NCBI RefSeq assembly: GCF_029278565.1
Contig: NZ_CP119559.1
Location: 2,728,001 to 2,792,000 of the forward strand
From: Haloarcula halophila
GTDB lineage: Archaea > Halobacteriota > Halobacteria > Halobacteriales > Haloarculaceae
DNA length: 64,000 nt
Direction of reading: 5' to 3'
How positions within the stretch are numbered: position 1 is the first letter of the stretch; every line of letters starts with the position of its first letter. The notes beneath the pieces were generated by a model. That model was not told the DNA's origin, did not search any database, and saw nothing but the letters and a program-made list of their open reading frames with translations. The position numbers and the translations under genes are program-made. Positions 1-64,000 of the stretch are shown here, in pieces.

Positions 1-495
1 GATCGTCAGGATGAGCTTGTTGTTCGTGTCGTCTTTCCCTTCGAGGGTCCCGATGATCTGGAGCTTCGAGAGCGGTGTCGGGCCGACAGTAACCGAATCG
101 CCCTCGTGGAACTGCGAGATCGACCCCTGCAGTTGTATCTCGGCGCGACACTCCTCGGGGTGGTGGACGCTCGTGAGGTCGATCTCCTCGACGTTTGCGT
201 TCTCGACGAGTTCGCCGTTGTGCCGAAGGGGGACCTCGGCTGCCTGGTCCATGTCCTGGATCTGGAGGGCGTCGTAGGCCGTCGCAGTCGGTTTGTACCC
301 GCCTTTCGGGCCAGGAACGCCTTCGACGAGTTGGAGCGCCTTCAGGCTCTGCATCTGGTTACGGATCGTCCCGGGGTTCCGGTCGACTTTCTCCGCAATA
401 TCTTCGCCTTTGACGGCACTCTCGCTCTCGCGGTAGAGGTTTACGAGTTCCTGTAAGATATTTTTTTGACTCGGAGTCAGTTCTATCGATGACAT
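1..495 (-). CDS. Winged-helix transcriptional regulator, COG2524-like (C-terminus beyond the window)
   Basis: Reading leftward from an ATG at 495, the frame stays open for 165 codons to the window edge, so the C-terminus is missing. Residues 1-70 form a winged helix with the ending GVPGPKGGYKPTATAYDAL; this resembles the N-terminal domain of archaeal COG2524-type regulators, which often carry CBS domains behind it. Residues 90-165 look beta-rich and no CBS domain is visible in the part seen. A TTTTAA box at 521-526 lies about 29 nt upstream of the ATG, so the mRNA is probably leaderless. The motif ACCGAACGAAATATT sits directly before the start codon and resembles the TetR site at 18.78 kb. 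The regulator class is well supported; its target is unknown. Confidence 0.75.
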   Translation of the reverse strand, partial: MSSIELTPSQKNILQELVNLYRESESAVKGEDIAEKVDRNPGTIRNQMQSLKALQLVEGVPGPKGGYKPTATAYDALQIQDMDQAAEVPLRHNGELVENANVEEIDLTSVHHPEECRAEIQLQGSISQFHEGDSVTVGPTPLSKLQIIGTLEGKDDTNNKLILTI

Positions 496-500
496 AATAT

Positions 501-526
501 TTCGTTCGGTACAACCGTCCTTAAAA
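501..526 (-). promoter_or_regulatory. Promoter with TATA box and putative operator for the leftward regulator
   Basis: Read on the minus strand, TTTTAA (526-521) is followed 10 nt later by ACCGAACGAAATATT, which ends next to the ATG at 495. TATA-to-ATG spacing of about 29 nt fits a leaderless transcript, so the motif would cover the transcription start. That position suits a repressor. The match to the site in front of the TetR gene (18781-18798) was found by eye. Confidence 0.45.
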
Positions 527-598
527 GCGACGGTGGTGGGTCCACGCCGGCGACCCGCAACCGATACCCACTTGTCAGTCGGTATACGTGGGACAAAC

Positions 599-1516
599 AT
601 GAACGGTCAACGCGTGTTGGTTACCGGTGGTGGCGGATTCATCGGGTCGAACCTCGCGAACTCGCTGGCGGCGGACAACGACGTGATCGTGGTCGACGAC
701 GGCTATCTGGGGACGCCGGCGAACGTCTCCGAGGCGGTCGAGTACGTCGAGCGGAGCGTCGTCGAGGACGATCTCCCGACGGACGTCGACGTCGTGTTCC
801 ATCTGGCGGCGCTGTCCTCCTATCAGATGCACGAGGACAACCCGACCCACGGCGCTCGGGTCAACGTCGAGGGGTTCGTCAACACGGTCGAACAGGCCCG
901 TGACGACGGCTGTGACACCGTCGTCTACGCCTCCACGTCGTCGATCTACGGCAGCCAGACCGACCCCTCCCCCGAGGAGATGGACGTGACGGTCAACACC
1001 GGCTACGAGGCCTCGAAGATGGCACGGGAGACGTACGCCGAATACTTCCACAACCACTACGACCTCTCGCTCGCCGGGATGCGGTTTTTCTCCGTCTACC
1101 AGGGCTACGGTGGGGCTGAGGAACACAAAGGTGAGTACGCCAACGTCATCGCACAGTTCGCCGACGACATGGCCAACGGCGAACCACCGGTGTTGTACGG
1201 CGACGGCACTCAGACCCGTGATTTCACGCACGTCACGGATATCGTCCGCGGACTCGAACAGGCCGCCGATCACGAACTGAACGGCGTTTACAACCTGGGA
1301 ACCGGCGAGGCCTACGACTTCCTGACTGTCGTCGAGATGCTCAACGACGAACTCGGGACCGACATCGACCCCGAGTTCGTCGAGAACCCGATCCCCGAAG
1401 ACGTCTACGTTCACGACACCTGTGGCGATTACTCGAAGATCAACGAGGCGACCGGCTGGGAGCCCCAGATCTCGTTCGAGGACGGAATCGAACGGGTCTG
1501 TGAGCAGTATACGTGA
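599..1516 (+). CDS. NAD-dependent epimerase/dehydratase (extended SDR, nucleotide-sugar type)
   Basis: A 305-residue cytoplasmic extended short-chain dehydrogenase/reductase. The N-terminal Rossmann motif GGGGFIGSN (near residues 10-18) binds NAD, and the catalytic pair is Tyr136/Lys140 in YEASK. A conserved T-x-D-F-THVTDIV segment follows, typical of UDP-glucose 4-epimerase-like enzymes, and the C-terminus matches the sugar-binding part of the family. It probably epimerises or dehydrates a nucleotide sugar for surface glycans. The ATG at 599 is chosen because upstream codons precede the Rossmann beta strand; an in-frame start at 533 would add 22 unlikely residues. It is followed by a hairpin and a convergent kinase gene. 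The exact substrate cannot be read from the sequence. Confidence 0.88.
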   Translation: MNGQRVLVTGGGGFIGSNLANSLAADNDVIVVDDGYLGTPANVSEAVEYVERSVVEDDLPTDVDVVFHLAALSSYQMHEDNPTHGARVNVEGFVNTVEQARDDGCDTVVYASTSSIYGSQTDPSPEEMDVTVNTGYEASKMARETYAEYFHNHYDLSLAGMRFFSVYQGYGGAEEHKGEYANVIAQFADDMANGEPPVLYGDGTQTRDFTHVTDIVRGLEQAADHELNGVYNLGTGEAYDFLTVVEMLNDELGTDIDPEFVENPIPEDVYVHDTCGDYSKINEATGWEPQISFEDGIERVCEQYT

Positions 1517-1571
1517 CCGCCGACGAGTGGCCACAGATCGAGGCGTGACGGGAATCCGCTGAGCCGATCGA

Positions 1572-1603
1572 AGCGAGGGACCCGTCACAGTCCGTCCCTC
1601 GCT
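1572..1603. terminator. Stem-loop between convergent genes, possible bidirectional terminator
   Basis: AGCGAGGGAC (1572-1581) and GTCCCTCGCT (1594-1603) form a perfect 10-bp inverted repeat with a 12-nt loop. It lies between the ends of the epimerase (+) and the kinase (-), where transcripts collide. No T tract follows, and archaeal termination mostly depends on T-rich tracts, so termination is only an inference. Confidence 0.4.
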
Positions 1604-1621
1604 GGGCGGGGGTTCCCGGAC

Positions 1622-3180
1622 TCAGTTTTCGTCAGCGTCGGTATCGAACCCGCTGGACGGCCGCTCGACGTCCACAAACTCTAGCCGTGCACCGCCTTCG
1701 TCGCTCGTCCCCACACGGACCGTCCAGCCGTGTGCGTCGGCGATCTCCGCGACGATCGAGAGCCCGAGCCCGGTTCCCGTCTCGCTGGTGGTGTAGCCGA
1801 CCTCGAACAGGTCGGCGTCATCGGGGTTCGGGAACCCGGGACCGTCGTCCTCGATGAAGAACCCGGTGTCGTCTGGGAGTTGCCCGACGGTAACTGTCAC
1901 TGACGGTCCACCGTGTTCGATCGCGTTCCGGAAGACGTTGGCCACCAACTGTCGTAAGCGTCCCACGTCACCCAAGACCACCCCGGGTGGAGAGTCGATC
2001 ACGAACGTCGCTCCCGGGGCGTCGACCGAACTCCAGGCCGTCCGGAGGATGCCGTCGAGTTCGACTGGTTCGGGACTGACGACCTGTTTGCCCTGTCTCG
2101 CCAGTGCGAGTCCGTCTTCGATGAGGCTATCCATCCGCTGGAGCGCCTCGTCGATGTCGTCGAGGTGTGGCGTCGGGTCGTCGGCCCGGCGAGCGAGTTC
2201 GAGCCGCATCGTCGCCAACTGCAGCGGGTTCCTGAGGTCGTGACTGACCATCTTCGAGAACCGTTCGAGCCGCTCGTTCTGGCGTTTGACCTCCTCCTGG
2301 CGCTCCTTGCGGGCCGAGATATCACGGGTCACACCGATGAGTCCGACGACGTCCCCGTCGGGGCCGTGCCAGGGGACCTTCGAGGTGAGGTTCCACTGGT
2401 CGATCATCGGCAGGTATTCGACCTTGTTCAGGATCGGCTCGCCCGATTCGATGACGTGGCTGTCCTCTCGGTGGGCTCGCAGCGCTTGTCTGCCGGCGAA
2501 GAGCCCGATCTCGGGGCGGTGTTCCCGATGAACTCCTCCAGTGGCTCCTCGAAGTAGCCGGTTCCCACGTAGAGGTGACGCGCGTCGGCGTCCTTGATAT
2601 AGAGGTGGACTGGAATCGACTCCATGATCGTATCGAACAGCCGGCTCTTGTGGAGGAGTTGCGAGAGGTAGCCCGCATCGATGCCCTCGGCCAGCAACTC
2701 CTCGACAGCCCCGGAATCGACGTTCGGCGTTGGGTTCTCGTCGAGGGGTGGTGTCGCCAGTCCTCCCCGTGCGCTCGAATCCAGTGCGGCGTCTTCCACG
2801 GTGGCCGCGAGCCGAGCCATCGCGTCACCGTCGGTGCCGTCGACGAACTCGTCGACTGCAGTCCCGACGGCCTGTTCCGCGATCGTCGGGTCCGTGACGG
2901 TCGTAAACAGGACGATCGGGAGACAGGGGTGTTTCTCACCGATCGCGTCGGCTGCCTCCACGGCGTCGAACCCCTCAGTGCCGTGGCGAACGACCAGACA
3001 GTCGATATCGGGCCACGCCAGTCGGTCGATGGCGTCGCTGACAGACACACTCCCGTATCCTTCGATGGCACCCTGCCTTTCCAGCGAGTCCGCGAGTCGA
3101 TCCCCCCGTGCCGAGTTGGGATCGACGACGAGGACGTGGGTCGACCCTTCGGTGGAGTGGGCCGACTCGCATCGTTCCAT
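1622..3180 (-). pseudogene. PAS-containing sensor histidine kinase, interrupted by a -1 frameshift
   Basis: Two leftward frames together give one kinase of about 520 residues. The upstream part (from ATG 3180) has a receiver-like domain (VLVVDPNS; Arg where the phospho-Asp should be) and the start of a PAS domain ending in EEFIGNTAP. The downstream part continues the PAS (VTRDISARK), then a HisKA box with the phospho-His (VSHDLRNPLQL), then a HATPase domain with an N box and G boxes (EDDGPGF, GTGLGLSI). The frames join at the G run 2513-2516 (C run on the coding strand): one extra base restores GNTAPEIGLFAG and continuity. Without it translation stops about 30 codons later, before the kinase core. 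The cause is either a sequencing error or a genuine loss. Confidence 0.85.
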
Positions 3181-3250
3181 CGTCCCGAAGGTACTCGGTA
3201 GACTAACTTAACTGGCACCATTTTTTACTGCGGCCGTTGATACTGAATGT

Positions 3251-4165
3251 ATGCGACAGAACGTACGTGTCCTGGGGGTCCCGATGGATCTGGGTGCCGA
3301 CCGCCGGGGCGTCGACATGGGACCGTCGGCCATCCGGTACGGTGGCCTCGCGGATCGGCTCGACGATCTCGGGTTCGACTGTATCGACGGCGGTGATATC
3401 GCCGTTCCACGACCGGAGGCGGGCGATCCGGACGCGAACGACCTCCCGGACGGTCGTACGAAGTTCCTCCCCGAGACACGGGAGGTCTGTGCCGATCTCT
3501 CGGCGGCTGTTGCGGCGACACGTGCCGACGGCGAGTTCCCGCTGGTTCTCGGTGGTGACCACTCGATCGCCATGGGCACCGTCGACGGAGCGACCGACCC
3601 CGACGAGGAACTCGGAATCGTCTGGTTCGACGCACACGGAGATTTCAACACCCCACAGACGACGCCGAGCGGCAACATCCACGGGATGTCGCTGGCCGGG
3701 ATTCTCGGGAAGGGGCGGTTCGGGGAAACACCGTGGGCGCGTGCTCCGGGCGTCAGCGAGGAGAACGTCGTCCTCGTCGGACTACGGAGCCTCGACGAGG
3801 GCGAGCGGAAGTTGCTCACCGAGAGCGACGTGACGGCCTTTACGATGTCCGATATCGACACCCGTGGGGCCTCGACGGTCGTCCAGGAGGCGCTCGCTAT
3901 CGCTACCGACGGCACCGACGCGATCCACGTCTCGCTTGATCTGGACTGGCTCGATCCGACGGAAGCGCCCGGCGTCGGGACACCCGTCAGGGGCGGTGTC
4001 TCCTACCGGGAGGCACACATCGCCATGGAGCACGTCGCCGACAACAGCGCCTCGCTCCGCTCGATGGAAGTCGTGGAGGTCAACCCGATCCTCGACGAAC
4101 ACAACCGGACCGCGGAACTGGCCTGTGAACTCGTTTCGAGTGCGTTCGGCGAGCGGATTCTCTGA
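3251..4165 (+). CDS. rocF: Arginase (ureohydrolase family)
   Basis: A 304-residue Mn-dependent ureohydrolase that should split L-arginine into ornithine and urea. The N-terminus (LGVPMDLG, RRGVDMGPSAIRY) is the arginase rather than agmatinase form. The metal ligands are all present: GGDHS at about 101-105, FDAHGD at about 126-131, and the SLDLDWLDP segment with Asp230/Asp232, followed by APGVGTPV. A TTTTTTA box at about 3221-3227 lies roughly 28 nt upstream of the ATG. The gene is divergent from the frameshifted kinase and stands alone. Arginine catabolism or ornithine supply is the likely role. A related ureohydrolase activity cannot be excluded, but the N-terminal signature makes arginase the best call. 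Confidence 0.92.
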   Translation: MRQNVRVLGVPMDLGADRRGVDMGPSAIRYGGLADRLDDLGFDCIDGGDIAVPRPEAGDPDANDLPDGRTKFLPETREVCADLSAAVAATRADGEFPLVLGGDHSIAMGTVDGATDPDEELGIVWFDAHGDFNTPQTTPSGNIHGMSLAGILGKGRFGETPWARAPGVSEENVVLVGLRSLDEGERKLLTESDVTAFTMSDIDTRGASTVVQEALAIATDGTDAIHVSLDLDWLDPTEAPGVGTPVRGGVSYREAHIAMEHVADNSASLRSMEVVEVNPILDEHNRTAELACELVSSAFGERIL

Positions 4166-4204
4166 GTTCGCCGGGACTGTTCCGCCGTCGAAGCTAAGTG
4201 GAGA

Positions 4205-4537
4205 TCAGCGAGACAGCAGGCCGCTGTCGGTTGCGAGGCGGAGCGAGTACGCGATGAGCACCAGTCCGGTAAACTGGAGCAGTCTGACGACTAGGCGGAA
4301 GCTGTCTTGGTAGCGGATGCCGACGACGTGGGCGGCGATCAATCCCTGTCCGAGTAGGGCCACCAGATAGGTGACGCCGAACAAGACGATCATGCCGACC
4401 GAGAGATACCGCATCGCCGGATCGCCGTGGCGACGGAGCCCCCGGTAGGCGTGATATCCGATGTAGAGGCCGATCACCGCCGATCCGGTCGCCGCAGCGC
4501 CGGTGAGTACGCCGGTGAGTGAACCGACAGCGACCAT
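4205..4537 (-). CDS. Small polytopic membrane protein, DUF7521-like
   Basis: A 110-residue hydrophobic protein with about four membrane segments (near residues 5-28, 38-60, 65-85 and 90-105) and a short basic loop (RGLRRHGDP). The ATG at 4537 starts 1 nt after the stop of the upstream HTH gene, so the two are translated as one unit. Pairs of a winged-helix regulator and such a protein recur in haloarchaea; I recall the family as DUF7521, which needs a profile search to confirm. No catalytic motif is visible. The pairing suggests that the membrane protein senses or tunes the regulator, but this is inference. Confidence 0.7.
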   Translation of the reverse strand: MVAVGSLTGVLTGAAATGSAVIGLYIGYHAYRGLRRHGDPAMRYLSVGMIVLFGVTYLVALLGQGLIAAHVVGIRYQDSFRLVVRLLQFTGLVLIAYSLRLATDSGLLSR

Positions 4538-4538
4538 C

Positions 4539-4898
4539 TCAGAAGTTCCCCCAGAGGCGAGTGAGTTCGTCGGCGACGTCGGTCTCGGTCCCCTCCACGG
4601 TCCACTCCAGGGTTCCGTCCTCGATCGTGAGTTCGAACCGGCCCAGCAGGGAGACGTACACCGTCTCGTGATGACCGTCGCGTCGCGGCCGGGTCTGCTC
4701 GTCAAGCAGGCCCGCCTCAGCCAGCCGGTCGAGGCGACGGTAGATCGAGGAGACGGAGACGTCACACCGTTCGCTCAGCTCCGTCGCCGACAGCGGTTCC
4801 TCGCTCGTCGCCACGAGGATCGACCGGGCGTGTTCGTCGTCGAGGAGGCCGACGACGGTCGACAGGTCGGTGTCCTCTGACACAGGTGTCTCTGTCAT
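4539..4898 (-). CDS. Winged-helix (ArsR/HTH_20-like) transcriptional regulator
   Basis: A 119-residue protein. Residues 12-75 form a winged helix: DDEHARSILVA helix, LSATELSERCDVSVSSIYRR recognition region, and a LAEAGLLDE wing. The C-terminus (YVSLLGRFELTIEDG) is a short beta-rich tail, as in many haloarchaeal ArsR-like proteins. It has no cysteine or histidine cluster for metal sensing apart from single residues. It is the first gene of a two-gene operon with the membrane protein downstream. The start ATG at 4898 gives the usual short acidic N-terminus; a longer in-frame extension upstream lacks haloarchaeal character. Confidence 0.82.
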   Translation of the reverse strand: MTETPVSEDTDLSTVVGLLDDEHARSILVATSEEPLSATELSERCDVSVSSIYRRLDRLAEAGLLDEQTRPRRDGHHETVYVSLLGRFELTIEDGTLEWTVEGTETDVADELTRLWGNF

Positions 4899-4987
4899 GC
4901 GCTGGTGAAATAACCTCCCGTGGTGTCGGGGCTCGACCGCTGGCGACGGGGACCAGGCCTGCCGGCCGGCGGATGCGGTCGCCACAC

Positions 4988-6193
4988 TCATCCGTCCCCC
5001 TCCGTTTCGAGGGTAAACACCGAGCCGTAGCTGGCACCCTCGGCCGTGAACTGGAGGACAAACCGGGCGACGTCGGTCGATCCGTCCCGGGAGACGGTCG
5101 TGGTATCGCCGGCCCGGACTGTCTCGGTGCCGGACCACGGTGTCCCGCTCTGTACGGTGGTTCCGTCCGGGGAGCGCAGTTCGTACCGGAGGTTCGCCGC
5201 GCCGACGGCCTCGCCGGCCTCGTGACGGAGCGTCACGGTCCCGGAGTCGACGGCCCCACCCCAGGTGGCGTGTGGCGGATACGGCTCCGCCGACGGGTCG
5301 AGTCCCTCGCCGGGTGGAACCCGCCCGGCGACCGTCGCCATCTGTCCGCGCTCCTCGTAGTGGAACGCGTCCACCTCGCGGGTCAGCAGCCTCTTCTGGA
5401 CGCTGCGCCGTTTGAGCCGGTCGGTCGGCACCGCTTCGCCGTCCGGGTAGTGGTGTGTGAGGACGTGGTAGGCAGCCTCGCCATCGAAGCGGAACGCCTC
5501 GGCTTTGAGCCAACTGCGGGCCTCGAACGGCCGGAGGAACTCGACCATCCGGCTCTCGCCGATGGCCGCGCTCGCCCGGGCGAACCGGTCGCTGACCTCG
5601 TGGTAGCGGTCGGTCCGGCCCGCCCCGGCGTCGACGAGCGCCCGGACGTCCGCTGCCTCGTGAGCGCGCTCGCTGGCGAACACGACGGTCCCGTCCCGGA
5701 GCGCGACCGTTCGGGGGTCGTCGCTTCGGGTGAACAGGTCGTATTCGTGGTACGACCCCTCGCCGCCGTAGCCGGTGTCGGCAAGCGCCTCGGTGACCGT
5801 CGCGGCGTCGAACTGTCCTTCGAGGACGACGCCGAACGGCGTCGAGAGCAGGCGGTCGTAGTCCGCGTAGTCGACGCCGACGTAGTCGAGATCGGTCAGC
5901 AGGGACTTCTTCGGGACGGCAAAGCGCACGGGAGCGATGTAGTCGATGGCTGTCGGCCGCCGGAACAACACGTTGTAGTGTCGACGGTCGTTGGCGATCC
6001 GGGAGGGCGCTGGAAGCCACTGTCTGTACGTCGGTTTGTCGGGGTCGGGGACGTCGACACGGCCGAAATCGAGTTGCGAGCCGAGCGGCGGCAGTGCGGA
6101 GGCACAACCGCTCAGGCCCGCTGCCGTTCCGGCCGCGAGCGACCCCGCGGCGAGTCGGAGGGCCTCGCGTCGTGTCATCTCGTCGGGAACCAT
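4988..6193 (-). CDS. Predicted Tat-exported lipoprotein of unknown function
   Basis: About 400 residues. The N-terminus carries a Tat motif (TRREALRL) and a hydrophobic stretch ending in a lipobox, LSGC, so the product should be exported folded and lipid-anchored on the outer face. The mature protein has no domain I recognise; it is mixed alpha/beta in the first 270 residues (DRLLSTPFGVVLEG and RPFEARSWLKAEAF segments) and then a beta-rich C-terminus that could be an Ig-like fold. A TTTTAT box at 6229-6234 favours the ATG at 6193 (or 6178) over the one at 6223. The gene lies just upstream of the HTH/membrane pair, with an 89-nt gap. Function unknown. Confidence 0.75.
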   Translation of the reverse strand: MVPDEMTRREALRLAAGSLAAGTAAGLSGCASALPPLGSQLDFGRVDVPDPDKPTYRQWLPAPSRIANDRRHYNVLFRRPTAIDYIAPVRFAVPKKSLLTDLDYVGVDYADYDRLLSTPFGVVLEGQFDAATVTEALADTGYGGEGSYHEYDLFTRSDDPRTVALRDGTVVFASERAHEAADVRALVDAGAGRTDRYHEVSDRFARASAAIGESRMVEFLRPFEARSWLKAEAFRFDGEAAYHVLTHHYPDGEAVPTDRLKRRSVQKRLLTREVDAFHYEERGQMATVAGRVPPGEGLDPSAEPYPPHATWGGAVDSGTVTLRHEAGEAVGAANLRYELRSPDGTTVQSGTPWSGTETVRAGDTTTVSRDGSTDVARFVLQFTAEGASYGSVFTLETEGDG

Positions 6194-6280
6194 CGCGTGT
6201 CGACTATCGGACCCCGTGTCCATTAGATAAAAGGCTGGGCTGCGGCTCAGCGCAACCGGCGACAGAATTATTACTGTGGA

Positions 6281-6481
6281 TCAGCCCAGTCGGCGTGCGA
6301 GTCCGTACGCGACAGTCGCGGGGAGGGTGATCGCGAGCACGACGAACACGATCTCGTCGACAGTCGGACCGGACGGGGTTAGCGAACTGTAGCACACGAG
6401 CGCCCCGGTCGCGAGGACGCCGACGACCGTCGCGACGTACTCCGGATCTGTCCAGTCCGAGGGGGACCTGCCGGGGGACAT
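6281..6481 (-). CDS. Small two-TM membrane protein
   Basis: A 66-residue protein starting MSPGRSPSDW with two predicted membrane helices (about residues 14-30 and 38-58) and a basic C-terminus (GLARRLG). The ATG at 6481 is preferred because the frame upstream of it is Arg/Ser/Cys-rich and unlike a haloarchaeal protein. It lies between gyrA and the Tat lipoprotein and reads in the same direction, so it may be co-transcribed with gyrA (94-nt gap). No family recognised and no function can be suggested. Confidence 0.6.
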   Translation of the reverse strand: MSPGRSPSDWTDPEYVATVVGVLATGALVCYSSLTPSGPTVDEIVFVVLAITLPATVAYGLARRLG

Positions 6482-6575
6482 GTGCCACCGTACCGACGGG
6501 ACACTGCTATTCGTTACGATCACCCCCGAACGAGGTCTCGACGGGCGAGAAAGCTGATCGCTGCGCTCGCAGTTG

Positions 6576-10957
<4,382 letters not shown>

Positions 10958-10982
10958 TTACTCTTGTTAGTAGATGGGGGTT

Positions 10983-11008
10983 GATAAAACTCCCGCACGC
11001 GCGTGCGG
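10983..11008 (-). promoter_or_regulatory. gyrBA promoter: TATA box with adjacent 16-bp palindrome
   Basis: On the minus strand TTTTAT (10988-10983) lies about 35 nt before the gyrB ATG. CCGCACGCGCGTGCGG (10993-11008) is a perfect palindrome with an 8-bp half-site, starting 5 bp upstream of the TATA box and covering the BRE position. It could bind a dimeric regulator or extrude as a cruciform. Its role is inferred from position only. Confidence 0.55.
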
Positions 11009-11137
11009 AGGGCTCGCAGTAAAACCCGGCGAAGACGGTGACTTTTAATAAATTTTCCGTCTATTCGTCAAACGAAATAACTGTCCGATCACCGTCGTTG
11101 TCGGCGGCAGTTTCACTTTCACTCCGGCGGCGAACAC

Positions 11138-11144
11138 CTTTTAA
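11138..11144 (+). promoter_or_regulatory. top6B promoter TATA box
   Basis: The AT-rich CTTTTAA at 11138-11144 is centred 32 nt before the top6B ATG at 11173, consistent with a nearly leaderless transcript. It faces away from the gyrB promoter, and about 150 nt separate the two TATA boxes. The AT-rich stretch at 11040-11080 is the only other notable element between them. Confidence 0.55.
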
Positions 11145-11172
11145 CCTCGACGCCGGTACCTACCGCACGACA

Positions 11173-13560
11173 ATGACTTCGTATCAGTCCCGACTCGGCG
11201 ACGGTGAGGGGATCGCCGAGGAGTTGGCCGAGTCCCAACGGGCCATCTCCATCGCCGAGTTCTTCGAGAAGAACAAACACATGCTGGGGTTCGACTCGGA
11301 GGCCCGGGCGCTCGTGACGGCGGTCAAGGAGGCCGTCGACAACGCCCTGGACGCCTGCGAGGAGGCCGGCATCCGCCCCGATATCTACGTCGAGATCCAG
11401 GAGGCCGGTGACTACTACCGCCTGATCGTCGAGGACAACGGCCCCGGGATCACGAAAGAGCAACTGCCTAAGATCTTCGGGAAGCTCCTCTATGGCTCTC
11501 GCTTCCACGCCCGCGAGCAGAACCGCGGCCAGCAGGGAATCGGGATCTCGGCCGCGGTCCTGTACTCGCAGCTCACCTCGGGCAAGCCGGCGAAGATCAC
11601 GTCCCGGCCGAAAGGCCAGTCCGACGCACAATACTTCGAACTCATCGTCGACACCGACTCGAACGAACCGGAGATCAGTGCCGACGAGACGACCACCTGG
11701 GAACGGCCCCACGGCACCCGCATCGAACTGGAGATGGAGGCGAACATGCGCGCCCGGTCGTCGCTGCACGACTACATCCAGGACACGGCGGTCGTCAACC
11801 CCCACGCCCGCATCGAGTTCGACGAGCCCGGGCTGGAGGAACCGAAGAAGTTCGAGCGCGTCGAGGGCGCGGATCTGCCGGAGGAGACCGAGGAGATCCG
11901 GCCACACCCCCACGGCGTCGAACTCGGCACGCTGTTGAAGATGCTGGAGGCGACCGACTCGTACTCGATCTCCGGATTCCTCCAGGAGGAGTTCACCAGG
12001 GTCGGGGGCAAGACCGCCGACAAGGTCATCGCGAACCTCAACGACCGCCACTACGGGCGCGGGATGGCCTGGAGCCCGCCACAGGCTCACGAAGAGGTCG
12101 ACGTGGAGACGGCCGTCGAGGCCGCCGTCGCGAACAAAGGTGCGGAGGCGACCGCCGCGTTCGCGACGGCGGTGGCCGACGCGATCGGGGAGCGCGACCG
12201 CGTGGCCCACCACGAGATCGCGGCGATCGTCGACGGGGCGGCCGCGGACGTCGAGACGGAGTACGACACGACCTTCGGCTCGACGGTCCGGGAAAACGCC
12301 GTCGAGGCGGCCTGGGACGCCGTCACCGCCGAGCGGGCGAGCGACTGTTACGAACTCGTCGACGCGGCGACGACCACCCGGAAGGACGACGCCGCCATCG
12401 AGGGGTTGGCCGGCCGACTGGCCGACAAGTTCGGCGACGGGACCCACGTCCTGACCCGGGACGCGCTCGGGGAGTACGTCGACCGTGCGGCCGACATGAC
12501 CGAGGAACAGGACGGCGAGACCTTCGGGGAGACGGCCCGCGAGAAGATCCTCGACCGGCTGTGGGATATCGCGGTCCGCGTCCCCGACGACCCGCCGAAG
12601 GTCGCGGACGTGGCCGACGACCGCGACACGGCCAGCGAACTGCTCTCGGCGATGCGCGAGACCGACATCATCGCACCGCCGACTGACTGTCTCGCGCCGA
12701 TCGACGCCGAACTCGTCGAACAGGGGCTGCGCAAGGAGTTCGACGCGGACTTCTACGCGGCGTCGACGCGGGACGCCTCGGTCCACGGCGGCGACCCGTT
12801 CATCGTCGAGGCCGGGATCGCCTACGGCGGCGACGTTCCGGTAGAGGGCAACATCGACGTGATGCGCTTCGCCAACCGCGTCCCGCTGGTCTACCAGCGC
12901 GGCGCCTGTGCGACGACCGACGTGGTCAAGTCGATCAACTGGCGCAACTACAACCTCGACCAGCCCGGCGGCTCCGGCATTCCCAACGGCCCCGCCGTGT
13001 TGATGGTCCACGTCGCCTCGACGAACGTCCCGTTCACCAGCGAGTCCAAGGACGCCATCGCCAACGTCCCGGAGATGGAAGACGAGATCGAACTCGCCAT
13101 CCGGGAGGCGGCCCGCGAACTCAAGAGCTACCTCAACAAGCGCCGGTCGATGCAACAGCGCCGGGAGAAACAGGACAAGCTCGCGACCATCCTCCCGGAG
13201 ATGGCCGAGAAACTCACCGAGGTCACCGGCAACGACGAGCTACACATCGATGACTCGCTGGCCCGCATCATGAACAACGTCCTCGTCGAGCGCGAGGTCG
13301 AGGACGGGACCGTTCGGCTCGTCGTCGAGAACAACGACGACACGAACGCCGACATCGAACTGACCGACATCGTCACCGCCGAACCGCAGGACACCAACGG
13401 TGCGACGGTCGTCGAGATGGACGGCGAGTGGTTCGTCAAGTGGTCGCCGACGGTCGCCGCCGGCGACCGGGCCGTCCTGGAGTACAGCGTGACGGAGGAG
13501 GCCGAGTTCACCGTCTCGGTCGACGGTATCGAAGCGGAGAAACTGACGGTGGATGCCTGA
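11173..13560 (+). CDS. top6B: DNA topoisomerase VI subunit B
   Basis: The 795-residue ATPase subunit of the type IIB topoisomerase, which relaxes and decatenates DNA with Top6A. The GHKL fold is clear: [25 protein letters not shown], and the lid [10 protein letters not shown]. The H2TH helices begin near residue 255 ([16 protein letters not shown]). A segment of about 200 acidic, Ala-rich residues (roughly 305-510) interrupts the H2TH region, before the transducer domain resumes ([15 protein letters not shown]); this explains the length compared with about 530 residues in Sulfolobus. The ATG at 11173 is taken because it begins [15 protein letters not shown], as in relatives, and has a correctly spaced TATA box. 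It is followed 1 nt later by top6A. Confidence 0.96.
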
Positions 13561-13561
13561 T

Positions 13562-14662
13562 ATGAGCGAGAGCACGACACCCGACACCGAGGAGGCCCGC
13601 GAGCAACTCATCGACCTCGCGGCGGAGTTCTACGACCAGTTCGCCGAGGGGGACGTCCCGACGATGTCGATCCCCACGCGGACGAAATCGAACATCGAGT
13701 ACGACGAGGACAAGAACGTCTGGGTCTACGGCGACCGCACCTCCACGCGGTCGGCCAAGTCCGTCTCCGGGGCCGAGAAGCTCTTGAAGGCGACCTACGC
13801 GATCGACTTCCTCGCCCAGCAACTCGAAGAGGACCGCTCGTCGACGCTACGTGAACTGTACTACCTCTCGGAGTCCTGGGACCTCGAAGAGGCCCAGTTC
13901 AACAGCCAGGACGAGTCCAACCAGCTCATCGAGGACCTGGAGATCGTCTCCGACGTGACCCGCGAGGACTTCCACATGCGCCCCGAGGAGTCGGGCGCGA
14001 CGATCATGGGACCGCTGGAACTACGCGAGCAGACCCGGCGGGGCGAACGGGTCATCCACTGCCAGAAGGACGTCGGCGAGGGCGGCTACCAGATCCCGAA
14101 CAACCCCGACACCATCGAGTTCCTGGACAACGACGCCGACTTCGTCCTCTGTGTCGAGACCGGCGGGATGCGCGATCGGCTGGTCGAGAACGGCTTCGAC
14201 GACGAGTACAACGTCATCGTGGTCCACCTGAAGGGCCAGCCGGCCCGGGCGACACGGCGGATCACCAAGCGGCTCCACGACGAACTCGCTCTCCCGGTCG
14301 TGGTCTTTACAGACGGTGACCCGTGGTCGTACCGCATCTACGGTTCGGTCGCCTACGGGTCGATCAAGTCCGCCCACCTCTCGGAGTATCTGGCGACCCC
14401 ACAGGCCCAGTTCGTCGGCATCCGACCGGAGGACATCGTTGAGTACGACCTCCCGACGGACCCGCTGTCGGACTCGGACATCAACGCGCTGGAGTCGGAA
14501 CTGGAAGATCCACGGTTCCAGACCGACTTCTGGGAGGAACAGATCGAACTCCAACTGGACATCGGGAAGAAGGCCGAACAGCAGGCGCTTGCCTCCCGCG
14601 GGCTGGACTTCGTGACCGACACGTATCTCCCCGAACGGCTGACCGAGATGGGCGTCCTGTAG
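13562..14662 (+). CDS. top6A: DNA topoisomerase VI subunit A
   Basis: A 366-residue Spo11-like cleavage subunit. The CAP/5Y domain holds the catalytic tyrosine in ELYYLSESW (near residue 100). The TOPRIM domain has the Glu of CVETGGM (near 200) and the metal-binding FTDGDPW (near 250), all needed for Mg-dependent DNA breakage. Length is normal for the family. The ATG at 13562 follows the top6B stop after 1 nt, so the two subunits are translationally coupled. A probable promoter for the next gene, TTTATA at 14812, marks the end of the operon. Confidence 0.96.
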
Positions 14663-14811
14663 GCGGCTGTCCGTATCACGAACAGTTCGCCCGGCCTCTA
14701 TCACTCTTGATCGGGGGTGTGCCGTGATGAACGGTGAGTAGCCGTCGAAAAGCCCGGGTCGAAACTGTTCGGATGTCCGACACATCCGGCCGATAGCCCC
14801 GGATAGCGGGA

Positions 14812-14817
14812 TTTATA
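14812..14817 (+). promoter_or_regulatory. TATA box of the 52-aa protein gene
   Basis: TTTATA at 14812-14817 is centred about 28 nt before the ATG at 14842, as expected for a leaderless archaeal mRNA. This box is the main support that the short frame is a real gene. The preceding 14663-14811 stretch shows nothing else recognisable. Confidence 0.6.
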
Positions 14818-14841
14818 CTCCCGAGCTACGTGGCTGCTTGT

Positions 14842-15000
14842 ATGCCAGTTATGGCGAGTGGTGACTTCTCCATCCACCGGGAAGGGTGTGAGGAGTTCGA
14901 CGACGGGATGCCCATCTCGTCGCTCCCCGACGAGGTGACCTCGATCGACGACCTGGACTGTACGTGCTGGAGCGAGTTCGCCTCGCTTGAGGAGATCTAG
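14842..15000 (+). CDS. Small acidic protein (52 aa) with a Cys-x-Cys motif
   Basis: A short frame, ATG 14842 to TAG 15000. Its composition is haloarchaeal: many Glu and Asp residues, with SIDDLD and SLPDEVT segments. It has three cysteines, one at GCEEF and a pair in DCTCWS, which might bind a metal or form a disulfide; no family is recognised. A well-placed TATA box 28 nt upstream and GC-rich third positions support expression. A second ATG at 14851 would remove three residues. It lies between top6A and NAD kinase; their functions give no hint of its own. Confidence 0.6.
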   Translation: MPVMASGDFSIHREGCEEFDDGMPISSLPDEVTSIDDLDCTCWSEFASLEEI

Positions 15001-15056
15001 TCCGACAGGGTCCGAACCCGTGGCTGGTTTATGACCGCAGCGCCGTAGCTATCGGT

Positions 15057-15908
15057 ATGACCGTCGGCATCGTGGCCCAGCGCAACAACGACCGGGCCAT
15101 CTCGCTTGCGAGTACGCTCTCGGACCGTCTCGACGAGGTCTCCGCCGCCGTCGTGGTCGACGAGACCACCGGCGAGACGGCTGTGGACCACGACGACTGG
15201 GAGCGTGCGCCACCCGAGACGGCTCCCGTCGAGTCCATGGACGACTGCGATCTCGTCGTGAGTATCGGTGGTGACGGGACCTTCCTCTACGCTGCCCGCG
15301 GGGCAGGATCGACGCCGATCATGGGCGTCAACCTCGGCGAAGTCGGGTTCCTGAACGCTATCGCACCCGAGGAGGCGATCGAGACAGTCGTCGCCGAGGT
15401 CGAACACATCCAGAAGACCGGTAGCGCACGGACCCGTGCCCTGGCACGGATTCGAGCCAGTGGCGACGGGTGGACACTCTCGCCAGCACTCAACGAAGTC
15501 GTCGTCCAGGGGTCCCATCGCGGTCACGGCGGCGGCGCGACGTTTCGGGTTCGAGTCGACGGCGCGACCTACACCGACAACCACGCCGACGGCGTCCTCG
15601 TCGCGACACCGACTGGCTCGACGGCGTACAATCTGAGCGAGGGCGGGCCGCTGGTCCACCCCGATCTCCACGGACTCATCGTCACCGAGATGGCCGGCGC
15701 GGAGGGGATGCCACCGCTGGTCGTCGACGCCGACAGCGAGATCGTCGTCGAAGTCAGCGATCGAGACACGGGTGTCGTGGTCAGTGACGGACGCGTCAGA
15801 CAGAAGCTCGAACCGCCGTGTCAGGTCGTTATCTCGCGGGCGAGTGATCCGATCCGCCTCGCGGGACCGCCGCTCGATTTCTTCACCGCGCTGGAGAAAC
15901 TCGCCTAG
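15057..15908 (+). CDS. nadK: NAD kinase
   Basis: A 283-residue ATP-NAD kinase that phosphorylates NAD to NADP in the cytoplasm. The catalytic GGDGTFLY loop (about residues 72-79) and the G-x-N-L-G-E-V-G-F motif follow in order, then the ALNEVVV segment whose Asn-Glu pair binds the substrate, and the glycine-rich ATPTGSTAYN loop. The C-terminal beta domain is complete. A TTTATG box near 15028 is spaced for a leaderless transcript from ATG 15057. The last four bases overlap the end of the convergent membrane protein gene. Confidence 0.93.
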   Translation: MTVGIVAQRNNDRAISLASTLSDRLDEVSAAVVVDETTGETAVDHDDWERAPPETAPVESMDDCDLVVSIGGDGTFLYAARGAGSTPIMGVNLGEVGFLNAIAPEEAIETVVAEVEHIQKTGSARTRALARIRASGDGWTLSPALNEVVVQGSHRGHGGGATFRVRVDGATYTDNHADGVLVATPTGSTAYNLSEGGPLVHPDLHGLIVTEMAGAEGMPPLVVDADSEIVVEVSDRDTGVVVSDGRVRQKLEPPCQVVISRASDPIRLAGPPLDFFTALEKLA

Positions 15909-16189
15909 CGCCGACCCAGTGAGAACAGCACGGGTGCGATCACGAGCAACACGAGGCCGAACAGCTTGTACTGGAACGCCGACGTCAGGACGCTTCCGGT
16001 GCTGGGCTCCATCGTGGCTGTCGGGAGGATCAGCAGTACAACGCCGATGCCAAGCGTGTGCAGCCCCAGCAGACGGAGCGATCGCGTCGGAAGCACTCCG
16101 ACAGCGCCGAGGACGAAGCTCAGTAACAGGACGTCGCCAACGTTGTAGTTCAGCAGGAAGCTGTCGATGAGTTGCAGCGGCGCGAGCAT
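15905..16189 (-). CDS. Small integral membrane protein (94 aa)
   Basis: A 94-residue protein with about three membrane segments (residues 18-35, 42-60 and 72-91) and a basic C-terminus (LGRR). No recognised family. It is convergent with nadK, overlapping by 4 nt. A minus-strand TTTAAT box near 16222-16227, about 35 nt before the ATG at 16189, would serve as its promoter. Function unknown. Confidence 0.65.
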   Translation of the reverse strand: MLAPLQLIDSFLLNYNVGDVLLLSFVLGAVGVLPTRSLRLLGLHTLGIGVVLLILPTATMEPSTGSVLTSAFQYKLFGLVLLVIAPVLFSLGRR

Positions 16190-16300
16190 TCCTATCCCGA
16201 ATCTCGCCGTGACGCGATCATTAAACTTCCGTTACAGCCGTACCGGAGCCGGGAGTTCCCCGCTATAGTTATATGTACACAGCGGGCACTACAGGATACT

Positions 16301-16864
16301 GTGACAGAGGCTACTGTCCTCGTCGTCGACGACGAGACGGAGGTCGCGGACGTCTACGCGTTGCGACTCCGGAACGAATACGAGACCGAGACAGCTTACG
16401 GCGGTGGGGAAGCCCTGGAGATGATCGACGACGACATCGACGTCGTCCTGCTAGATCGACGGATGCCGGACATCTCGGGCGACGACGTGCTCGACGAGAT
16501 CCGTGACCGCGATCTCGGGATCCGCGTCATCATGATCACAGCCGTCGATCCGGACTTCGACATCATCGACATGCCGTTCGACGACTACCTGTGCAAGCCC
16601 GTCGACAAGGACGACCTCGTCGCCGCGATCGAACAGCAACTCGCCGCTCGCCGCTACGACCAGCGACTGACCGAGTACCTGGAGGCGACGTCGAAGCTCG
16701 CGCTCCTGGAAGCCGAGAAGACGCCACAGTCGATCGAAGACAGCGACGAGATGGGACAGCTCCAACAGCGTGCCGAACGGCTCAGAGGTGAGATGGACGA
16801 GGCCCTCGCGGAGTTCGAGGACATCGAGACGGCCTTCGAAGAGATCGGTCGTCGACCCGGGTGA
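16301..16864 (+). CDS. Response regulator with HalX output domain
   Basis: A 187-residue cytoplasmic response regulator. The receiver is intact: VLVVDDE with the acidic pair, the phospho-acceptor Asp in VVLLDRRMPD, the Thr in MITAVD and the Lys in CKPVD. The C-terminal 70 residues (YDQRLTEYLEATSKLALLEAEK and a long helical tail) match the haloarchaeal HalX domain. GTG at 16301 is taken as start: it gives VTEATVLVVDD at the receiver start, and a TATA-rich stretch at about 16262-16275 sits some 30 nt upstream. A frameshifted paralogue lies 1.3 kb away. Its kinase is unknown. Confidence 0.88.
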   Translation: MTEATVLVVDDETEVADVYALRLRNEYETETAYGGGEALEMIDDDIDVVLLDRRMPDISGDDVLDEIRDRDLGIRVIMITAVDPDFDIIDMPFDDYLCKPVDKDDLVAAIEQQLAARRYDQRLTEYLEATSKLALLEAEKTPQSIEDSDEMGQLQQRAERLRGEMDEALAEFEDIETAFEEIGRRPG

Positions 16865-16876
16865 CCGACTGGTCCC

Positions 16877-17479
16877 TTACTCTACCGGTGTGTACAACAG
16901 GTAGCCGTCGGTCCCGTCCCCGACCGACCGGACTCGGAACTGTTTCCGACCGGCCGCTGTCTCACAGGCGACGGTCGTCTCGAACCCATCGTCCGTGACC
17001 GATTCGGCGTCGATCGCCCCGGAGTCGACCGTCATCAGTGTCTCTCCGAGTGGCGTCCCGGCGATCCGGGCGGGTGGAACGTCGAACGTGTCCCCGAACG
17101 CCTCGTTTGCGGCCCGAACGACCGGGCCGTACCCCTCGTCGGTGTAGTAGAGGATCGGATCGGGGTGGCCGCCGAACAGGTCGATCGGTTCCGGGGACGG
17201 GATCTCCTCTTCGTTCAGTTCGACGGTGTCTCCCGTCCGTCCCGTGTCGGCTCGCTGGATGTCGTCGGCCGAGACGAGATATCCGACCGCGCCGATGCCG
17301 CCGCCGAGTGCGACCCCCAGTCCGCCCAGGACCGCCTGTGACAGCGGGAGTTCGACGGCCGCACCGACGGCGAGCGCCCCGCCGGCGACGAGGAGCGCAC
17401 CGGCCCCGATCCAGACCACCATCGTCGCGACGCTCCCGAACCGACCCCCGTCCTGCTCGTCCGATGTCCCGGCCATCAT
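16877..17479 (-). CDS. Two-TM protein with a PAS-like domain
   Basis: About 200 residues: two adjacent membrane helices (about residues 18-37 and 44-66), an acidic linker, then a PAS-like domain in the cytoplasm (ILYYTDEGYGPVVRAANEAFGDTF and a beta sheet to the end). No kinase or output domain follows, so it could be a sensor partner. I chose the ATG at 17479 because the codons upstream of it include the rare TTA; the ATG at 17518 is possible. The gene lies between two HalX regulators and reads opposite to both, so it may take part in the same signalling unit; this is inference. Confidence 0.65.
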   Translation of the reverse strand: MMAGTSDEQDGGRFGSVATMVVWIGAGALLVAGGALAVGAAVELPLSQAVLGGLGVALGGGIGAVGYLVSADDIQRADTGRTGDTVELNEEEIPSPEPIDLFGGHPDPILYYTDEGYGPVVRAANEAFGDTFDVPPARIAGTPLGETLMTVDSGAIDAESVTDDGFETTVACETAAGRKQFRVRSVGDGTDGYLLYTPVE

Positions 17480-17565
17480 CCGGTCAGTCGCCCGGCCACG
17501 GGTTAACGTTTTCCGCATCCGGCGAGCCGCCAGACATACTTACTGCGCTGCCGTAGCGAGGGACT

Positions 17566-18137
17566 GTGTCAGCCTCCACCCGCGGTCGCGTGTTGATGTC
17601 GACGACGAGCCAGCGGTCGCGGACACGCAGGCTGCTCGCCTCGCGGGGCACTACGAGACGGAGACGGTTTACGGGGGCGAGGCGGCCCTGGACAGGGCCG
17701 GGCCGTCGTTCGACGCGGTCTTGCTCGACCGGCGAATGCCCGATGTCCACGGCGACGACGTGCTCGACCGACTCCGCGAGCGCGGCTACGAGGGGGTTGT
17801 CGTGATGATAACGGCCGTCGATCCCGACCTGAACATCCTGGAGATGGGGTTCGACGATTACCTCTGTAAGCCGGTCGACCGGGAGACGCTACTGGCGACA
17901 CTCGATCAGCACCTCTCGCAATCCGACCAGGACGACCGTCTCGACGAGTACTTCCAGATCACGGCGAAGCTGGCGGTCCTCGAAGCGGAGAAGCCGTCCA
18001 GACAACTCGAAGACAGCAGTGAGTACCGGGCACTGCGGGACCGTGCCGACGAACTGCAAGCGGGGCTCCGGGACGCGATCGACGACTTCGAGGGGATCGT
18101 CGACGCCCACGAGTCGATCCGCCGCGAGAACGACTAG
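17566..18137 (+). pseudogene. HalX response regulator, interrupted by a -1 frameshift
   Basis: Closely related to the regulator at 16301: same receiver (VVLLDRRMPD-type, here AVLLDRRMPDVHG), same CKPVD Lys motif, same HalX tail (LAVLEAEKPSRQLED). The plausible start, GTG 17566, is about 26 nt after an ATACTTA box, and begins VSASTRGRVL. Within the first beta strand the frame is lost at about 17597: one added base gives VLxVDDEPAVAD. As written, translation from that start leaves the receiver frame after ten codons, and the downstream frame has no usable ATG or GTG nearby. Either a sequencing error or a recently damaged gene. Confidence 0.8.
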
Positions 18138-18149
18138 AGTGTGCCGGGC

Positions 18150-18776
18150 TTACGTCTCGTCTTGGACCACAAGCTGCTCGTCGATATACGCTTCCAGTGA
18201 CTCTCGCATCGGCTCGACAGGATCGTCCTCCCGGGTCGCGCTCTGGAGGACGATCCCGTCGAGCATGGTCAGCAGGAACTGGGCCGTCAGTTCCGGATCG
18301 GCGTCGGCGAAGACGCCCTCGTCGATCCCTTCCTCGATGATCGTCGCCACCCGGTCGGTGAACCGGTGGTCGGTCTCCGTGAACTTCGCGCGGAACTCGG
18401 GGGTTCGGACAGCGTGTGCGCGCAGTTCCACGTAGGCCCGTAGCGCGGCGTCCCTATCGGGCAGTTCCTCCGCGTGCGGGAGGTCGCCGAGGATCAGGCT
18501 CATGAACGTCTTCAGGTCGTTGTGGGGGTCCCCCGAGGATTCGAGCTGGAACAGCTGGTCGAACGTATCGAGGATGTACTCCAGAAACGACAGCAGCAGG
18601 TCGTCCTTCCCGTCGAAGTGGTGGTAGAACGTCGACTTGCTCAACTCCGCCTGGTCGGCGATACGCTGGATCGAGAGTCCGGCGTAGCCGTGTTCCTGGA
18701 GCGCGCAGAACGTCGCTTGCATGATTGCCTCCCGTGAATCTCTCGGTTCGCCGCTGAACGGAACCCCGTCGACCAT
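18150..18776 (-). CDS. TetR/AcrR-family transcriptional regulator
   Basis: A 208-residue dimeric repressor type. Residues 15-60 form the TetR helix-turn-helix (IMQATFCALQEHGYAGLSIQ and LSKSTFYHHFDGKDDLL); the rest is an all-helical ligand-binding and dimer domain. ATG 18776 is chosen because the TATTTAT box (18802-18808) is 29 nt before it, whereas ATG 18803 lies inside that box. An inverted repeat sits between TATA box and start, suggesting autorepression. It is divergent from the surface protein/RND exporter pair, the usual arrangement of an exporter regulator. The ligand is unknown. Confidence 0.88.
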   Translation of the reverse strand: MVDGVPFSGEPRDSREAIMQATFCALQEHGYAGLSIQRIADQAELSKSTFYHHFDGKDDLLLSFLEYILDTFDQLFQLESSGDPHNDLKTFMSLILGDLPHAEELPDRDAALRAYVELRAHAVRTPEFRAKFTETDHRFTDRVATIIEEGIDEGVFADADPELTAQFLLTMLDGIVLQSATREDDPVEPMRESLEAYIDEQLVVQDET

Positions 18777-18780
18777 CCTG

Positions 18781-18798
18781 ACCGAATATTCGTTCGGT
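18781..18798. promoter_or_regulatory. Putative TetR operator in its own promoter
   Basis: ACCGAATATTCGTTCGGT has 6-bp inverted arms (ACCGAA and TTCGGT). It occupies the -5 to -22 region between the TATA box (18802-18808) and the leaderless start at 18776, exactly where a repressor would block transcription. Confidence 0.6.
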
Positions 18799-18846
18799 CG
18801 CATAAATACCCTGTAGATGACGGGTGAACCACAACGTTGATAACCA

Positions 18847-18862
18847 ACCGAACGTTCATTCG
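18847..18862. promoter_or_regulatory. Second TetR-like site
   Basis: ACCGAACGTTCATTCG resembles the reverse complement of the first operator (ACCGAACGAATATTCGGT) at its outer bases. It lies upstream of the TetR TATA box and about 150 nt before the exporter operon start, so it may help repression or link the two divergent promoters. Confidence 0.4.
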
Positions 18863-19014
18863 AGCCGAGAACGCGGAATGGATCACGACAGCCGAGACAT
18901 CCGTGGGGGGGCTGAGACGACCCTGCCCCGTCCGTCGCTGACGTCGCGTTTCCACCGTCTCACGCTGTTTCGTTCCGCGAGTAGTACCCGTATCGTTTGC
19001 CCTCAGTCACAGCT

Positions 19015-20946
19015 ATGAACTCACGCACACTTCTCACGCTGGCAGTTGTCGCATTGTTGTTGTTGGTTCCCGGCATCGCCGCCGGTGCTGTCGTCGGAAG
19101 CCCCGACATCACAGCCACGCTCACCGACTCGACGGTCGTTCCGGGCGAGGAGACGAGCTTCGACGTCGTGTTGACCAACACCGGATCGTTGGATACGGCG
19201 TCCGCACGGAACCCGAACTACAACAGCCAGGTAACCACCGCTCGTGGCCTGCAGGTCGACGTGTTGGACGGCGGTGGACCGTTCACGATCACGACCGACC
19301 AGCAGGTCTACGGCTCGTTGCCCGAGACGACCACCCAGCCCATCTCTTTCAACGTGGTAGTCCATGACGACGCCGAACCGGGGACATACCGAGTCCCGGT
19401 CGATCTGAAGTACAAGTACACCGAGTACATCTCCGAGACCACCGGCGACCGGGACGAGCGAACCGCGACGACTCGGGAGTACGTCACGGTCGAAGTCTCG
19501 GACCGTGCGAAGTTCGATGTCACCGACATCGACTCGAACGCCCGCGTCGCCTCGACCGGGACGGTGGCGGTCACGGTCGAGAACACCGGCTCGGAGGCCG
19601 CCAGTGACGCGTCGGTCGCCTTCGAGGCGAGTAATTCCGACCTCTCTGTGGGCGGCCAACAGGCCAGTTCCCGGTACGTCTCCCAGTGGGAACCGGGTGA
19701 GGTTCGGACCTTCCGCTACCGGGTCGGCTCGACGGCCAACGCCGAAGCCGACAGTTACGAGTTCGACCTCTCGGTGAACTTCGAGGACGAAGAGGGGGCG
19801 GACCGCAGTTCGGCCCGTCGGTCCGTCGGCGTCGATCTGGAGCGCGAACAGACCTTCAGTGTCACCGACCTCGAAAGCGACGTTTCCATCGGCGACACCG
19901 GGACCTACAACGTCACGTTCCGCAACGACGGGCCTGTCGCGGTCAACGACGCGACCGTCCAGATCACCTCACAGAGCAGTGATATCTCGTTCAGCGGCTC
20001 CGAATCGTCGACCCAGTACGTCGGGGCCTGGCAGCCCGGCGAGACCCGGACGGTCCGCGTCGAAGCGACCACGAGCGAGGACGCACAGGTGCGTCCCTAC
20101 GCGCTCGTCGCCACAGTCGGCTACACCGATCCGGAGGGTGACGCCGGCGCCGACGAGAACATCCAACTCGGACTCCAGCCCGAACCCGAACAGACGTTCA
20201 GCCTGAGCGATGTCGAATCGAACCTCCGGGCCGGTGACGACGGACGGCTCAACGCGACACTGACGAACACGGGCAGGAACACGGTTCGCAACGTCGTCCT
20301 CGTCTGGCAGAGCGACAACACCAACATCTCGCCACAGAAGACCGAATACGCCGTCGGGGACCTCGAACCCGGGGCCTCGGCGGAGGTCTCGTTCGGTGTC
20401 GATGTCTCGGACGCCGCCGAGGGCGGCCCCCGCCAGTTCGATTTCGCCACCCGCTACCGCAACCGCGAGGGTGACCGCCGCGAGAGCGATACGATCGAGA
20501 TACAGCAGTCGGTCGCCGACGGGACCGACGAGTTCCGTCTCGAAACCACCGACGTCAACGTCACTGTCGGCCAATCCAAGACGATCGAACTCACGATCAC
20601 CAACGTCAACAACGAACGGCTGACCAACATCGAGGCGAAGTTGTTCACCGACTCGCCGATCTCGGCAACCGACGACGAGGCGTTCATCGCGAGCCTCGAA
20701 CCGGGTGAGTCCGAGACACTCACGTTCGGTATCAGCGCCAGCGGGACGGCGATGCAGAAGACCTACCCCGTCTCGATGGACTTCCAGTACGAGGAACCCG
20801 ACGGCGACACGCCGATCTCTGACACCTACCGGGTCCCGATCTCCGTCACGGAACGCAGCGGTGGCGGCGGACTCCCGCTCGGACTGATCGGCGCCGTCGT
20901 CCTGCTGAGTGTGCTCGCCGTCGCAGGATACATCAGGTACCGATAA
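19015..20946 (+). CDS. Membrane-anchored surface protein with Ig-like repeats (COG1361-type)
   Basis: 643 residues with a Sec signal peptide (residues 1-25), at least five tandem beta-sandwich repeats of 95-120 residues, each with a pattern like V-x-N-T-G and a W-x-P-G-E closing segment, and a single C-terminal membrane helix after a Gly-rich linker, ending GYIRYR. The bulk is therefore outside the cell. The ATG at 19015 removes six upstream codons before the signal peptide. It is followed after 1 nt by the RND exporter, so the two are surely coexpressed. This pairing recurs in archaea and suggests an extracytoplasmic partner for the exporter. Whether it binds substrate or the S-layer is unknown. 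Confidence 0.82.
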   Translation: MNSRTLLTLAVVALLLLVPGIAAGAVVGSPDITATLTDSTVVPGEETSFDVVLTNTGSLDTASARNPNYNSQVTTARGLQVDVLDGGGPFTITTDQQVYGSLPETTTQPISFNVVVHDDAEPGTYRVPVDLKYKYTEYISETTGDRDERTATTREYVTVEVSDRAKFDVTDIDSNARVASTGTVAVTVENTGSEAASDASVAFEASNSDLSVGGQQASSRYVSQWEPGEVRTFRYRVGSTANAEADSYEFDLSVNFEDEEGADRSSARRSVGVDLEREQTFSVTDLESDVSIGDTGTYNVTFRNDGPVAVNDATVQITSQSSDISFSGSESSTQYVGAWQPGETRTVRVEATTSEDAQVRPYALVATVGYTDPEGDAGADENIQLGLQPEPEQTFSLSDVESNLRAGDDGRLNATLTNTGRNTVRNVVLVWQSDNTNISPQKTEYAVGDLEPGASAEVSFGVDVSDAAEGGPRQFDFATRYRNREGDRRESDTIEIQQSVADGTDEFRLETTDVNVTVGQSKTIELTITNVNNERLTNIEAKLFTDSPISATDDEAFIASLEPGESETLTFGISASGTAMQKTYPVSMDFQYEEPDGDTPISDTYRVPISVTERSGGGGLPLGLIGAVVLLSVLAVAGYIRYR

Positions 20947-20947
20947 G

Positions 20948-23467
20948 ATGGAGCACCAGCGGTATATCGACTGGATCGACGACCGCATCGTCGATGACTC
21001 CAGGAGAGTCGTCATCACTTTCCTAGTGGTGACGCTCCTGTTCGGTGCCGGACTCGGCGGCGTCTCGACGAACGCCGGGACGTCACAGTTCACGACCGGG
21101 CTCCCGGCCGAGGAGGCCCTCCAGCAGGTCAACACGAAGTTCTCCCCCAGTTTCGAGACCGACACCGGAAACACACAGCTCATCCAGGAGGGCAACAACG
21201 TCCTCTCGAAGGAGTCGATGCTGCGGATGCTCCGGTCACAGAAGCGCCTGAACGACCACGCGAATCTCCGGGTCACGTCGACATCCTCCGCCGCTGGACT
21301 CGTCGCCGAACAGCTCGACCCTGAGGCGACCACCACCGAGGCACAGATCCGCGCCGTCGAGCGCGCGACCGACAGCGAGATCGACGCGGCAGTGCGGGAT
21401 GCGGCCACGGAGACACCGCAGTTCAACTCGCTGGTGAGCAACGACTTCAACCGTGGCTCCGCCAGCGCCTCCGCGACGATCGGGCTCGTCACCCACGAGG
21501 TCCCGGCCGGCATCTCCTCGGGGTCGGGCCAGGGCGGGTCGAGCCCGCTGACAGGAATCCAGAAACAAGCGGACTTCACCGTCTCGTCGACCGGCCCCAA
21601 CGGGATCACGGTGTTCGGCTCGGGCATCCTCGCCGACGAGTTCTCCAACGTCGTCGCTGACTCGCTCATCCTGACGGTCCCGGCCGCGGTGTTGTTCATC
21701 CTCCTGTTCCTGACCATCGCCTATCGGGACCTCGCGGACATGGCGCTCGGCCTGCTCTCGCTGTTTATGACGATCATCTGGACGTTCGGGTTCATGGGGT
21801 TTGCCGGCATCCCGTTCTCCCAGATGCTCATCGCGGTTCCACCGCTGTTGCTGGCGGTCGGCATCGACTTCGGGATTCACGCGATCAACCGATACCGCGA
21901 GGAACGTGAGAACGGGACAGGCATCGAGACCTCGATGAAGATCACGACCGATCAGCTGATCGTCGCCTTCTTCATCGTCACGGGGACGACGGTGATCGGC
22001 TTCCTGGCGAACCTCACCAGTTCGCTCCCGCCGATCCAGGACTTCGGCTACGTCGCTGCGGTCGGCATCCTGTTTACCTTCGCCATCTTCGGCGTGTTCC
22101 TCCCGGCCGCGAAGGTCGAACTGGACCGTCTGCGGGAACGGTATCCGATCCCGACGTTCAGCCAGAGCCCGCTGGGCTCGGAAGGATCGGCACTCGGTGG
22201 CGTCCTCCGTGGGGGTGTCGTCATCTCCCAGCGGGCACCGGTCGTCTTCCTGTTGCTCGTGCTCGTCGTCACCGGCGGCGCGAGTGCGTACGCGACGGGC
22301 GTCTCCACGTCGTTCTCTCAGGAGGACTTCCTCCCGCCTGAGGACAACCCCGACTACCTCGAACAGTTACCCGAACCGTTCGCCCCGAGCGAGTACACGG
22401 TGACCGGTATCACCAACTTCCTCGAAGAGAAGTTCTCCTCGACCCAGAGCAGTCAGGCGACGATATACGTCGAGGGGCCGATGCGGAAAGACAGCGCCCT
22501 CGAACAGATCCATCAGGCGGGGTCGGACCCACCGGACTCGTTCGTCCGCGAGGACGGCCGTGCGTCCTCGACGTCGATCGTGACGGTCATCCAGGACCAC
22601 GCCGAACGGGACGAGGAGTTCCGGCGACTCGTCGAGCGCAACGACGCTAACGACAACGGGGTCCCCGACCAGAACTTAGAGAAGATCTACGACTACCTGC
22701 TGGACTCCCCGGTCCGCGGACAGGCGCTCAACTATATTACCGAGGACTACCGGAGCACGCGGGTCGTCTACACGGTCGAGTCCGACGCTTCGAACTCCGA
22801 GGTGACTGAAGACGCCCGGACCGTCGCGGAGGACTTCCGGTTCGACGCCACTGCGACGGGATCGATCGTCGTCTTCCAGGCTGTCTCGGACGTCATCTTC
22901 GAGTCGGCGATCCAATCGCTCGCGATCGCACTGGTCGGGGCGTCGCTGTTCCTGGTGCTCATCTACTACCTCCTGGAGGGGCGGGCCACCCTGGGGATCG
23001 CGAACGTCGCCCCGGTGATCGTCACTGTCGCCCTACTTGCCGGAACGATGCGCTACCTGGAGATCCCGCTCAACGCGTTGACCGCGACGATGCTGGCGAT
23101 CACGATCGGACTCGGGGTCGACTACTCCGTCCACGTCACCCACCGGTTCGCCGACGAGATCGAGGAATACGACATGACGACGGCGCTCGACCGGACCGTC
23201 CGGGGGACCGGTGGGGCATTGCTCGGCAGCATGCTGACGACGGTGTTCGGCATCGGCGTCCTGGCGCTTGCGGTGTTCCCGGCGATCGGCCAGTTCGGCA
23301 TCCTCACGGCGATGTCGGTCGCCTACGCCTTCCTCACGTCGCTGCTGGTCCTCCCGTCGGTGCTCGTCGTCTGGGACCGGCTGTTCAATCGCGACCGCCC
23401 GCTCGGAGTCCTGCCGGACGACGACACGGCCGCCGTCACCGACCAGGCGGCCGGGACCGACGACTAA
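20948..23467 (+). CDS. RND/MMPL-family exporter (COG1033-type)
   Basis: An 839-residue transporter with about 12 predicted membrane helices in two similar halves: one helix near residue 20, a large extracellular domain (about 40-240), then a five-to-six-helix bundle, and the same layout again after about residue 415. Each half contains the G-x-D-x-x-x-H segment (VGIDFGIHAINR; GLGVDYSVHVTHR) of the sterol-sensing/MMPL fold. It would export a hydrophobic or lipid-like substrate using the proton or sodium gradient. It is translationally coupled to the surface protein upstream, and the divergent TetR gene is its likely regulator. The substrate is unknown. Confidence 0.85.
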   Translation: MEHQRYIDWIDDRIVDDSRRVVITFLVVTLLFGAGLGGVSTNAGTSQFTTGLPAEEALQQVNTKFSPSFETDTGNTQLIQEGNNVLSKESMLRMLRSQKRLNDHANLRVTSTSSAAGLVAEQLDPEATTTEAQIRAVERATDSEIDAAVRDAATETPQFNSLVSNDFNRGSASASATIGLVTHEVPAGISSGSGQGGSSPLTGIQKQADFTVSSTGPNGITVFGSGILADEFSNVVADSLILTVPAAVLFILLFLTIAYRDLADMALGLLSLFMTIIWTFGFMGFAGIPFSQMLIAVPPLLLAVGIDFGIHAINRYREERENGTGIETSMKITTDQLIVAFFIVTGTTVIGFLANLTSSLPPIQDFGYVAAVGILFTFAIFGVFLPAAKVELDRLRERYPIPTFSQSPLGSEGSALGGVLRGGVVISQRAPVVFLLLVLVVTGGASAYATGVSTSFSQEDFLPPEDNPDYLEQLPEPFAPSEYTVTGITNFLEEKFSSTQSSQATIYVEGPMRKDSALEQIHQAGSDPPDSFVREDGRASSTSIVTVIQDHAERDEEFRRLVERNDANDNGVPDQNLEKIYDYLLDSPVRGQALNYITEDYRSTRVVYTVESDASNSEVTEDARTVAEDFRFDATATGSIVVFQAVSDVIFESAIQSLAIALVGASLFLVLIYYLLEGRATLGIANVAPVIVTVALLAGTMRYLEIPLNALTATMLAITIGLGVDYSVHVTHRFADEIEEYDMTTALDRTVRGTGGALLGSMLTTVFGIGVLALAVFPAIGQFGILTAMSVAYAFLTSLLVLPSVLVVWDRLFNRDRPLGVLPDDDTAAVTDQAAGTDD

Positions 23468-23534
23468 CGCCCGGTCGTGTCCGGGCCGGACACACTTCTA
23501 CAGAATTTATCCCCACGGAGGCCGTGCCTTCGGT

Positions 23535-24938
23535 ATGACTCACGTCGTCATCATCGGCGCGTACGGGAGCGCCGGCGCTGCGGCCGCCGGCGACCTCGTC
23601 GAGATGGACGGGATCGAACTCACACTCATCGACGACGGTGATCCCGGCGGTGGGCTCTGTATCCTCGAAGGCTGTATGCCCTCGAAAGAGGTCCTGTCGG
23701 CGGCGGCCCACCGGTTCCAGGCTCGTCACGACGACCGCCTCGTCGGGGATATCCCCGACGTCGACTTGGAGGCCGTCGTCGAGACGAAAAACGACCGGAC
23801 GCGGGGGTGGGCCGGCCACCGCCGGGACTCGATCCACGAGATGGCCGAACGCGACGACGTGACGTTCGTCCACGACACCGCGACCGTCGTCGACGACCAC
23901 ACCGTCCGGGCCGGCGGCACCGACTACGACGCCGACTACATCGTCGTCGCGACCGGTTCGTCCGTCAACGTCCCCGACGTCCCCGGTATCGAGGACGTGG
24001 AGTTCATGACGAGCAAGGACGTCCTCCACGCCACGGAGTTCCCGGACTCGGGGATCGTGATGGGCTTTGGCTACATCGGGATGGAGATGGTCCCCTACCT
24101 CGCGGAGGCCGGCGGGATGGACCTAACCGTGATCGAACACGACGAGCGGCCGATCGACGAGGCCGACCCGGCCTTCGGCGACGAGGCCCGCCGGATCTAC
24201 GAGGACAACTGGGCGATCGACATCCCGACGAACTGCTACGAACAGCGACTCGAACCGACCGACGACGGCGGCGTTCGCCTGTACGTGGAGTTCGAGGACG
24301 GCAGCGAGGAGACCTACGAGGCCGACCAGCTGTTCTGTTTCACCGGGCGCCGGCCGACCGTCGAGGGCCTCGGGCTCGAAAACGCCGGCGTCTCCCCCGA
24401 GGGCGACTGGGCTCGGGAGACGATGCAGTCCCGTGACGCCGACCACGTCTACGCGATCGGCGACGTCAACGGGAAGGAACCGATCCTCCACGTCGCCAAG
24501 GAGCAGGGCTTTACGGCCGCCGAGAACATCCGTCGCCAGGAAGCCGGTGCTCAGCCCCAACCCTACGAGAACGTCCACCACCACGTCATCTTCTCCGGGC
24601 TCGGCATCTATCCGTTCGCCCGCGTCGGCCACACCGAAGGGACCGCCACCGCGGCCGGTTACGACGTTGTCACGGCGACCCGCCAGGCCAGCGACGACGG
24701 GGTGTTCAAGTCCAAGGACGTCCCGGACGGCCTCGCGAAACTCGTCGTCGACGCCGACGACGGGACGGTGCTGGGCTGGCAGGGGCTGCACTACCACGCC
24801 GACAGTTTCGCGAAGGCGCTCCAGATCGTCGTCGAACTCGGCCTGGACGTCCGGGACCTGCCCGACCGGGCCTACCACCCGACCCTTCCCGAGAACCTCG
24901 ACGGGTTGATCAGGGACTGTACGGCGCAACTGGAGTAA
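23535..24938 (+). CDS. FAD-dependent pyridine nucleotide-disulphide oxidoreductase
   Basis: A 467-residue class I disulfide reductase. N-terminal FAD motif IIGAYGSAGAAAA; the redox-active pair CILEGC (two Cys four apart) followed by PSKE; a second nucleotide-binding fold near residues 170-200 (MGFGYIGMEM); the AIGDVNG motif for FAD; and a dimerisation domain ending in YHPTLPE, which supplies the catalytic His and Glu. It should transfer electrons from NAD(P)H to a disulfide substrate such as lipoamide or a low-molecular-weight thiol. ATG 23535 has a TTTAT box about 28 nt upstream. Lipoamide dehydrogenase, mercuric reductase and bis-gamma-glutamylcystine reductase are all possible; the substrate is not decided. 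Confidence 0.85.
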   Translation: MTHVVIIGAYGSAGAAAAGDLVEMDGIELTLIDDGDPGGGLCILEGCMPSKEVLSAAAHRFQARHDDRLVGDIPDVDLEAVVETKNDRTRGWAGHRRDSIHEMAERDDVTFVHDTATVVDDHTVRAGGTDYDADYIVVATGSSVNVPDVPGIEDVEFMTSKDVLHATEFPDSGIVMGFGYIGMEMVPYLAEAGGMDLTVIEHDERPIDEADPAFGDEARRIYEDNWAIDIPTNCYEQRLEPTDDGGVRLYVEFEDGSEETYEADQLFCFTGRRPTVEGLGLENAGVSPEGDWARETMQSRDADHVYAIGDVNGKEPILHVAKEQGFTAAENIRRQEAGAQPQPYENVHHHVIFSGLGIYPFARVGHTEGTATAAGYDVVTATRQASDDGVFKSKDVPDGLAKLVVDADDGTVLGWQGLHYHADSFAKALQIVVELGLDVRDLPDRAYHPTLPENLDGLIRDCTAQLE

Positions 24939-24959
24939 CGCGTCGTCGCGACCCCACCG

Positions 24960-25739
24960 TCAGGCGAACTGCCGGCGGTTGAAGTACGCCACGTGGTAGG
25001 TGTTGCTGACGACCCGCCACAGCGGGATCCCGACGAGCCAGTACGCGAGCAGTCCCAACACGAGGACGCCGCCGGCGAGCGGGTTGCTGCCGGCGGTGAG
25101 TTCGCTCAGTCCGGCGCCGGTCACGACCAGGACCGCGAGCGGGAGACCGAGCATGACGGCCCCCAGTCCCGTCTTCAGTATCGTGAACCCGAGCGTACTC
25201 AACGGCGCGCTGGCGGCCAGTGATAGCGACGTGGAGAACGACTCCAGAACGCCCGCGCCGCTGACGATAGCGACGTTGAAAAACTGGAGTCCCAGGTAGC
25301 CAACGGCGACGGCGAGACCCACCAGCGCGAACACGAGGAGCATCGGCGTCGCCGAGGACGCCGATGCCGCCGATCCGGGTTCCGTCGCCGTCAGACCGAC
25401 GGTAACGGTCACCGCGACGGCCACGACGATCAGGACGACCGACGGGACCGCCAGCAGTCCGTACGCCCCGAGCATCCGGAGGTAGTGCTCGCCCAGGCCG
25501 TCGGTGAAGTCCGAGGCGTCGGCTCTCCCGTCCCGACCGGCGTAGATCAGCGAGAGCAGTCCAGCGATGAAGGCCGGATAGACGAACAACGATACGAGAG
25601 TTCCTACCAGCGGAATGAGCCCCAACACGAAGTTGACGACCGCGAGTACCGCCATCGAGAGCGCACCCAGCAGGACGATCACCGGGTTGTGACGCAGCAA
25701 CGTCCCCGTGTCGGAGAGCGCTTTGATTGCAGCTCCCAT
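24960..25739 (-). CDS. Polytopic membrane protein (DUF4013/DUF7847-like)
   Basis: 259 residues with about six membrane helices and an Ala/Val-rich sequence; short acidic loops (AGRDGRADASDF). The segment VLESFSTSLSLAASAPLS resembles the motif VIESLKNSVDLVGDN in the membrane proteins near 52 and 53 kb, so these belong to one family. The stop lies 21 nt from the convergent flavoprotein. Upstream, an inverted repeat at 25745-25767 overlaps the expected transcription start. Function unknown. Confidence 0.7.
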   Translation of the reverse strand: MGAAIKALSDTGTLLRHNPVIVLLGALSMAVLAVVNFVLGLIPLVGTLVSLFVYPAFIAGLLSLIYAGRDGRADASDFTDGLGEHYLRMLGAYGLLAVPSVVLIVVAVAVTVTVGLTATEPGSAASASSATPMLLVFALVGLAVAVGYLGLQFFNVAIVSGAGVLESFSTSLSLAASAPLSTLGFTILKTGLGAVMLGLPLAVLVVTGAGLSELTAGSNPLAGGVLVLGLLAYWLVGIPLWRVVSNTYHVAYFNRRQFA

Positions 25740-25744
25740 ACCGC

Positions 25745-25767
25745 TAGTACTTTCGACGGTGGTACTA
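25745..25767. promoter_or_regulatory. Inverted repeat at the transcription start of the membrane protein gene
   Basis: TAGTAC (25745-25750) and GTACTA (25762-25767) are perfect 6-bp arms with an 11-nt spacer. They lie between the AT-rich TATA region (25768-25772, ATTTTTA on the minus strand) and the ATG at 25739, so a bound dimer would block initiation. Confidence 0.4.
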
Positions 25768-25779
25768 AAAATACCTGAC

Positions 25780-27713
25780 TCAAGAGCTATCGACAGTTAT
25801 CCCGCGGATTTCGAAGCGCGCGCCACCGTCCTCGCTCTCGGTGACGGTCACCTCGCCACCGTGGGCCGTCGCGATCTCGTTGACGATCCGCAGTCCAAGC
25901 CCCGTCCCCTCGGTGGACGTGGTGTACCCCTTCTCGAACACCTGCTCGCGCTCGTCGGCGGGAATCCCCTGGCCGTCGTCGGCGACGAAGAAGCCACTGT
26001 CGTCCGAAAGCGGGCCGACGCGGACGGTCACTCCCGCCGTTCCGTCTCCGGCGTGTTCCACGGCGTTCCGAAAGAGGTTCTCGAACAGCTGTCGGAGGCG
26101 GTTCTCGTCGCCTTCCAGCGTAAACGAGTCGACGACGTCCAGCGTCGCCGACTCGTCACTGATCCCGGCCCAGGCCGAGCGGGCGACCGCACCGGCGTCG
26201 ACCGTCGTCGTCTCGACGACTCGGTCGCCCGAGCGAGCGTCAGCGCGTCCTCGATGAGGTCGTCCATCCGTTCCAGTGCCGATTCGACCGTGCTGACGTG
26301 TTCCGGGTCGCCGTCGTACTCGTCTTCGATCAGGTCGAGGCGACCGACTGCGACGTTGAGCGGGTTGCGAAGGTCGTGACTCACGAAGCTCGCGAAGTCG
26401 GCCATCCGGTTTCGCTCGCGTGTCAGCGCCTGCTCGCGACGCTGGCGCTCGCGCTCGTAGCTGACCCAGTTCCCCATCAGTTCGACCAGCGTGACCTCCC
26501 ACTCCGAGAAGGGCTCTGTCCGGGCCGCCTGGTCGTAGAAACAGAACGTCCCGGTCACCGACCCGTCGACGACGACGGGCGTCCCGAGATAACAACGAAC
26601 CCCCTGATCGATAAAGCCCGCTCGGTCGGTCAGTTCGGGTGCCTGTTCGGCGATGTCGGAGAGGACCAGTGTCTCCTCTTCGACGATCGCTCGCTCACAG
26701 TTGGTCGTCGACAGCGGGACCGTATCACCGGGTTTCGGGCCGTTCTCGGGGGTGTCGGTGATCTCGAAGACGTACGTCTCGCCCTCGATACGGGAGAGCG
26801 CACCGAACTCCGTTCCGAGCAGGTCCTTGCCGATGGCAAGCAGCGACTCGACCTTCGTTTCGAGCGGTGTCTCCTTCTGTGCCGTCACACGGTACATCTC
26901 CCTGAGCGCCCGCTCCCGTCGCGTGATCGACTGTTCGCGCGCTACCCGGTCGGTGATGTCCCGAAAGTAGACGGACAGCCCTGTCGAGGAGGGGTACCCG
27001 CGGACTTCGAACCACGTGTCCAGTGTCTCGTACTTGGCTTCGAACACGACGGGGGACTGCTCGTCCATCGCGTCGTGGTACTGTTCGTAGAACTCCGTGC
27101 CGATGGCTTCCGGGAGGACCTCCCAGATGTTGCGTCCGACGAGTTCGTCGGTCGAGACGTGCTCGCTTGCGGCCTCTCGGACGATCTCCCGGCCGCGGTC
27201 GTTGAGATACGTGAACTCCCAGTTCCGATCCAGCGCGAAGAACGCGTCGGTCATACGATCGAGGATCGCCTGCCGTTCGTCCCGCTCCGTGACGACCGCC
27301 GCGACTCGACGCAGGAGCAGGTCGGTCTGTTCTTCGCTCGGCGTCTTCGCTATGTAGTCGGTGACGCCCAGGGAGATCGCCTCGCTGGCGACCGACTCGT
27401 CCCCGTCGTCGGCAAACAGGATGACGGGGAGATCGTCCGCTCGCTCCCTGATCTCCCCCAGCAGTGCCAGTCCGGTCCGTTCGGGGAGCGTCTGCTCCGT
27501 GACGACACAGTCGATCGGCTCCGTCGCAATGAGTTCCAAGGCTTCGGAGACGCGGCTGCAGGTGTAGAGTTCGAAGGGCGTGGTCGCGGCGCTAACTGCC
27601 GCGGTCACCGTCTCCGACCCGTCGCTACCACCGACGTACAACAGCCCGACGGCGTTCGATTCCTCGCTGTCGGTTCGTATATCCCCGACGTGTCCGGGGT
27701 TGTCCATACTCAT
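25780..27713 (-). pseudogene. Sensor histidine kinase (receiver-like, PAS, GAF), interrupted by a -1 frameshift
   Basis: About 640 residues in two frames. From ATG 27713: a degenerate receiver (YVGGSDGS in place of the DD pair; DCVVTEQTLP with Glu instead of the phospho-Asp), a PAS domain (DRMTDAFFALDRNWEFTYLN), a GAF-like domain with a conserved CFYD segment, and the HisKA box with phospho-His (FVSHDLRNPLNV). Translation then loses frame near 26228-26230 at a short homopolymer in LTLAR; the other frame continues (DRVVETTTVDAG) into an intact HATPase with FFVADDGQGIP and GTGLGLRI. One extra base restores a single kinase. Loss of one CTCG repeat unit would explain the shift equally well. Either a sequencing error or a real lesion. 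Confidence 0.82.
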
Positions 27714-27763
27714 CTCTAGGGTGCCGTGCGTAAAGAACACGGGGCCACGTGACGCCAGGGAGT

Positions 27764-28498
27764 TCACCGATCCGGCGCATGAGCGGCCAACACCGGGATC
27801 TCGTCGATCCGCTCGGGGGGCAGCGCTCCCCAGTCGACACCGGACGGGCGTCTGTAGGGCGTCTCGGTCTCGACGGTGCGGTCGGGCGTGACGACCCAGT
27901 CCATCGGGACGTCGTGGTCGTCGACGGGGACCGACGCCGACTCGACGGCACCCGAAGGGCCGCCCGCGACCTGACGTTCGTGGACGGTCGTGGCGACCGC
28001 CGTCTCGTCGGTGACCAGGTCGAGTTCCCGGAGGACGGCGAACTCCAGGTCGCTGAACCCCTCGCCCTTGCCGATCCGTGCCCCGGCTTCGGTGACGGCG
28101 ACCGAGCCCGAGACGACGAGATCGACGGTACCGACCGCCTCGGGGCCGACCTGCCGAGCGTGGTCGGCGACGTTCGAGACCGTCGGCGCCCGCTCGATAT
28201 CGTCGAGCCGTGCCGGGTCGAGTTCGTAGAAACAGTCTGCCTCGCGGAGCCGCGGGACTGCCATGTAGACGGTCTTGCCCGCCCGGAGCGCGCGGCGTCG
28301 GACCGGAAGCTGTGGCGCGTCCGGGTTGGCTTTGACCGTCTCGGCGTCGGTCCAGACGGCTGTCTCGGCGAGCCGTTCGGCCGCCTCGTCGGCGCCGGCG
28401 ACGTTCGGGATGCGTCCGTGTGGCGGGAACGGGAAGCGGGCGATCCCCTCGGCCTCCAGCGCGTCCCACACCTGCTCGCGGAGAGCTTGCTTGTCCAT
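27764..28498 (-). CDS. 5-formyltetrahydrofolate cyclo-ligase family protein
   Basis: A 244-residue COG0212 protein. The segment TVYMAVPRL followed by a long central domain and RIGKGEGFSDLEFAVLREL is the variant loop seen in MTHFSD-like members, in place of the canonical ATP/folate loop of true cyclo-ligases. It probably binds a folate or a related pterin; cyclo-ligase activity is not certain. The ATG at 28498 is 2 nt past the stop of the upstream gene, so it is the second gene of a pair with the membrane zinc-ribbon protein. The next gene leftward, after 50 nt, is the frameshifted kinase. Confidence 0.72.
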   Translation of the reverse strand: MDKQALREQVWDALEAEGIARFPFPPHGRIPNVAGADEAAERLAETAVWTDAETVKANPDAPQLPVRRRALRAGKTVYMAVPRLREADCFYELDPARLDDIERAPTVSNVADHARQVGPEAVGTVDLVVSGSVAVTEAGARIGKGEGFSDLEFAVLRELDLVTDETAVATTVHERQVAGGPSGAVESASVPVDDHDVPMDWVVTPDRTVETETPYRRPSGVDWGALPPERIDEIPVLAAHAPDR

Positions 28499-28500
28499 CG

Positions 28501-29367
28501 TCAGGAGGTGAGTTTCGCGTCGTCGGTTGTCGCGTCCAGCTCGGCCAGTCGCTCCCCGCAGTCGACACACTGGACGCCCACCACCTCGTGGACGCCACAA
28601 CAGGCCTCGACAGTGTCGCTGGTCTCGGCGACGGCCCCGCCACAGGCCGGACACTGCTCGGTCAGGGTCCGTACCGTCCCCAGCGCGTCGAGCCGCTGTT
28701 CGAGGGGCACCGCCGGCCAGTCTTCGCTTCGTTCCCGCAGGATCGCGTCGGCAGCGAGGTCGACCGCCAGCGCGCTCTCGGAGGGCCAGTGACGCACCCG
28801 TTTGTCGACGACGAAGGCGGGATAGGGCTCGTCCTCGGCGGTGATCTCGGCCGGCGACACGTCGAACAGGGTCACGAGTCCCTCTCGAACGGCCGACTCG
28901 CCGGCTTCCGGATCGACCCGCTCCCACAGCGCCGACCGGAACCCGACGGATAGCTCCCGCCCCGGCTTCCCGTCGCCGTTCTCGACGACGCCGGCGTCCC
29001 GGAGGAACTCGTCGACGTCGACGGCGTTCTCGCGGTGGGCTCTGACCTTCGCGACGGTTTCCCACTCCCGGTCGGCCCCTGGGTCCCGCGGTGTCGCCGA
29101 CCCCTTTCCGAACGCCTGCAACACGGGTTCGGGGAGGTATCGCGTCGTCAGCGTCGGCGTCCCGGGGACGAGATACCCCTTGAGATAGATCGCCGACAGC
29201 GAGAGCCCGAACAGGACCGCACCCAGTTCCACCCACAGGACTGCGACCGTTCCACAGGCGGCCACAGCGATCCCGAGGTTGACGACCGTACACGGCCAAC
29301 AGCGGTTGTCGCCAGTGTACTCGGGATCTCTGAGCCGGTCGATCACCGACGCACCGTCGCTGCTCAT
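28501..29367 (-). CDS. Membrane protein with C-terminal zinc ribbon
   Basis: 288 residues. The N-terminus has DPEYTGDNRCWPCTVVN, a conserved-looking cysteine pair, followed by two membrane helices (about 30-70). The rest is soluble and acidic, with three extended domains and a C-terminal zinc ribbon: CPACGG, then CCG and CVDCGE near residues 240-275, which give four or more ligands. No function is known; this is a haloarchaeal type. It is the first gene of the pair with the cyclo-ligase-like protein, from ATG 29367. Confidence 0.7.
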   Translation of the reverse strand: MSSDGASVIDRLRDPEYTGDNRCWPCTVVNLGIAVAACGTVAVLWVELGAVLFGLSLSAIYLKGYLVPGTPTLTTRYLPEPVLQAFGKGSATPRDPGADREWETVAKVRAHRENAVDVDEFLRDAGVVENGDGKPGRELSVGFRSALWERVDPEAGESAVREGLVTLFDVSPAEITAEDEPYPAFVVDKRVRHWPSESALAVDLAADAILRERSEDWPAVPLEQRLDALGTVRTLTEQCPACGGAVAETSDTVEACCGVHEVVGVQCVDCGERLAELDATTDDAKLTS

Positions 29368-29398
29368 AGCGCAGGATCGTACGGGCCGAAAGTAAAGG

Positions 29399-29935
29399 TC
29401 ACTCCTCGACGCGGATCGTCGTCTCGGCGTCGACGCCCTTCTCGGCCGCCTCGGGAACGTTCAGGTGCGCCCCGATGGTGTGTTCGCCCGGTCCGGCCGG
29501 TTCCCACTCGTCTTCGCTGACGCGGAACGACTGGTGCCAGTTGCGGGTGAATGTCTTGCGCTCGCCGCGGTCGAAGGCGAACTCCCCGGGGTCGTCGGCG
29601 ATGGGCCGCTCGACGTGTGAGGCCTCCGGGACGTCGTCGACGTGCCAGGTCCACAGCAGCGGCGACTCCGTGGCCACCGTCACGGGAATCGGCAGGGCGT
29701 TGCGCATCGTCACGCGGATCGGGACGGGTTCCCCGACCTCGAAGGTCGCCTTCGGTGTCTCGACGGCGACCGACAGCGCGCGGTAACACAGCCACTCGGG
29801 GACGAGCAGGCCGCTCAACCGCCGGCCGGGCACCGACCGCATCGCCTGGGGCTGGACCCCCTCGTCGCGCTCGTTGGGGGTAAAGGCGTCCTCGTCGTCT
29901 CGCGAGACGGCCTGGGATTCGTAGATGCGACGCAT
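29399..29935 (-). CDS. Conserved haloarchaeal protein with BsuPI-like Ig fold
   Basis: 178 residues, soluble, starting MRRIYESQ. From about residue 58 the pattern VGEPVPIRVTMRNALPIPVTV, FDRGERKTFTRNWHQ and the closing GEHTIGAHLNV resembles the BsuPI-type (intracellular proteinase inhibitor) beta sandwich. No signal peptide is seen, so it probably acts in the cytoplasm. It lies between the membrane zinc-ribbon gene and the peptide transporter, all on the same strand, with 31-40 nt gaps. No specific role can be named. Confidence 0.7.
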   Translation of the reverse strand: MRRIYESQAVSRDDEDAFTPNERDEGVQPQAMRSVPGRRLSGLLVPEWLCYRALSVAVETPKATFEVGEPVPIRVTMRNALPIPVTVATESPLLWTWHVDDVPEASHVERPIADDPGEFAFDRGERKTFTRNWHQSFRVSEDEWEPAGPGEHTIGAHLNVPEAAEKGVDAETTIRVEE

Positions 29936-29975
29936 TGGTTCTCTAGGGTGTCGGTCGTTGAAACCGTTTCTTCGG

Positions 29976-31301
29976 TCAGTCGCTGGCGGTCGCCCCGTCG
30001 GTCGCGCTGGCGTGGCCGTCGTCGAACTCCGCCTCGTAGCGCAGGCAGGCGATCGCGTGGCTCTCGCCGGTCTCGATCATCTCCGGGTGCCGTCGCTCGC
30101 AGGGCGACTCGAAGGCGTCGGCTAACTGCTCGGTCGCGCCGGCGATGTCGCCGGCGTGCAACTCGTCGATGGCCGTCGAGAGTTCGTCTTCGGCCTGGGA
30201 GTCCGACACCCGTTCTGGGAGGTCGAACTCCTCGCGGACCAGGTCACCGAGCGTCGCCCGGTCGACGGTGGCCGGGTCGTCGGCCGCCTCCGTGACGGCG
30301 GTGACCGACTCCAGCCCCTCGGCCTGGCGCAGACGGAGCTTCAGATCCATAACCGACCGCCAGACCGCCTGTGACATGTCGTACCCCTCCGGCTGGATGA
30401 TCTCCGGACAGCGCGTGTGGAACCGACAGCCCGACGGCGGGTCCATCGGCGAGGGGACCGTCCCGGGGAGGAAGATCTCCTCGCTCTCCCACAACGGGTC
30501 CGGTTCGGGCACTGCAGACAGCAGCGCCTCGGTGTAGGGGTGGTGTGGCGGCTCGAACACTTCCCGGGTGGTGCCGACCTCGGCGAACTCGCCCAGATAC
30601 ATCACGCCGATGCGGTCCGAGATGTGCTCGACGACGCTCAGATCGTGGGCGATGAAGACGTACGACAGCCCCAAGTCCGCCTGGAGTTCCTCTAAGAGGT
30701 TGAGGATCTGTGCCTGCACCGAGACGTCCAGTGCCGACACCGGCTCGTCGCAGATGATGACCTCCGGATCGACCGCCAGCGCCCGCGCGATGCCGATGCG
30801 CTGGCGCTGCCCGCCGGAGAACTCGTGTGGATACCGGTGGGTGTGGCTGGGGTTGAGCCCGACGGTCTCCAGTAGGTCGTAGATACGTTGGGTCCGTTCC
30901 TCGCCCGACGCGATGTCGTGGATGTCCAGCGGTTCGCCGATGATGTCGCCGACGGTGAGCCGCGGGTTGAGGCTGGCGAAGGGGTCCTGGAAAATGTACT
31001 GGAGGTCCGTCCGCAGGCCACGGAGTTCGCTCGATCCCATCTCCGTGAGGTCGTCGCCGCGGTAGTACACCGAGCCGTCGGTCGGTTCGGTGAGCCGCAG
31101 GAGCGTGCGACCGAGCGTCGTCTTCCCACAGCCGCTCTCGCCGACGACTCCCAAGGTCTCGCCCTCCATGAGTTCGAGGTCGACGCCGTCGACGGCCTTG
31201 ACGTACTGGTCGCCGCCCAGTAGGCTGTCGATGAACCCGCTGGAGGCGTCGTAGTACTTCGTGACGTTCTCCGCACGGAGGATCGGCTCCTCACCAGGCA
31301 T
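29976..31301 (-). CDS. dppF: Peptide ABC transporter ATP-binding protein (DppF/OppF)
   Basis: A 441-residue ATPase. Walker [10 protein letters not shown], signature LSGGQ-like [15 protein letters not shown], Walker [11 protein letters not shown]; the oligopeptide C-terminal extension [10 protein letters not shown] with Cys residues (oligo_HPY region). It also carries a long haloarchaeal tail (about 90 residues, acidic). It is the last gene of the five-gene operon; its ATG overlaps the dppD end by 11 nt. It powers uptake of peptides through the DppB/C channel. Confidence 0.9.
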
Positions 31302-32391
31302 CCTGTTCCTCCTCTCTGGTCCCGCTATCGGTGCTGTCTTCGCTCCCGTCGCCTCCGTCTCTCTCCCTGTCGACGACGACCTCGTAGTCGAGTTCCCCGT
31401 CGAGGTCCCCGGTGTAGGCCAGACACGCGCTAGCGCGTTCGGCGTCGTCAGCGGCCGGCTCCCCGGTCTCGGGGTCCACCAGCCCAGGCTGTTTGCGGGT
31501 ACAGGACTCCTCGGCGTAGGGACACCGCGGGTGGAAGCTACACCCTGGCGGGACCTCCACGAGATCCGGCATCGTCCCGGGGATGGTCTGGAGCCGTTCG
31601 CGCTCGTCGCCGATCCGCGGGATCGAACTCATCAGCCCGACCGTGTAGGGGTGTTTCGGATCGTAGTACAACTCCTCGACCGGCGCTTTCTCGACGGGGC
31701 GGCCGGCGTACATCACCATCACGCGCTCACAGATCTTCGCGACGACGCCCAGGTCGTGGGTGATCAACTGGACCGCGGTGTCGAACTCCTCGGCCAGGTC
31801 CTCGATCTGGTCGAGGATCTTCGCCTCGGTGGTCACGTCCAGGGCCGTCGTCGGTTCGTCGGCGATCAGCAGGTCCGGGTCACAGGACAGCGCCATCGCG
31901 ATGACCGCCCGCTGTTGCATCCCGCCGGAGAACTCGTGGGGGTAGTCGTCGTACCGACTTTCGGCGTCCGGGATGCCGACCCGATCCAGCAGGCGGACCG
32001 TCCGCTTGCGGGCGGCTTCGTCGTCGTAGTCCATGTGATGGCGGATCGCCTCGGCGATCTGCTCGCCGACGGAGTAGACGGGGTTGAGCGCGGTCTGAGC
32101 GTCCTGGAAGATCATCGCGATCTCGTTGCCCCGAACCGACCGGACCTCTTCCTCGCTCATCGAGCGGATGTCCTCGCCCTTGAACCGGATCTCGCCGCTC
32201 TCGATCCGGCCGGGGTCCTCGATGAGGCGCATCAGGGACAGGGCGGTGACGCTCTTGCCGGCCCCGCTCTCGCCGACGACGCCGAAGGTCTCGCCTCGGT
32301 CGATGCGGTAGGAGAGGCCGTCGGCGGCCGTGACGACCCCGTCCTCGGTGTAGAAGTTCACCGTGAGGTCGTCGACTTCCAGCAGGCTCAT
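31291..32391 (-). CDS. dppD: Peptide ABC transporter ATP-binding protein (DppD/OppD)
   Basis: A 366-residue ATPase. Walker A GESGAGKSVTAL, signature FSGGMQQRAVIAMAL, Walker B LIADEPTTALD, and a C-terminal CSFHPRCPYAEESC segment typical of oligopeptide transporters. The DppD and DppF pair forms the heterodimeric motor. The ATG at 32391 overlaps the dppC stop (ATGA), so translation is coupled. Length matches the family, with a Gly/Asp-rich tail of about 25 residues. Confidence 0.9.
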   Translation of the reverse strand: MSLLEVDDLTVNFYTEDGVVTAADGLSYRIDRGETFGVVGESGAGKSVTALSLMRLIEDPGRIESGEIRFKGEDIRSMSEEEVRSVRGNEIAMIFQDAQTALNPVYSVGEQIAEAIRHHMDYDDEAARKRTVRLLDRVGIPDAESRYDDYPHEFSGGMQQRAVIAMALSCDPDLLIADEPTTALDVTTEAKILDQIEDLAEEFDTAVQLITHDLGVVAKICERVMVMYAGRPVEKAPVEELYYDPKHPYTVGLMSSIPRIGDERERLQTIPGTMPDLVEVPPGCSFHPRCPYAEESCTRKQPGLVDPETGEPAADDAERASACLAYTGDLDGELDYEVVVDRERDGGDGSEDSTDSGTREEEQDAW

Positions 32392-33428
32392 CCGCCACCT
32401 CCCTGGTCGACGTTGCCGACCTCTTGGGCGTCCAAGGCGTCGTTGACGCCGTCACCGATCATGTTCATCGCCATCACGAACAGGAAGATCGCGCCGCCGG
32501 GAAACACCGTCGCCCACCAGGGGATCGTCCCCTGTGGCCCCTGGATCAGCGTCTCGCGGGTCTGGTCGAGCATCGTCCCCCACTCGGGCGTCCCGGGCTC
32601 GAAGCCCAGGCCCAGGAACCCGAGCGCGGCGACGCCGATCACGACCGTCCCGATGGACAGCGAGGCCTGGACGATCAGCGGCGCCATCGCGTTCGGGACG
32701 ATGTGCCGGAAGATGACCGACCGGTCGCGGGCGCCCAGCGCCTGTGCGGCCAGCACGTACTCGTTTTCCTTCACAGAGAGGATCTCCCCGCGGATGATCC
32801 GTGCGTAGCCGGTCCAGCCGGGCACGGAGAAGGCGATGACCAGCGGCCAGTAGCCGCCGCCCAGCAGCGCGACGATCACGAGCGCCAGCACCAGCCCGGG
32901 GAACGCGATCATCACGTCGACGAAACGCATCAGTACCTCGTCGATCCAGCCGCCGTAGTAGGCCGCGACGGCCCCGTAGACGAGGCCGAACGTGGCGGTG
33001 ATCCCCACCACGACGAAGCCGATCGAGATGCTGCGGCGGCCGCCGACGAGGACTCGTGAGAACAGGTCACGCCCGGATGCGTCGGTCCCCATCGGGTGTG
33101 CGAGGGTCGGGGGGTCGTACCGACCCACGTCGGCAGTGGGGTCCAGATACAGGATGTTGCTCGGGTCGTAGGGCGCGATCGCGATGGGCTGGACGGTGAT
33201 CCCGCTGATCGTGATCGGGCGGGCGAAGATCGCCAGCAGCGACATCGCCGCGACGACGTAGACCCCGAGCATCGCGACCCGGTTCTGGCGGAACCGCTGG
33301 AGTGCTCGCCGCCACCGACTCATGGTCTCCGCACCCGTGGCTTCGCTCCAGTCCGACAGTGGTTCTCGCTCGGTCACTCGATCCGTGTCGAACCCGGTTA
33401 CCCGGATCCGTCCTCGGTCAGTAGACAT
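32388..33428 (-). CDS. dppC: Peptide ABC transporter permease (DppC/OppC)
   Basis: 346 residues with a cytoplasmic N-terminus of about 45 residues and six membrane helices; the EAA-like loop (YVLAAQALGARDRSVIFRHIVPN) is the coupling site for DppD/F. The start is either ATG 33428 (MSTDRG) or TTG 33434, which overlaps the dppB stop; I prefer the ATG. It is encoded between the B and D genes of the operon. Confidence 0.9.
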   Translation of the reverse strand: MSTDRGRIRVTGFDTDRVTEREPLSDWSEATGAETMSRWRRALQRFRQNRVAMLGVYVVAAMSLLAIFARPITISGITVQPIAIAPYDPSNILYLDPTADVGRYDPPTLAHPMGTDASGRDLFSRVLVGGRRSISIGFVVVGITATFGLVYGAVAAYYGGWIDEVLMRFVDVMIAFPGLVLALVIVALLGGGYWPLVIAFSVPGWTGYARIIRGEILSVKENEYVLAAQALGARDRSVIFRHIVPNAMAPLIVQASLSIGTVVIGVAALGFLGLGFEPGTPEWGTMLDQTRETLIQGPQGTIPWWATVFPGGAIFLFVMAMNMIGDGVNDALDAQEVGNVDQGGGG

Positions 33429-33430
33429 TG

Positions 33431-34384
33431 TCAATCGTACCTGATCCGTGGGTCCAGTACCGCGTACATGATGTCAGCCGCCAGGTTCGCCAGGATGATC
33501 GCCACCCCGATGAAGAGCGTGATCGCCAGGATGAGGTCGATCTCGCGGTTCCTGACGGCCCCGACAAGCGCCTGTCCCAGCCCCGGCCAGCCGAAGACGG
33601 CCTCGACGACGACCGATCCGGCGACGATGCTCGCGGTCAGGAACGCCGCGACCGTCGTCACCGAGATCAGCGAGTTCCGGAGGACGTGTTTGAGCACGAC
33701 CGTCCGTTCGGGCAGGCCCTTGGCGCGGGCGGCCGTCACGTACTCTTTGTTCATCTCCTCGGCCATCGACGAGCGCATGATACGCATCAGCGTCGACGCC
33801 GACGCGGTCCCGATAGTGATGCCCGGCAACAGTAGATACCACAGTGTCGCAGGGTGATACAGGGGTTTCCGCGGGGGCAACACCGGCCACGCATCGATGA
33901 CGAGTGCCCCGATCAGGATCAACATCAGCCCCAGCCAGAAGTTCGGGATCGAGATGCCCGACAGCGCGACGAAGCGGCTGACGTGGTCGCCCAACTCGTC
34001 TTTCCGGACGGCTGCGTAGATCCCGGTCGGGATCGCGATGACGACCGCGAACACCCAGCCGAACAGTCCCAGTGCAATCGTCTCGGGAAGTCGTTCGACG
34101 ATGACCGTACTGACGGCCCGATCGGTCGCGATAACCGTCCCGAAGTCCCCTCGAAGGATGTCGGTCAGCCACTGGACGTACTGCGACCAGATGGGGTCGT
34201 TCAACCCGTACCGTGCGCGCAGTCGCGCCTCCTCGGCCGGCGAGATATCCGGGTTCAACGCCACCACGACGTCGACCGGATCACCCGGTGTCAACTGGAC
34301 GAGCGCGAACGTGATCACCGAGACACCGAACAGTATCGGGAACACCAGCAACAGTCGCTTGAGGATGAATCGTCGCAGGCTCAT
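33431..34384 (-). CDS. dppB: Peptide ABC transporter permease (DppB/OppB)
   Basis: 317 residues, six membrane helices, N-terminal FILKRLLLVFPILFGVSVI helix and the EAA-type loop YVTAARAKGLPERTVVLKHVLRN near residue 200. It pairs with DppC to form the channel. It follows dppA after 20 nt and ends within 4 nt of the dppC start region. Confidence 0.91.
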   Translation of the reverse strand: MSLRRFILKRLLLVFPILFGVSVITFALVQLTPGDPVDVVVALNPDISPAEEARLRARYGLNDPIWSQYVQWLTDILRGDFGTVIATDRAVSTVIVERLPETIALGLFGWVFAVVIAIPTGIYAAVRKDELGDHVSRFVALSGISIPNFWLGLMLILIGALVIDAWPVLPPRKPLYHPATLWYLLLPGITIGTASASTLMRIMRSSMAEEMNKEYVTAARAKGLPERTVVLKHVLRNSLISVTTVAAFLTASIVAGSVVVEAVFGWPGLGQALVGAVRNREIDLILAITLFIGVAIILANLAADIMYAVLDPRIRYD

Positions 34385-34404
34385 GATCTAACGCGGGGAG
34401 ACCC

Positions 34405-36384
34405 TCACTGATCGAGGTAGGTGACCTGTTGGTCGGGGGCGTTGTACATCGCGTAGCCGACGATGTCCTGGGTACTCGGATAGGTGTTGAACCCGTTGAC
34501 GGAGTCGTTGACGACGCCGACAAGTGTGCTGTGGGTTCCGTAGGAGTTCGCGTTCTGCTCCAGGACCGTCTCCCAGACCGTCTCGTAGCGTTCGGCCCGG
34601 AGCGACGGGTCCTCGACCACGTCGACCCCGTAGCGTGCCTCCCGGAGCTGCTCGTTGAGCTCCTGGATGTCGATGTTCTGGAAGTTACAACACTGGGCGA
34701 AGTTGTCCGGGTGGTGAACCGACTTCGCGTAGCCGTGGGGGTTGAACCCGCCGGAGAGCCCGATGAAGGCGAGTTTCCCCTCCTGCCAGTAGTTCTCGCT
34801 GAGCAGTTGGCTGATGAACGTGAGGAACTCCTTGGTGTTTACCGTCACGTCGAAAAACTCCGTCTGGTTCATCGACTCGGCGATGAGTTCGACGGTCCGG
34901 ACGCGGTCGTCGTTGTCAGAGTTCGTCTCCAGCGTGATCTCGATGGGCGTCTCGATGCCCAACTCGTCGACCGCTTCCTGGGCGAGTTGGGTGGCCTCCT
35001 CGGTGTCGTAGGTGTTGTAACTCCGGAGGTCTTCGACCATCGCGTCGTAGTCGGTCGAGCCGGCACCCGCGGCAAGCGGCGGCAGCGGGACCCAGGCCGG
35101 CTGCTCCCACCCCTGGAAGATCTCGTCGGAGATGGTCTGGCGCGGGATCAGTTTGTTGACGGCACGGCGGAGCTTCGCGTTGGTCCAGGGCTCTTGCCGG
35201 ACCGGGAACTGCAGGAACGTGTAGCCGGCGCCGTTGGTCGGGGCGGTCCGGTACTCCTCGGACTCTTGGAAGTTGGTCAGCGTGCCGGCGGTCAGCCCGA
35301 AGGCCATGTCGATCTCGTCGTTCTGGAGTGCGGCCGACCGCTGGGCGTCCGAGGAGATGATCGAGATGTCGACCTCGTCGACGACGGGGCCGTTCGGGAA
35401 CTCGGAGGGGCCGTCGAACCAGTCTTTCATGCCGGTCTCGAACCAGTGGTCCTCGAACTTCGTGAAGCGGGCGAAGTCCTCGTTGGCGAACTCGGCCAAC
35501 TGGAACGGGCCGGTTCCGAGGGGCATGTTCCCCTGGCGGGGGTCCATCTGGCCCAGTTCGAGGTTGTCCGTGATCTCCGAGGGATAGATCGGGAGATCGC
35601 TGAGTTCCCGGATCGCAGCGGCGTCGGGGGTTTGTACGTAGAGGTCGACGGTGTAGTCGCCGTCAGCGGCGATGTGCAGCAAGGAGTCGTACACCTGCCC
35701 CGAGAAACTGGAGTTCTGGAGGCGGTTGTAGGAGGCGACCACGTTGTCGGCGGTCATCTCCTCGCCGTTGTGGAAGGGCACGCCCTCGTGGAGCTGGAAC
35801 CGGAAGTGCATCCCGTAGGTGCCGTCGGCGACCGCATCGGGGGCTTCGGCTACGGTGAGGATGCGGGCCTCGTCACCGGCGGAGGGACTGTCCGGGTTGT
35901 CGGGATCCTGGAGGACGATCTGTTCGTCCGTGTCGATGAACACGGCTCCCTCCTCGCCTTCCGCGTACGGAGCCGTCGTCATATAGTCCGTGTAATCGGC
36001 CGGGCTCGCCTCCTGGACGTCGACGCGTTCGTAGGATTCGGCGAGCCACGAGTAGATCTCGCCGCTCGCGCTGGTCGTGGTCAATCCCTCGAAGATGAGG
36101 TTGTGCATGATCGTCGCCTGCGCGGAGGAACTCTCGGCGAACTCGAAGGTGTCGGGATTGGCGCCAACCGCCGTCCGGAAGGTCCCACCTTCCTGGATCT
36201 CGCTGGGCGTGACTTCGACCCGGTCCTGGACGGGGTCGACCGAACCGCTACCGCCGTCACTGCCACCGCTGCCGCCGTCACCTTGACAGCCGGCCACGGT
36301 CGCGGCGGCTATCCCGGCTGCGCTTTGCATCAATCGTCGTCGTGACAGTGCGTCGGGGAGGATGTCTTCAGGTACGTTATCCAT
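34405..36384 (-). CDS. dppA: Peptide ABC transporter substrate-binding protein (Tat lipoprotein)
   Basis: A 659-residue SBP_bac_5-type protein. The N-terminus has the Tat motif SRRRLMQSA and a lipobox AGC, followed by a Gly/Ser-rich linker of about 25 residues, so the product is exported folded and lipid-anchored. The two-lobed peptide-binding domain then runs to the C-terminus. It is the first gene of the operon. An AT box TAAATTAA (36422-36429) lies 41 nt before ATG 36384, and GGAG is a possible Shine-Dalgarno sequence about 10 nt before the ATG, so this operon seems to have a short leader. Confidence 0.9.
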   Translation of the reverse strand: MDNVPEDILPDALSRRRLMQSAAGIAAATVAGCQGDGGSGGSDGGSGSVDPVQDRVEVTPSEIQEGGTFRTAVGANPDTFEFAESSSAQATIMHNLIFEGLTTTSASGEIYSWLAESYERVDVQEASPADYTDYMTTAPYAEGEEGAVFIDTDEQIVLQDPDNPDSPSAGDEARILTVAEAPDAVADGTYGMHFRFQLHEGVPFHNGEEMTADNVVASYNRLQNSSFSGQVYDSLLHIAADGDYTVDLYVQTPDAAAIRELSDLPIYPSEITDNLELGQMDPRQGNMPLGTGPFQLAEFANEDFARFTKFEDHWFETGMKDWFDGPSEFPNGPVVDEVDISIISSDAQRSAALQNDEIDMAFGLTAGTLTNFQESEEYRTAPTNGAGYTFLQFPVRQEPWTNAKLRRAVNKLIPRQTISDEIFQGWEQPAWVPLPPLAAGAGSTDYDAMVEDLRSYNTYDTEEATQLAQEAVDELGIETPIEITLETNSDNDDRVRTVELIAESMNQTEFFDVTVNTKEFLTFISQLLSENYWQEGKLAFIGLSGGFNPHGYAKSVHHPDNFAQCCNFQNIDIQELNEQLREARYGVDVVEDPSLRAERYETVWETVLEQNANSYGTHSTLVGVVNDSVNGFNTYPSTQDIVGYAMYNAPDQQVTYLDQ

Positions 36385-36564
36385 ACTGGAATCTCCTGAG
36401 CTACGTTGACACTGAAACCCCTAAATTAAGAATGTTATGTGTGTTTACGCCCGACGCAAACGCTGTAATGCGGAGAGAACATCGGACCGAACGATCGAAA
36501 TACGTGTTAGTTATGTAATTGGCGTTCGCTGACGACACGCACCGGTGACGGGCCTGTGGGGGCG
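36385..36564 (-). promoter_or_regulatory. dppABCDF promoter region
   Basis: This 180-nt stretch is clearly more AT-rich than the rest of the window. TAAATTAA at 36422-36429 is the best TATA candidate for dppA. The rest, 36431-36564, holds no gene or repeat that I can see and separates the peptide operon from the btuF end. Confidence 0.5.
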
Positions 36565-37668
36565 CTATCGACGCCGCGCGAGCAGCGCGCTCGCGAGCAC
36601 CGCGACGAGCGCGGTGACGGCAGTGAACCCCGGACCGCTCCCGCTCGTGGTCGATACGTCAGTGTCGGTCGCTGTCGTCACCTGTGGGGTCGGTGTGGCC
36701 GTGATCGGCTGGCTCTCGGTCGCCGTCGGTGTCGACTGAACGGCCGAGCGAGGGACGTACGTGTCGCTGCTGTACCGCTCGGGATAGAGCTGTTCGGTCA
36801 GGTTGTGGGCAGTGTTGACGACGCTTCGGGGCGCTGGCTGGTTGAGGTTCCGGGTCAGAAGAGCGACAGTCGCGTTGTTCCGGCCGGCAGTCGTCGAGGC
36901 GTAGGGTTCCTGCGTGATAATCGAGGGGTCGCGGGTGACGACGATCACCTCGGGGTCTAACTGTAGCAGTACCTCGTTGCTCAACTGGGGATAGCCGGTG
37001 TGGTCGCGGGCAGCGACGTTGTCGGCACCGGCGATGTCGAACAGCGCGTCGATGAACGTATTGTTGGCGGCGACGAACCCGCTTCCGAGCGGATAGAGGA
37101 TCCGGGGTCGGTCCTCGATGTCGGCGGTGAGTCCCTGGATGGCCCCGACGTTCGCGTCCATCCAGGTGTTGGCCTCCTCAGCCCCCCGGCAGTTGCCGGT
37201 CAGTCGGCCGATGGTGGTCGTCTTCTGACGGATGTCGTCGATGTCGGTCGCGGCCTGGAGATGGTAGACTGTCAGTCCCGCATCACGGAGCGCCTGGACG
37301 TCCCCGGCGCTCGCGTTGGGTGCGATGACCAGATCGGGGTTGGTGCCGACGACTTTCTCCACGTCGACGCCGAAACTCGCCGAGACGTTCGTCCGCTGGT
37401 CGGCCCCGTCGAGATACGAGGCGTACTGGGTGAGCCCGACGACCTGGTCGCGGCCGCCGATCTCCCACATCGTCTGTGCGGCCGAAGGGTTCGTGGTCGT
37501 CACACGTTCGGGGCGCTCCTCGATAGTTATCTCGGTCCCGGTCGCGTCGGTCATCGTAACCGGGAACTCACAGTGGGTACTCGTCGTTCCGGCGGCCGTG
37601 GTCGGAACGATTCCGACGGCAGATACCACGAGAAGCAACCCGACACACAGCCTCCTGTAGCGTTCCAT
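36565..37668 (-). CDS. btuF: Cobalamin/metal-chelate ABC transporter substrate-binding protein with PGF-CTERM anchor
   Basis: 367 residues: a signal peptide (about 1-25), a BtuF/FhuD-like two-lobed binding domain ([32 protein letters not shown]), a Thr/Pro-rich spacer, and a C-terminal sorting tail [22 protein letters not shown] (PGF motif, helix, basic end), which archaeosortase would process and anchor. It is divergent from btuC and shares the palindromic TATA box at 37695-37704. The ligand may be cobalamin or a siderophore; the BtuC/BtuD neighbours favour cobalamin. Confidence 0.85.
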
Positions 37669-37694
37669 CGTCTAAGGAGGGGCCACAGGAACAA

Positions 37695-37704
37695 TAAATA
37701 TTTA
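37695..37704. promoter_or_regulatory. Palindromic TATA box shared by divergent btuF and btuC
   Basis: TAAATATTTA is a perfect palindrome. Its centre (37699.5) is about 29 nt from the btuC ATG (37729) and about 31 nt from the btuF ATG (37668). Both genes would then be transcribed leaderless from one box in opposite directions. Confidence 0.65.
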
Positions 37705-37728
37705 CCTACTCCAAGTTGGCTTTCAACC

Positions 37729-38799
37729 ATGCATACCACCGGACGTGCACTCACCTGGTCCGGTGCGCTCGTGGGGGTACTTCTCGCTGTCGTCACGGTG
37801 AGTGCGGGTATCGGTCCCGTGTGGATTCCCCCGGCCGACGTGGGGAAGGTGTTGCTGAACGCCGTCGTCGTTCCCACCGGTGTCACGCTCTCAGCTGGTG
37901 GTCCCGAACTCACGACGACCGCGCTGTTTCAGTACCCGGTCGGCGAACTCCAGCGGCAGATCGTGTTGCAGGTCCGGCTCCCGCGGATCGTCCTCGGTGC
38001 GATCGTCGGCTTCTCGCTTGCGGCCGCCGGGACGGTGATGCAGGGCGTGTTCCGGAACCCGATGGCCGATCCCTCCATCATCGGCGTCTCCTCGGGGGCG
38101 GCCGTCGGCGCAGTCGCGTTCATCGTCCTGCCGTTCGCGCTCCCCTGGGGGCTGGGGTTGCGGGCCGCGGCCTTCGTCGGTGCCTTGCTCGCGGCCTTCG
38201 GGGTCTATCTCATCGCGACGCGAAACGGGGAGACCCCCGTCGCGACGCTTCTGCTGGCCGGTGTCGCGATCCAGACGTTTCTGGGTGCGGTCGTCTCCTT
38301 CCTGCTCCTCCAGAGCGGCGAGAGTATGCGGCGGGCCGTCTTCTGGCTGATGGGCCACCTCGCAAACACCGCCTGGGCGGATGTCACACTCAGTGCGGGT
38401 CTGGTCGCGGTTCCCTTCGTCGCCCTCCTCGCGTACACGCGAGACCTGAACGTCCTCCTCCTGGGCAGCGAGGACGCCCAGTCTCTCGGTGTCGAGGTCG
38501 AGCGCAGCAAGCGGGTCCTGCTTGCCGGATCGGCGGTCGTCACGGCGGCCGGCGTGGCCGTCTCGGGCGTCATCGGGTTCGTCGGGCTGATCGTCCCCCA
38601 CGCGATGCGGCTCGTCGTCGGGCCGGACCACCGCGTCCTGTTGCCGACTGCGGCGCTCGCCGGGGCCTCGTTCCTCGTCGCGACGGATACGCTCGCCCGC
38701 TCGGGCAGCGCCGAGATCCCCGTCGGGATCGTCACCGCCGCGCTCGGTGCCCCCTTCTTCCTGTATCTGTTGCGCAAACGGGAGGTCCACGAGCTGTGA
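37729..38799 (+). CDS. btuC: Cobalamin/metal-chelate ABC transporter permease (FecCD/BtuC family)
   Basis: A 356-residue FecCD-type permease with about ten membrane helices. Family segments include [19 protein letters not shown] and [12 protein letters not shown], and the coupling loop before [16 protein letters not shown]. It moves the ligand through the membrane in a dimer powered by BtuD. ATG 37729 is about 29 nt downstream of the shared TATA box. Its stop overlaps the GTG start of btuD (GTGA), so the two are translationally coupled. Confidence 0.9.
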
Positions 38800-39974
38800 C
38801 CGACCCGATCGTCGACGCCACGGACCTCTCGGTGTCGATCGCCGACCAGGAGATCCTCTCGGCCGTCGATCTCGCAGTCGAGGAGGGATCGCTCGTCGGA
38901 CTGGTCGGCCCCAACGGGGCCGGCAAGACGACGCTGTTGCGAACCGTCGGCGGCACGCTCGCCCCCGACGAGGGGACCGTGACTGTCGCCGGCCGGGACA
39001 TCCACGACTGTACCGCCAGCGAGACCGGGCGGCTGATCGCTCGGCTCCCCCAGTCGACGGCGCTGTCGTTCGATTTCACCGTCGAGCAGGTCGTCGAGAT
39101 GGGACGGACGCCCCATCTCGGACGGTTCGAGCGGGCCGGGCCGGACGACCGCGCGGCCGTCGACCGGGCGATCGAGCGAGCAGCGGTCGCCGAGTTCGCC
39201 GACCGGCGGGTGACGTCGCTCTCCGGGGGCGAACGCCAGCGGGTCCTGCTGGCGCGGGCGCTCGCCCAGTCGACGCCCGTGTTGTTGCTCGACGAACCGA
39301 CCGCGAGCCTGGACATCAACCACGCCGTCCGGACGCTGGAACTGGTCGACGGCCTCGTCACCGAGGGGAAGACGGCCGTCGCCGCGATCCACGATCTGAA
39401 CCTCGCGGCGCGGTACTGCGACGAACTCGTCCTGGTCGCTGGCGGGCGGGTCCGTGCCGCCGGCACTCCCGAAGAGGTGCTAGCCGCCGACACTCTCGGT
39501 GAGGCTTTCGACGCCACCGCTCTGGTCACGGACCACCCGGTCGTCGACGCGCCGCTGGTGACGCCGTTGCCGGCTCGACCGGACGTGGACGGCCGGGTCC
39601 ACGTCGTCGGAACGGGAGGAGTCGCGGCGAAGACGGTGACTCGCCTGGCCGATGCGGGAGTGACGGTCACCCTCGGCGTCGCACCCGCCGACGATGTCGC
39701 AACCGTCCGGGCCGGGGCGCTGGACTGCGAGACGGTGACCGTCCCGACTTTCGCCGGTATCGACGAGGGGGCGCGGGACCGGGCCGTCGCGCTCGCGCGC
39801 CGGGCGGACGCGGTGGTGACGGCGGGCGACGTAGCCGCCGGGAACCGGCCGGTCGTCGACGCTGCCGGGACGGTCGTAAGTGCCGATGCGGGCACCGACG
39901 CGGTGCTCGACCGTCTCGGTGACGTGCTCGGGCGGCCCGACCGGCACCAGCAGTCACCGGTGCGGAACGACTGA
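38796..39974 (+). CDS. btuD: Cobalamin/metal-chelate ABC transporter ATPase with extra C-terminal Rossmann-like domain
   Basis: 392 residues. The first 250 are a standard ATPase: Walker [10 protein letters not shown], signature LSGGERQR, Walker [12 protein letters not shown], switch His in AAIHDLN. The last 130 residues (from [15 protein letters not shown]) form an additional domain with a glycine-rich GTGGVA turn and [17 protein letters not shown], like a nucleotide-binding Rossmann fold, whose role is unknown. GTG at 38796 overlaps the btuC stop by 3 nt, which fixes the start. The helicase gene begins 7 nt after its stop, so it may be co-transcribed. Confidence 0.9.
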
Positions 39975-39981
39975 GTTCACT

Positions 39982-42429
39982 GTGCCGGACGACCGCGGGA
40001 CTCAACACCGTCGGTCCCTGACGGAAAGTGTGGACGAGACTATCGCCTGGCTCCGCGACCGACCGTACTACGAGGGCCAGATCGTCGACCAGCGGACCGT
40101 CCCGGGCCGGGAGGCGACCGTCGCCGACTGTCCCCTCGATTCCCGGGTGGCGAGCGTGCTGGCCGAGGAGGGGATCGATTCGCTGTACGCCCACCAGGCC
40201 ACCGCTATCGAGGCGACACGCGACGGGGACGACGTCGTCCTGGCGACGGAGACGGCCAGCGGCAAGAGCCTGGCCTACACGGTGCCGGCCTTCGAGCGTG
40301 CGCTGGACCGCCGGGCGACGACGCTGTATATCGCCCCACAAGTCGCGCTGATCAACGACCAGACGGAGACGCTCTCCGAGCTAGCCCGGGGACTGGGGTT
40401 CGCCTCCGGTGTCTCCGTCGATCAGTACACCGGCCGTCAGTCCAGCGCGGAGAAGGAGGCGATCCGCGAGCGCCAGCCGACGGTGTTGCTGACGACGCCG
40501 GACATGCTCCACTACGGCATCCTCCCCCACGCCCACCGGCTCTGGGACTGGTTCTTCCAGCGGTTAGAGACCGTCGTCGTCGACGAGATCCACGGCTACC
40601 GCGGGGTGTTCGGCAGCCACGTCGCGCTGGTCTTCCGACGGCTCCAGCGGCTCGCCGAGCGGTTCGACAGCGACCCCGAGTGGGTGTGTTGCTCGGCGAC
40701 GATCGGCAACCCCGTCGAACACGCGGCGGCGGTGACCGGCCGGCCGGCCGCGTCGTTCTCGCTGGTCGACGAGGACACCAGCGCCAGCGGCCCGCGTCAC
40801 TGGCTGCTGTGGAACCCGCCGGAGTACGACGGCGGCGGGGGCTCCGCGAGCAGTGCGGGCGGAGCCTCGTCGGACTCCGCCGACGGTGGGTGGGGGAGCG
40901 GCCGCCGCCGGTCCAGCCACGTCGAGACCAAGCGACTGTTCGTCGACCTCGTGGAACGGGGCTACCAGACCGTCGTCTTCGCGGGCTCACGACAGACCGC
41001 CGAACGCTACGCCGACGAGAGCGCCGCGGACCTGCGTGACCGCGGCGAGTACGACCTCGCGAACAGCGTCGGCGCTTACCAGGCCGCCCTGACCGACGAG
41101 CGCCGCCGGGACCTCGAATCTCGGCTGCAATCGGGCGACCTCCGGGGTGTGTGGTCGACGAGCGCCCTGGAACTGGGCGTCGACGTGGGCGGCCTCGACG
41201 CCGTCCTGCTGGACGGCTACCCGGGCACGCGGATGCGTGCGTTCCAGCAGGCCGGCCGGGCCGGCCGTGGGACCGATCCCGCGCTCGTCGTCCTCCTCGG
41301 CGGCGAGGACCAACTCGACCAGTTCGTCATGCGTACCCCCAGTGAACTGTTCGAGAAACCGCCCGAACAGGCGGTCACCAACCCCGAGAACGATCATCTC
41401 CTCCCGGATCACGTTCACGCGGCCGCCCGCGAGAACTGGCTCTCGACCGACGACGACCGCCACTTCGGGGAGACGTTCCCGGACGTGGTCGCGGCGCTGG
41501 AAGCCGAGGGGGTCCTGGACCGACGGACGACCGACGACGGCGTCCGCTGGCTCGCGAACGGCTCGCCCCACCACGGGATGAGCCTCCGGACCGCCGACGA
41601 CCGCGAGGTGAAACTGGTCGCCGACGGCGACGTACTGGCGACGCTGCCGTTCGAGGACGCGCTTCGAGACGCCCACCCCGGGGCGGTCTACCACCACCAG
41701 GGCCGACGCTACGAGGTGACCGACCTGGACCTGGGTGCCGGCGTCGCCGAACTGGACCGGACCTGGGCGGACTACTTCACGCGCGTGCTCCACGACAAGA
41801 CGATCACCGTCGAGACTGACCACGAAGAACGGGCGTTCGCGGCGCGCCCGGACGTGCCCGTCCGCTTTGCGTCGGTGACGATGCGCAAACAGATCACCGG
41901 GTACGAGCGCCGCGACGGTTCCTCCGGGGAGGTGCTGGGCCAACGCTCTCTGGACCTCCCCGAGACGACCCTGGAGACGACGGCGCTGTACTACACCGTC
42001 CCCGAGGATCTCGACAGTGAGATCCGTCGGGTGACCGGCGGCCACGGGGGGAAGTCGGCGACTGGGACGGCCCCGACCGGCGACTTCCCCGGTTCGATCC
42101 ACGCCGCCGAGCACGCGATGATCTCGATGTTCCCCTTCGAGTACCTCTGTGACCGGGGGGACATCGGCGGCCTGTCGACGCCGCGACACCCCCACACGGG
42201 AGCGCCGACGATCTTCGTCTACGACGGCTACCCCGGTGGTGTCGGACTCACTCGTGCCGGCTACGAGGACATCGACGACCTCGCCCGGACGACGCTCACG
42301 ATGCTCCGTGGCTGTGACTGTGCCGACGGCTGTCCGGCCTGTGTGCAGTCGCCCCACTGTGGCAACGCGAACGATCCGTTGGACAAGACCGGCGCGATCA
42401 CGCTGCTCGACGGGCTCACCGAGGACTGA
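39982..42429 (+). CDS. DEAD/DEAH-box helicase of the MrfA/Hrq1-like type with C-terminal DUF1998 zinc cluster
   Basis: 815 residues. N-terminal RecA domain: Q-motif region YAHQATAI, Walker A ATASGKS-like ETASGKSLAY, DEIHGYRG box, SATIGNP motif. The second RecA domain has ALELGVDVGGLDAVLL and GRAGRGTD. A Gly/Ser-rich loop (about residues 275-312) interrupts it. The C-terminus carries CDCADGCPACVQSPHC, the four-cysteine cluster found in MrfA-type proteins, which act in DNA repair of mitomycin damage in bacteria. GTG 39982 is taken as start, as no ATG lies upstream; GTG 40030 is an alternative. Function in this organism is inferred from family. Confidence 0.83.
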   Translation: MPDDRGTQHRRSLTESVDETIAWLRDRPYYEGQIVDQRTVPGREATVADCPLDSRVASVLAEEGIDSLYAHQATAIEATRDGDDVVLATETASGKSLAYTVPAFERALDRRATTLYIAPQVALINDQTETLSELARGLGFASGVSVDQYTGRQSSAEKEAIRERQPTVLLTTPDMLHYGILPHAHRLWDWFFQRLETVVVDEIHGYRGVFGSHVALVFRRLQRLAERFDSDPEWVCCSATIGNPVEHAAAVTGRPAASFSLVDEDTSASGPRHWLLWNPPEYDGGGGSASSAGGASSDSADGGWGSGRRRSSHVETKRLFVDLVERGYQTVVFAGSRQTAERYADESAADLRDRGEYDLANSVGAYQAALTDERRRDLESRLQSGDLRGVWSTSALELGVDVGGLDAVLLDGYPGTRMRAFQQAGRAGRGTDPALVVLLGGEDQLDQFVMRTPSELFEKPPEQAVTNPENDHLLPDHVHAAARENWLSTDDDRHFGETFPDVVAALEAEGVLDRRTTDDGVRWLANGSPHHGMSLRTADDREVKLVADGDVLATLPFEDALRDAHPGAVYHHQGRRYEVTDLDLGAGVAELDRTWADYFTRVLHDKTITVETDHEERAFAARPDVPVRFASVTMRKQITGYERRDGSSGEVLGQRSLDLPETTLETTALYYTVPEDLDSEIRRVTGGHGGKSATGTAPTGDFPGSIHAAEHAMISMFPFEYLCDRGDIGGLSTPRHPHTGAPTIFVYDGYPGGVGLTRAGYEDIDDLARTTLTMLRGCDCADGCPACVQSPHCGNANDPLDKTGAITLLDGLTED

Positions 42430-42444
42430 GGCCGCTGGATCCGC

Positions 42445-42858
42445 TCACCCGACGCGCTCGTCTAAGATCAGCCTCGTCTTCGTGCTTGCGACTTCGTCCA
42501 ACTCCCGGGCTCTCGTGATGAGATCGTTGACGGCGTTCGTGTCCGCGGCGTCGACGACGACGACGATGTCCTCCTCGCCGGAGACTTGCCAGACGAAATC
42601 GACCTGGGGCCACTCGGCGATCCGGTCGGAGACGGCCTCCGTGTCCACGTCGACGTCGACGCTCACCTCGATCATCGACTTGACGTTGCCTGTCCGCGTC
42701 GCGACGGTGAACCGTTCGATGACCCCCTCGTCGACGAGTTGCTCGACGCGGTTGCGAACCGTCCCCTCGGAGGTCCCCACGGTGTCGGCGATCTCCGTGT
42801 ACGGGGTGCGGGCGTCCTTCCGGAGGATCGAGAGTATCTCCCGGTCGAGTTCGTCCAT
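42445..42858 (-). CDS. Lrp/AsnC-family transcriptional regulator
   Basis: 137 residues: N-terminal winged helix (LDREILSILRKDARTPYTEI; TSEGTVRNRVEQLVDEGVI) and a C-terminal RAM domain that binds small ligands and makes dimers (FVWQVSGEEDIVVVVDAA). It is divergent from carA. The perfect palindrome-like site at 42895-42909 lies about 44 nt upstream of its ATG and 59 nt upstream of carA. A similar site upstream of carB suggests control of carbamoyl phosphate synthesis; the ligand may be an amino acid or nucleotide. Which effector is bound cannot be told from sequence. Confidence 0.87.
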   Translation of the reverse strand: MDELDREILSILRKDARTPYTEIADTVGTSEGTVRNRVEQLVDEGVIERFTVATRTGNVKSMIEVSVDVDVDTEAVSDRIAEWPQVDFVWQVSGEEDIVVVVDAADTNAVNDLITRARELDEVASTKTRLILDERVG

Positions 42859-42894
42859 CGAGGATAGAGGCTACCTCGGCCCCCCTCTTGAGGA

Positions 42895-42909
42895 TTACGA
42901 AATTCGTAA
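42895..42909. promoter_or_regulatory. Putative Lrp operator between lrp and carA
   Basis: TTACGAAATTCGTAA has 7-bp inverted arms around a central A. It lies about 29 nt upstream of the carA TATA box (CTTATC at 42929-42934) and overlaps the region where the lrp promoter must be, so it could regulate both. Confidence 0.6.
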
Positions 42910-42960
42910 CTCGACTTCGAAAGCAACCCTTATCAGCCACTATAGTATACGCATCTCGTA

Positions 42961-44007
42961 ATGGCAGACGCATACGTGGCCCTTGAAGGCGAACGCGTCG
43001 TCGAGGCGCGCGCCCGCGCACCCGGCACAGCACGCGGCGAACTGGTGTTTACGACCGCTTACACCGGCTACGAGGAGAGCCTGACCGACCCGTCCTACGA
43101 GGAGCAGGTGCTTACCTTCTCGTACCCGCTGATCGGCAACTACGGCGTCCGCGAGGAACGGTTCGAGTCCGACCGGATCCACCCGCGTGCGGCCGTCGCC
43201 CGCGAGATGACCGACGACGTCGCCGAGTGGCTCGAACGTGAGGGCGTTCCCGCCGTCGACCACCTCGACACCCGCGACATCGTCACCGAGATCCGTGACG
43301 AGGGGGCGATGAAGTGTGGGATCGCGGCCGGCCCCGACGCGACCGCCGAGGACGCGCTGGAACAGCTCGCACAGTGCAAGCACATGTCCGAGCACACCGA
43401 CATCGGCGAGCAGGTCTCCGTCGACGAAGTCGAGACGTACAACGCCGACGGCGACGGGAGTACGGTCGCACTGGTCGACTGTGGTGCGAAGGGATCGATC
43501 ATCGAATCCCTGGTCGAACGTGACGCCGTCGTCCACGTCTTCCCCTACGATGCGAGCGAGAGCGACGTGGCCGATGTCGACCCCGATCTGCTCTTTATCT
43601 CGAACGGCCCCGGCGACCCGGAGAACTTCGAGCAGGCCGGCGACCTGGTCGATACCTACGTGGGAGACGTACCGCTGGCGGGCATCTGTCTGGGCCAGCA
43701 GGTCGTCGCCAACGCGCTGGGCGGCGAGACGGAGAAGATGGAGTTCGGGCACCGTGGGGTCAACCAGCCAGTGCGCGACCTGCGCTCGAACCAGGTCGTG
43801 ATGACGACCCAGAACCACGGCTACACGGTCGCCGATCCCGGCGACAGCCTCGACGTGACCCAGGTCAACGTCAACGACGACACTCCGGAGGGGCTGGAGA
43901 ACGACGAACTGAACATCATCACGCGGCAGTACCACCCCGAGGCCAACCCCGGGCCACACGATTCACTGGGCTTCTTCGACGACGTGCTGGCGATGGCCGA
44001 GAAGTAA
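42961..44007 (+). CDS. carA: Carbamoyl-phosphate synthase small subunit (glutaminase)
   Basis: 348 residues. The N-terminal domain is the CPSase small-chain domain; the glutaminase domain has the catalytic Cys243 in GICLGQQVV and the His/Glu of QYHPEANPGPHD near the C-terminus. It releases ammonia from glutamine and passes it to CarB, giving carbamoyl phosphate for pyrimidine and arginine synthesis. ATG 42961 is about 30 nt after its TATA box, so the message is likely leaderless. The carB gene is about 3 kb away, on the other strand. Confidence 0.95.
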   Translation: MADAYVALEGERVVEARARAPGTARGELVFTTAYTGYEESLTDPSYEEQVLTFSYPLIGNYGVREERFESDRIHPRAAVAREMTDDVAEWLEREGVPAVDHLDTRDIVTEIRDEGAMKCGIAAGPDATAEDALEQLAQCKHMSEHTDIGEQVSVDEVETYNADGDGSTVALVDCGAKGSIIESLVERDAVVHVFPYDASESDVADVDPDLLFISNGPGDPENFEQAGDLVDTYVGDVPLAGICLGQQVVANALGGETEKMEFGHRGVNQPVRDLRSNQVVMTTQNHGYTVADPGDSLDVTQVNVNDDTPEGLENDELNIITRQYHPEANPGPHDSLGFFDDVLAMAEK

Positions 44008-44200
44008 CGCCACCGCGTATCCGCAGTCGATACTCTCGGCGACCTTGCGCCCGAAGTAGCACTGAAGGGGGCAGTGACGGCACTACCACGATATCTCGGC
44101 TGTCTCCGACCGGTATCAACTCCGCGTCGATGTACGCGACGGATACGATCCGGTTCTTACGGGATAGTTAGGGCCGAGCGCCCCTGAGACGGTTGAGGGG
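44008..44200. other. Convergent intergenic gap, no gene seen
   Basis: The 193 nt between carA and the convergent membrane protein gene holds no coding frame that I support. A GC-rich imperfect stem CCCCTGA/TGAGGGG near 44179-44199 could act in transcription end for either gene, but no T tract is present. Confidence 0.35.
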
Positions 44201-44800
44201 CTAAAATCCCCAGCGGATGCCGGACATCGTGGCGACGATGGCGATCATGAGGACGAGTTCGACCAGACTCAGCATGCCGTACTTCTTGTTCAGAGCGGCC
44301 AGTCGCTCGTGATCAGTCTCTTCAGCGGCGATCTCGTCGAACATGCCGGTCGTGAAGCTGTGAAGCGGGCCGAACCCGAGAACGAGCAGCGCGATAGCGA
44401 GGCCGAGCGCTGCCCACAGTGACGGCGTCGGAGATGCCCAGAGCCCCATCATGCTGGCGAGGCCGATTCCTGACCCGACCACGCCAACGGAGACCGGTTC
44501 CATGAGGAGGTTCATCTTCGGGACGAACCCTTCGGCGAACTCGAGGTTGGCTTCCGCGGAGAGACTTCCCATGACGGGACCGAGGACGACCGCACCGAGT
44601 ACCGATGTCCCGAACCAGAACGCCCCCAGGAAGAGGTGGACGGTAAACATCACCTGGATATTATTTGAGAGATACCCCAACACAGGAAGCCCCAGGGGAA
44701 CGACAACGGCACCGACCGCAAAGGGACGCGTAGCAGCAGCAGCCATCAACCGATACCGTTCGCGCCGATTCGCCGGTCTGTGTGTATTACTCAGTGACAT
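44201..44800 (-). CDS. Integral membrane protein (DUF2269-like)
   Basis: 199 residues with about five membrane helices; the HLFLGAFWFGTS helix and the repeated Met-containing helices suggest a family close to DUF2269 or copper-resistance D membrane proteins, which is only a resemblance. ATG 44800 (MSLSNTHRP) is preferred; ATG 44746 (MAAAATRP) is possible. A GTTTAC or TTTTTTAT box upstream would be its promoter. It is convergent with carA. Confidence 0.65.
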   Translation of the reverse strand: MSLSNTHRPANRRERYRLMAAAATRPFAVGAVVVPLGLPVLGYLSNNIQVMFTVHLFLGAFWFGTSVLGAVVLGPVMGSLSAEANLEFAEGFVPKMNLLMEPVSVGVVGSGIGLASMMGLWASPTPSLWAALGLAIALLVLGFGPLHSFTTGMFDEIAAEETDHERLAALNKKYGMLSLVELVLMIAIVATMSGIRWGF

Positions 44801-45066
44801 ATGCGATCTTGGTTCCTGTAAACAAGTCAGATGTATTGGATAAAAAAGTAGTGGACGCGGCGGTATTACTGAGTCGTCAAACCGAGGGGTACAAACCGAC
44901 TGCGGATACTGCATTCGATCCCCGAGAAGACGAGACGACCACCGACAATCTCACAGTTCTGCGGTGAGCGAGAGAAACTTTGTCGACATTCCTACTATGT
45001 AATGTAACTAACTTTTGGTGGAGTGTACTATCACACTTGTCCAGCGTCTACGGGCAACGCTACCAG
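44801..45066. other. Intergenic region, AT-rich, no supported gene
   Basis: The largest gap in the window (266 nt), with an AT-rich portion at 44990-45040. A 61-codon plus-strand frame (44782-44967) overlaps the promoter region of the membrane protein and lacks haloarchaeal composition, so I leave it out. The leftward membrane protein gene's promoter is here. Confidence 0.5.
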
Positions 45067-46815
45067 TCACTCCAGTCGGAGGGTGACAACGGTTCCCTCG
45101 CCGTCGGTGTCGAACTCGATCTCTCCGCCGAGCATCGAGACCCCCCAGCTGACGATCCAGAGGCCGATCCCGGTCGTATGCTCCAGCGACGTTTCCCTGC
45201 CTTTCTGGATCGGCGCGAGTTCTTCGGCTTCGATCCCCGGCCCGTTGTCGCTGATTGTGATCTCGATCCCGCCAGGGGGTAGCAGTTCGACCGTCAGGAC
45301 TACCCTGGGATCGTCCGTCTCGTTGTGTGCTAACGCGTTCTCTAACAGGCTCGATATCACGAGCGACAGCACGCGAGGGTCGGTCTCGACAGTCGTCGGT
45401 GAGGAGGGAAGCACGGCCTCGACGGTCGCGTCCGGAAACTCGGCCCTGAGTTCCGTCGTCCGCGCCTGGACGAGCTCGGTCACGTCGACGGATTCCGTAC
45501 CCGTCTCGGTACCGCGGAGTTGCTCGAACTCCCGTGCCTTCTCGCCGGTCGCCAGCAGCCGGTTTCCGCTCGCTTTGATCGTCTCCGCGGAGGCTTCGAC
45601 CGCCTCGTCGTCGCTACGCCCTTCGATCAAGTCCGCGTGGCCCATGACGACCGTCATCTCGTTCCGGAGATTGTGCCGGATGACTCGGTTGAGTACGTCC
45701 AGCCGCTGTTCGCGTTCACGTTCCCGCGTGATCTCCTGAAAGACGACAGTCCGACCCACGTTTCTGTCTGCCGGATCGGTCAACGGTGAGGTGACCACTG
45801 AGAACTGCCGGTCACGGCCGTCGGTGGTGACGGAGACGGTCTGATGGTCGGCCCCACCTTCCAGGTCGACATCGGCAGCAGTGGTCAGCGGCTCGCCGAG
45901 GACCGACTCCCGTTCCAGGCCGAACACGTCGACGGCCGCGTCGTTGACCGTGACCACGCGGTCGGCTGTGTCGAGGACGAAGGTCGGGCTACCGAGGTCG
46001 TCGATGGCCGATCGCTGGGCCGCCCGCTCAGTCGTCGGGTTCGTCTCGAACATGTTGCTGCCGACGAACGCGTAGCCGTCCAGCGCGATGTGGAGGAGGA
46101 ACAACAACGGCCCGAGGTTGAGCTGTGGAACCGGGCCGACGTTGAACAGCCAGGGCAGTACACCCGCCGCTGGGGGGAGCGTACTGAGCGCGACCGCTGT
46201 CGCCTCCGTTCGATAGAGGGGGCCGTAGCTGACGACTGTTTCGACCAGCAAGAGCGCGCCGATCCCCGTACACCCGAACACGAAGGTGGCCATCAGATAC
46301 AGCAGCGGGCCGACCGTGTATCCGGGGACCGAAAGCCCGAACACCGGTGCCGGCCCGAGCCCGGTCCACAGGAGCGAGTGGTACGGGAAGGTCACGATCA
46401 GCCCCGAGATCGCCGCCGGCGGTGCCAAGATCACTCCCGACTGCCAGCTCCGGGCTGTCGCCGACCGACCGGTGTACTCCAGCGTGAACATCAGAAACAG
46501 CGGGCCGGTCCAGGCGGCGGCTACCAGCCCGACAGCCTCCAGATAGGCACGAAGCGGATAGATGTCGACGAGCAGACCGAACCCGTAGGTGAGACACCAG
46601 AGTGCGGTCGCCAGAAACGAGGTGATGAACCAGTTCACTCCCGGACTGCCGCGGTGACGGATCAGATAGCCGGCCAGCCCGAGCGCACCGACCCCGGCGG
46701 CGACGCTGCCGCCGGCGACCACGGCACCCAGCAGGATATCAGCGACCAACGTCCGGGATGGTTTCGGCGGTACTGTCTTAGCAGTTGTGTCCCTGCGCCG
46801 ACCGGGTCGTCCCAC
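45067..46815 (-). CDS. Sensor histidine kinase with 7TM N-terminus and PAS domain
   Basis: 582 residues. The first 240 contain seven predicted membrane helices, a His-kinase 7TM domain type. Then a PAS domain (ERAAQRSAIDDLGSPTFVLD), HisKA with the phospho-His in IRHNLRNEMTVV, and HATPase with N box (LENALAHNE) and G boxes (SDNGPGI, GIGLWI). The frame is intact, in contrast to the two frameshifted kinases. The start is GTG at 46815 but is uncertain: there is no ATG nearby and no clear TATA box, so an internal TTG near residue 23 is possible. It follows the carB end region on the same strand. The partner regulator is not identified. Confidence 0.82.
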   Translation of the reverse strand: MGRPGRRRDTTAKTVPPKPSRTLVADILLGAVVAGGSVAAGVGALGLAGYLIRHRGSPGVNWFITSFLATALWCLTYGFGLLVDIYPLRAYLEAVGLVAAAWTGPLFLMFTLEYTGRSATARSWQSGVILAPPAAISGLIVTFPYHSLLWTGLGPAPVFGLSVPGYTVGPLLYLMATFVFGCTGIGALLLVETVVSYGPLYRTEATAVALSTLPPAAGVLPWLFNVGPVPQLNLGPLLFLLHIALDGYAFVGSNMFETNPTTERAAQRSAIDDLGSPTFVLDTADRVVTVNDAAVDVFGLERESVLGEPLTTAADVDLEGGADHQTVSVTTDGRDRQFSVVTSPLTDPADRNVGRTVVFQEITREREREQRLDVLNRVIRHNLRNEMTVVMGHADLIEGRSDDEAVEASAETIKASGNRLLATGEKAREFEQLRGTETGTESVDVTELVQARTTELRAEFPDATVEAVLPSSPTTVETDPRVLSLVISSLLENALAHNETDDPRVVLTVELLPPGGIEITISDNGPGIEAEELAPIQKGRETSLEHTTGIGLWIVSWGVSMLGGEIEFDTDGEGTVVTLRLE

Positions 46816-46857
46816 CCGAGCGAACGGCGGGCGACCCAGTAGCGGTCCCGGCGGCCG

Positions 46858-49800
46858 TCAGCGGCCCCACTCGCGTTGGGTCTTGGGGCGTTCGTCGACG
46901 GCCTGGACGGCCAGGGGTTGGTCGTTGGAGTTGACCGCTTCCAGTGCGGCCTCGGCGCTCTCGCGGGTCGAGAAGTACGTCACCGTCTCCTCGACACACG
47001 CCTCCAGCACGTCGCGGTCGCGGGAGGCGACCAGATCGATCTCGCCGTTCTGGATCGCCTCGACGACCGCCTCGGTGTCTTCGAAGTCGTCGAGGCTCTT
47101 GACGTCGAAGTGTTCCTCGTAGCCCAGCACCGGCAGGTCGACGATAGCCGTCCCCTCCAGGGGGATCGGCTTGTCGACACACATCTGGGCCTTCTGGTAG
47201 GCCTTGCCGAAGGAACCGGCGGTGCCCATGACCTCGCCCGTCGACTTCATCTCCGGGCCGAGCCGCGGGTCCGAACCCGGCAGGCGGTCGAACGGCAGGA
47301 CGACCTCCTTGACCGAGACCTGCTCGGGGATCTGTTCCTGGACGTCCAGGTCGGCCAGCGAGCCGCCGGCCATCACCTTCGCGGCCAGTTTCGCGATCGG
47401 GACGCCGGTCGTCTTCGAGATGAACGGCACCGTCCGGGAGGAACGGGGGTTCGCTTCGAGGACGTACACCTCGCCGTCACGGACGGCCAGTTGGACGTTC
47501 AGCAGGCCGACCGTGTCCAGCGCGTCCGCGATGTCCTCGGTCACCTCGCGGATACGGGGCATCACGTCTTTGATCTCCTGGGAGCGCGGTGGGATCATAC
47601 ACGCCGAGTCCCCCGAGTGGACGCCGGCGGTCTCGACGTGTTCCATCACGCCGCCGATGATCACGTCGTCCTCGTCGGCGACGGCGTCGACGTCCAGTTC
47701 GACGGCGTCGGCCAGGAAGTCGTCGACGAGGATCGGTTTGTCCGGGGAGACCCGGACGGCCTCCTCGATGTAGGTCTTCAGGTCGTCGTCGTTGTAGACC
47801 ACGTCCATCGCACGGCCACCGAGCACGTAGCTCGGACGGACCAGCACGGGGTAGCCGATCTCCTCGGCTAGTTCGAGGGCTTCGGTCTCGCTCGTGGCGG
47901 TGCCCCCCTCGGCCTGGGAGATGCCCAGGTCGTCCATCAGTTGGTTGAACCGGTCGCGGTCCTCCGCGAGGTCCATCGCCTCGACGGAGGTCCCCATGAT
48001 CTCACAGTCCAGCCCGCGGCGGTCCAGTTCCTGTTCGAGCGGGTGACCGATATCGACGGAGGTCTGACCGCCGAACTGGACCATCACGCCGTCGGCGTTG
48101 GTCGCTTCGACCACGTCGGCGACCTCCTCGGCGGTGATCGGCTCGAAGAACAGCCCGTCGGAGGTGTCGTAGTCCGTCGAGACGGTCTCGGGGTTGTTGT
48201 TGACGACGTGGGCGTCGATGCCCAGTTCCTCCAGTGCGCGGACCGCGTGGACCGAACAGTAGTCGAACTCGACACCCTGACCGATGCGGATCGGCCCACC
48301 GCCGACCACGACGACGCTCTCGATATCGGGGTCGATCTGGAGTTCGTTGCGGTCGATGCCCGAGACGGGATCGCGCGTCGAGTAGTAATAGGGCGTCGTC
48401 GCCTCGAACTCGCCGGCACAGGTGTCGACGAGTTTGTAGTCGCGGTCGGTGGTGTCGGTCTCGACCGAGTCGACAGTGACGCCATCGACGGTTCCACCGT
48501 CTTCCCGAGGCGGCGTCGCCGCCTCGCCACCGTCGGTGGCGGCTTCCACTTCGGTCCCGTCGCCGCCGTCGTCCCCGAGTGCGGCCGGGAGCCAGGAGGA
48601 GTGTGTGTCCTCGAACTCCCCGCCGGCCAGCGCGGTGATCTCCTGATCGGTGAAGCCGGCCTGTGCGGCGGTCTCGTAGTCGCCGGCCATCGCGGCCTCG
48701 GCGGCGTCGGCGACCTGCTCGAACCGCTCGACGTACCACTCGTGGATGTCGGTCAGGTCGACGACCTCCTCGACTGTGTAGCCCCGCGAAAAGGCCTCGA
48801 ACATCGCGTAGGGACGGTCCGGGCTCGCCCGGACGAGGTACTCCGTCTCCAGTTCCTCGTCGGCGAGCTCGCCGAAGTCGACCGCGGGCGTGTACTCCGA
48901 GGAGCGCAACGCCTTCAGCAGCGACTCGGGGAAGGTCCGGCCGATAGACATCGCCTCCCCGGTCGATTTCATCGCCGTCGACAGCTCGAAGTCCACGTCG
49001 GTGAACTTGTCGATCGGCCAGCGTGGCACCTTCGTCACGACGTAGTCGATGGCGGGTTCGAAGGCGGCGGTGGTCTCGCCGGTGATCTCGTTTTCGATCT
49101 CGTGGAGGCGCTTGCCGAGCGCGACCTTCGCGGTGACGCGGGCGATGGGGTAGCCGGTCGCCTTCGAGGCCAGCGCGGAGGACCGGGAGACGCGGGGGTT
49201 GACCTCGACGACCCGGTACTCGCCGCCGGGGGTGCCGTCGTCGCGCCAGGCGTGCTGGATGTTACAGCCGCCCTGGATGCCCAGTTCGCGGATGACCTTC
49301 AGCGCGGAGTCGCGCATCTCCTGGTGGCCCTCGTCGGGGATGACCTGCGAGGGCGTGACGACCGTCGACTCGCCGGTGTGGATCCCCATCGGATCGATGT
49401 TCTCCATGTTGCAGATGATGATACAGGAGTCGTCGGCGTCCCGCATCACCTCGTATTCGAGTTCGACCCAGCCCTCGATGGACTCGGTGATGAGCACCTC
49501 GCCGTTCCGGGAGAGACGCAGACCCTTGCGGACCCGCTCGACGAGTTCCTCGAACTCGTGGACGACTCCGGAACCGGAGCCACCGAGCGTGTAGGTCGTG
49601 CGGGCGATGACCGGGAGCCCGCCGACCTCGTCGACGGCGTCCTCGACGCGCTGGCGGAGCGCTTCTTCGTCGAAGTCGGTCACGGACTCGTCGTCGTCCA
49701 GGGCGATGGTCGTCGAGGCCGGCACCGGTTCGCCGATCGACTCCATGCGCTGTTTGAACAGGTCGCGGTCCTCGGTGGCGTAGATGGTGTCGAGCGGCGT

Positions 49801-50148
49801 CCCCATCACGTCCACGTCGTACTCGTCGAGGATGCCCTCCTCGGCGAGTTCGGCCGTGACGTTGAGACCGGTCTGGCCACCCAGGCCGGCGATGACTCCG
49901 TCGGGATTCTCCTTCCGGATGATCTCGCTGATGGCCTCGGTGTTGATCGGTTCGAGGTACACCTTGTCGGCCATCTCCGGATCGGTCATGATGGTCGCCG
50001 GGTTCGAGTTCACCAGGACGACCCGCGCACCTTCCTCCTGGAGGGCGCGACACGCCTGTGCGCCGGAGTAGTCGAACTCGGCGGCCTGTCCGATCTTGAT
50101 CGGGCCACTCCCGATGAGAAGTATCGTGCGGTCTTCCTCGGCTGTCAT
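46858..50148 (-). CDS. carB: Carbamoyl-phosphate synthase large subunit
   Basis: 1096 residues, two homologous ATP-grasp halves (LIGSGPIKIGQAAEFDY and VVGGGPIRIGQGVEFDY), with the carboxyphosphate site in the first and the carbamate site in the second, and a C-terminal MGS-like allosteric domain. It makes carbamoyl phosphate from bicarbonate, ATP and ammonia. Acidic linker residues (about 526-573) between the halves make it slightly longer than the E. coli enzyme (1073). ATG 50148 is 28 nt after a CTTATTA box (50173-50179), so it is leaderless. Unlike in many bacteria, carA and carB are not adjacent. Confidence 0.96.
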   Translation of the reverse strand: MTAEEDRTILLIGSGPIKIGQAAEFDYSGAQACRALQEEGARVVLVNSNPATIMTDPEMADKVYLEPINTEAISEIIRKENPDGVIAGLGGQTGLNVTAELAEEGILDEYDVDVMGTPLDTIYATEDRDLFKQRMESIGEPVPASTTIALDDDESVTDFDEEALRQRVEDAVDEVGGLPVIARTTYTLGGSGSGVVHEFEELVERVRKGLRLSRNGEVLITESIEGWVELEYEVMRDADDSCIIICNMENIDPMGIHTGESTVVTPSQVIPDEGHQEMRDSALKVIRELGIQGGCNIQHAWRDDGTPGGEYRVVEVNPRVSRSSALASKATGYPIARVTAKVALGKRLHEIENEITGETTAAFEPAIDYVVTKVPRWPIDKFTDVDFELSTAMKSTGEAMSIGRTFPESLLKALRSSEYTPAVDFGELADEELETEYLVRASPDRPYAMFEAFSRGYTVEEVVDLTDIHEWYVERFEQVADAAEAAMAGDYETAAQAGFTDQEITALAGGEFEDTHSSWLPAALGDDGGDGTEVEAATDGGEAATPPREDGGTVDGVTVDSVETDTTDRDYKLVDTCAGEFEATTPYYYSTRDPVSGIDRNELQIDPDIESVVVVGGGPIRIGQGVEFDYCSVHAVRALEELGIDAHVVNNNPETVSTDYDTSDGLFFEPITAEEVADVVEATNADGVMVQFGGQTSVDIGHPLEQELDRRGLDCEIMGTSVEAMDLAEDRDRFNQLMDDLGISQAEGGTATSETEALELAEEIGYPVLVRPSYVLGGRAMDVVYNDDDLKTYIEEAVRVSPDKPILVDDFLADAVELDVDAVADEDDVIIGGVMEHVETAGVHSGDSACMIPPRSQEIKDVMPRIREVTEDIADALDTVGLLNVQLAVRDGEVYVLEANPRSSRTVPFISKTTGVPIAKLAAKVMAGGSLADLDVQEQIPEQVSVKEVVLPFDRLPGSDPRLGPEMKSTGEVMGTAGSFGKAYQKAQMCVDKPIPLEGTAIVDLPVLGYEEHFDVKSLDDFEDTEAVVEAIQNGEIDLVASRDRDVLEACVEETVTYFSTRESAEAALEAVNSNDQPLAVQAVDERPKTQREWGR

Positions 50149-50172
50149 TACCCGACCGGAGTCTACACATCG

Positions 50173-50226
50173 TAATAAGCCCGGCGAAAGGGTACGAAGC
50201 TCGAAGCCGAATTTCGAATATCGTAA
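50173..50226 (-). promoter_or_regulatory. carB promoter with Lrp-like site
   Basis: On the minus strand TTACGATATTCGAA (50226-50213) matches 12 of 14 positions of the lrp-carA site TTACGAAATTCGTAA. A weaker TACGAA-GC-TCGAA (50193-50205) lies closer to the CTTATTA TATA box (50173-50179). Both carA and carB thus show similar sites at -50 to -75. Confidence 0.5.
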
Positions 50227-50271
50227 TGTGCCCCCCTCACACGGGGGGCGTTCACATCCGTGCCCGGTGTC

Positions 50272-50502
50272 TCAGGTCTCGTGGTCGCTGAACTGGTACC
50301 GGTACGGTTGGCCCTGGATGACCTCGACTTCGCCGGTCTGGGCGCGCCGGCCCAGTACTGTCGCGACACGGTGGGCACTCTCGAAGTCCTCGTCGTGTGC
50401 GGCGAGCACGTCGAGGATCTCGCGCGCGGTCAGGGGCTCCTCGGCGTCGGCTTCTTCGAGCACCGACCGGATGCGCTCGAACTCACCGTGACGTATGCGC
50501 AT
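50272..50502 (-). CDS. Small winged-helix-like protein (76 aa)
   Basis: 76 residues: helices RIRSVLEEADAEEPLTAREIL and SAHRVATVLGRRAQTGEVEV suggest a helix-turn-helix with a short wing. No ligand-binding region is present. ATG 50502 gives a typical MRIRHGEF start; the gene is monocistronic. It may be a DNA-binding accessory protein, but there is no direct evidence. Confidence 0.65.
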   Translation of the reverse strand: MRIRHGEFERIRSVLEEADAEEPLTAREILDVLAAHDEDFESAHRVATVLGRRAQTGEVEVIQGQPYRYQFSDHET

Positions 50503-50597
50503 ACCATCCCTTCGGCCTCGTTCCCCATATAACGCCGTCAGACAGCAGTCAGACGGCCGATTTCACGAAACCACACGACGGCACCGGTCCGTGTTTG

Positions 50598-51380
50598 TCA
50601 CCCGTTGTCGGACAGTCCCCGTCTGTCGTCAGTCGTCACGTTGGGCCACCGTTGGGTCACCCAGTCCGGCCGGTCCACTGTTGTCTCGTCGAGCTTGGTG
50701 TACTCGAAGCCGTACCGAACGGTCGTGTTCTGGCCGGCGTTCCGGAAGCGAAACTCCATCGAACGGACGAGTCCACTGGGCTGGACGCGTGCACGGCCCC
50801 GGAAGTCCCGGACGTCGTTCAGTGACGGCGGGTTCGGGTGGCTGGTCCGGACCAGGTAGTACCGGCCCGCCTCGCCCTCGTGGACGGTGACGGTGCTGTT
50901 GCCCACCCCGAGGAAGTTCCGGACGAGACGCTCGGTGATCCCGCTGATTCGCTCGCGGGCGGGCTCGGCGTCACCGGTCGTGTACTCGACGCCAAGCGGT
51001 CGCTCGTGGCGGCTGAACCGCGTCTCGCCGCCGACGAACGACTGGTCGCTGTAGCCGGTTCCGGTCCGGCTTTGATAGTGGTAGCGGCGTTCGCTCTCGA
51101 CGCGCAGCAGGCTCCGTTGCCGTTGGCCGGCCGACGCCCAGTCGATCGACAGTGTGTACGACCGGTTCCGGACCTGGTCGACGTGTGCGGCCGCGAGTAC
51201 CTCCGCGTCGACCAGTCGTTCGGTGGCCAGTCCCGGGGCCAGCGGGCGGCCGTTCTCGCCGGGTGTCTGCTCGGGGACCGGTGCGGGCGTCACCGTCGGT
51301 GGCTGGGCGGGCTGGCCGCTCAGTGTGGTACATCCGGCGGTCACCACCACGATCAAAACCACGGCGACGCGCCAGGCCAT
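50598..51380 (-). CDS. Secreted lipoprotein (DUF7537-like)
   Basis: 260 residues: an N-terminal hydrophobic stretch with lipobox VTAGC at about residue 17, a Pro/Thr-rich linker, and a beta-rich domain (YHYQSRTGTGYSDQS; RYYLVRTSHPNPPS) with no catalytic motif. The family resembles DUF7537 as I recall it, from haloarchaeal genomes only. It should be lipid-anchored at the outer face of the membrane. Upstream is the DUF5815-like gene, on the same strand. Confidence 0.7.
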   Translation of the reverse strand: MAWRVAVVLIVVVTAGCTTLSGQPAQPPTVTPAPVPEQTPGENGRPLAPGLATERLVDAEVLAAAHVDQVRNRSYTLSIDWASAGQRQRSLLRVESERRYHYQSRTGTGYSDQSFVGGETRFSRHERPLGVEYTTGDAEPARERISGITERLVRNFLGVGNSTVTVHEGEAGRYYLVRTSHPNPPSLNDVRDFRGRARVQPSGLVRSMEFRFRNAGQNTTVRYGFEYTKLDETTVDRPDWVTQRWPNVTTDDRRGLSDNG

Positions 51381-51416
51381 ACCGACGTTACGGCTCGACG
51401 GAGGAAACAGTACGGG

Positions 51417-51950
51417 TCAGACGGCGCTGTCGTGGCGGTCCTCGAAGTCCCGCTCGGCGCGGTACTCGTCGACGAACGTCGCCACGTCGAACTCCAGCAT
51501 CTGTGCTTCGAACTCGTCCATGACCGCGTCGTCCTCGGCGTGGCTGACGGCGTGTTCCATCAGTTCGACGAGCAACTCGACGACGACCTCGTGGAGCCGC
51601 CGGGAGTCGAACTCCGTCACCCAGGCCATCGAGTAGCCCACGGCACCGTCCTCGCTCGTGTCGGCGACGGCGACGGAGTCGGGGAACTCCTCCATGACGA
51701 CGCCGAGGAGGTGGACGGTCGTGAACTCGTCGTGGTCGTCGCTCGGTTCCACCGTCGCCTGCAGGACCTCGACGAGAAACTCCGGGACGAACCGGGCCAG
51801 GGGGTGGGGGTCCAGCACGACTGCGTGCGTCCCGCCACAGTTACAGTCGAACTCCCGCATCCCCAGGTGGAGGTCGTGGGTGTCGACGTGTTCGCCACAG
51901 GGGAGTTCGAGCGCGGAGTCGCGGCTGCCGGGCACGCGCGGTTCTACCAT
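51417..51950 (-). CDS. Haloarchaeal conserved protein (DUF5815-like)
   Basis: 177 residues, cytoplasmic and acidic. The N-terminus has PCGEHVDTHDLHLG and FDCNCGGTHAVV, with three Cys and several His that could bind metal. The rest is mainly helical. The N-terminus matches my memory of DUF5815. No function is known. ATG 51950 is followed by the usual short N-terminus. Confidence 0.7.
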   Translation of the reverse strand: MVEPRVPGSRDSALELPCGEHVDTHDLHLGMREFDCNCGGTHAVVLDPHPLARFVPEFLVEVLQATVEPSDDHDEFTTVHLLGVVMEEFPDSVAVADTSEDGAVGYSMAWVTEFDSRRLHEVVVELLVELMEHAVSHAEDDAVMDEFEAQMLEFDVATFVDEYRAERDFEDRHDSAV

Positions 51951-51998
51951 TACCCCCGATTGGACCGTCTCGGGGTTAAACGCCGCGGTATCTCCCGG

Positions 51999-52766
51999 TC
52001 AGAGCTCCTCGTCCGGTTCCGCGTCAGCCATCGCCTGCTGGTAGGCGCTGGTGACCACGGCGATCCCGAACACCGACGCGATCTGCCCGAGCAGCGTCGT
52101 CACGGCCGAGGAGACCGTCGCCGGGAGCCCCAGCGATACCGCTCCCAGCGGGATGGTGATCACGACCCCTATTACGACGGTGACGATGATGAGGACGACG
52201 ACACCACCGAGGTTGTCTCCGACGAGATCGACGCTGTTCTTGAGCGACTCGATGACGCCGCTGTCGTTGAGCGCGACCTCCTGCATGACGAAGAAAAACA
52301 GCACCGCGAGCGCCAGGCCGGGCAGGATCAGCAACACGAACCCGATCCCCAGCAACACGGTCATCAGGACCGACGCCGCCAGCGCCGTGAGGACGGTCGA
52401 CACGAGGTTCTCCGTCGCCGCCGACGGGAGCGGACTCGGCCCCTCGTAGGCAAACGACCGGATCGCGACGATGCGAAGCGCGACGCCGATCGCCCACAGT
52501 AGCACCGTCAAGACGGCTGCGACAGCGAGCGGAACCTCCAGTCCCAGGGCGCTCGAAGCGCCGCCGAAGGCTCCCTGTTGTTGCATCGCCGAGGGTGGGA
52601 GGTCGAGCGCAGAGGCGATCGACCGGTTGATCGCCAGCGAGAGCGACTGGCTCACGACGCCGTTGAGCAACCCATAGAGCACGAACACGGCGACGAACAA
52701 CACACCGCGTTCGCTCGTCAGATCGTCGATACCGTCGCGGAGGGCTTGACCGACTCGCAGGGACAT
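51999..52766 (-). CDS. Polytopic membrane protein (DUF7847-like, paralogue 1)
   Basis: 255 residues with about six membrane helices. The motif MQEVALNDSGVIESLKNS near residue 170 is shared with the neighbour at 52839 (RQEVALNDANPFEALSNS), and the C-termini (VVTSAYQQAMAD and VMTDAYQQAVDG) also match. The two are tandem paralogues, 72 nt apart. Function unknown; a third relative is at 24960. Confidence 0.72.
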   Translation of the reverse strand: MSLRVGQALRDGIDDLTSERGVLFVAVFVLYGLLNGVVSQSLSLAINRSIASALDLPPSAMQQQGAFGGASSALGLEVPLAVAAVLTVLLWAIGVALRIVAIRSFAYEGPSPLPSAATENLVSTVLTALAASVLMTVLLGIGFVLLILPGLALAVLFFFVMQEVALNDSGVIESLKNSVDLVGDNLGGVVVLIIVTVVIGVVITIPLGAVSLGLPATVSSAVTTLLGQIASVFGIAVVTSAYQQAMADAEPDEEL

Positions 52767-52838
52767 GTTCGATTCCCGAACTGAGAACGTAATAAAACTA
52801 TCCGTCCCGGACTGTGGGACGGCGGTTGTGGTCCCGGG

Positions 52839-53684
52839 CTACAGCGGACTTCCTTCGGTGTCGCTGGGGGCGTCACTGCCCGTCGACGTGGCTCCGCCCG
52901 TCTCGCCGTCGACGGCCTGCTGGTATGCGTCGGTCATCACCGCCAGCGTGTACACCGTTACCCCGGTCGTGAGGACTGTCGAGACGAACGACGGCAGGCC
53001 CGGGAGCGACGGCCCGGAGGCGACCGTCCCGGCTCCGACGCCGACCAGTAGTAGCACGGTGAACAGGATCACTCCCAGGGCGAACACCGCCAGGAAATTC
53101 GATTTCACGTGCCCGTAGCTGTTGCTCAGCGCCTCGAACGGGTTGGCGTCGTTGAGCGCGACCTCCTGGCGAACGAACTCCAGTAGGATCGCCAGCACGA
53201 TCCCGGGGATGAGCAGCAGTACCGCACCGAGCATGACGACGACCGTCGCGACGAGACTCGCGATCAGCGAGTTCAGCGTCGTGAACCCGATGCTGTCGAA
53301 CAGCCCCGAGGGGACACCGCTCTCGTCGCTCGCGAACACCCGGATGCCCAGCACTCTGACGACTTCGGCCAGCAGCGCGGTGAGTACCCATAGCGCCACG
53401 GCAATCGGCAACGAGACCCCGATCGCTTCCGGGAAGAACTGTTCCGGCCCGCCTATCCCGGCACCCATCGGCACCGGAGCGGACGCGGGCGCCTCCGTGA
53501 CCACCTCGGACCACTCGACGCCGGTGCGTGACAGCGCCCGCTCGACGCTTCGAAGGAAGATCGTCTGTGTGATGACGACGTTTGCCACCGCCAGCGCCAC
53601 GAACGCCCCGAGCACTCCGAGGCCGTTCGGCGACGCCAGCTTCTGTGCCCCACCTTTGAGCGAGTCGACGACTCCGATTCCCAT
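52839..53684 (-). CDS. Polytopic membrane protein (DUF7847-like, paralogue 2)
   Basis: 281 residues, about six membrane helices and a Gly/Ser/Asp-rich C-terminal tail. Shares the RQEVALND motif and the AYQQA terminus with the gene at 51999, indicating tandem duplication. No catalytic residues are visible. Probably co-transcribed with paralogue 1, as it lies upstream on the same strand. Confidence 0.72.
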   Translation of the reverse strand: MGIGVVDSLKGGAQKLASPNGLGVLGAFVALAVANVVITQTIFLRSVERALSRTGVEWSEVVTEAPASAPVPMGAGIGGPEQFFPEAIGVSLPIAVALWVLTALLAEVVRVLGIRVFASDESGVPSGLFDSIGFTTLNSLIASLVATVVVMLGAVLLLIPGIVLAILLEFVRQEVALNDANPFEALSNSYGHVKSNFLAVFALGVILFTVLLLVGVGAGTVASGPSLPGLPSFVSTVLTTGVTVYTLAVMTDAYQQAVDGETGGATSTGSDAPSDTEGSPL

Positions 53685-53767
53685 ATTCGCCCCGGGAACA
53701 CGAAATTACAAAACGTCTTTGATACGAACGAAACGCCGCGATCCCGTCCACCACCGGGTCCGAACTG

Positions 53768-54184
53768 TCAGGGCCAGTCGTCGCGTTCGTCGTCCTCGTT
53801 GGCTGTCGCGGCCGGCGTCGAGGGATCGCCCAACTCCCACTCGGCGGCCGTCGCCGCGTCCCCGACGGAGAGGAACTCCCAGCCGGCCCGCTCGGCCAGC
53901 GCGGCGTCCTCGTCGTCGGTCCCGACGTAGACGTGTCGGTCGGTGTCGAACTGTTCTTTGACGTTCGTTAAGCTCTCTTCCCGGCTCCGTGGGCCGGAGA
54001 AGAAGTCCTGGCGGACGCGGTGTTTCCGGGTGAAGTTCGTCACGACGTAGGTGGGTTGATCCGAGACGACGCCCACGTACTCCGACCACTGGCGCGCGTC
54101 GTTGAACACGCTGTCAGGGTAGGCGAGTTGCTTCAGTGCGTCGAGATCGAACGCGAGGGTCATATCGCCGTTGCCGCCGTCCAT
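53768..54184 (-). CDS. Haloarchaeal conserved protein (DUF7124-like)
   Basis: 138 residues, with conserved-looking VTNFTRKHRVRQDFFSGPRSREES and FLSVGDAATAAEWELGD. A Rossmann-like arrangement is possible but not certain. A T-rich box at 54212-54218 lies about 30 nt upstream of ATG 54184; ATG 54163 (MTLAFDL) is an alternative. It is next to the FAD oxidoreductase, same strand. Unknown function. Confidence 0.65.
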   Translation of the reverse strand: MDGGNGDMTLAFDLDALKQLAYPDSVFNDARQWSEYVGVVSDQPTYVVTNFTRKHRVRQDFFSGPRSREESLTNVKEQFDTDRHVYVGTDDEDAALAERAGWEFLSVGDAATAAEWELGDPSTPAATANEDDERDDWP

Positions 54185-54240
54185 GCCTAGATCTGTGCTA
54201 CCGGTCGAAAAAAGGGCGTCGTTCTCCCGCTGCCCGGCCG

Positions 54241-55488
54241 TCACTCGGCCTGGGGTGCCTGCGCTTTGACTTCCTCGACGTCGACCTCTTTCTCCAGTAA
54301 GAGTTCCTTCTTGTCCGCGACCTGGAGCTCTTCGCGCATGATCTGTTTGAACGCCGACTGCTGGGAGAGGTCGCCGATGAGCACGCCACCGACGAGTTGG
54401 CCGTCCTCGAAGGCGACGCGGCGCCACTCGTTTTCGCTGTACTTGCGCTCGGCCTCGTCGTCGCCACGGGTCGGATGGCCGAAAGAGAGGAACGGGAAGT
54501 CGAAGTGGGTGATCGAGTACGAGGAGACCCAGCGGAACGCCTCCTCTTCGGCGTCGGCGACCATGTTGGTGCCGGCGACGGACCCCTGCTCTTTGGCCGA
54601 ACCCCACGAGCCGTTCTGTGCGCGGTCGTTGAGGATCGTGTCGTAGTACTGGGTGAGGTCACCGGCCGCGTAGATGTCCTCGACGCTGGTCTGCATGTAC
54701 TCGTCGACGACGATGCCGTCGTCCTCTTCGAGATCGAGGTCGCCCAGGAACTCGGTGTTGAAGTCCAGCCCGATGGCGACGCCGGCCCAGGTGCCTTCGT
54801 AGCGGTTGCCGTCGGGATCGACTGCGGCCTCGACGCGCCCGTCGTCGTCGACCTCGAAGTGGTCGACGCCGGATTCGAAGACCGGTTCGACGCCGTTCTC
54901 CCGCATCGCGTCGTGGATGATCTCTGCGCCGTCCTCCGAGAGCGCGTAGCGCCACCAGCGGTTGCCACGCATCAGGTATTTGGCGTCGATCTCCTGTGCG
55001 CCACAGACCGCTGCCAGGTCGATGCCCAGCAGACCGGCCCCGACGATGATCCCCTTCTCGCACTCCTCGGCGTGTTGCTTGATGCTGCGCGCGTCCTGGA
55101 ACGTCCAGAAGTGGTCGATCCCGTCGGCGTCGGAGTTCTCGACGGGGAGTTGGGAGGGCGTCCCGCCGGTCGCGACCAGCAGTTTGTCGTACTCGTAGAC
55201 GTCACCCTGGTGGGTGTGGATCTCGTGGGCGTCGGCGTCGACACCCGTAACGTGTGTGTTCAGTTCGAGGTCGATGTCCCGCTCCTCGTACCACTCGGGC
55301 TTGTGGATGGAGATGGGTGCCTCGGGCAGCTTCCCCTTGGCGAACTCTTTGATGAGGATTCGGTTGTACAGGGCTTCCCCCTCGTCGGTGATGACCGTCA
55401 CGTTGGCGTCCGGGTCCGCTTCCCGGATCGTTTCGGCCGCGGATGCGCCCGCGATGCCGTCACCGATAATCACGTGCGACGTGCTCAT
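54241..55488 (-). CDS. NAD(P)/FAD-dependent oxidoreductase (NirB/rubredoxin reductase-like)
   Basis: 415 residues. N-terminal FAD motif IIGDGIAGASAAE, the ATGG segment (VATGGTPSQL), NAD-binding GAGLLGIDLAA, and the C-terminal AAGDLTQ FAD motif. No iron-sulfur or heme domains are present, so it is an isolated reductase rather than the complete nitrite reductase; an electron carrier partner such as rubredoxin or ferredoxin is likely. ATG 55488. The DUF6149 gene diverges from it. Confidence 0.84.
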   Translation of the reverse strand: MSTSHVIIGDGIAGASAAETIREADPDANVTVITDEGEALYNRILIKEFAKGKLPEAPISIHKPEWYEERDIDLELNTHVTGVDADAHEIHTHQGDVYEYDKLLVATGGTPSQLPVENSDADGIDHFWTFQDARSIKQHAEECEKGIIVGAGLLGIDLAAVCGAQEIDAKYLMRGNRWWRYALSEDGAEIIHDAMRENGVEPVFESGVDHFEVDDDGRVEAAVDPDGNRYEGTWAGVAIGLDFNTEFLGDLDLEEDDGIVVDEYMQTSVEDIYAAGDLTQYYDTILNDRAQNGSWGSAKEQGSVAGTNMVADAEEEAFRWVSSYSITHFDFPFLSFGHPTRGDDEAERKYSENEWRRVAFEDGQLVGGVLIGDLSQQSAFKQIMREELQVADKKELLLEKEVDVEEVKAQAPQAE

Positions 55489-55615
55489 AGCAGGGTGTTC
55501 GCTATCGGCCTTAATGTGGATTGCTATCTCCGTGTCAGGTCTGACCCGTCGCTGGGGCTGTCCAAACGGTCAGTAGGCACGCCATTCAAGACGCTCGCGC
55601 CCCGAGAGAGCCACG

Positions 55616-56218
55616 ATGAAGCTCCGTCAGAACGTCAAGCACTTCGCGGCCAAGCAGGCACTGACACTCCCGGTAGTCGGCGAGAAAGTCAACGACCGGC
55701 TCGTCGGCCTGCACACGAACGTCTTCGCGGACAAGGCCGACCCCGAGTACGCCGACGAGCGCCGTGCCCATCTCGACGACTTCTTCGACGCGACGATGGA
55801 CACCTACGTGGCCGCCCTGGAGGCGGGCTACCCCGAAGCGGAGGCCCGGGAGATCACACACGTCCAGGCCAACTTCGACTTCTACAACCACGGCTGGACC
55901 GAGATGATGGAGTTCCCCAGCGACGAACTCGAAATGCACTACGAGCGATACGACGAGTTCTTCGACCGCCACGGGATCACCATCTCCGACCCGCTGGGCG
56001 CGTTCGAACCCGCCGACGGGATCACCGAGGCACCCTCGACGCCGGAGAAACTCGACGACCCGGAACACCCCCACGCCGAGGGCGGGTTCGCCGACGACGT
56101 CTACGTCGAGACCGAGGACGGCGAGGTGATCGTCGGCGGGCAGGACGAACCCGAGGACGTGTCGCCGACGGAAGCGCCGGGCGTCGACGAGGACCCCGAG
56201 AGCGCTGCCGGCGACTGA
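55616..56218 (+). CDS. Haloarchaeal conserved protein (DUF6149-like)
   Basis: 200 residues, soluble, helical N-terminal half (LRQNVKHFAAKQALTLP; DDFFDATMDTYVAALEAG) and a very acidic C-terminal tail with Asp/Glu/Pro. It matches DUF6149 as I recall it. It is convergent with the Tat lipoprotein, with 5 nt between stops. No function known. Confidence 0.68.
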   Translation: MKLRQNVKHFAAKQALTLPVVGEKVNDRLVGLHTNVFADKADPEYADERRAHLDDFFDATMDTYVAALEAGYPEAEAREITHVQANFDFYNHGWTEMMEFPSDELEMHYERYDEFFDRHGITISDPLGAFEPADGITEAPSTPEKLDDPEHPHAEGGFADDVYVETEDGEVIVGGQDEPEDVSPTEAPGVDEDPESAAGD

Positions 56219-56223
56219 CCCGG

Positions 56224-56838
56224 CTACTCTTTGCGGGTGTCCGTCCACCGCTGTCGTAGTTCGAACAGCGCGGTCACCGCGAGCAGGTCGCCGTCCCGAT
56301 GGTAGCCGGTGACGACGAAGGCGTGGCGGCCGTTTCTGGTGTCGACGACCACGTCTCGGTGGGCCGGTCCCGACTCGACCGAGCCGTTCAGTCCGAGCGT
56401 CCAGACGAAACTGTCGCTCGGGCCGACGTCGTTGTGTTCCCGGTGGTGCCCGTCGTCGACGACGGTCCAGCCGTCCGGGTCCTTTCGGGCCAGCGTCCAC
56501 CAGTCCGGCCCCGTCGAGAACGGGACGAGCGAACTGTTACTGAGGACGAACCTGATCCGCTTGCCGACCTCGCTGAGGGTATCGACGGGGAACACGTCCC
56601 TGCTCGCGGTGAGCTGTATCGGCCGGCCACTGGTCTCGACGCTGGAACAGACGAACTGCTCGGCGTCCCGTGGCAGCGCCGGGCAGGGGCTGACGGTCCG
56701 GTCGCGCCGCGGTGGCTCCGTCGTCCTGACCGTCGGGACTGGCGCGGGTGTGACCCGCTCGCGCCCGCCGCTGTCGGTACAGCCAGCGAGGAGCCCGGTC
56801 CCACAGCTCAGCGCTGCGAGAAACTCCCGGCGGCGCAT
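56224..56838 (-). CDS. Tat lipoprotein with beta-rich domain
   Basis: 204 residues from ATG 56838: Tat motif RRREFLAAL and lipobox AGC, then a beta-rich domain with DWWTLARKDPDGW and HREHNDVGPSDS segments, which may be an Ig-like fold related to BsuPI-type proteins. ATG 56838 is fixed by the twin-arginine signal; the longer frame upstream lacks composition. Function unknown. Confidence 0.7.
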   Translation of the reverse strand: MRRREFLAALSCGTGLLAGCTDSGGRERVTPAPVPTVRTTEPPRRDRTVSPCPALPRDAEQFVCSSVETSGRPIQLTASRDVFPVDTLSEVGKRIRFVLSNSSLVPFSTGPDWWTLARKDPDGWTVVDDGHHREHNDVGPSDSFVWTLGLNGSVESGPAHRDVVVDTRNGRHAFVVTGYHRDGDLLAVTALFELRQRWTDTRKE

Positions 56839-56899
56839 ACCGGAACTACGGACGCTGCAATCATGAGTTTCACGCCGTTCTCTGCCGACGCGACGCTGG

Positions 56900-58228
56900 C
56901 TACCGGGTGGCTTCGACAGCGCGCTCCTCGATCCGGTTTGCACACTCGTAGCCGGCGACGATACCGCCGTTCAGCGACCGCTCGGGGTACTGCGCGCGGG
57001 AGGCCATCCCCGCGTAGTAGAGTCCGTCGGCCACCGCCTCGCTCAGGTCGTACGGGATCACCATGTCGAGGTAGCCCCGCTCGTACACCGGCGCTGTCCG
57101 GGGGTTCCGAGCGGTCCGAACCCAGTTGACCGCCTCGCGGTCGAACGCCGGGAACAGGTCCTCGATACCTGCCAGCCACGTCTCCCGGACCGCCTCGTCG
57201 TCCTGTTGCCAGATGTCTTCTTCCGGGGACTGGACGTAGCGGGCGACGTACAGCAGGTGTTCGCCGCCGTAGCGCTCGGCCGAGACGAAGTTCGTGTGCT
57301 CGATGAGCGCGCCGAAGGGTGCCTCGTCGGCGACGTTCAGCCAGTAGGTGTCGAGCAGCGGCTCGTCCATGCTGATGACCGAACAGACCGTCCCCTGGAA
57401 GTCGATGTCACAGCTGTAGCCGGTCAACTCCTCTAGGACGTTCGGCATCGCCGCGACGACGACGCTATCCACGTCGTGGACGGTCTCGCCGTCGTCGTCG
57501 GCGACCGTCAGCGACGAGACGGTCCCGTCGCCGGTGTCGATATCTGTCACGCGCGTGCCCGTTTCGATGTTTTCGGTGCCGACCGCGTCGACGAGCGCGT
57601 CCAAGAGCCGGCCGAACCCCCCGTCGAGGTAGCCCAGGATCTCCCCGCGGAGGATGTCGCGCTCGCCGCGGAACTTGATCCGGCCAAGCAGCCAGGCGGC
57701 GCTGACGTCGGCCTTGCGAGAGCCGAACTTCGCGTCGAGCAACGGTTCGAAGAAGTTGTCGTAGACGCCCTGAGTGGTGTGTTCGACGACGAACTCCTCG
57801 ATGGGAACGTCCTCGAAGTCCTCCAAGCGCTCGTAGGTGTCGAACTTCGGGACCCCACCGCGGACGTCGATATCGAGCGTCAACAGCCCGAGGCGGAACG
57901 TATCGTACAGCGTGAAGTGGGGATAGGCCAGGATCTCCCAGGGGGTGTCCATCGGGTGGACGACGCCGTCGACGTAGTAGCCGTTCTTGCCGACGTGCCA
58001 CTCTACGTCCTCTTCGAGTCCCAGTTCCGCCGCCAGTTCGACGATCGTCTCCTCGGATTTCGAGAGGTGGTGGTAGAACTTCTCGATGGGATCACCGGCA
58101 GTCTCGTACACTGCCGCGAGGCCGCCCAGATCCTCGCTCGCCTCGAAGACGCGGACCTCGTGGCCGCGCTGCCTGAGCCTGTAGGCCGCCGAGAGGCCGG
58201 CGATCCCGCCGCCGACGACGCCGATCAT
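56900..58228 (-). CDS. FAD-dependent amine oxidase-like protein (protoporphyrinogen oxidase/UGM-like)
   Basis: 442 residues. N-terminal FAD motif VGGGIAGLSAAYRLRQRGHEV, then GGLAAVYE, and the C-terminal NGGIVAGYECA segment of the amine oxidase superfamily. The family includes protoporphyrinogen oxidase, phytoene desaturase and UDP-galactopyranose mutase-like proteins; the sequence does not settle which. A TATA-like box near 58252-58262 supports ATG 58228 with a leaderless start. The gene is divergent from thrB. Confidence 0.78.
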   Translation of the reverse strand: MIGVVGGGIAGLSAAYRLRQRGHEVRVFEASEDLGGLAAVYETAGDPIEKFYHHLSKSEETIVELAAELGLEEDVEWHVGKNGYYVDGVVHPMDTPWEILAYPHFTLYDTFRLGLLTLDIDVRGGVPKFDTYERLEDFEDVPIEEFVVEHTTQGVYDNFFEPLLDAKFGSRKADVSAAWLLGRIKFRGERDILRGEILGYLDGGFGRLLDALVDAVGTENIETGTRVTDIDTGDGTVSSLTVADDDGETVHDVDSVVVAAMPNVLEELTGYSCDIDFQGTVCSVISMDEPLLDTYWLNVADEAPFGALIEHTNFVSAERYGGEHLLYVARYVQSPEEDIWQQDDEAVRETWLAGIEDLFPAFDREAVNWVRTARNPRTAPVYERGYLDMVIPYDLSEAVADGLYYAGMASRAQYPERSLNGGIVAGYECANRIEERAVEATR

Positions 58229-58331
58229 ACTCCGCCGTATCAGTCGTCGTGGGATTTAGTTTGTGTTTCGCTGTCGGTCGCCACTACGTGGGTTCGCTAC
58301 CTTTTTCACCACACTGCTGAAATGCGCAGGC

Positions 58332-59207
58332 ATGCTGACCGTCCGGGCGCCTGCGACCAGTGCGAACCTCGGGAGCGGCTTCGACGTCTTCGGCGCCGCC
58401 CTCGAACGCCCGGCTGATGTCGTTCGGCTGACAAAGTCCGACCGGACCACTATCGAGGTGACCGGGGCCGGGAGCCAGTTCATCCCGGAGGACCCCGAGA
58501 AGAACACTGTCGGGGCCGTCGCCGAGGCGCTCGACGCGCCCGCACACATCCGGATCGACAAGGGCGTCCGGCCCGCCTCGGGACTGGGCTCTTCCGCGGC
58601 CAGTGCCGCCGCCGCCGCCGTCGGCCTCAACGCCCTGTACGACCGGGGGTACACCCGCGAGGAACTCGTCCCGATCGCCGCGAAAGGCGAGGCGGTGGTC
58701 TCGGGTGACGCCCACGACGACAACGTCGCGCCCTCGATCATGGGCGGGTTCACCATCGCCACGGACTCGGGCGTCACACAGATCGACGCCGACATCCCGC
58801 TGGTCGCCTGTCTCCCCGACATCGTCGTCTCGACACGGGACGCCCGCCGGGTCGTCCCCGAACACGCCCGGGTCGAGCAGCTCATCGAGACTGTCGGAAA
58901 CGCGGCCACGCTGACGACCGGGATGCACCGCGACGACCCGTCGCTGGTGGGCCGTGGGATGCACGATACCGTCGTCACCCCGGCGCGTGCGAAACTCATC
59001 GACGGCTACGAGACGGTCCGGGAGGCCGCGCTCGACGCCGGAGCCACGGGTGTGACGATCTCGGGGGCCGGCCCGACGGTGATCGCCGCCTGCGAGGACC
59101 GGCACCAGAAAGCTATCGCCAGCGCCATGCTGGATGCCTTCGGCGAGCGCGGTGTCGACGCACGCGCCTACCAGACGCGGATCGGTCGCGGGGCACAGCT
59201 CTTCTGA
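58332..59207 (+). CDS. thrB: Homoserine kinase
   Basis: 291 residues of the GHMP kinase family. Starts MLTVRAPATSANLGSGFDVFG, with the ATP loop RPASGLGSSAASAAAA near residue 80 and the C-terminal SGAGPTVIAA motif. It phosphorylates homoserine in threonine synthesis. ATG 58332 is preferred to an upstream frame start because it opens the conserved first strand; a CTTTTTC box near 58302-58310 is spaced correctly. Confidence 0.93.
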   Translation: MLTVRAPATSANLGSGFDVFGAALERPADVVRLTKSDRTTIEVTGAGSQFIPEDPEKNTVGAVAEALDAPAHIRIDKGVRPASGLGSSAASAAAAAVGLNALYDRGYTREELVPIAAKGEAVVSGDAHDDNVAPSIMGGFTIATDSGVTQIDADIPLVACLPDIVVSTRDARRVVPEHARVEQLIETVGNAATLTTGMHRDDPSLVGRGMHDTVVTPARAKLIDGYETVREAALDAGATGVTISGAGPTVIAACEDRHQKAIASAMLDAFGERGVDARAYQTRIGRGAQLF

Positions 59208-59234
59208 TCGGCGCTTACAGTCCGTCCGCTTGTG

Positions 59235-59271
59235 GCTGTCTCTGGCGCTGAAACGCTGCTCCTGTGGCTTT
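59235..59271. repeat. Copy A of a 36-bp direct repeat upstream of the surface protein operon
   Basis: CTGTCTCTGGCGCTGAAACG plus CTGCTCCTGTGGCTTTT; a copy with about 85% identity lies at 62349-62384. It precedes a TTTTAT box (59269-59274), so it may be part of the promoter of the operon beginning at 59365. Confidence 0.6.
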
Positions 59272-59364
59272 TATCGAGTGGGTCGATGTTTCAGTCGCTA
59301 TGATCGCTGTCCCACGCCAGGTCGCACCGTTTGCTCGACCACCCACTGTCACCGGGAGGGACCG

Positions 59365-60537
59365 ATGAGACGCGCCCTGTTGCTGGCGACGCTGATCGTC
59401 GCCGCGTCGGTTTCGCTTCCGGCCGCCGCCGGCCAGCAAGGCGGCGTGATCTCCGTCGAGACGACGGCCACTCCGGAGCGGCCGACGCCCGATCAGGACG
59501 TGACCGTCGACGTGACGCTCTCGAACCCGACCGACGACGAGTCGTACAACGTCCGGTGGGTCGCGCTGCACAACACCACCGATCCGGACAGCACGATGCA
59601 CGACCGGATCAAACCGACCGAGAACCTGAACGGTGGCGAGTCGGCGAACTACGACCTGACGATGCCGGTCGACGAGACAGGCGAGCACCACGCCGTCGCC
59701 CACGTCTTCGTGGACACGCTCCACGGCGACACCTACACGTTCACGCGCAACGTCACGGTCACGGTCGTCCAACCCCATCCCGCGATGTCGCTGTCGACCG
59801 GCGCTGTCGGCCCGGACGACCGGACCGACGTCTCCCTACAGCTCTCGAACGGGCTCTCCGAGGAGATCCGGGGCGTCTCTGTCGAACTAGAGGGCCAGAA
59901 CGCAACGATGACACTCGACGAGGACCGTCGCGTCCGTTCGTCGCTCCAGGCCGGCAACGAGACGACGATGACGTTCCCGGCAAGCGAAGTCGATCCCGGG
60001 AGACAGACGTTCACCGCGACGCTGACCTACACCACCGAGAGCGGCGAGTACCGGACCGTCACGCGTTCGCTGTCGACGACGGCCGATCCGGTCGAGAACC
60101 CCGCGACCCTCACGCTGACGGGGCTACGGGTCTCCCAGGACGGCGACCAGCTCACGATCCGTGGCAGCGCGAGCAACCTCGGTGGCGGCAACGCAACCGG
60201 TGCGATGGTCACTGTCGGCCAATCGGCGGCCGTCCAGCCGGCCCAGTCCCAGTCCCGCTTTTTCGTCGGCGAGGTCCCCGCCAGCGACTTCTCGTCGTTC
60301 GAGGTCCAGGCGACGACGACGGCAAACGGGACCGTCACCGTCCCGCTCGAAGTGAGCTACGTCGTCGACGACACCCGCGTGAACCGGACCACGTCGGTCA
60401 CGTTCACGCCCGCACAGTCCGGCACCGGCGAGGCGACCACCAGACAGTCGTCGTTCCCCGTCCCGCCGCTGGCTGCCGGCGGCGCGCTCGTGGTCGTCCT
60501 GTTCGGTGCGCTCGGCTGGCGTCGTCTCCGGGGGTGA
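59365..60537 (+). CDS. Membrane-anchored surface protein with Ig-like domains (exporter partner)
   Basis: 390 residues: signal peptide (about 1-23), three beta-sandwich domains with N-x-T glycosylation motifs (NATM, NATG), and a C-terminal membrane helix (VVVLFGALG) with basic end RRLRG. The ATG at 59365 has a strong Shine-Dalgarno sequence GGGAGGG just before it, unlike the leaderless genes around. It is followed 5 nt later by the ATPase gene. The same arrangement as in the RND locus suggests an extracytoplasmic adaptor or substrate-binding role. Confidence 0.8.
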   Translation: MRRALLLATLIVAASVSLPAAAGQQGGVISVETTATPERPTPDQDVTVDVTLSNPTDDESYNVRWVALHNTTDPDSTMHDRIKPTENLNGGESANYDLTMPVDETGEHHAVAHVFVDTLHGDTYTFTRNVTVTVVQPHPAMSLSTGAVGPDDRTDVSLQLSNGLSEEIRGVSVELEGQNATMTLDEDRRVRSSLQAGNETTMTFPASEVDPGRQTFTATLTYTTESGEYRTVTRSLSTTADPVENPATLTLTGLRVSQDGDQLTIRGSASNLGGGNATGAMVTVGQSAAVQPAQSQSRFFVGEVPASDFSSFEVQATTTANGTVTVPLEVSYVVDDTRVNRTTSVTFTPAQSGTGEATTRQSSFPVPPLAAGGALVVVLFGALGWRRLRG

Positions 60538-60542
60538 ACACG

Positions 60543-61208
60543 ATGGCCGTCATCAGCACGACCAACGCGGTCAAGGAGTACGACTCCGGGGAGAAGACGC
60601 TGCGGGCGCTCGACGGCGTCGATCTCGCGGTCGAGGCCGGCGAGTTCGTCGCCATCGTCGGTCCCAGCGGGAGCGGGAAGTCGACGCTGTTGAACCTGCT
60701 CGGTCTGCTCGACGAACCCACCGACGGCTCGGTAACCGTCGAGGACGAGGCGGTCTCGTCGTTGTCGGTCCGCGAACGGACCGACCTCCGCCGGGAGACG
60801 GTCGGCTTCGTCTTCCAGTCGTTCTACCTGGTGCCGACCCTGACCGCCCGGGAGAACGTCACGGTCCCGGCGCTGATCAGGGGGGACCGCTCGCGGTTAC
60901 TCGACCGGGCCGAAGAGCTGCTGTGCCGGGTCGGGATGGCCGACCGGCTGGAGCACTACCCCGACGAGCTCTCTGGCGGGCAGAAACAGCGGGTCGCGGT
61001 CGCCCGGTCGCTGATCAACGACCCCGACATCCTGCTGGCCGACGAACCGACCGGCAACCTCGACCAGGACACCGGCGCACAGGTGCTGGACGTGTTCGGC
61101 CGGGTCGCCGACGAGGATGTCGCCATCGTCACGGTCACCCACGACGAGCAGGTGACCGAGTACGCCGACCGGACCGTCACGCTCGTCGACGGGAGTCTCG
61201 ACACATGA
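60543..61208 (+). CDS. ABC transporter ATP-binding protein (MacB/LolD type)
   Basis: 221 residues. Walker A GPSGSGKST, signature LSGGQKQRVAVARSL, Walker B LLADEPTGNLD, switch His in VTVTHDE. The sequence matches the MacB/LolD class, which powers FtsX-type permeases without forming a channel. ATG 60543; the stop overlaps the permease ATG (ATGA). Confidence 0.9.
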   Translation: MAVISTTNAVKEYDSGEKTLRALDGVDLAVEAGEFVAIVGPSGSGKSTLLNLLGLLDEPTDGSVTVEDEAVSSLSVRERTDLRRETVGFVFQSFYLVPTLTARENVTVPALIRGDRSRLLDRAEELLCRVGMADRLEHYPDELSGGQKQRVAVARSLINDPDILLADEPTGNLDQDTGAQVLDVFGRVADEDVAIVTVTHDEQVTEYADRTVTLVDGSLDT

Positions 61209-62341
61209 TGGAGTCGGTCCTCTCTCGACGGTTGCCGCTGGTCGCCTACGCCTGGGAGAACCTCACCAGAGCACGCGCCCGGACGGCCTTGGCGATGGCT
61301 GGCATCACCATCGGTGTCGTCGCCATCGCCTCCCTTGGGATGTTCGGGGCAGCCTTCGAACAGTCGACGCTGAACCGCGTCGACGACATCACGCGAAGCG
61401 TCTGGATCACGCCCGGCGAGGACGCCGAGTTCGAGGAGTTCTCCAGGGACCACGTCGCCGCAGTCGACCGCTCGACCGGCGACACCGTCCATACCGTCAA
61501 GCAGTATTCCACGGGGGTGACGGGGCTCAGGACGACCGAACAGGCAACGGTGTACGGCCTCTCCGATCCCGGGGCCTTCGTCGCCGCCGACGACGGACAG
61601 ATCCCCGAGACCTGGCGCTCCGGTGCCGCCGTCGGCCCCGAACTCGCACAGACACTCGACGTCGGCGTCGGCGACAGCGTCACGATCGACGGCGAGAGCT
61701 ACCGGGTGATCGCCGTCCTCGAACCGTCCGGCCGTTCGTCGCTCGTCGGGACCGACAACGCCGTCGTGGTGCCACAGGCCCAGGTCGAGACCGACGGCTA
61801 CCAGTCCGCGATCATCCGTGCGGACTCACCCGAGGCGGCATTCGAGACCGCCGACGCGCTCGACGCGGAACTCAACGGCCGCAAGGAGATCTACGCGGTT
61901 CAGGACGCCGAACAGGCCATCGAGCGGTTCAACCAGCAGATGGCACAGATCGATACGTTCCTGCTTGGCGTCGGGGGCGTCTCGATGCTCGTCGCCGCCG
62001 TCAGCATCCTCAACGTGATGTTGATGTCGACCATCGAGCGCAAGGGCGAGATCGGTGTCCTCCGAGCAGTGGGATACCACCGGCTGGACGTCCTGCGGCT
62101 GATGCTCAACGAGGCGATGCTACTGGGGATCGTCGGTGCGGTCCTCGGTGTCGGTCTCAGCGTCCTGCTGGGGATGGCGATCAACGCCCAGCTCCTGTCG
62201 GACCCGCTCGCGTTCACCGCCGAAGCGCTTCGCTACACCGTCGTCGGGTTCGTCTTCGGGACGGTGTCGAGCTTCCTCAGCGGGCTCTACCCCGCCTGGA
62301 AGGCCGCTAACGCCCGGCCTGTGGAGGCACTCCGAGACTGA
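61205..62341 (+). CDS. ABC transporter permease (MacB/FtsX family)
   Basis: 378 residues: a first membrane helix near residues 28-50, an extracellular MacB_PCD-like domain of about 200 residues, and three C-terminal helices (LLGVGGVSMLVAAVSILNV; the last is LSGLYPAWKAAN with the R-P-V-E-A-L end). It may export lipoproteins, peptides or other substrate using mechanotransmission. Start is ATG 61205 or 61208; the first overlaps the ATPase stop. Last gene of the three-gene operon. Confidence 0.89.
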   Translation: MMESVLSRRLPLVAYAWENLTRARARTALAMAGITIGVVAIASLGMFGAAFEQSTLNRVDDITRSVWITPGEDAEFEEFSRDHVAAVDRSTGDTVHTVKQYSTGVTGLRTTEQATVYGLSDPGAFVAADDGQIPETWRSGAAVGPELAQTLDVGVGDSVTIDGESYRVIAVLEPSGRSSLVGTDNAVVVPQAQVETDGYQSAIIRADSPEAAFETADALDAELNGRKEIYAVQDAEQAIERFNQQMAQIDTFLLGVGGVSMLVAAVSILNVMLMSTIERKGEIGVLRAVGYHRLDVLRLMLNEAMLLGIVGAVLGVGLSVLLGMAINAQLLSDPLAFTAEALRYTVVGFVFGTVSSFLSGLYPAWKAANARPVEALRD

Positions 62342-62348
62342 ACCGGCA

Positions 62349-62384
62349 CTGTCTCTGACTGTGAAACGCTGCTCCGGGGCTTTT
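62349..62384. repeat. Copy B of the 36-bp direct repeat, after the operon
   Basis: CTGTCTCTGACTGTGAAACG plus CTGCTCCGGGGCTTTT; nearly the same as copy A, 3.1 kb upstream. It begins 7 nt after the permease stop. The rest of 62385-62575 shows no gene and holds the protease promoter (GATTTTGTC at 62541-62549). Confidence 0.6.
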
Positions 62385-62575
62385 CTTCCTGCCGGTGTAT
62401 CGTTCACCTGCCCGTCGCCCCTGACGGACACGCTGACCCCCCAACCGTTCCCCTGCTGACGCTCCACCCCGGCTCCGACGGGCACTTTTCGTCGCCGTCC
62501 GAGCCGATCTCCTCGCGATCCGCTCGGGCCGAACCCAGCAGGATTTTGTCAGCCTATGGAAAACAGACCGATACT

Positions 62576-63910
62576 GTGTCGTCACGAACAACCCTGCTCG
62601 CCCTCACTGCCGCTGTCGCCCTCCTCGTGGGTTCCATCGGCGTCCTCGCGACGGTCGGTGGGACCCTCGCCACAGACGACGCTGTCGCCGACGACGCACC
62701 GCCCTCCCAAGCGGTCACCCCCCGGACTCCGGTTCGGGGAACGGAAATCGAGCGACTCCACACTGCGGGGATCACCGGCGAGGGCGTCGACGTCGGTATC
62801 GTCGACGTGACGGGCTTCGATCCGGACCATCCCGGCATCGCCGACCACGTCGCCGACGCACGCTCGTTCTCCCCGGGTGAGGGGGTCGCGAACGGCGGCC
62901 GCGACAGCCACGGGACCGCGGCGGCGTCGCTGGTCTCCCGGAACGCCCCGGACAGCGACCTCTATCTCGCCAGCGTCGACACTGCGAGCGGTTACGAGTC
63001 GGCCGTCGAGTGGCTCGTCAGCGAGGACGTCGACGTCATCGTCGCGCCGATGTCGTTCTACGGAAAGCCCGATGACGGGGAGTCCCACGCCGCTGACGTA
63101 GCCCGGCGGGCGACGGAGACGGGTGTCGTCTTCGTCGCTCCGGTGGGTAACCTCGCCCAGGGGCACTGGAACGGGACCTATCAACCGGTCAACGGCGGTG
63201 TCCACAGTTTCGACGGCGGGACGCGAAACTACCTGCGGACGACCGGCCAGTCGCGGCTCCGCCTGTGGCTCTCCTGGGACGAGGCCCACCGTACCGAGGA
63301 GTACACGGCCGAACTCTACTGGACCAACGGGACCGCCCACAGACTCGTCGCCCGCTCGCAGCCGTATCTGGCCGATAGCGTCCCTAACGAACGGATCGTC
63401 GCCCGGCTCCAGCCGGGGACGTACTACGTCCGGATCACCGGCCCTGCCAACGCGACCGGCGCGCATCTGGACCTCGAATCGCCCACCCACGCCCTCCAGT
63501 TTCAGTCGCCGGGGAGTGTCGCCCCGCCCGCGACCGACCCGAGCGTCCTCGCCGTCGGTGCCTACGACCCACAGACCGGGGCGGTCAGGCCCTACAGCTC
63601 CGGCGGTCCGACCGGGGACGAACGAGGGGGTGTCGATGTCGTCGCCCCCGACGGACAGGTGGCCGCGACCAAGCCCGACGGGTTCAACGGCACGTCGGCG
63701 GCGGCCGCCTACACCGCGGGGACGGTCGCACTGATGCTCGACGCGAACCGAACGCTCTCGCCCGCAGGCGTCGAACGGAGCGTGACGACCACCGCCAGCG
63801 ACGTCCAACCGACCGGTCCGGATCGGCTGTCCGGCGCCGGGAGCCTGGAACCGACACAGGCCGTCGCGGTCGTTCACAACGATTCAAACGACGATTTGAG
63901 TAACGGATAG
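62576..63910 (+). CDS. Subtilisin-like serine protease (S8 family), membrane-anchored or secreted
   Basis: 444 residues from GTG 62576. N-terminal hydrophobic helix (about 6-29) as signal or anchor. The triad is Asp77 (GIVDVTGFDPDHPG), His112 (DSHGTAAA) and Ser374 (NGTSAAAAYTAG), with the oxyanion Asn in APVGN. The Pro normally after GTS-x-A is Tyr or Ala here. A beta-rich insert (about 210-320, DEAHRTEEYTAELYW) separates His and Ser. No recognisable propeptide precedes the domain. A TTTTG-type box is about 31 nt upstream, indicating a leaderless message. Confidence 0.85.
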   Translation: MSSRTTLLALTAAVALLVGSIGVLATVGGTLATDDAVADDAPPSQAVTPRTPVRGTEIERLHTAGITGEGVDVGIVDVTGFDPDHPGIADHVADARSFSPGEGVANGGRDSHGTAAASLVSRNAPDSDLYLASVDTASGYESAVEWLVSEDVDVIVAPMSFYGKPDDGESHAADVARRATETGVVFVAPVGNLAQGHWNGTYQPVNGGVHSFDGGTRNYLRTTGQSRLRLWLSWDEAHRTEEYTAELYWTNGTAHRLVARSQPYLADSVPNERIVARLQPGTYYVRITGPANATGAHLDLESPTHALQFQSPGSVAPPATDPSVLAVGAYDPQTGAVRPYSSGGPTGDERGGVDVVAPDGQVAATKPDGFNGTSAAAAYTAGTVALMLDANRTLSPAGVERSVTTTASDVQPTGPDRLSGAGSLEPTQAVAVVHNDSNDDLSNG

Positions 63911-63948
63911 GGATTTGTGGCTGTGCTTCGAACGTCCGGATACGTCAC

Positions 63949-64000
63949 ATGTCGGGGCTCATCTCACGCTTGCAGGACCGTTCGACGACGACCACGGCCG
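63949..64000 (+). CDS. N-terminus of a gene running off the window
   Basis: ATG at 63949 opens MSGLISRLQDRSTTTTA and continues to the window end. Too short to identify. No clear promoter is visible apart from GATTTGT at 63912-63918. Confidence 0.3.
   Translation, partial: MSGLISRLQDRSTTTTA

Follow-up and report, generated by a model that had tools for sequence, protein, structure and literature searches.

The gene at 25783-27713 of the window (the whole 64,000-nucleotide stretch analysed, C1 2728001-2792000 of a 4.04-Mb genome in four contigs) encodes a sensor histidine kinase whose two halves lie in different frames. On balance, the sequence suggests an ordinary haloarchaeal sensor histidine kinase with one recent null lesion caused by slippage. 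Slippage between short direct repeats, where the HisKA helix ends, would have removed one CTCG unit; a ribosome would then enter a short wrong-frame tail and stop. The product would carry the phospho-accepting helix but lack the ATPase domain, and would not be expected to autophosphorylate. We infer that the four bases are missing from the cell's DNA and not merely from the assembly, and slightly prefer a true mutation to an assembly error. The finding is an ordinary frame lesion, and the data support no system or mechanism beyond that; biologically it amounts to one null allele at the most. A search of a limited literature collection returned no paper on frameshifted histidine kinase pseudogenes in haloarchaea, and we claim no novelty from that result.

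Table 1. Features of the window (window positions) and untrimmed overlaps at the contig ends (contig positions).
Feature	Position	Strand	Basis or remark
Sensor histidine kinase gene	25783-27713	minus	start 27713; frame broken internally
Kinase N part, 495 residues: receiver-like region, PAS_4, GAF, HisKA; ends in LTLAR	26229-27713	minus	Pfam profiles and ORF reading
Kinase C part, different frame: HATPase_c; stop 25780-25782	25780-26226	minus	Pfam and ORF reading
Wrong-frame tail of the kinase as written; stop 26028-26030	26028-26228	minus	ORF reading
Break zone, four bases short relative to all 21 orthologues	26226-26237	minus	orthologue comparison
Broken PAS_4-HisKA-HATPase kinase, -1 at about 2516	1622-3207	minus	Pfam and relatives' alignment
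Broken HalX response regulator, -1 at 17597	17566-18137	plus	Pfam and G020 alignment
Whole HalX response regulator	16172-16864	plus	Pfam
Whole 7TM-PAS-HATPase kinase	45070-46815	minus	Pfam
Overlap	C1 1-51987 = 2986676-3038664		end-to-end comparison
Overlap	C2 1-57989 = 467011-525010		end-to-end comparison
Overlap	C4 1-19435 = 92555-112000		comparison ends where the examined stretch ends

Read on the minus strand from 27713, the frame gives 495 residues ending in EDALTLAR, followed by 66 out-of-frame residues. The HisKA domain of the N part (PF00512, 47.9 bits) contains SHDLRNPL, which we take to be the phospho-accepting H-box. The ATPase half runs in a separate frame from DRVVE (26226) to the stop at 25780-25782, and its HATPase_c match (PF02518, 90.7 bits) is in a frame other than that of HisKA. 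By ORF reading and orthologue comparison, HisKA and HATPase_c do not share one frame; the break separates the ATPase domain from the HisKA helix. What are presumably the H, N, G1 and G2 box motifs read whole on either side of the lesion. The 561-residue frame found one match in its own genome, with no second copy of the site. In the receiver-like region (27330-27713), D has changed to G at two columns that the outgroups conserve, and the PF00072 match begins only at profile position 24; this region is perhaps a pseudo-receiver.

We searched 60 relatives with the 561-residue frame, which joins the true N part to the out-of-frame tail, and obtained matches in 32 of them (E up to 1e-60). Clear orthologues were found in 21 genomes of the same genus (55-74% identity, open frames of 634-993 residues), where the matches start at query residues 2-25 and end at 496-512. 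Compared with these 21 Haloarcula-genus orthologues, identity is 54-76% in the N part and 47-65% in the C part. Both halves lie within a single ORF in 21 of 21, which bears out the first-pass annotation's claim that the kinase is broken at LTLAR/DRVVE, and none of the 21 carries a frame-destroying lesion at this site. In every orthologue, the alignment places exactly two residues between LxLxR and the counterpart of the D in DRVVE. Since the relatives have six bases at the break zone where the window has two, the window is four bases short, a net frame change of -1. A base alignment to the closest genome compared, G020, likewise gave -4 at the break.

CTCG is present twice in the window (26230-26237) and three times, in frame, in G030 (L004), where the site codons are CTC GCT CGC TCG GGG. 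The site codons could be read in 17 of the 21 orthologues; they differ among these 17, and the CTCG tract is absent from most of them. Two causes had been proposed for the break. Loss of one CTCG unit agrees with the deficit of four bases and with the three units in G030. The other, a single base missing from the CGGG run, was rejected, as the resulting protein would fall one residue short of every one of the 21 orthologues.

The gene resembles haloarchaeal sensor histidine kinases (receiver-PAS-GAF-HisKA-HATPase) in Pfam domain order and in identity to the 21 orthologues, and differs from them in a frame break that separates HisKA from HATPase. Pseudogenes with a single recent lesion occur in prokaryotes. 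This gene is like them in having one frame lesion, with the rest conserved and the relatives intact, and is known here from one assembly. The intact orthologues, the conserved sequence on both sides and the three-unit in-frame arrangement in G030 all support a recent lesion. As a measure of rate, we compared changes in the gene's own lineage with those in the G020 lineage at columns conserved in outgroups. The own:G020 counts were 16:12 in the N part and 3:4 in the C part of this kinase; with no faster amino-acid change, the lesion would be recent. Relaxed selection was not detected by these counts, and a recent lesion would look alike.

The two-component genes of the window, identified by PF02518 and PF00072, comprise three kinases and two HalX regulators. 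Three of these five are broken by a net -1 shift, as had been claimed from the letters of the window: the kinase at 25783-27713 by -4 and the other two by one base. The kinase at 1622-3207 has one base fewer than each of six aligned relatives, in the same column in five and a few columns off in one, and its lesion adjoins a run of four G. The HalX break is -1 relative to G020, the sole relative aligned base by base there, and lies shortly after the GTG at 17566, the likely start. On the preferred reading, the companions were broken in independent events of like kind rather than through one shared mechanism.

The broken HalX regulator and the kinase at 25783-27713 are about 7.6 kb apart in the window. 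Of the 21 same-genus genomes that carry the kinase, all but G008 have the two genes on one contig at a spacing of approximately 7-12 kb. In the window, the genes between them encode a CARDB-domain protein, an MMPL protein and a pyridine nucleotide-disulphide oxidoreductase. If both lesions are real, they would constitute a natural knock-out of a gene pair kept together across most of the genus sample.

To judge whether signalling genes are singled out, we compared the window with G020, which is collinear over 60,346 window bases with large matches 82-91% identical. By eye, these aligned bases contain no further clear uncompensated frame change, and the description of the other window genes as intact holds with one qualification, an ambiguous change near a gene end (14997-15021) that failed the codon filter. 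The comparison covers genes with a good match in G020, which excludes, for example, 24960-25739 and 52842-53705. Signalling genes make up about 11% of the coding bases of the window, and the probability of all three breaks falling in them is about 0.001, a post hoc figure for a window chosen for this pattern.

We then audited 504 kb around the window, using 435 G020 genes as references. The first split search gave 35 rows in this genome, most of which we judged to be upstream extensions, run-ons or neighbouring genes. After codon filtering, only the two window kinases were broken; the audit is blind to breaks near gene starts, and the HalX break is known from the G020 base alignment instead. 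A looser GC filter retained C1:2567953 along with the two kinases; the codon filter removed this extra row. Run on all G020 ORFs, the codon filter also returned C1:2875352 (overlapping query pieces) and C1:2720803, neither of which was counted. At C1:2720803, the stretch matching the final 45 residues of a 349-residue G020 ORF is present twice in tandem. A mismatch-phase filter missed the break at 26226-26237 and, in the window, gave 2516 and three intergenic rows (29376, 51416 and 54231); a codon model run without orthologues flagged the break at 26233 and not that at 2516. As the codon model could not separate a frameshift from adjoining genes, we relied on the orthologues.

A wider audit of all stretches examined took in 508,534 bases, of which 29,303 were contig-end and ~479 kb interior. 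The clear interior breaks were those of the two window kinases and of a CorA magnesium transporter gene (C1:1035915, -1 relative to G020); a possible -1 in the N part of one more kinase, C2:177573, is ambiguous. Four candidates were dropped: C1:620894 (a hexapeptide transferase and HhH-GPD, two genes that run on in G020), C1:2707286 (fragmentary alignment), C1:2720803 (the repeated 45-residue tail) and C1:2746862 (a 12-residue piece). In the same region of G020, the codon-filtered audit found four supported breaks and a weaker fifth. The four affect Asparaginase_2, PALP, DUF4129 and one gene without a Pfam match, and none of the three named is a signalling domain. Other assemblies of the genus had one break in the 360 kb audited, a total drawn from eleven sets of which two (L031 and G004) are the same contig and thus partly counted twice.

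We also examined kinases across the genome, using 55 of 57 HATPase places; the two omitted were taken for GyrB and topoisomerase VI by size and position. The list may contain a few non-kinases, and outside the window the counts cover kinases, not response regulators. A place was judged only with a reference of at least 60% identity, which 18 of the 49 interior places lacked, and was called intact when one match covered at least 80% of the reference ORF. Of the 31 judgeable interior places, 27 were intact, two were broken (both in the window) and two were ambiguous, including C1:2109607, where G020 probably has two genes running on as one. Thus, no clear broken kinase was found among the 29 judgeable interior places outside the window.

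Untrimmed circular overlaps were present at the ends of contigs C1, C2 and C4 (Table 1), and none was found between the two 20-kb ends of C3. HATPase and receiver matches are doubled at the contig ends, some with unequal open-frame lengths. Over 129.5 kb aligned, the overlap copies show 71 discrepancies, 56 of them not a multiple of three in length; 34 are homopolymer differences, 27 have CTAG in one copy only and 10 are of other kinds. Since two kinases are intact in one copy and split in the other (C1:48789 versus C1:3035475; C2:27498 versus C2:494623), the assembly makes false frameshifts, kinases included. Gene-fragmenting indel errors of long-read assemblies have been described (PMC8011154; PMC12007338).

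A residual consensus error, in which the consensus of a long-read assembly dropped four bases from a kinase that is whole in the cell, is therefore a serious possibility, although short of probable. Besides the discordant overlaps and the kinases split in one copy, it is favored by the five interior lesions (three in the window, CorA and the ambiguous C2:177573), which are all base losses relative to G020. A single lesion with all else intact is also how an error looks. The contig-end discrepancies, both here and in G020, include tandem-like contractions of 2-3 bases, and G020 has one 4-base difference. Moreover, three breaks in 64 kb with none elsewhere in the filtered 504-kb audit is tighter clustering than independent mutations suggest.

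Against an error, the interior is much cleaner than the contig ends. We found 7 breaks in ~29 kb of audited coding sequence at the ends versus 3 clear ones (4 with the ambiguous one) in ~479 kb of interior, approximately 30-40 times fewer per audited base, which weakens plain assembly error as the source of the window breaks. Homopolymer and CTAG types account for 61 of the 71 contig-end discrepancies, but in alignments with relatives neither mark of raw error, a base lost from a run of at least three or a CTAG site, is seen at any of four interior lesions (2516, 17597, 26226-26237 and CorA). In addition, no 4-base difference occurs among the 10 other discrepancies of this assembly. The break is thus like long-read indel errors in that the contig ends of this assembly differ in such a way, mostly at G/C runs and CTAG, and unlike them in that the kinase site is interior, cleaner, and altered by a 4-base unit rather than in a homopolymer. 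We slightly favor mutation because the interior is clean, its lesions are not of the homopolymer or CTAG type and few residual errors would be expected there. The three window lesions are more likely to be true if error types of other kinds were also corrected, and may be errors if correction was confined to the systematic types.

It is very unlikely that a conserved signalling neighbourhood was shut down in a coordinated way in this lineage, with the HalX regulator and the kinase knocked out and a third gene, the kinase at 1622-3207, decaying nearby. If true, it would be as if one sensory module were useless or harmful in the strain. Selective decay or silencing of signalling genes, with kinases and regulators switched off together in the lineage, is likewise very unlikely. 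It would fit the breaks in three of five two-component genes and in no other window gene clearly, the neighbourhood that the broken kinase and HalX regulator share in 20 of 21 kinase-bearing genomes, and the faster evolution of the kinase at 1622-3207 in its own lineage. The own:G020 counts for that kinase were 2:2 in the N part and 16:3 in the C part, compared with 138:145 pooled over 17 other window genes (of 35 tried, 16 lacked enough outgroups and two had a stop in the coordinates used). The C-part difference has a p of 0.002 uncorrected, or an estimated ~0.05 allowing for ~22 comparisons, and what we take to be the catalytic motifs read intact; of the genes compared, only this one hints at relaxed selection, an acceleration that also speaks for true lesions rather than assembly errors.

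Selective decay is opposed by the 27 intact places among 31, where the sole clear breaks are the two in the window, by the broken CorA gene, which is non-signalling, by the lack of acceleration in the kinase at 25783-27713 or in the HalX regulator (2:1), and by the G020 breaks, none of the three named being in a signalling domain. Similar shifts in unrelated genes, which the first-pass annotation had set against a bias toward signalling genes, do occur in small numbers outside the window, as in CorA. Selective decay thus shows no clear sign beyond the window, and the striking pattern within it comes from a stretch selected for that very pattern.

There is a negligible chance that the CTCG units serve as a reversible on/off switch (phase variation) or as a site of programmed frameshifting. 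One whole repeat unit makes the difference, and gaining or losing units would restore or lose the frame, but two or three units are few for a contingency repeat, the site codons vary among the 17 orthologues and no canonical slippery site was recognized by eye. Phase-variable (contingency) loci carry tandem repeats. The kinase site is like them in differing by one whole tandem unit and unlike them in its two to three units; no long unstable tract was found there, and the tract is missing in most of the 17 orthologues. If the frameshift were programmed, relatives should share the two frames as well as the shift site, and 21 of 21 are single-frame. Of the explanations first offered for the pattern (chance errors, selective decay or variation), errors are possible at these three sites given the false shifts at contig ends, decay is opposed by the 29 kinase places and CorA, and variation by the small number of units.

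The contig-end overlaps provide a built-in, read-free estimate of false frameshifts in such assemblies. Calls of broken genes near contig ends are untrustworthy, and interior calls are far better. In the overlaps of C1, C2 and C4, 27 of 108 CTAG sites are discordant, contributing 27 of the 71 discrepancies, although CTAG makes up ~0.3% of bases. This discordance resembles a trace of base modification carried over into the assembly. In Haloferax volcanii, m4C is reported at CTAG (PMC5867850), and 174 of 217 halobacterial genomes are reported to carry a likely CTAG methylase family (PMC6471742). In the present genome, a strong N6_N4_Mtase match at C1:2594551-2595270 is a candidate modification enzyme. 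The contig ends of G020 also overlap untrimmed, with 32 CTAG-type discordances and many at AGCT and CGAGC/CAAGC-like sites, which hints at a second modified motif in that genome.
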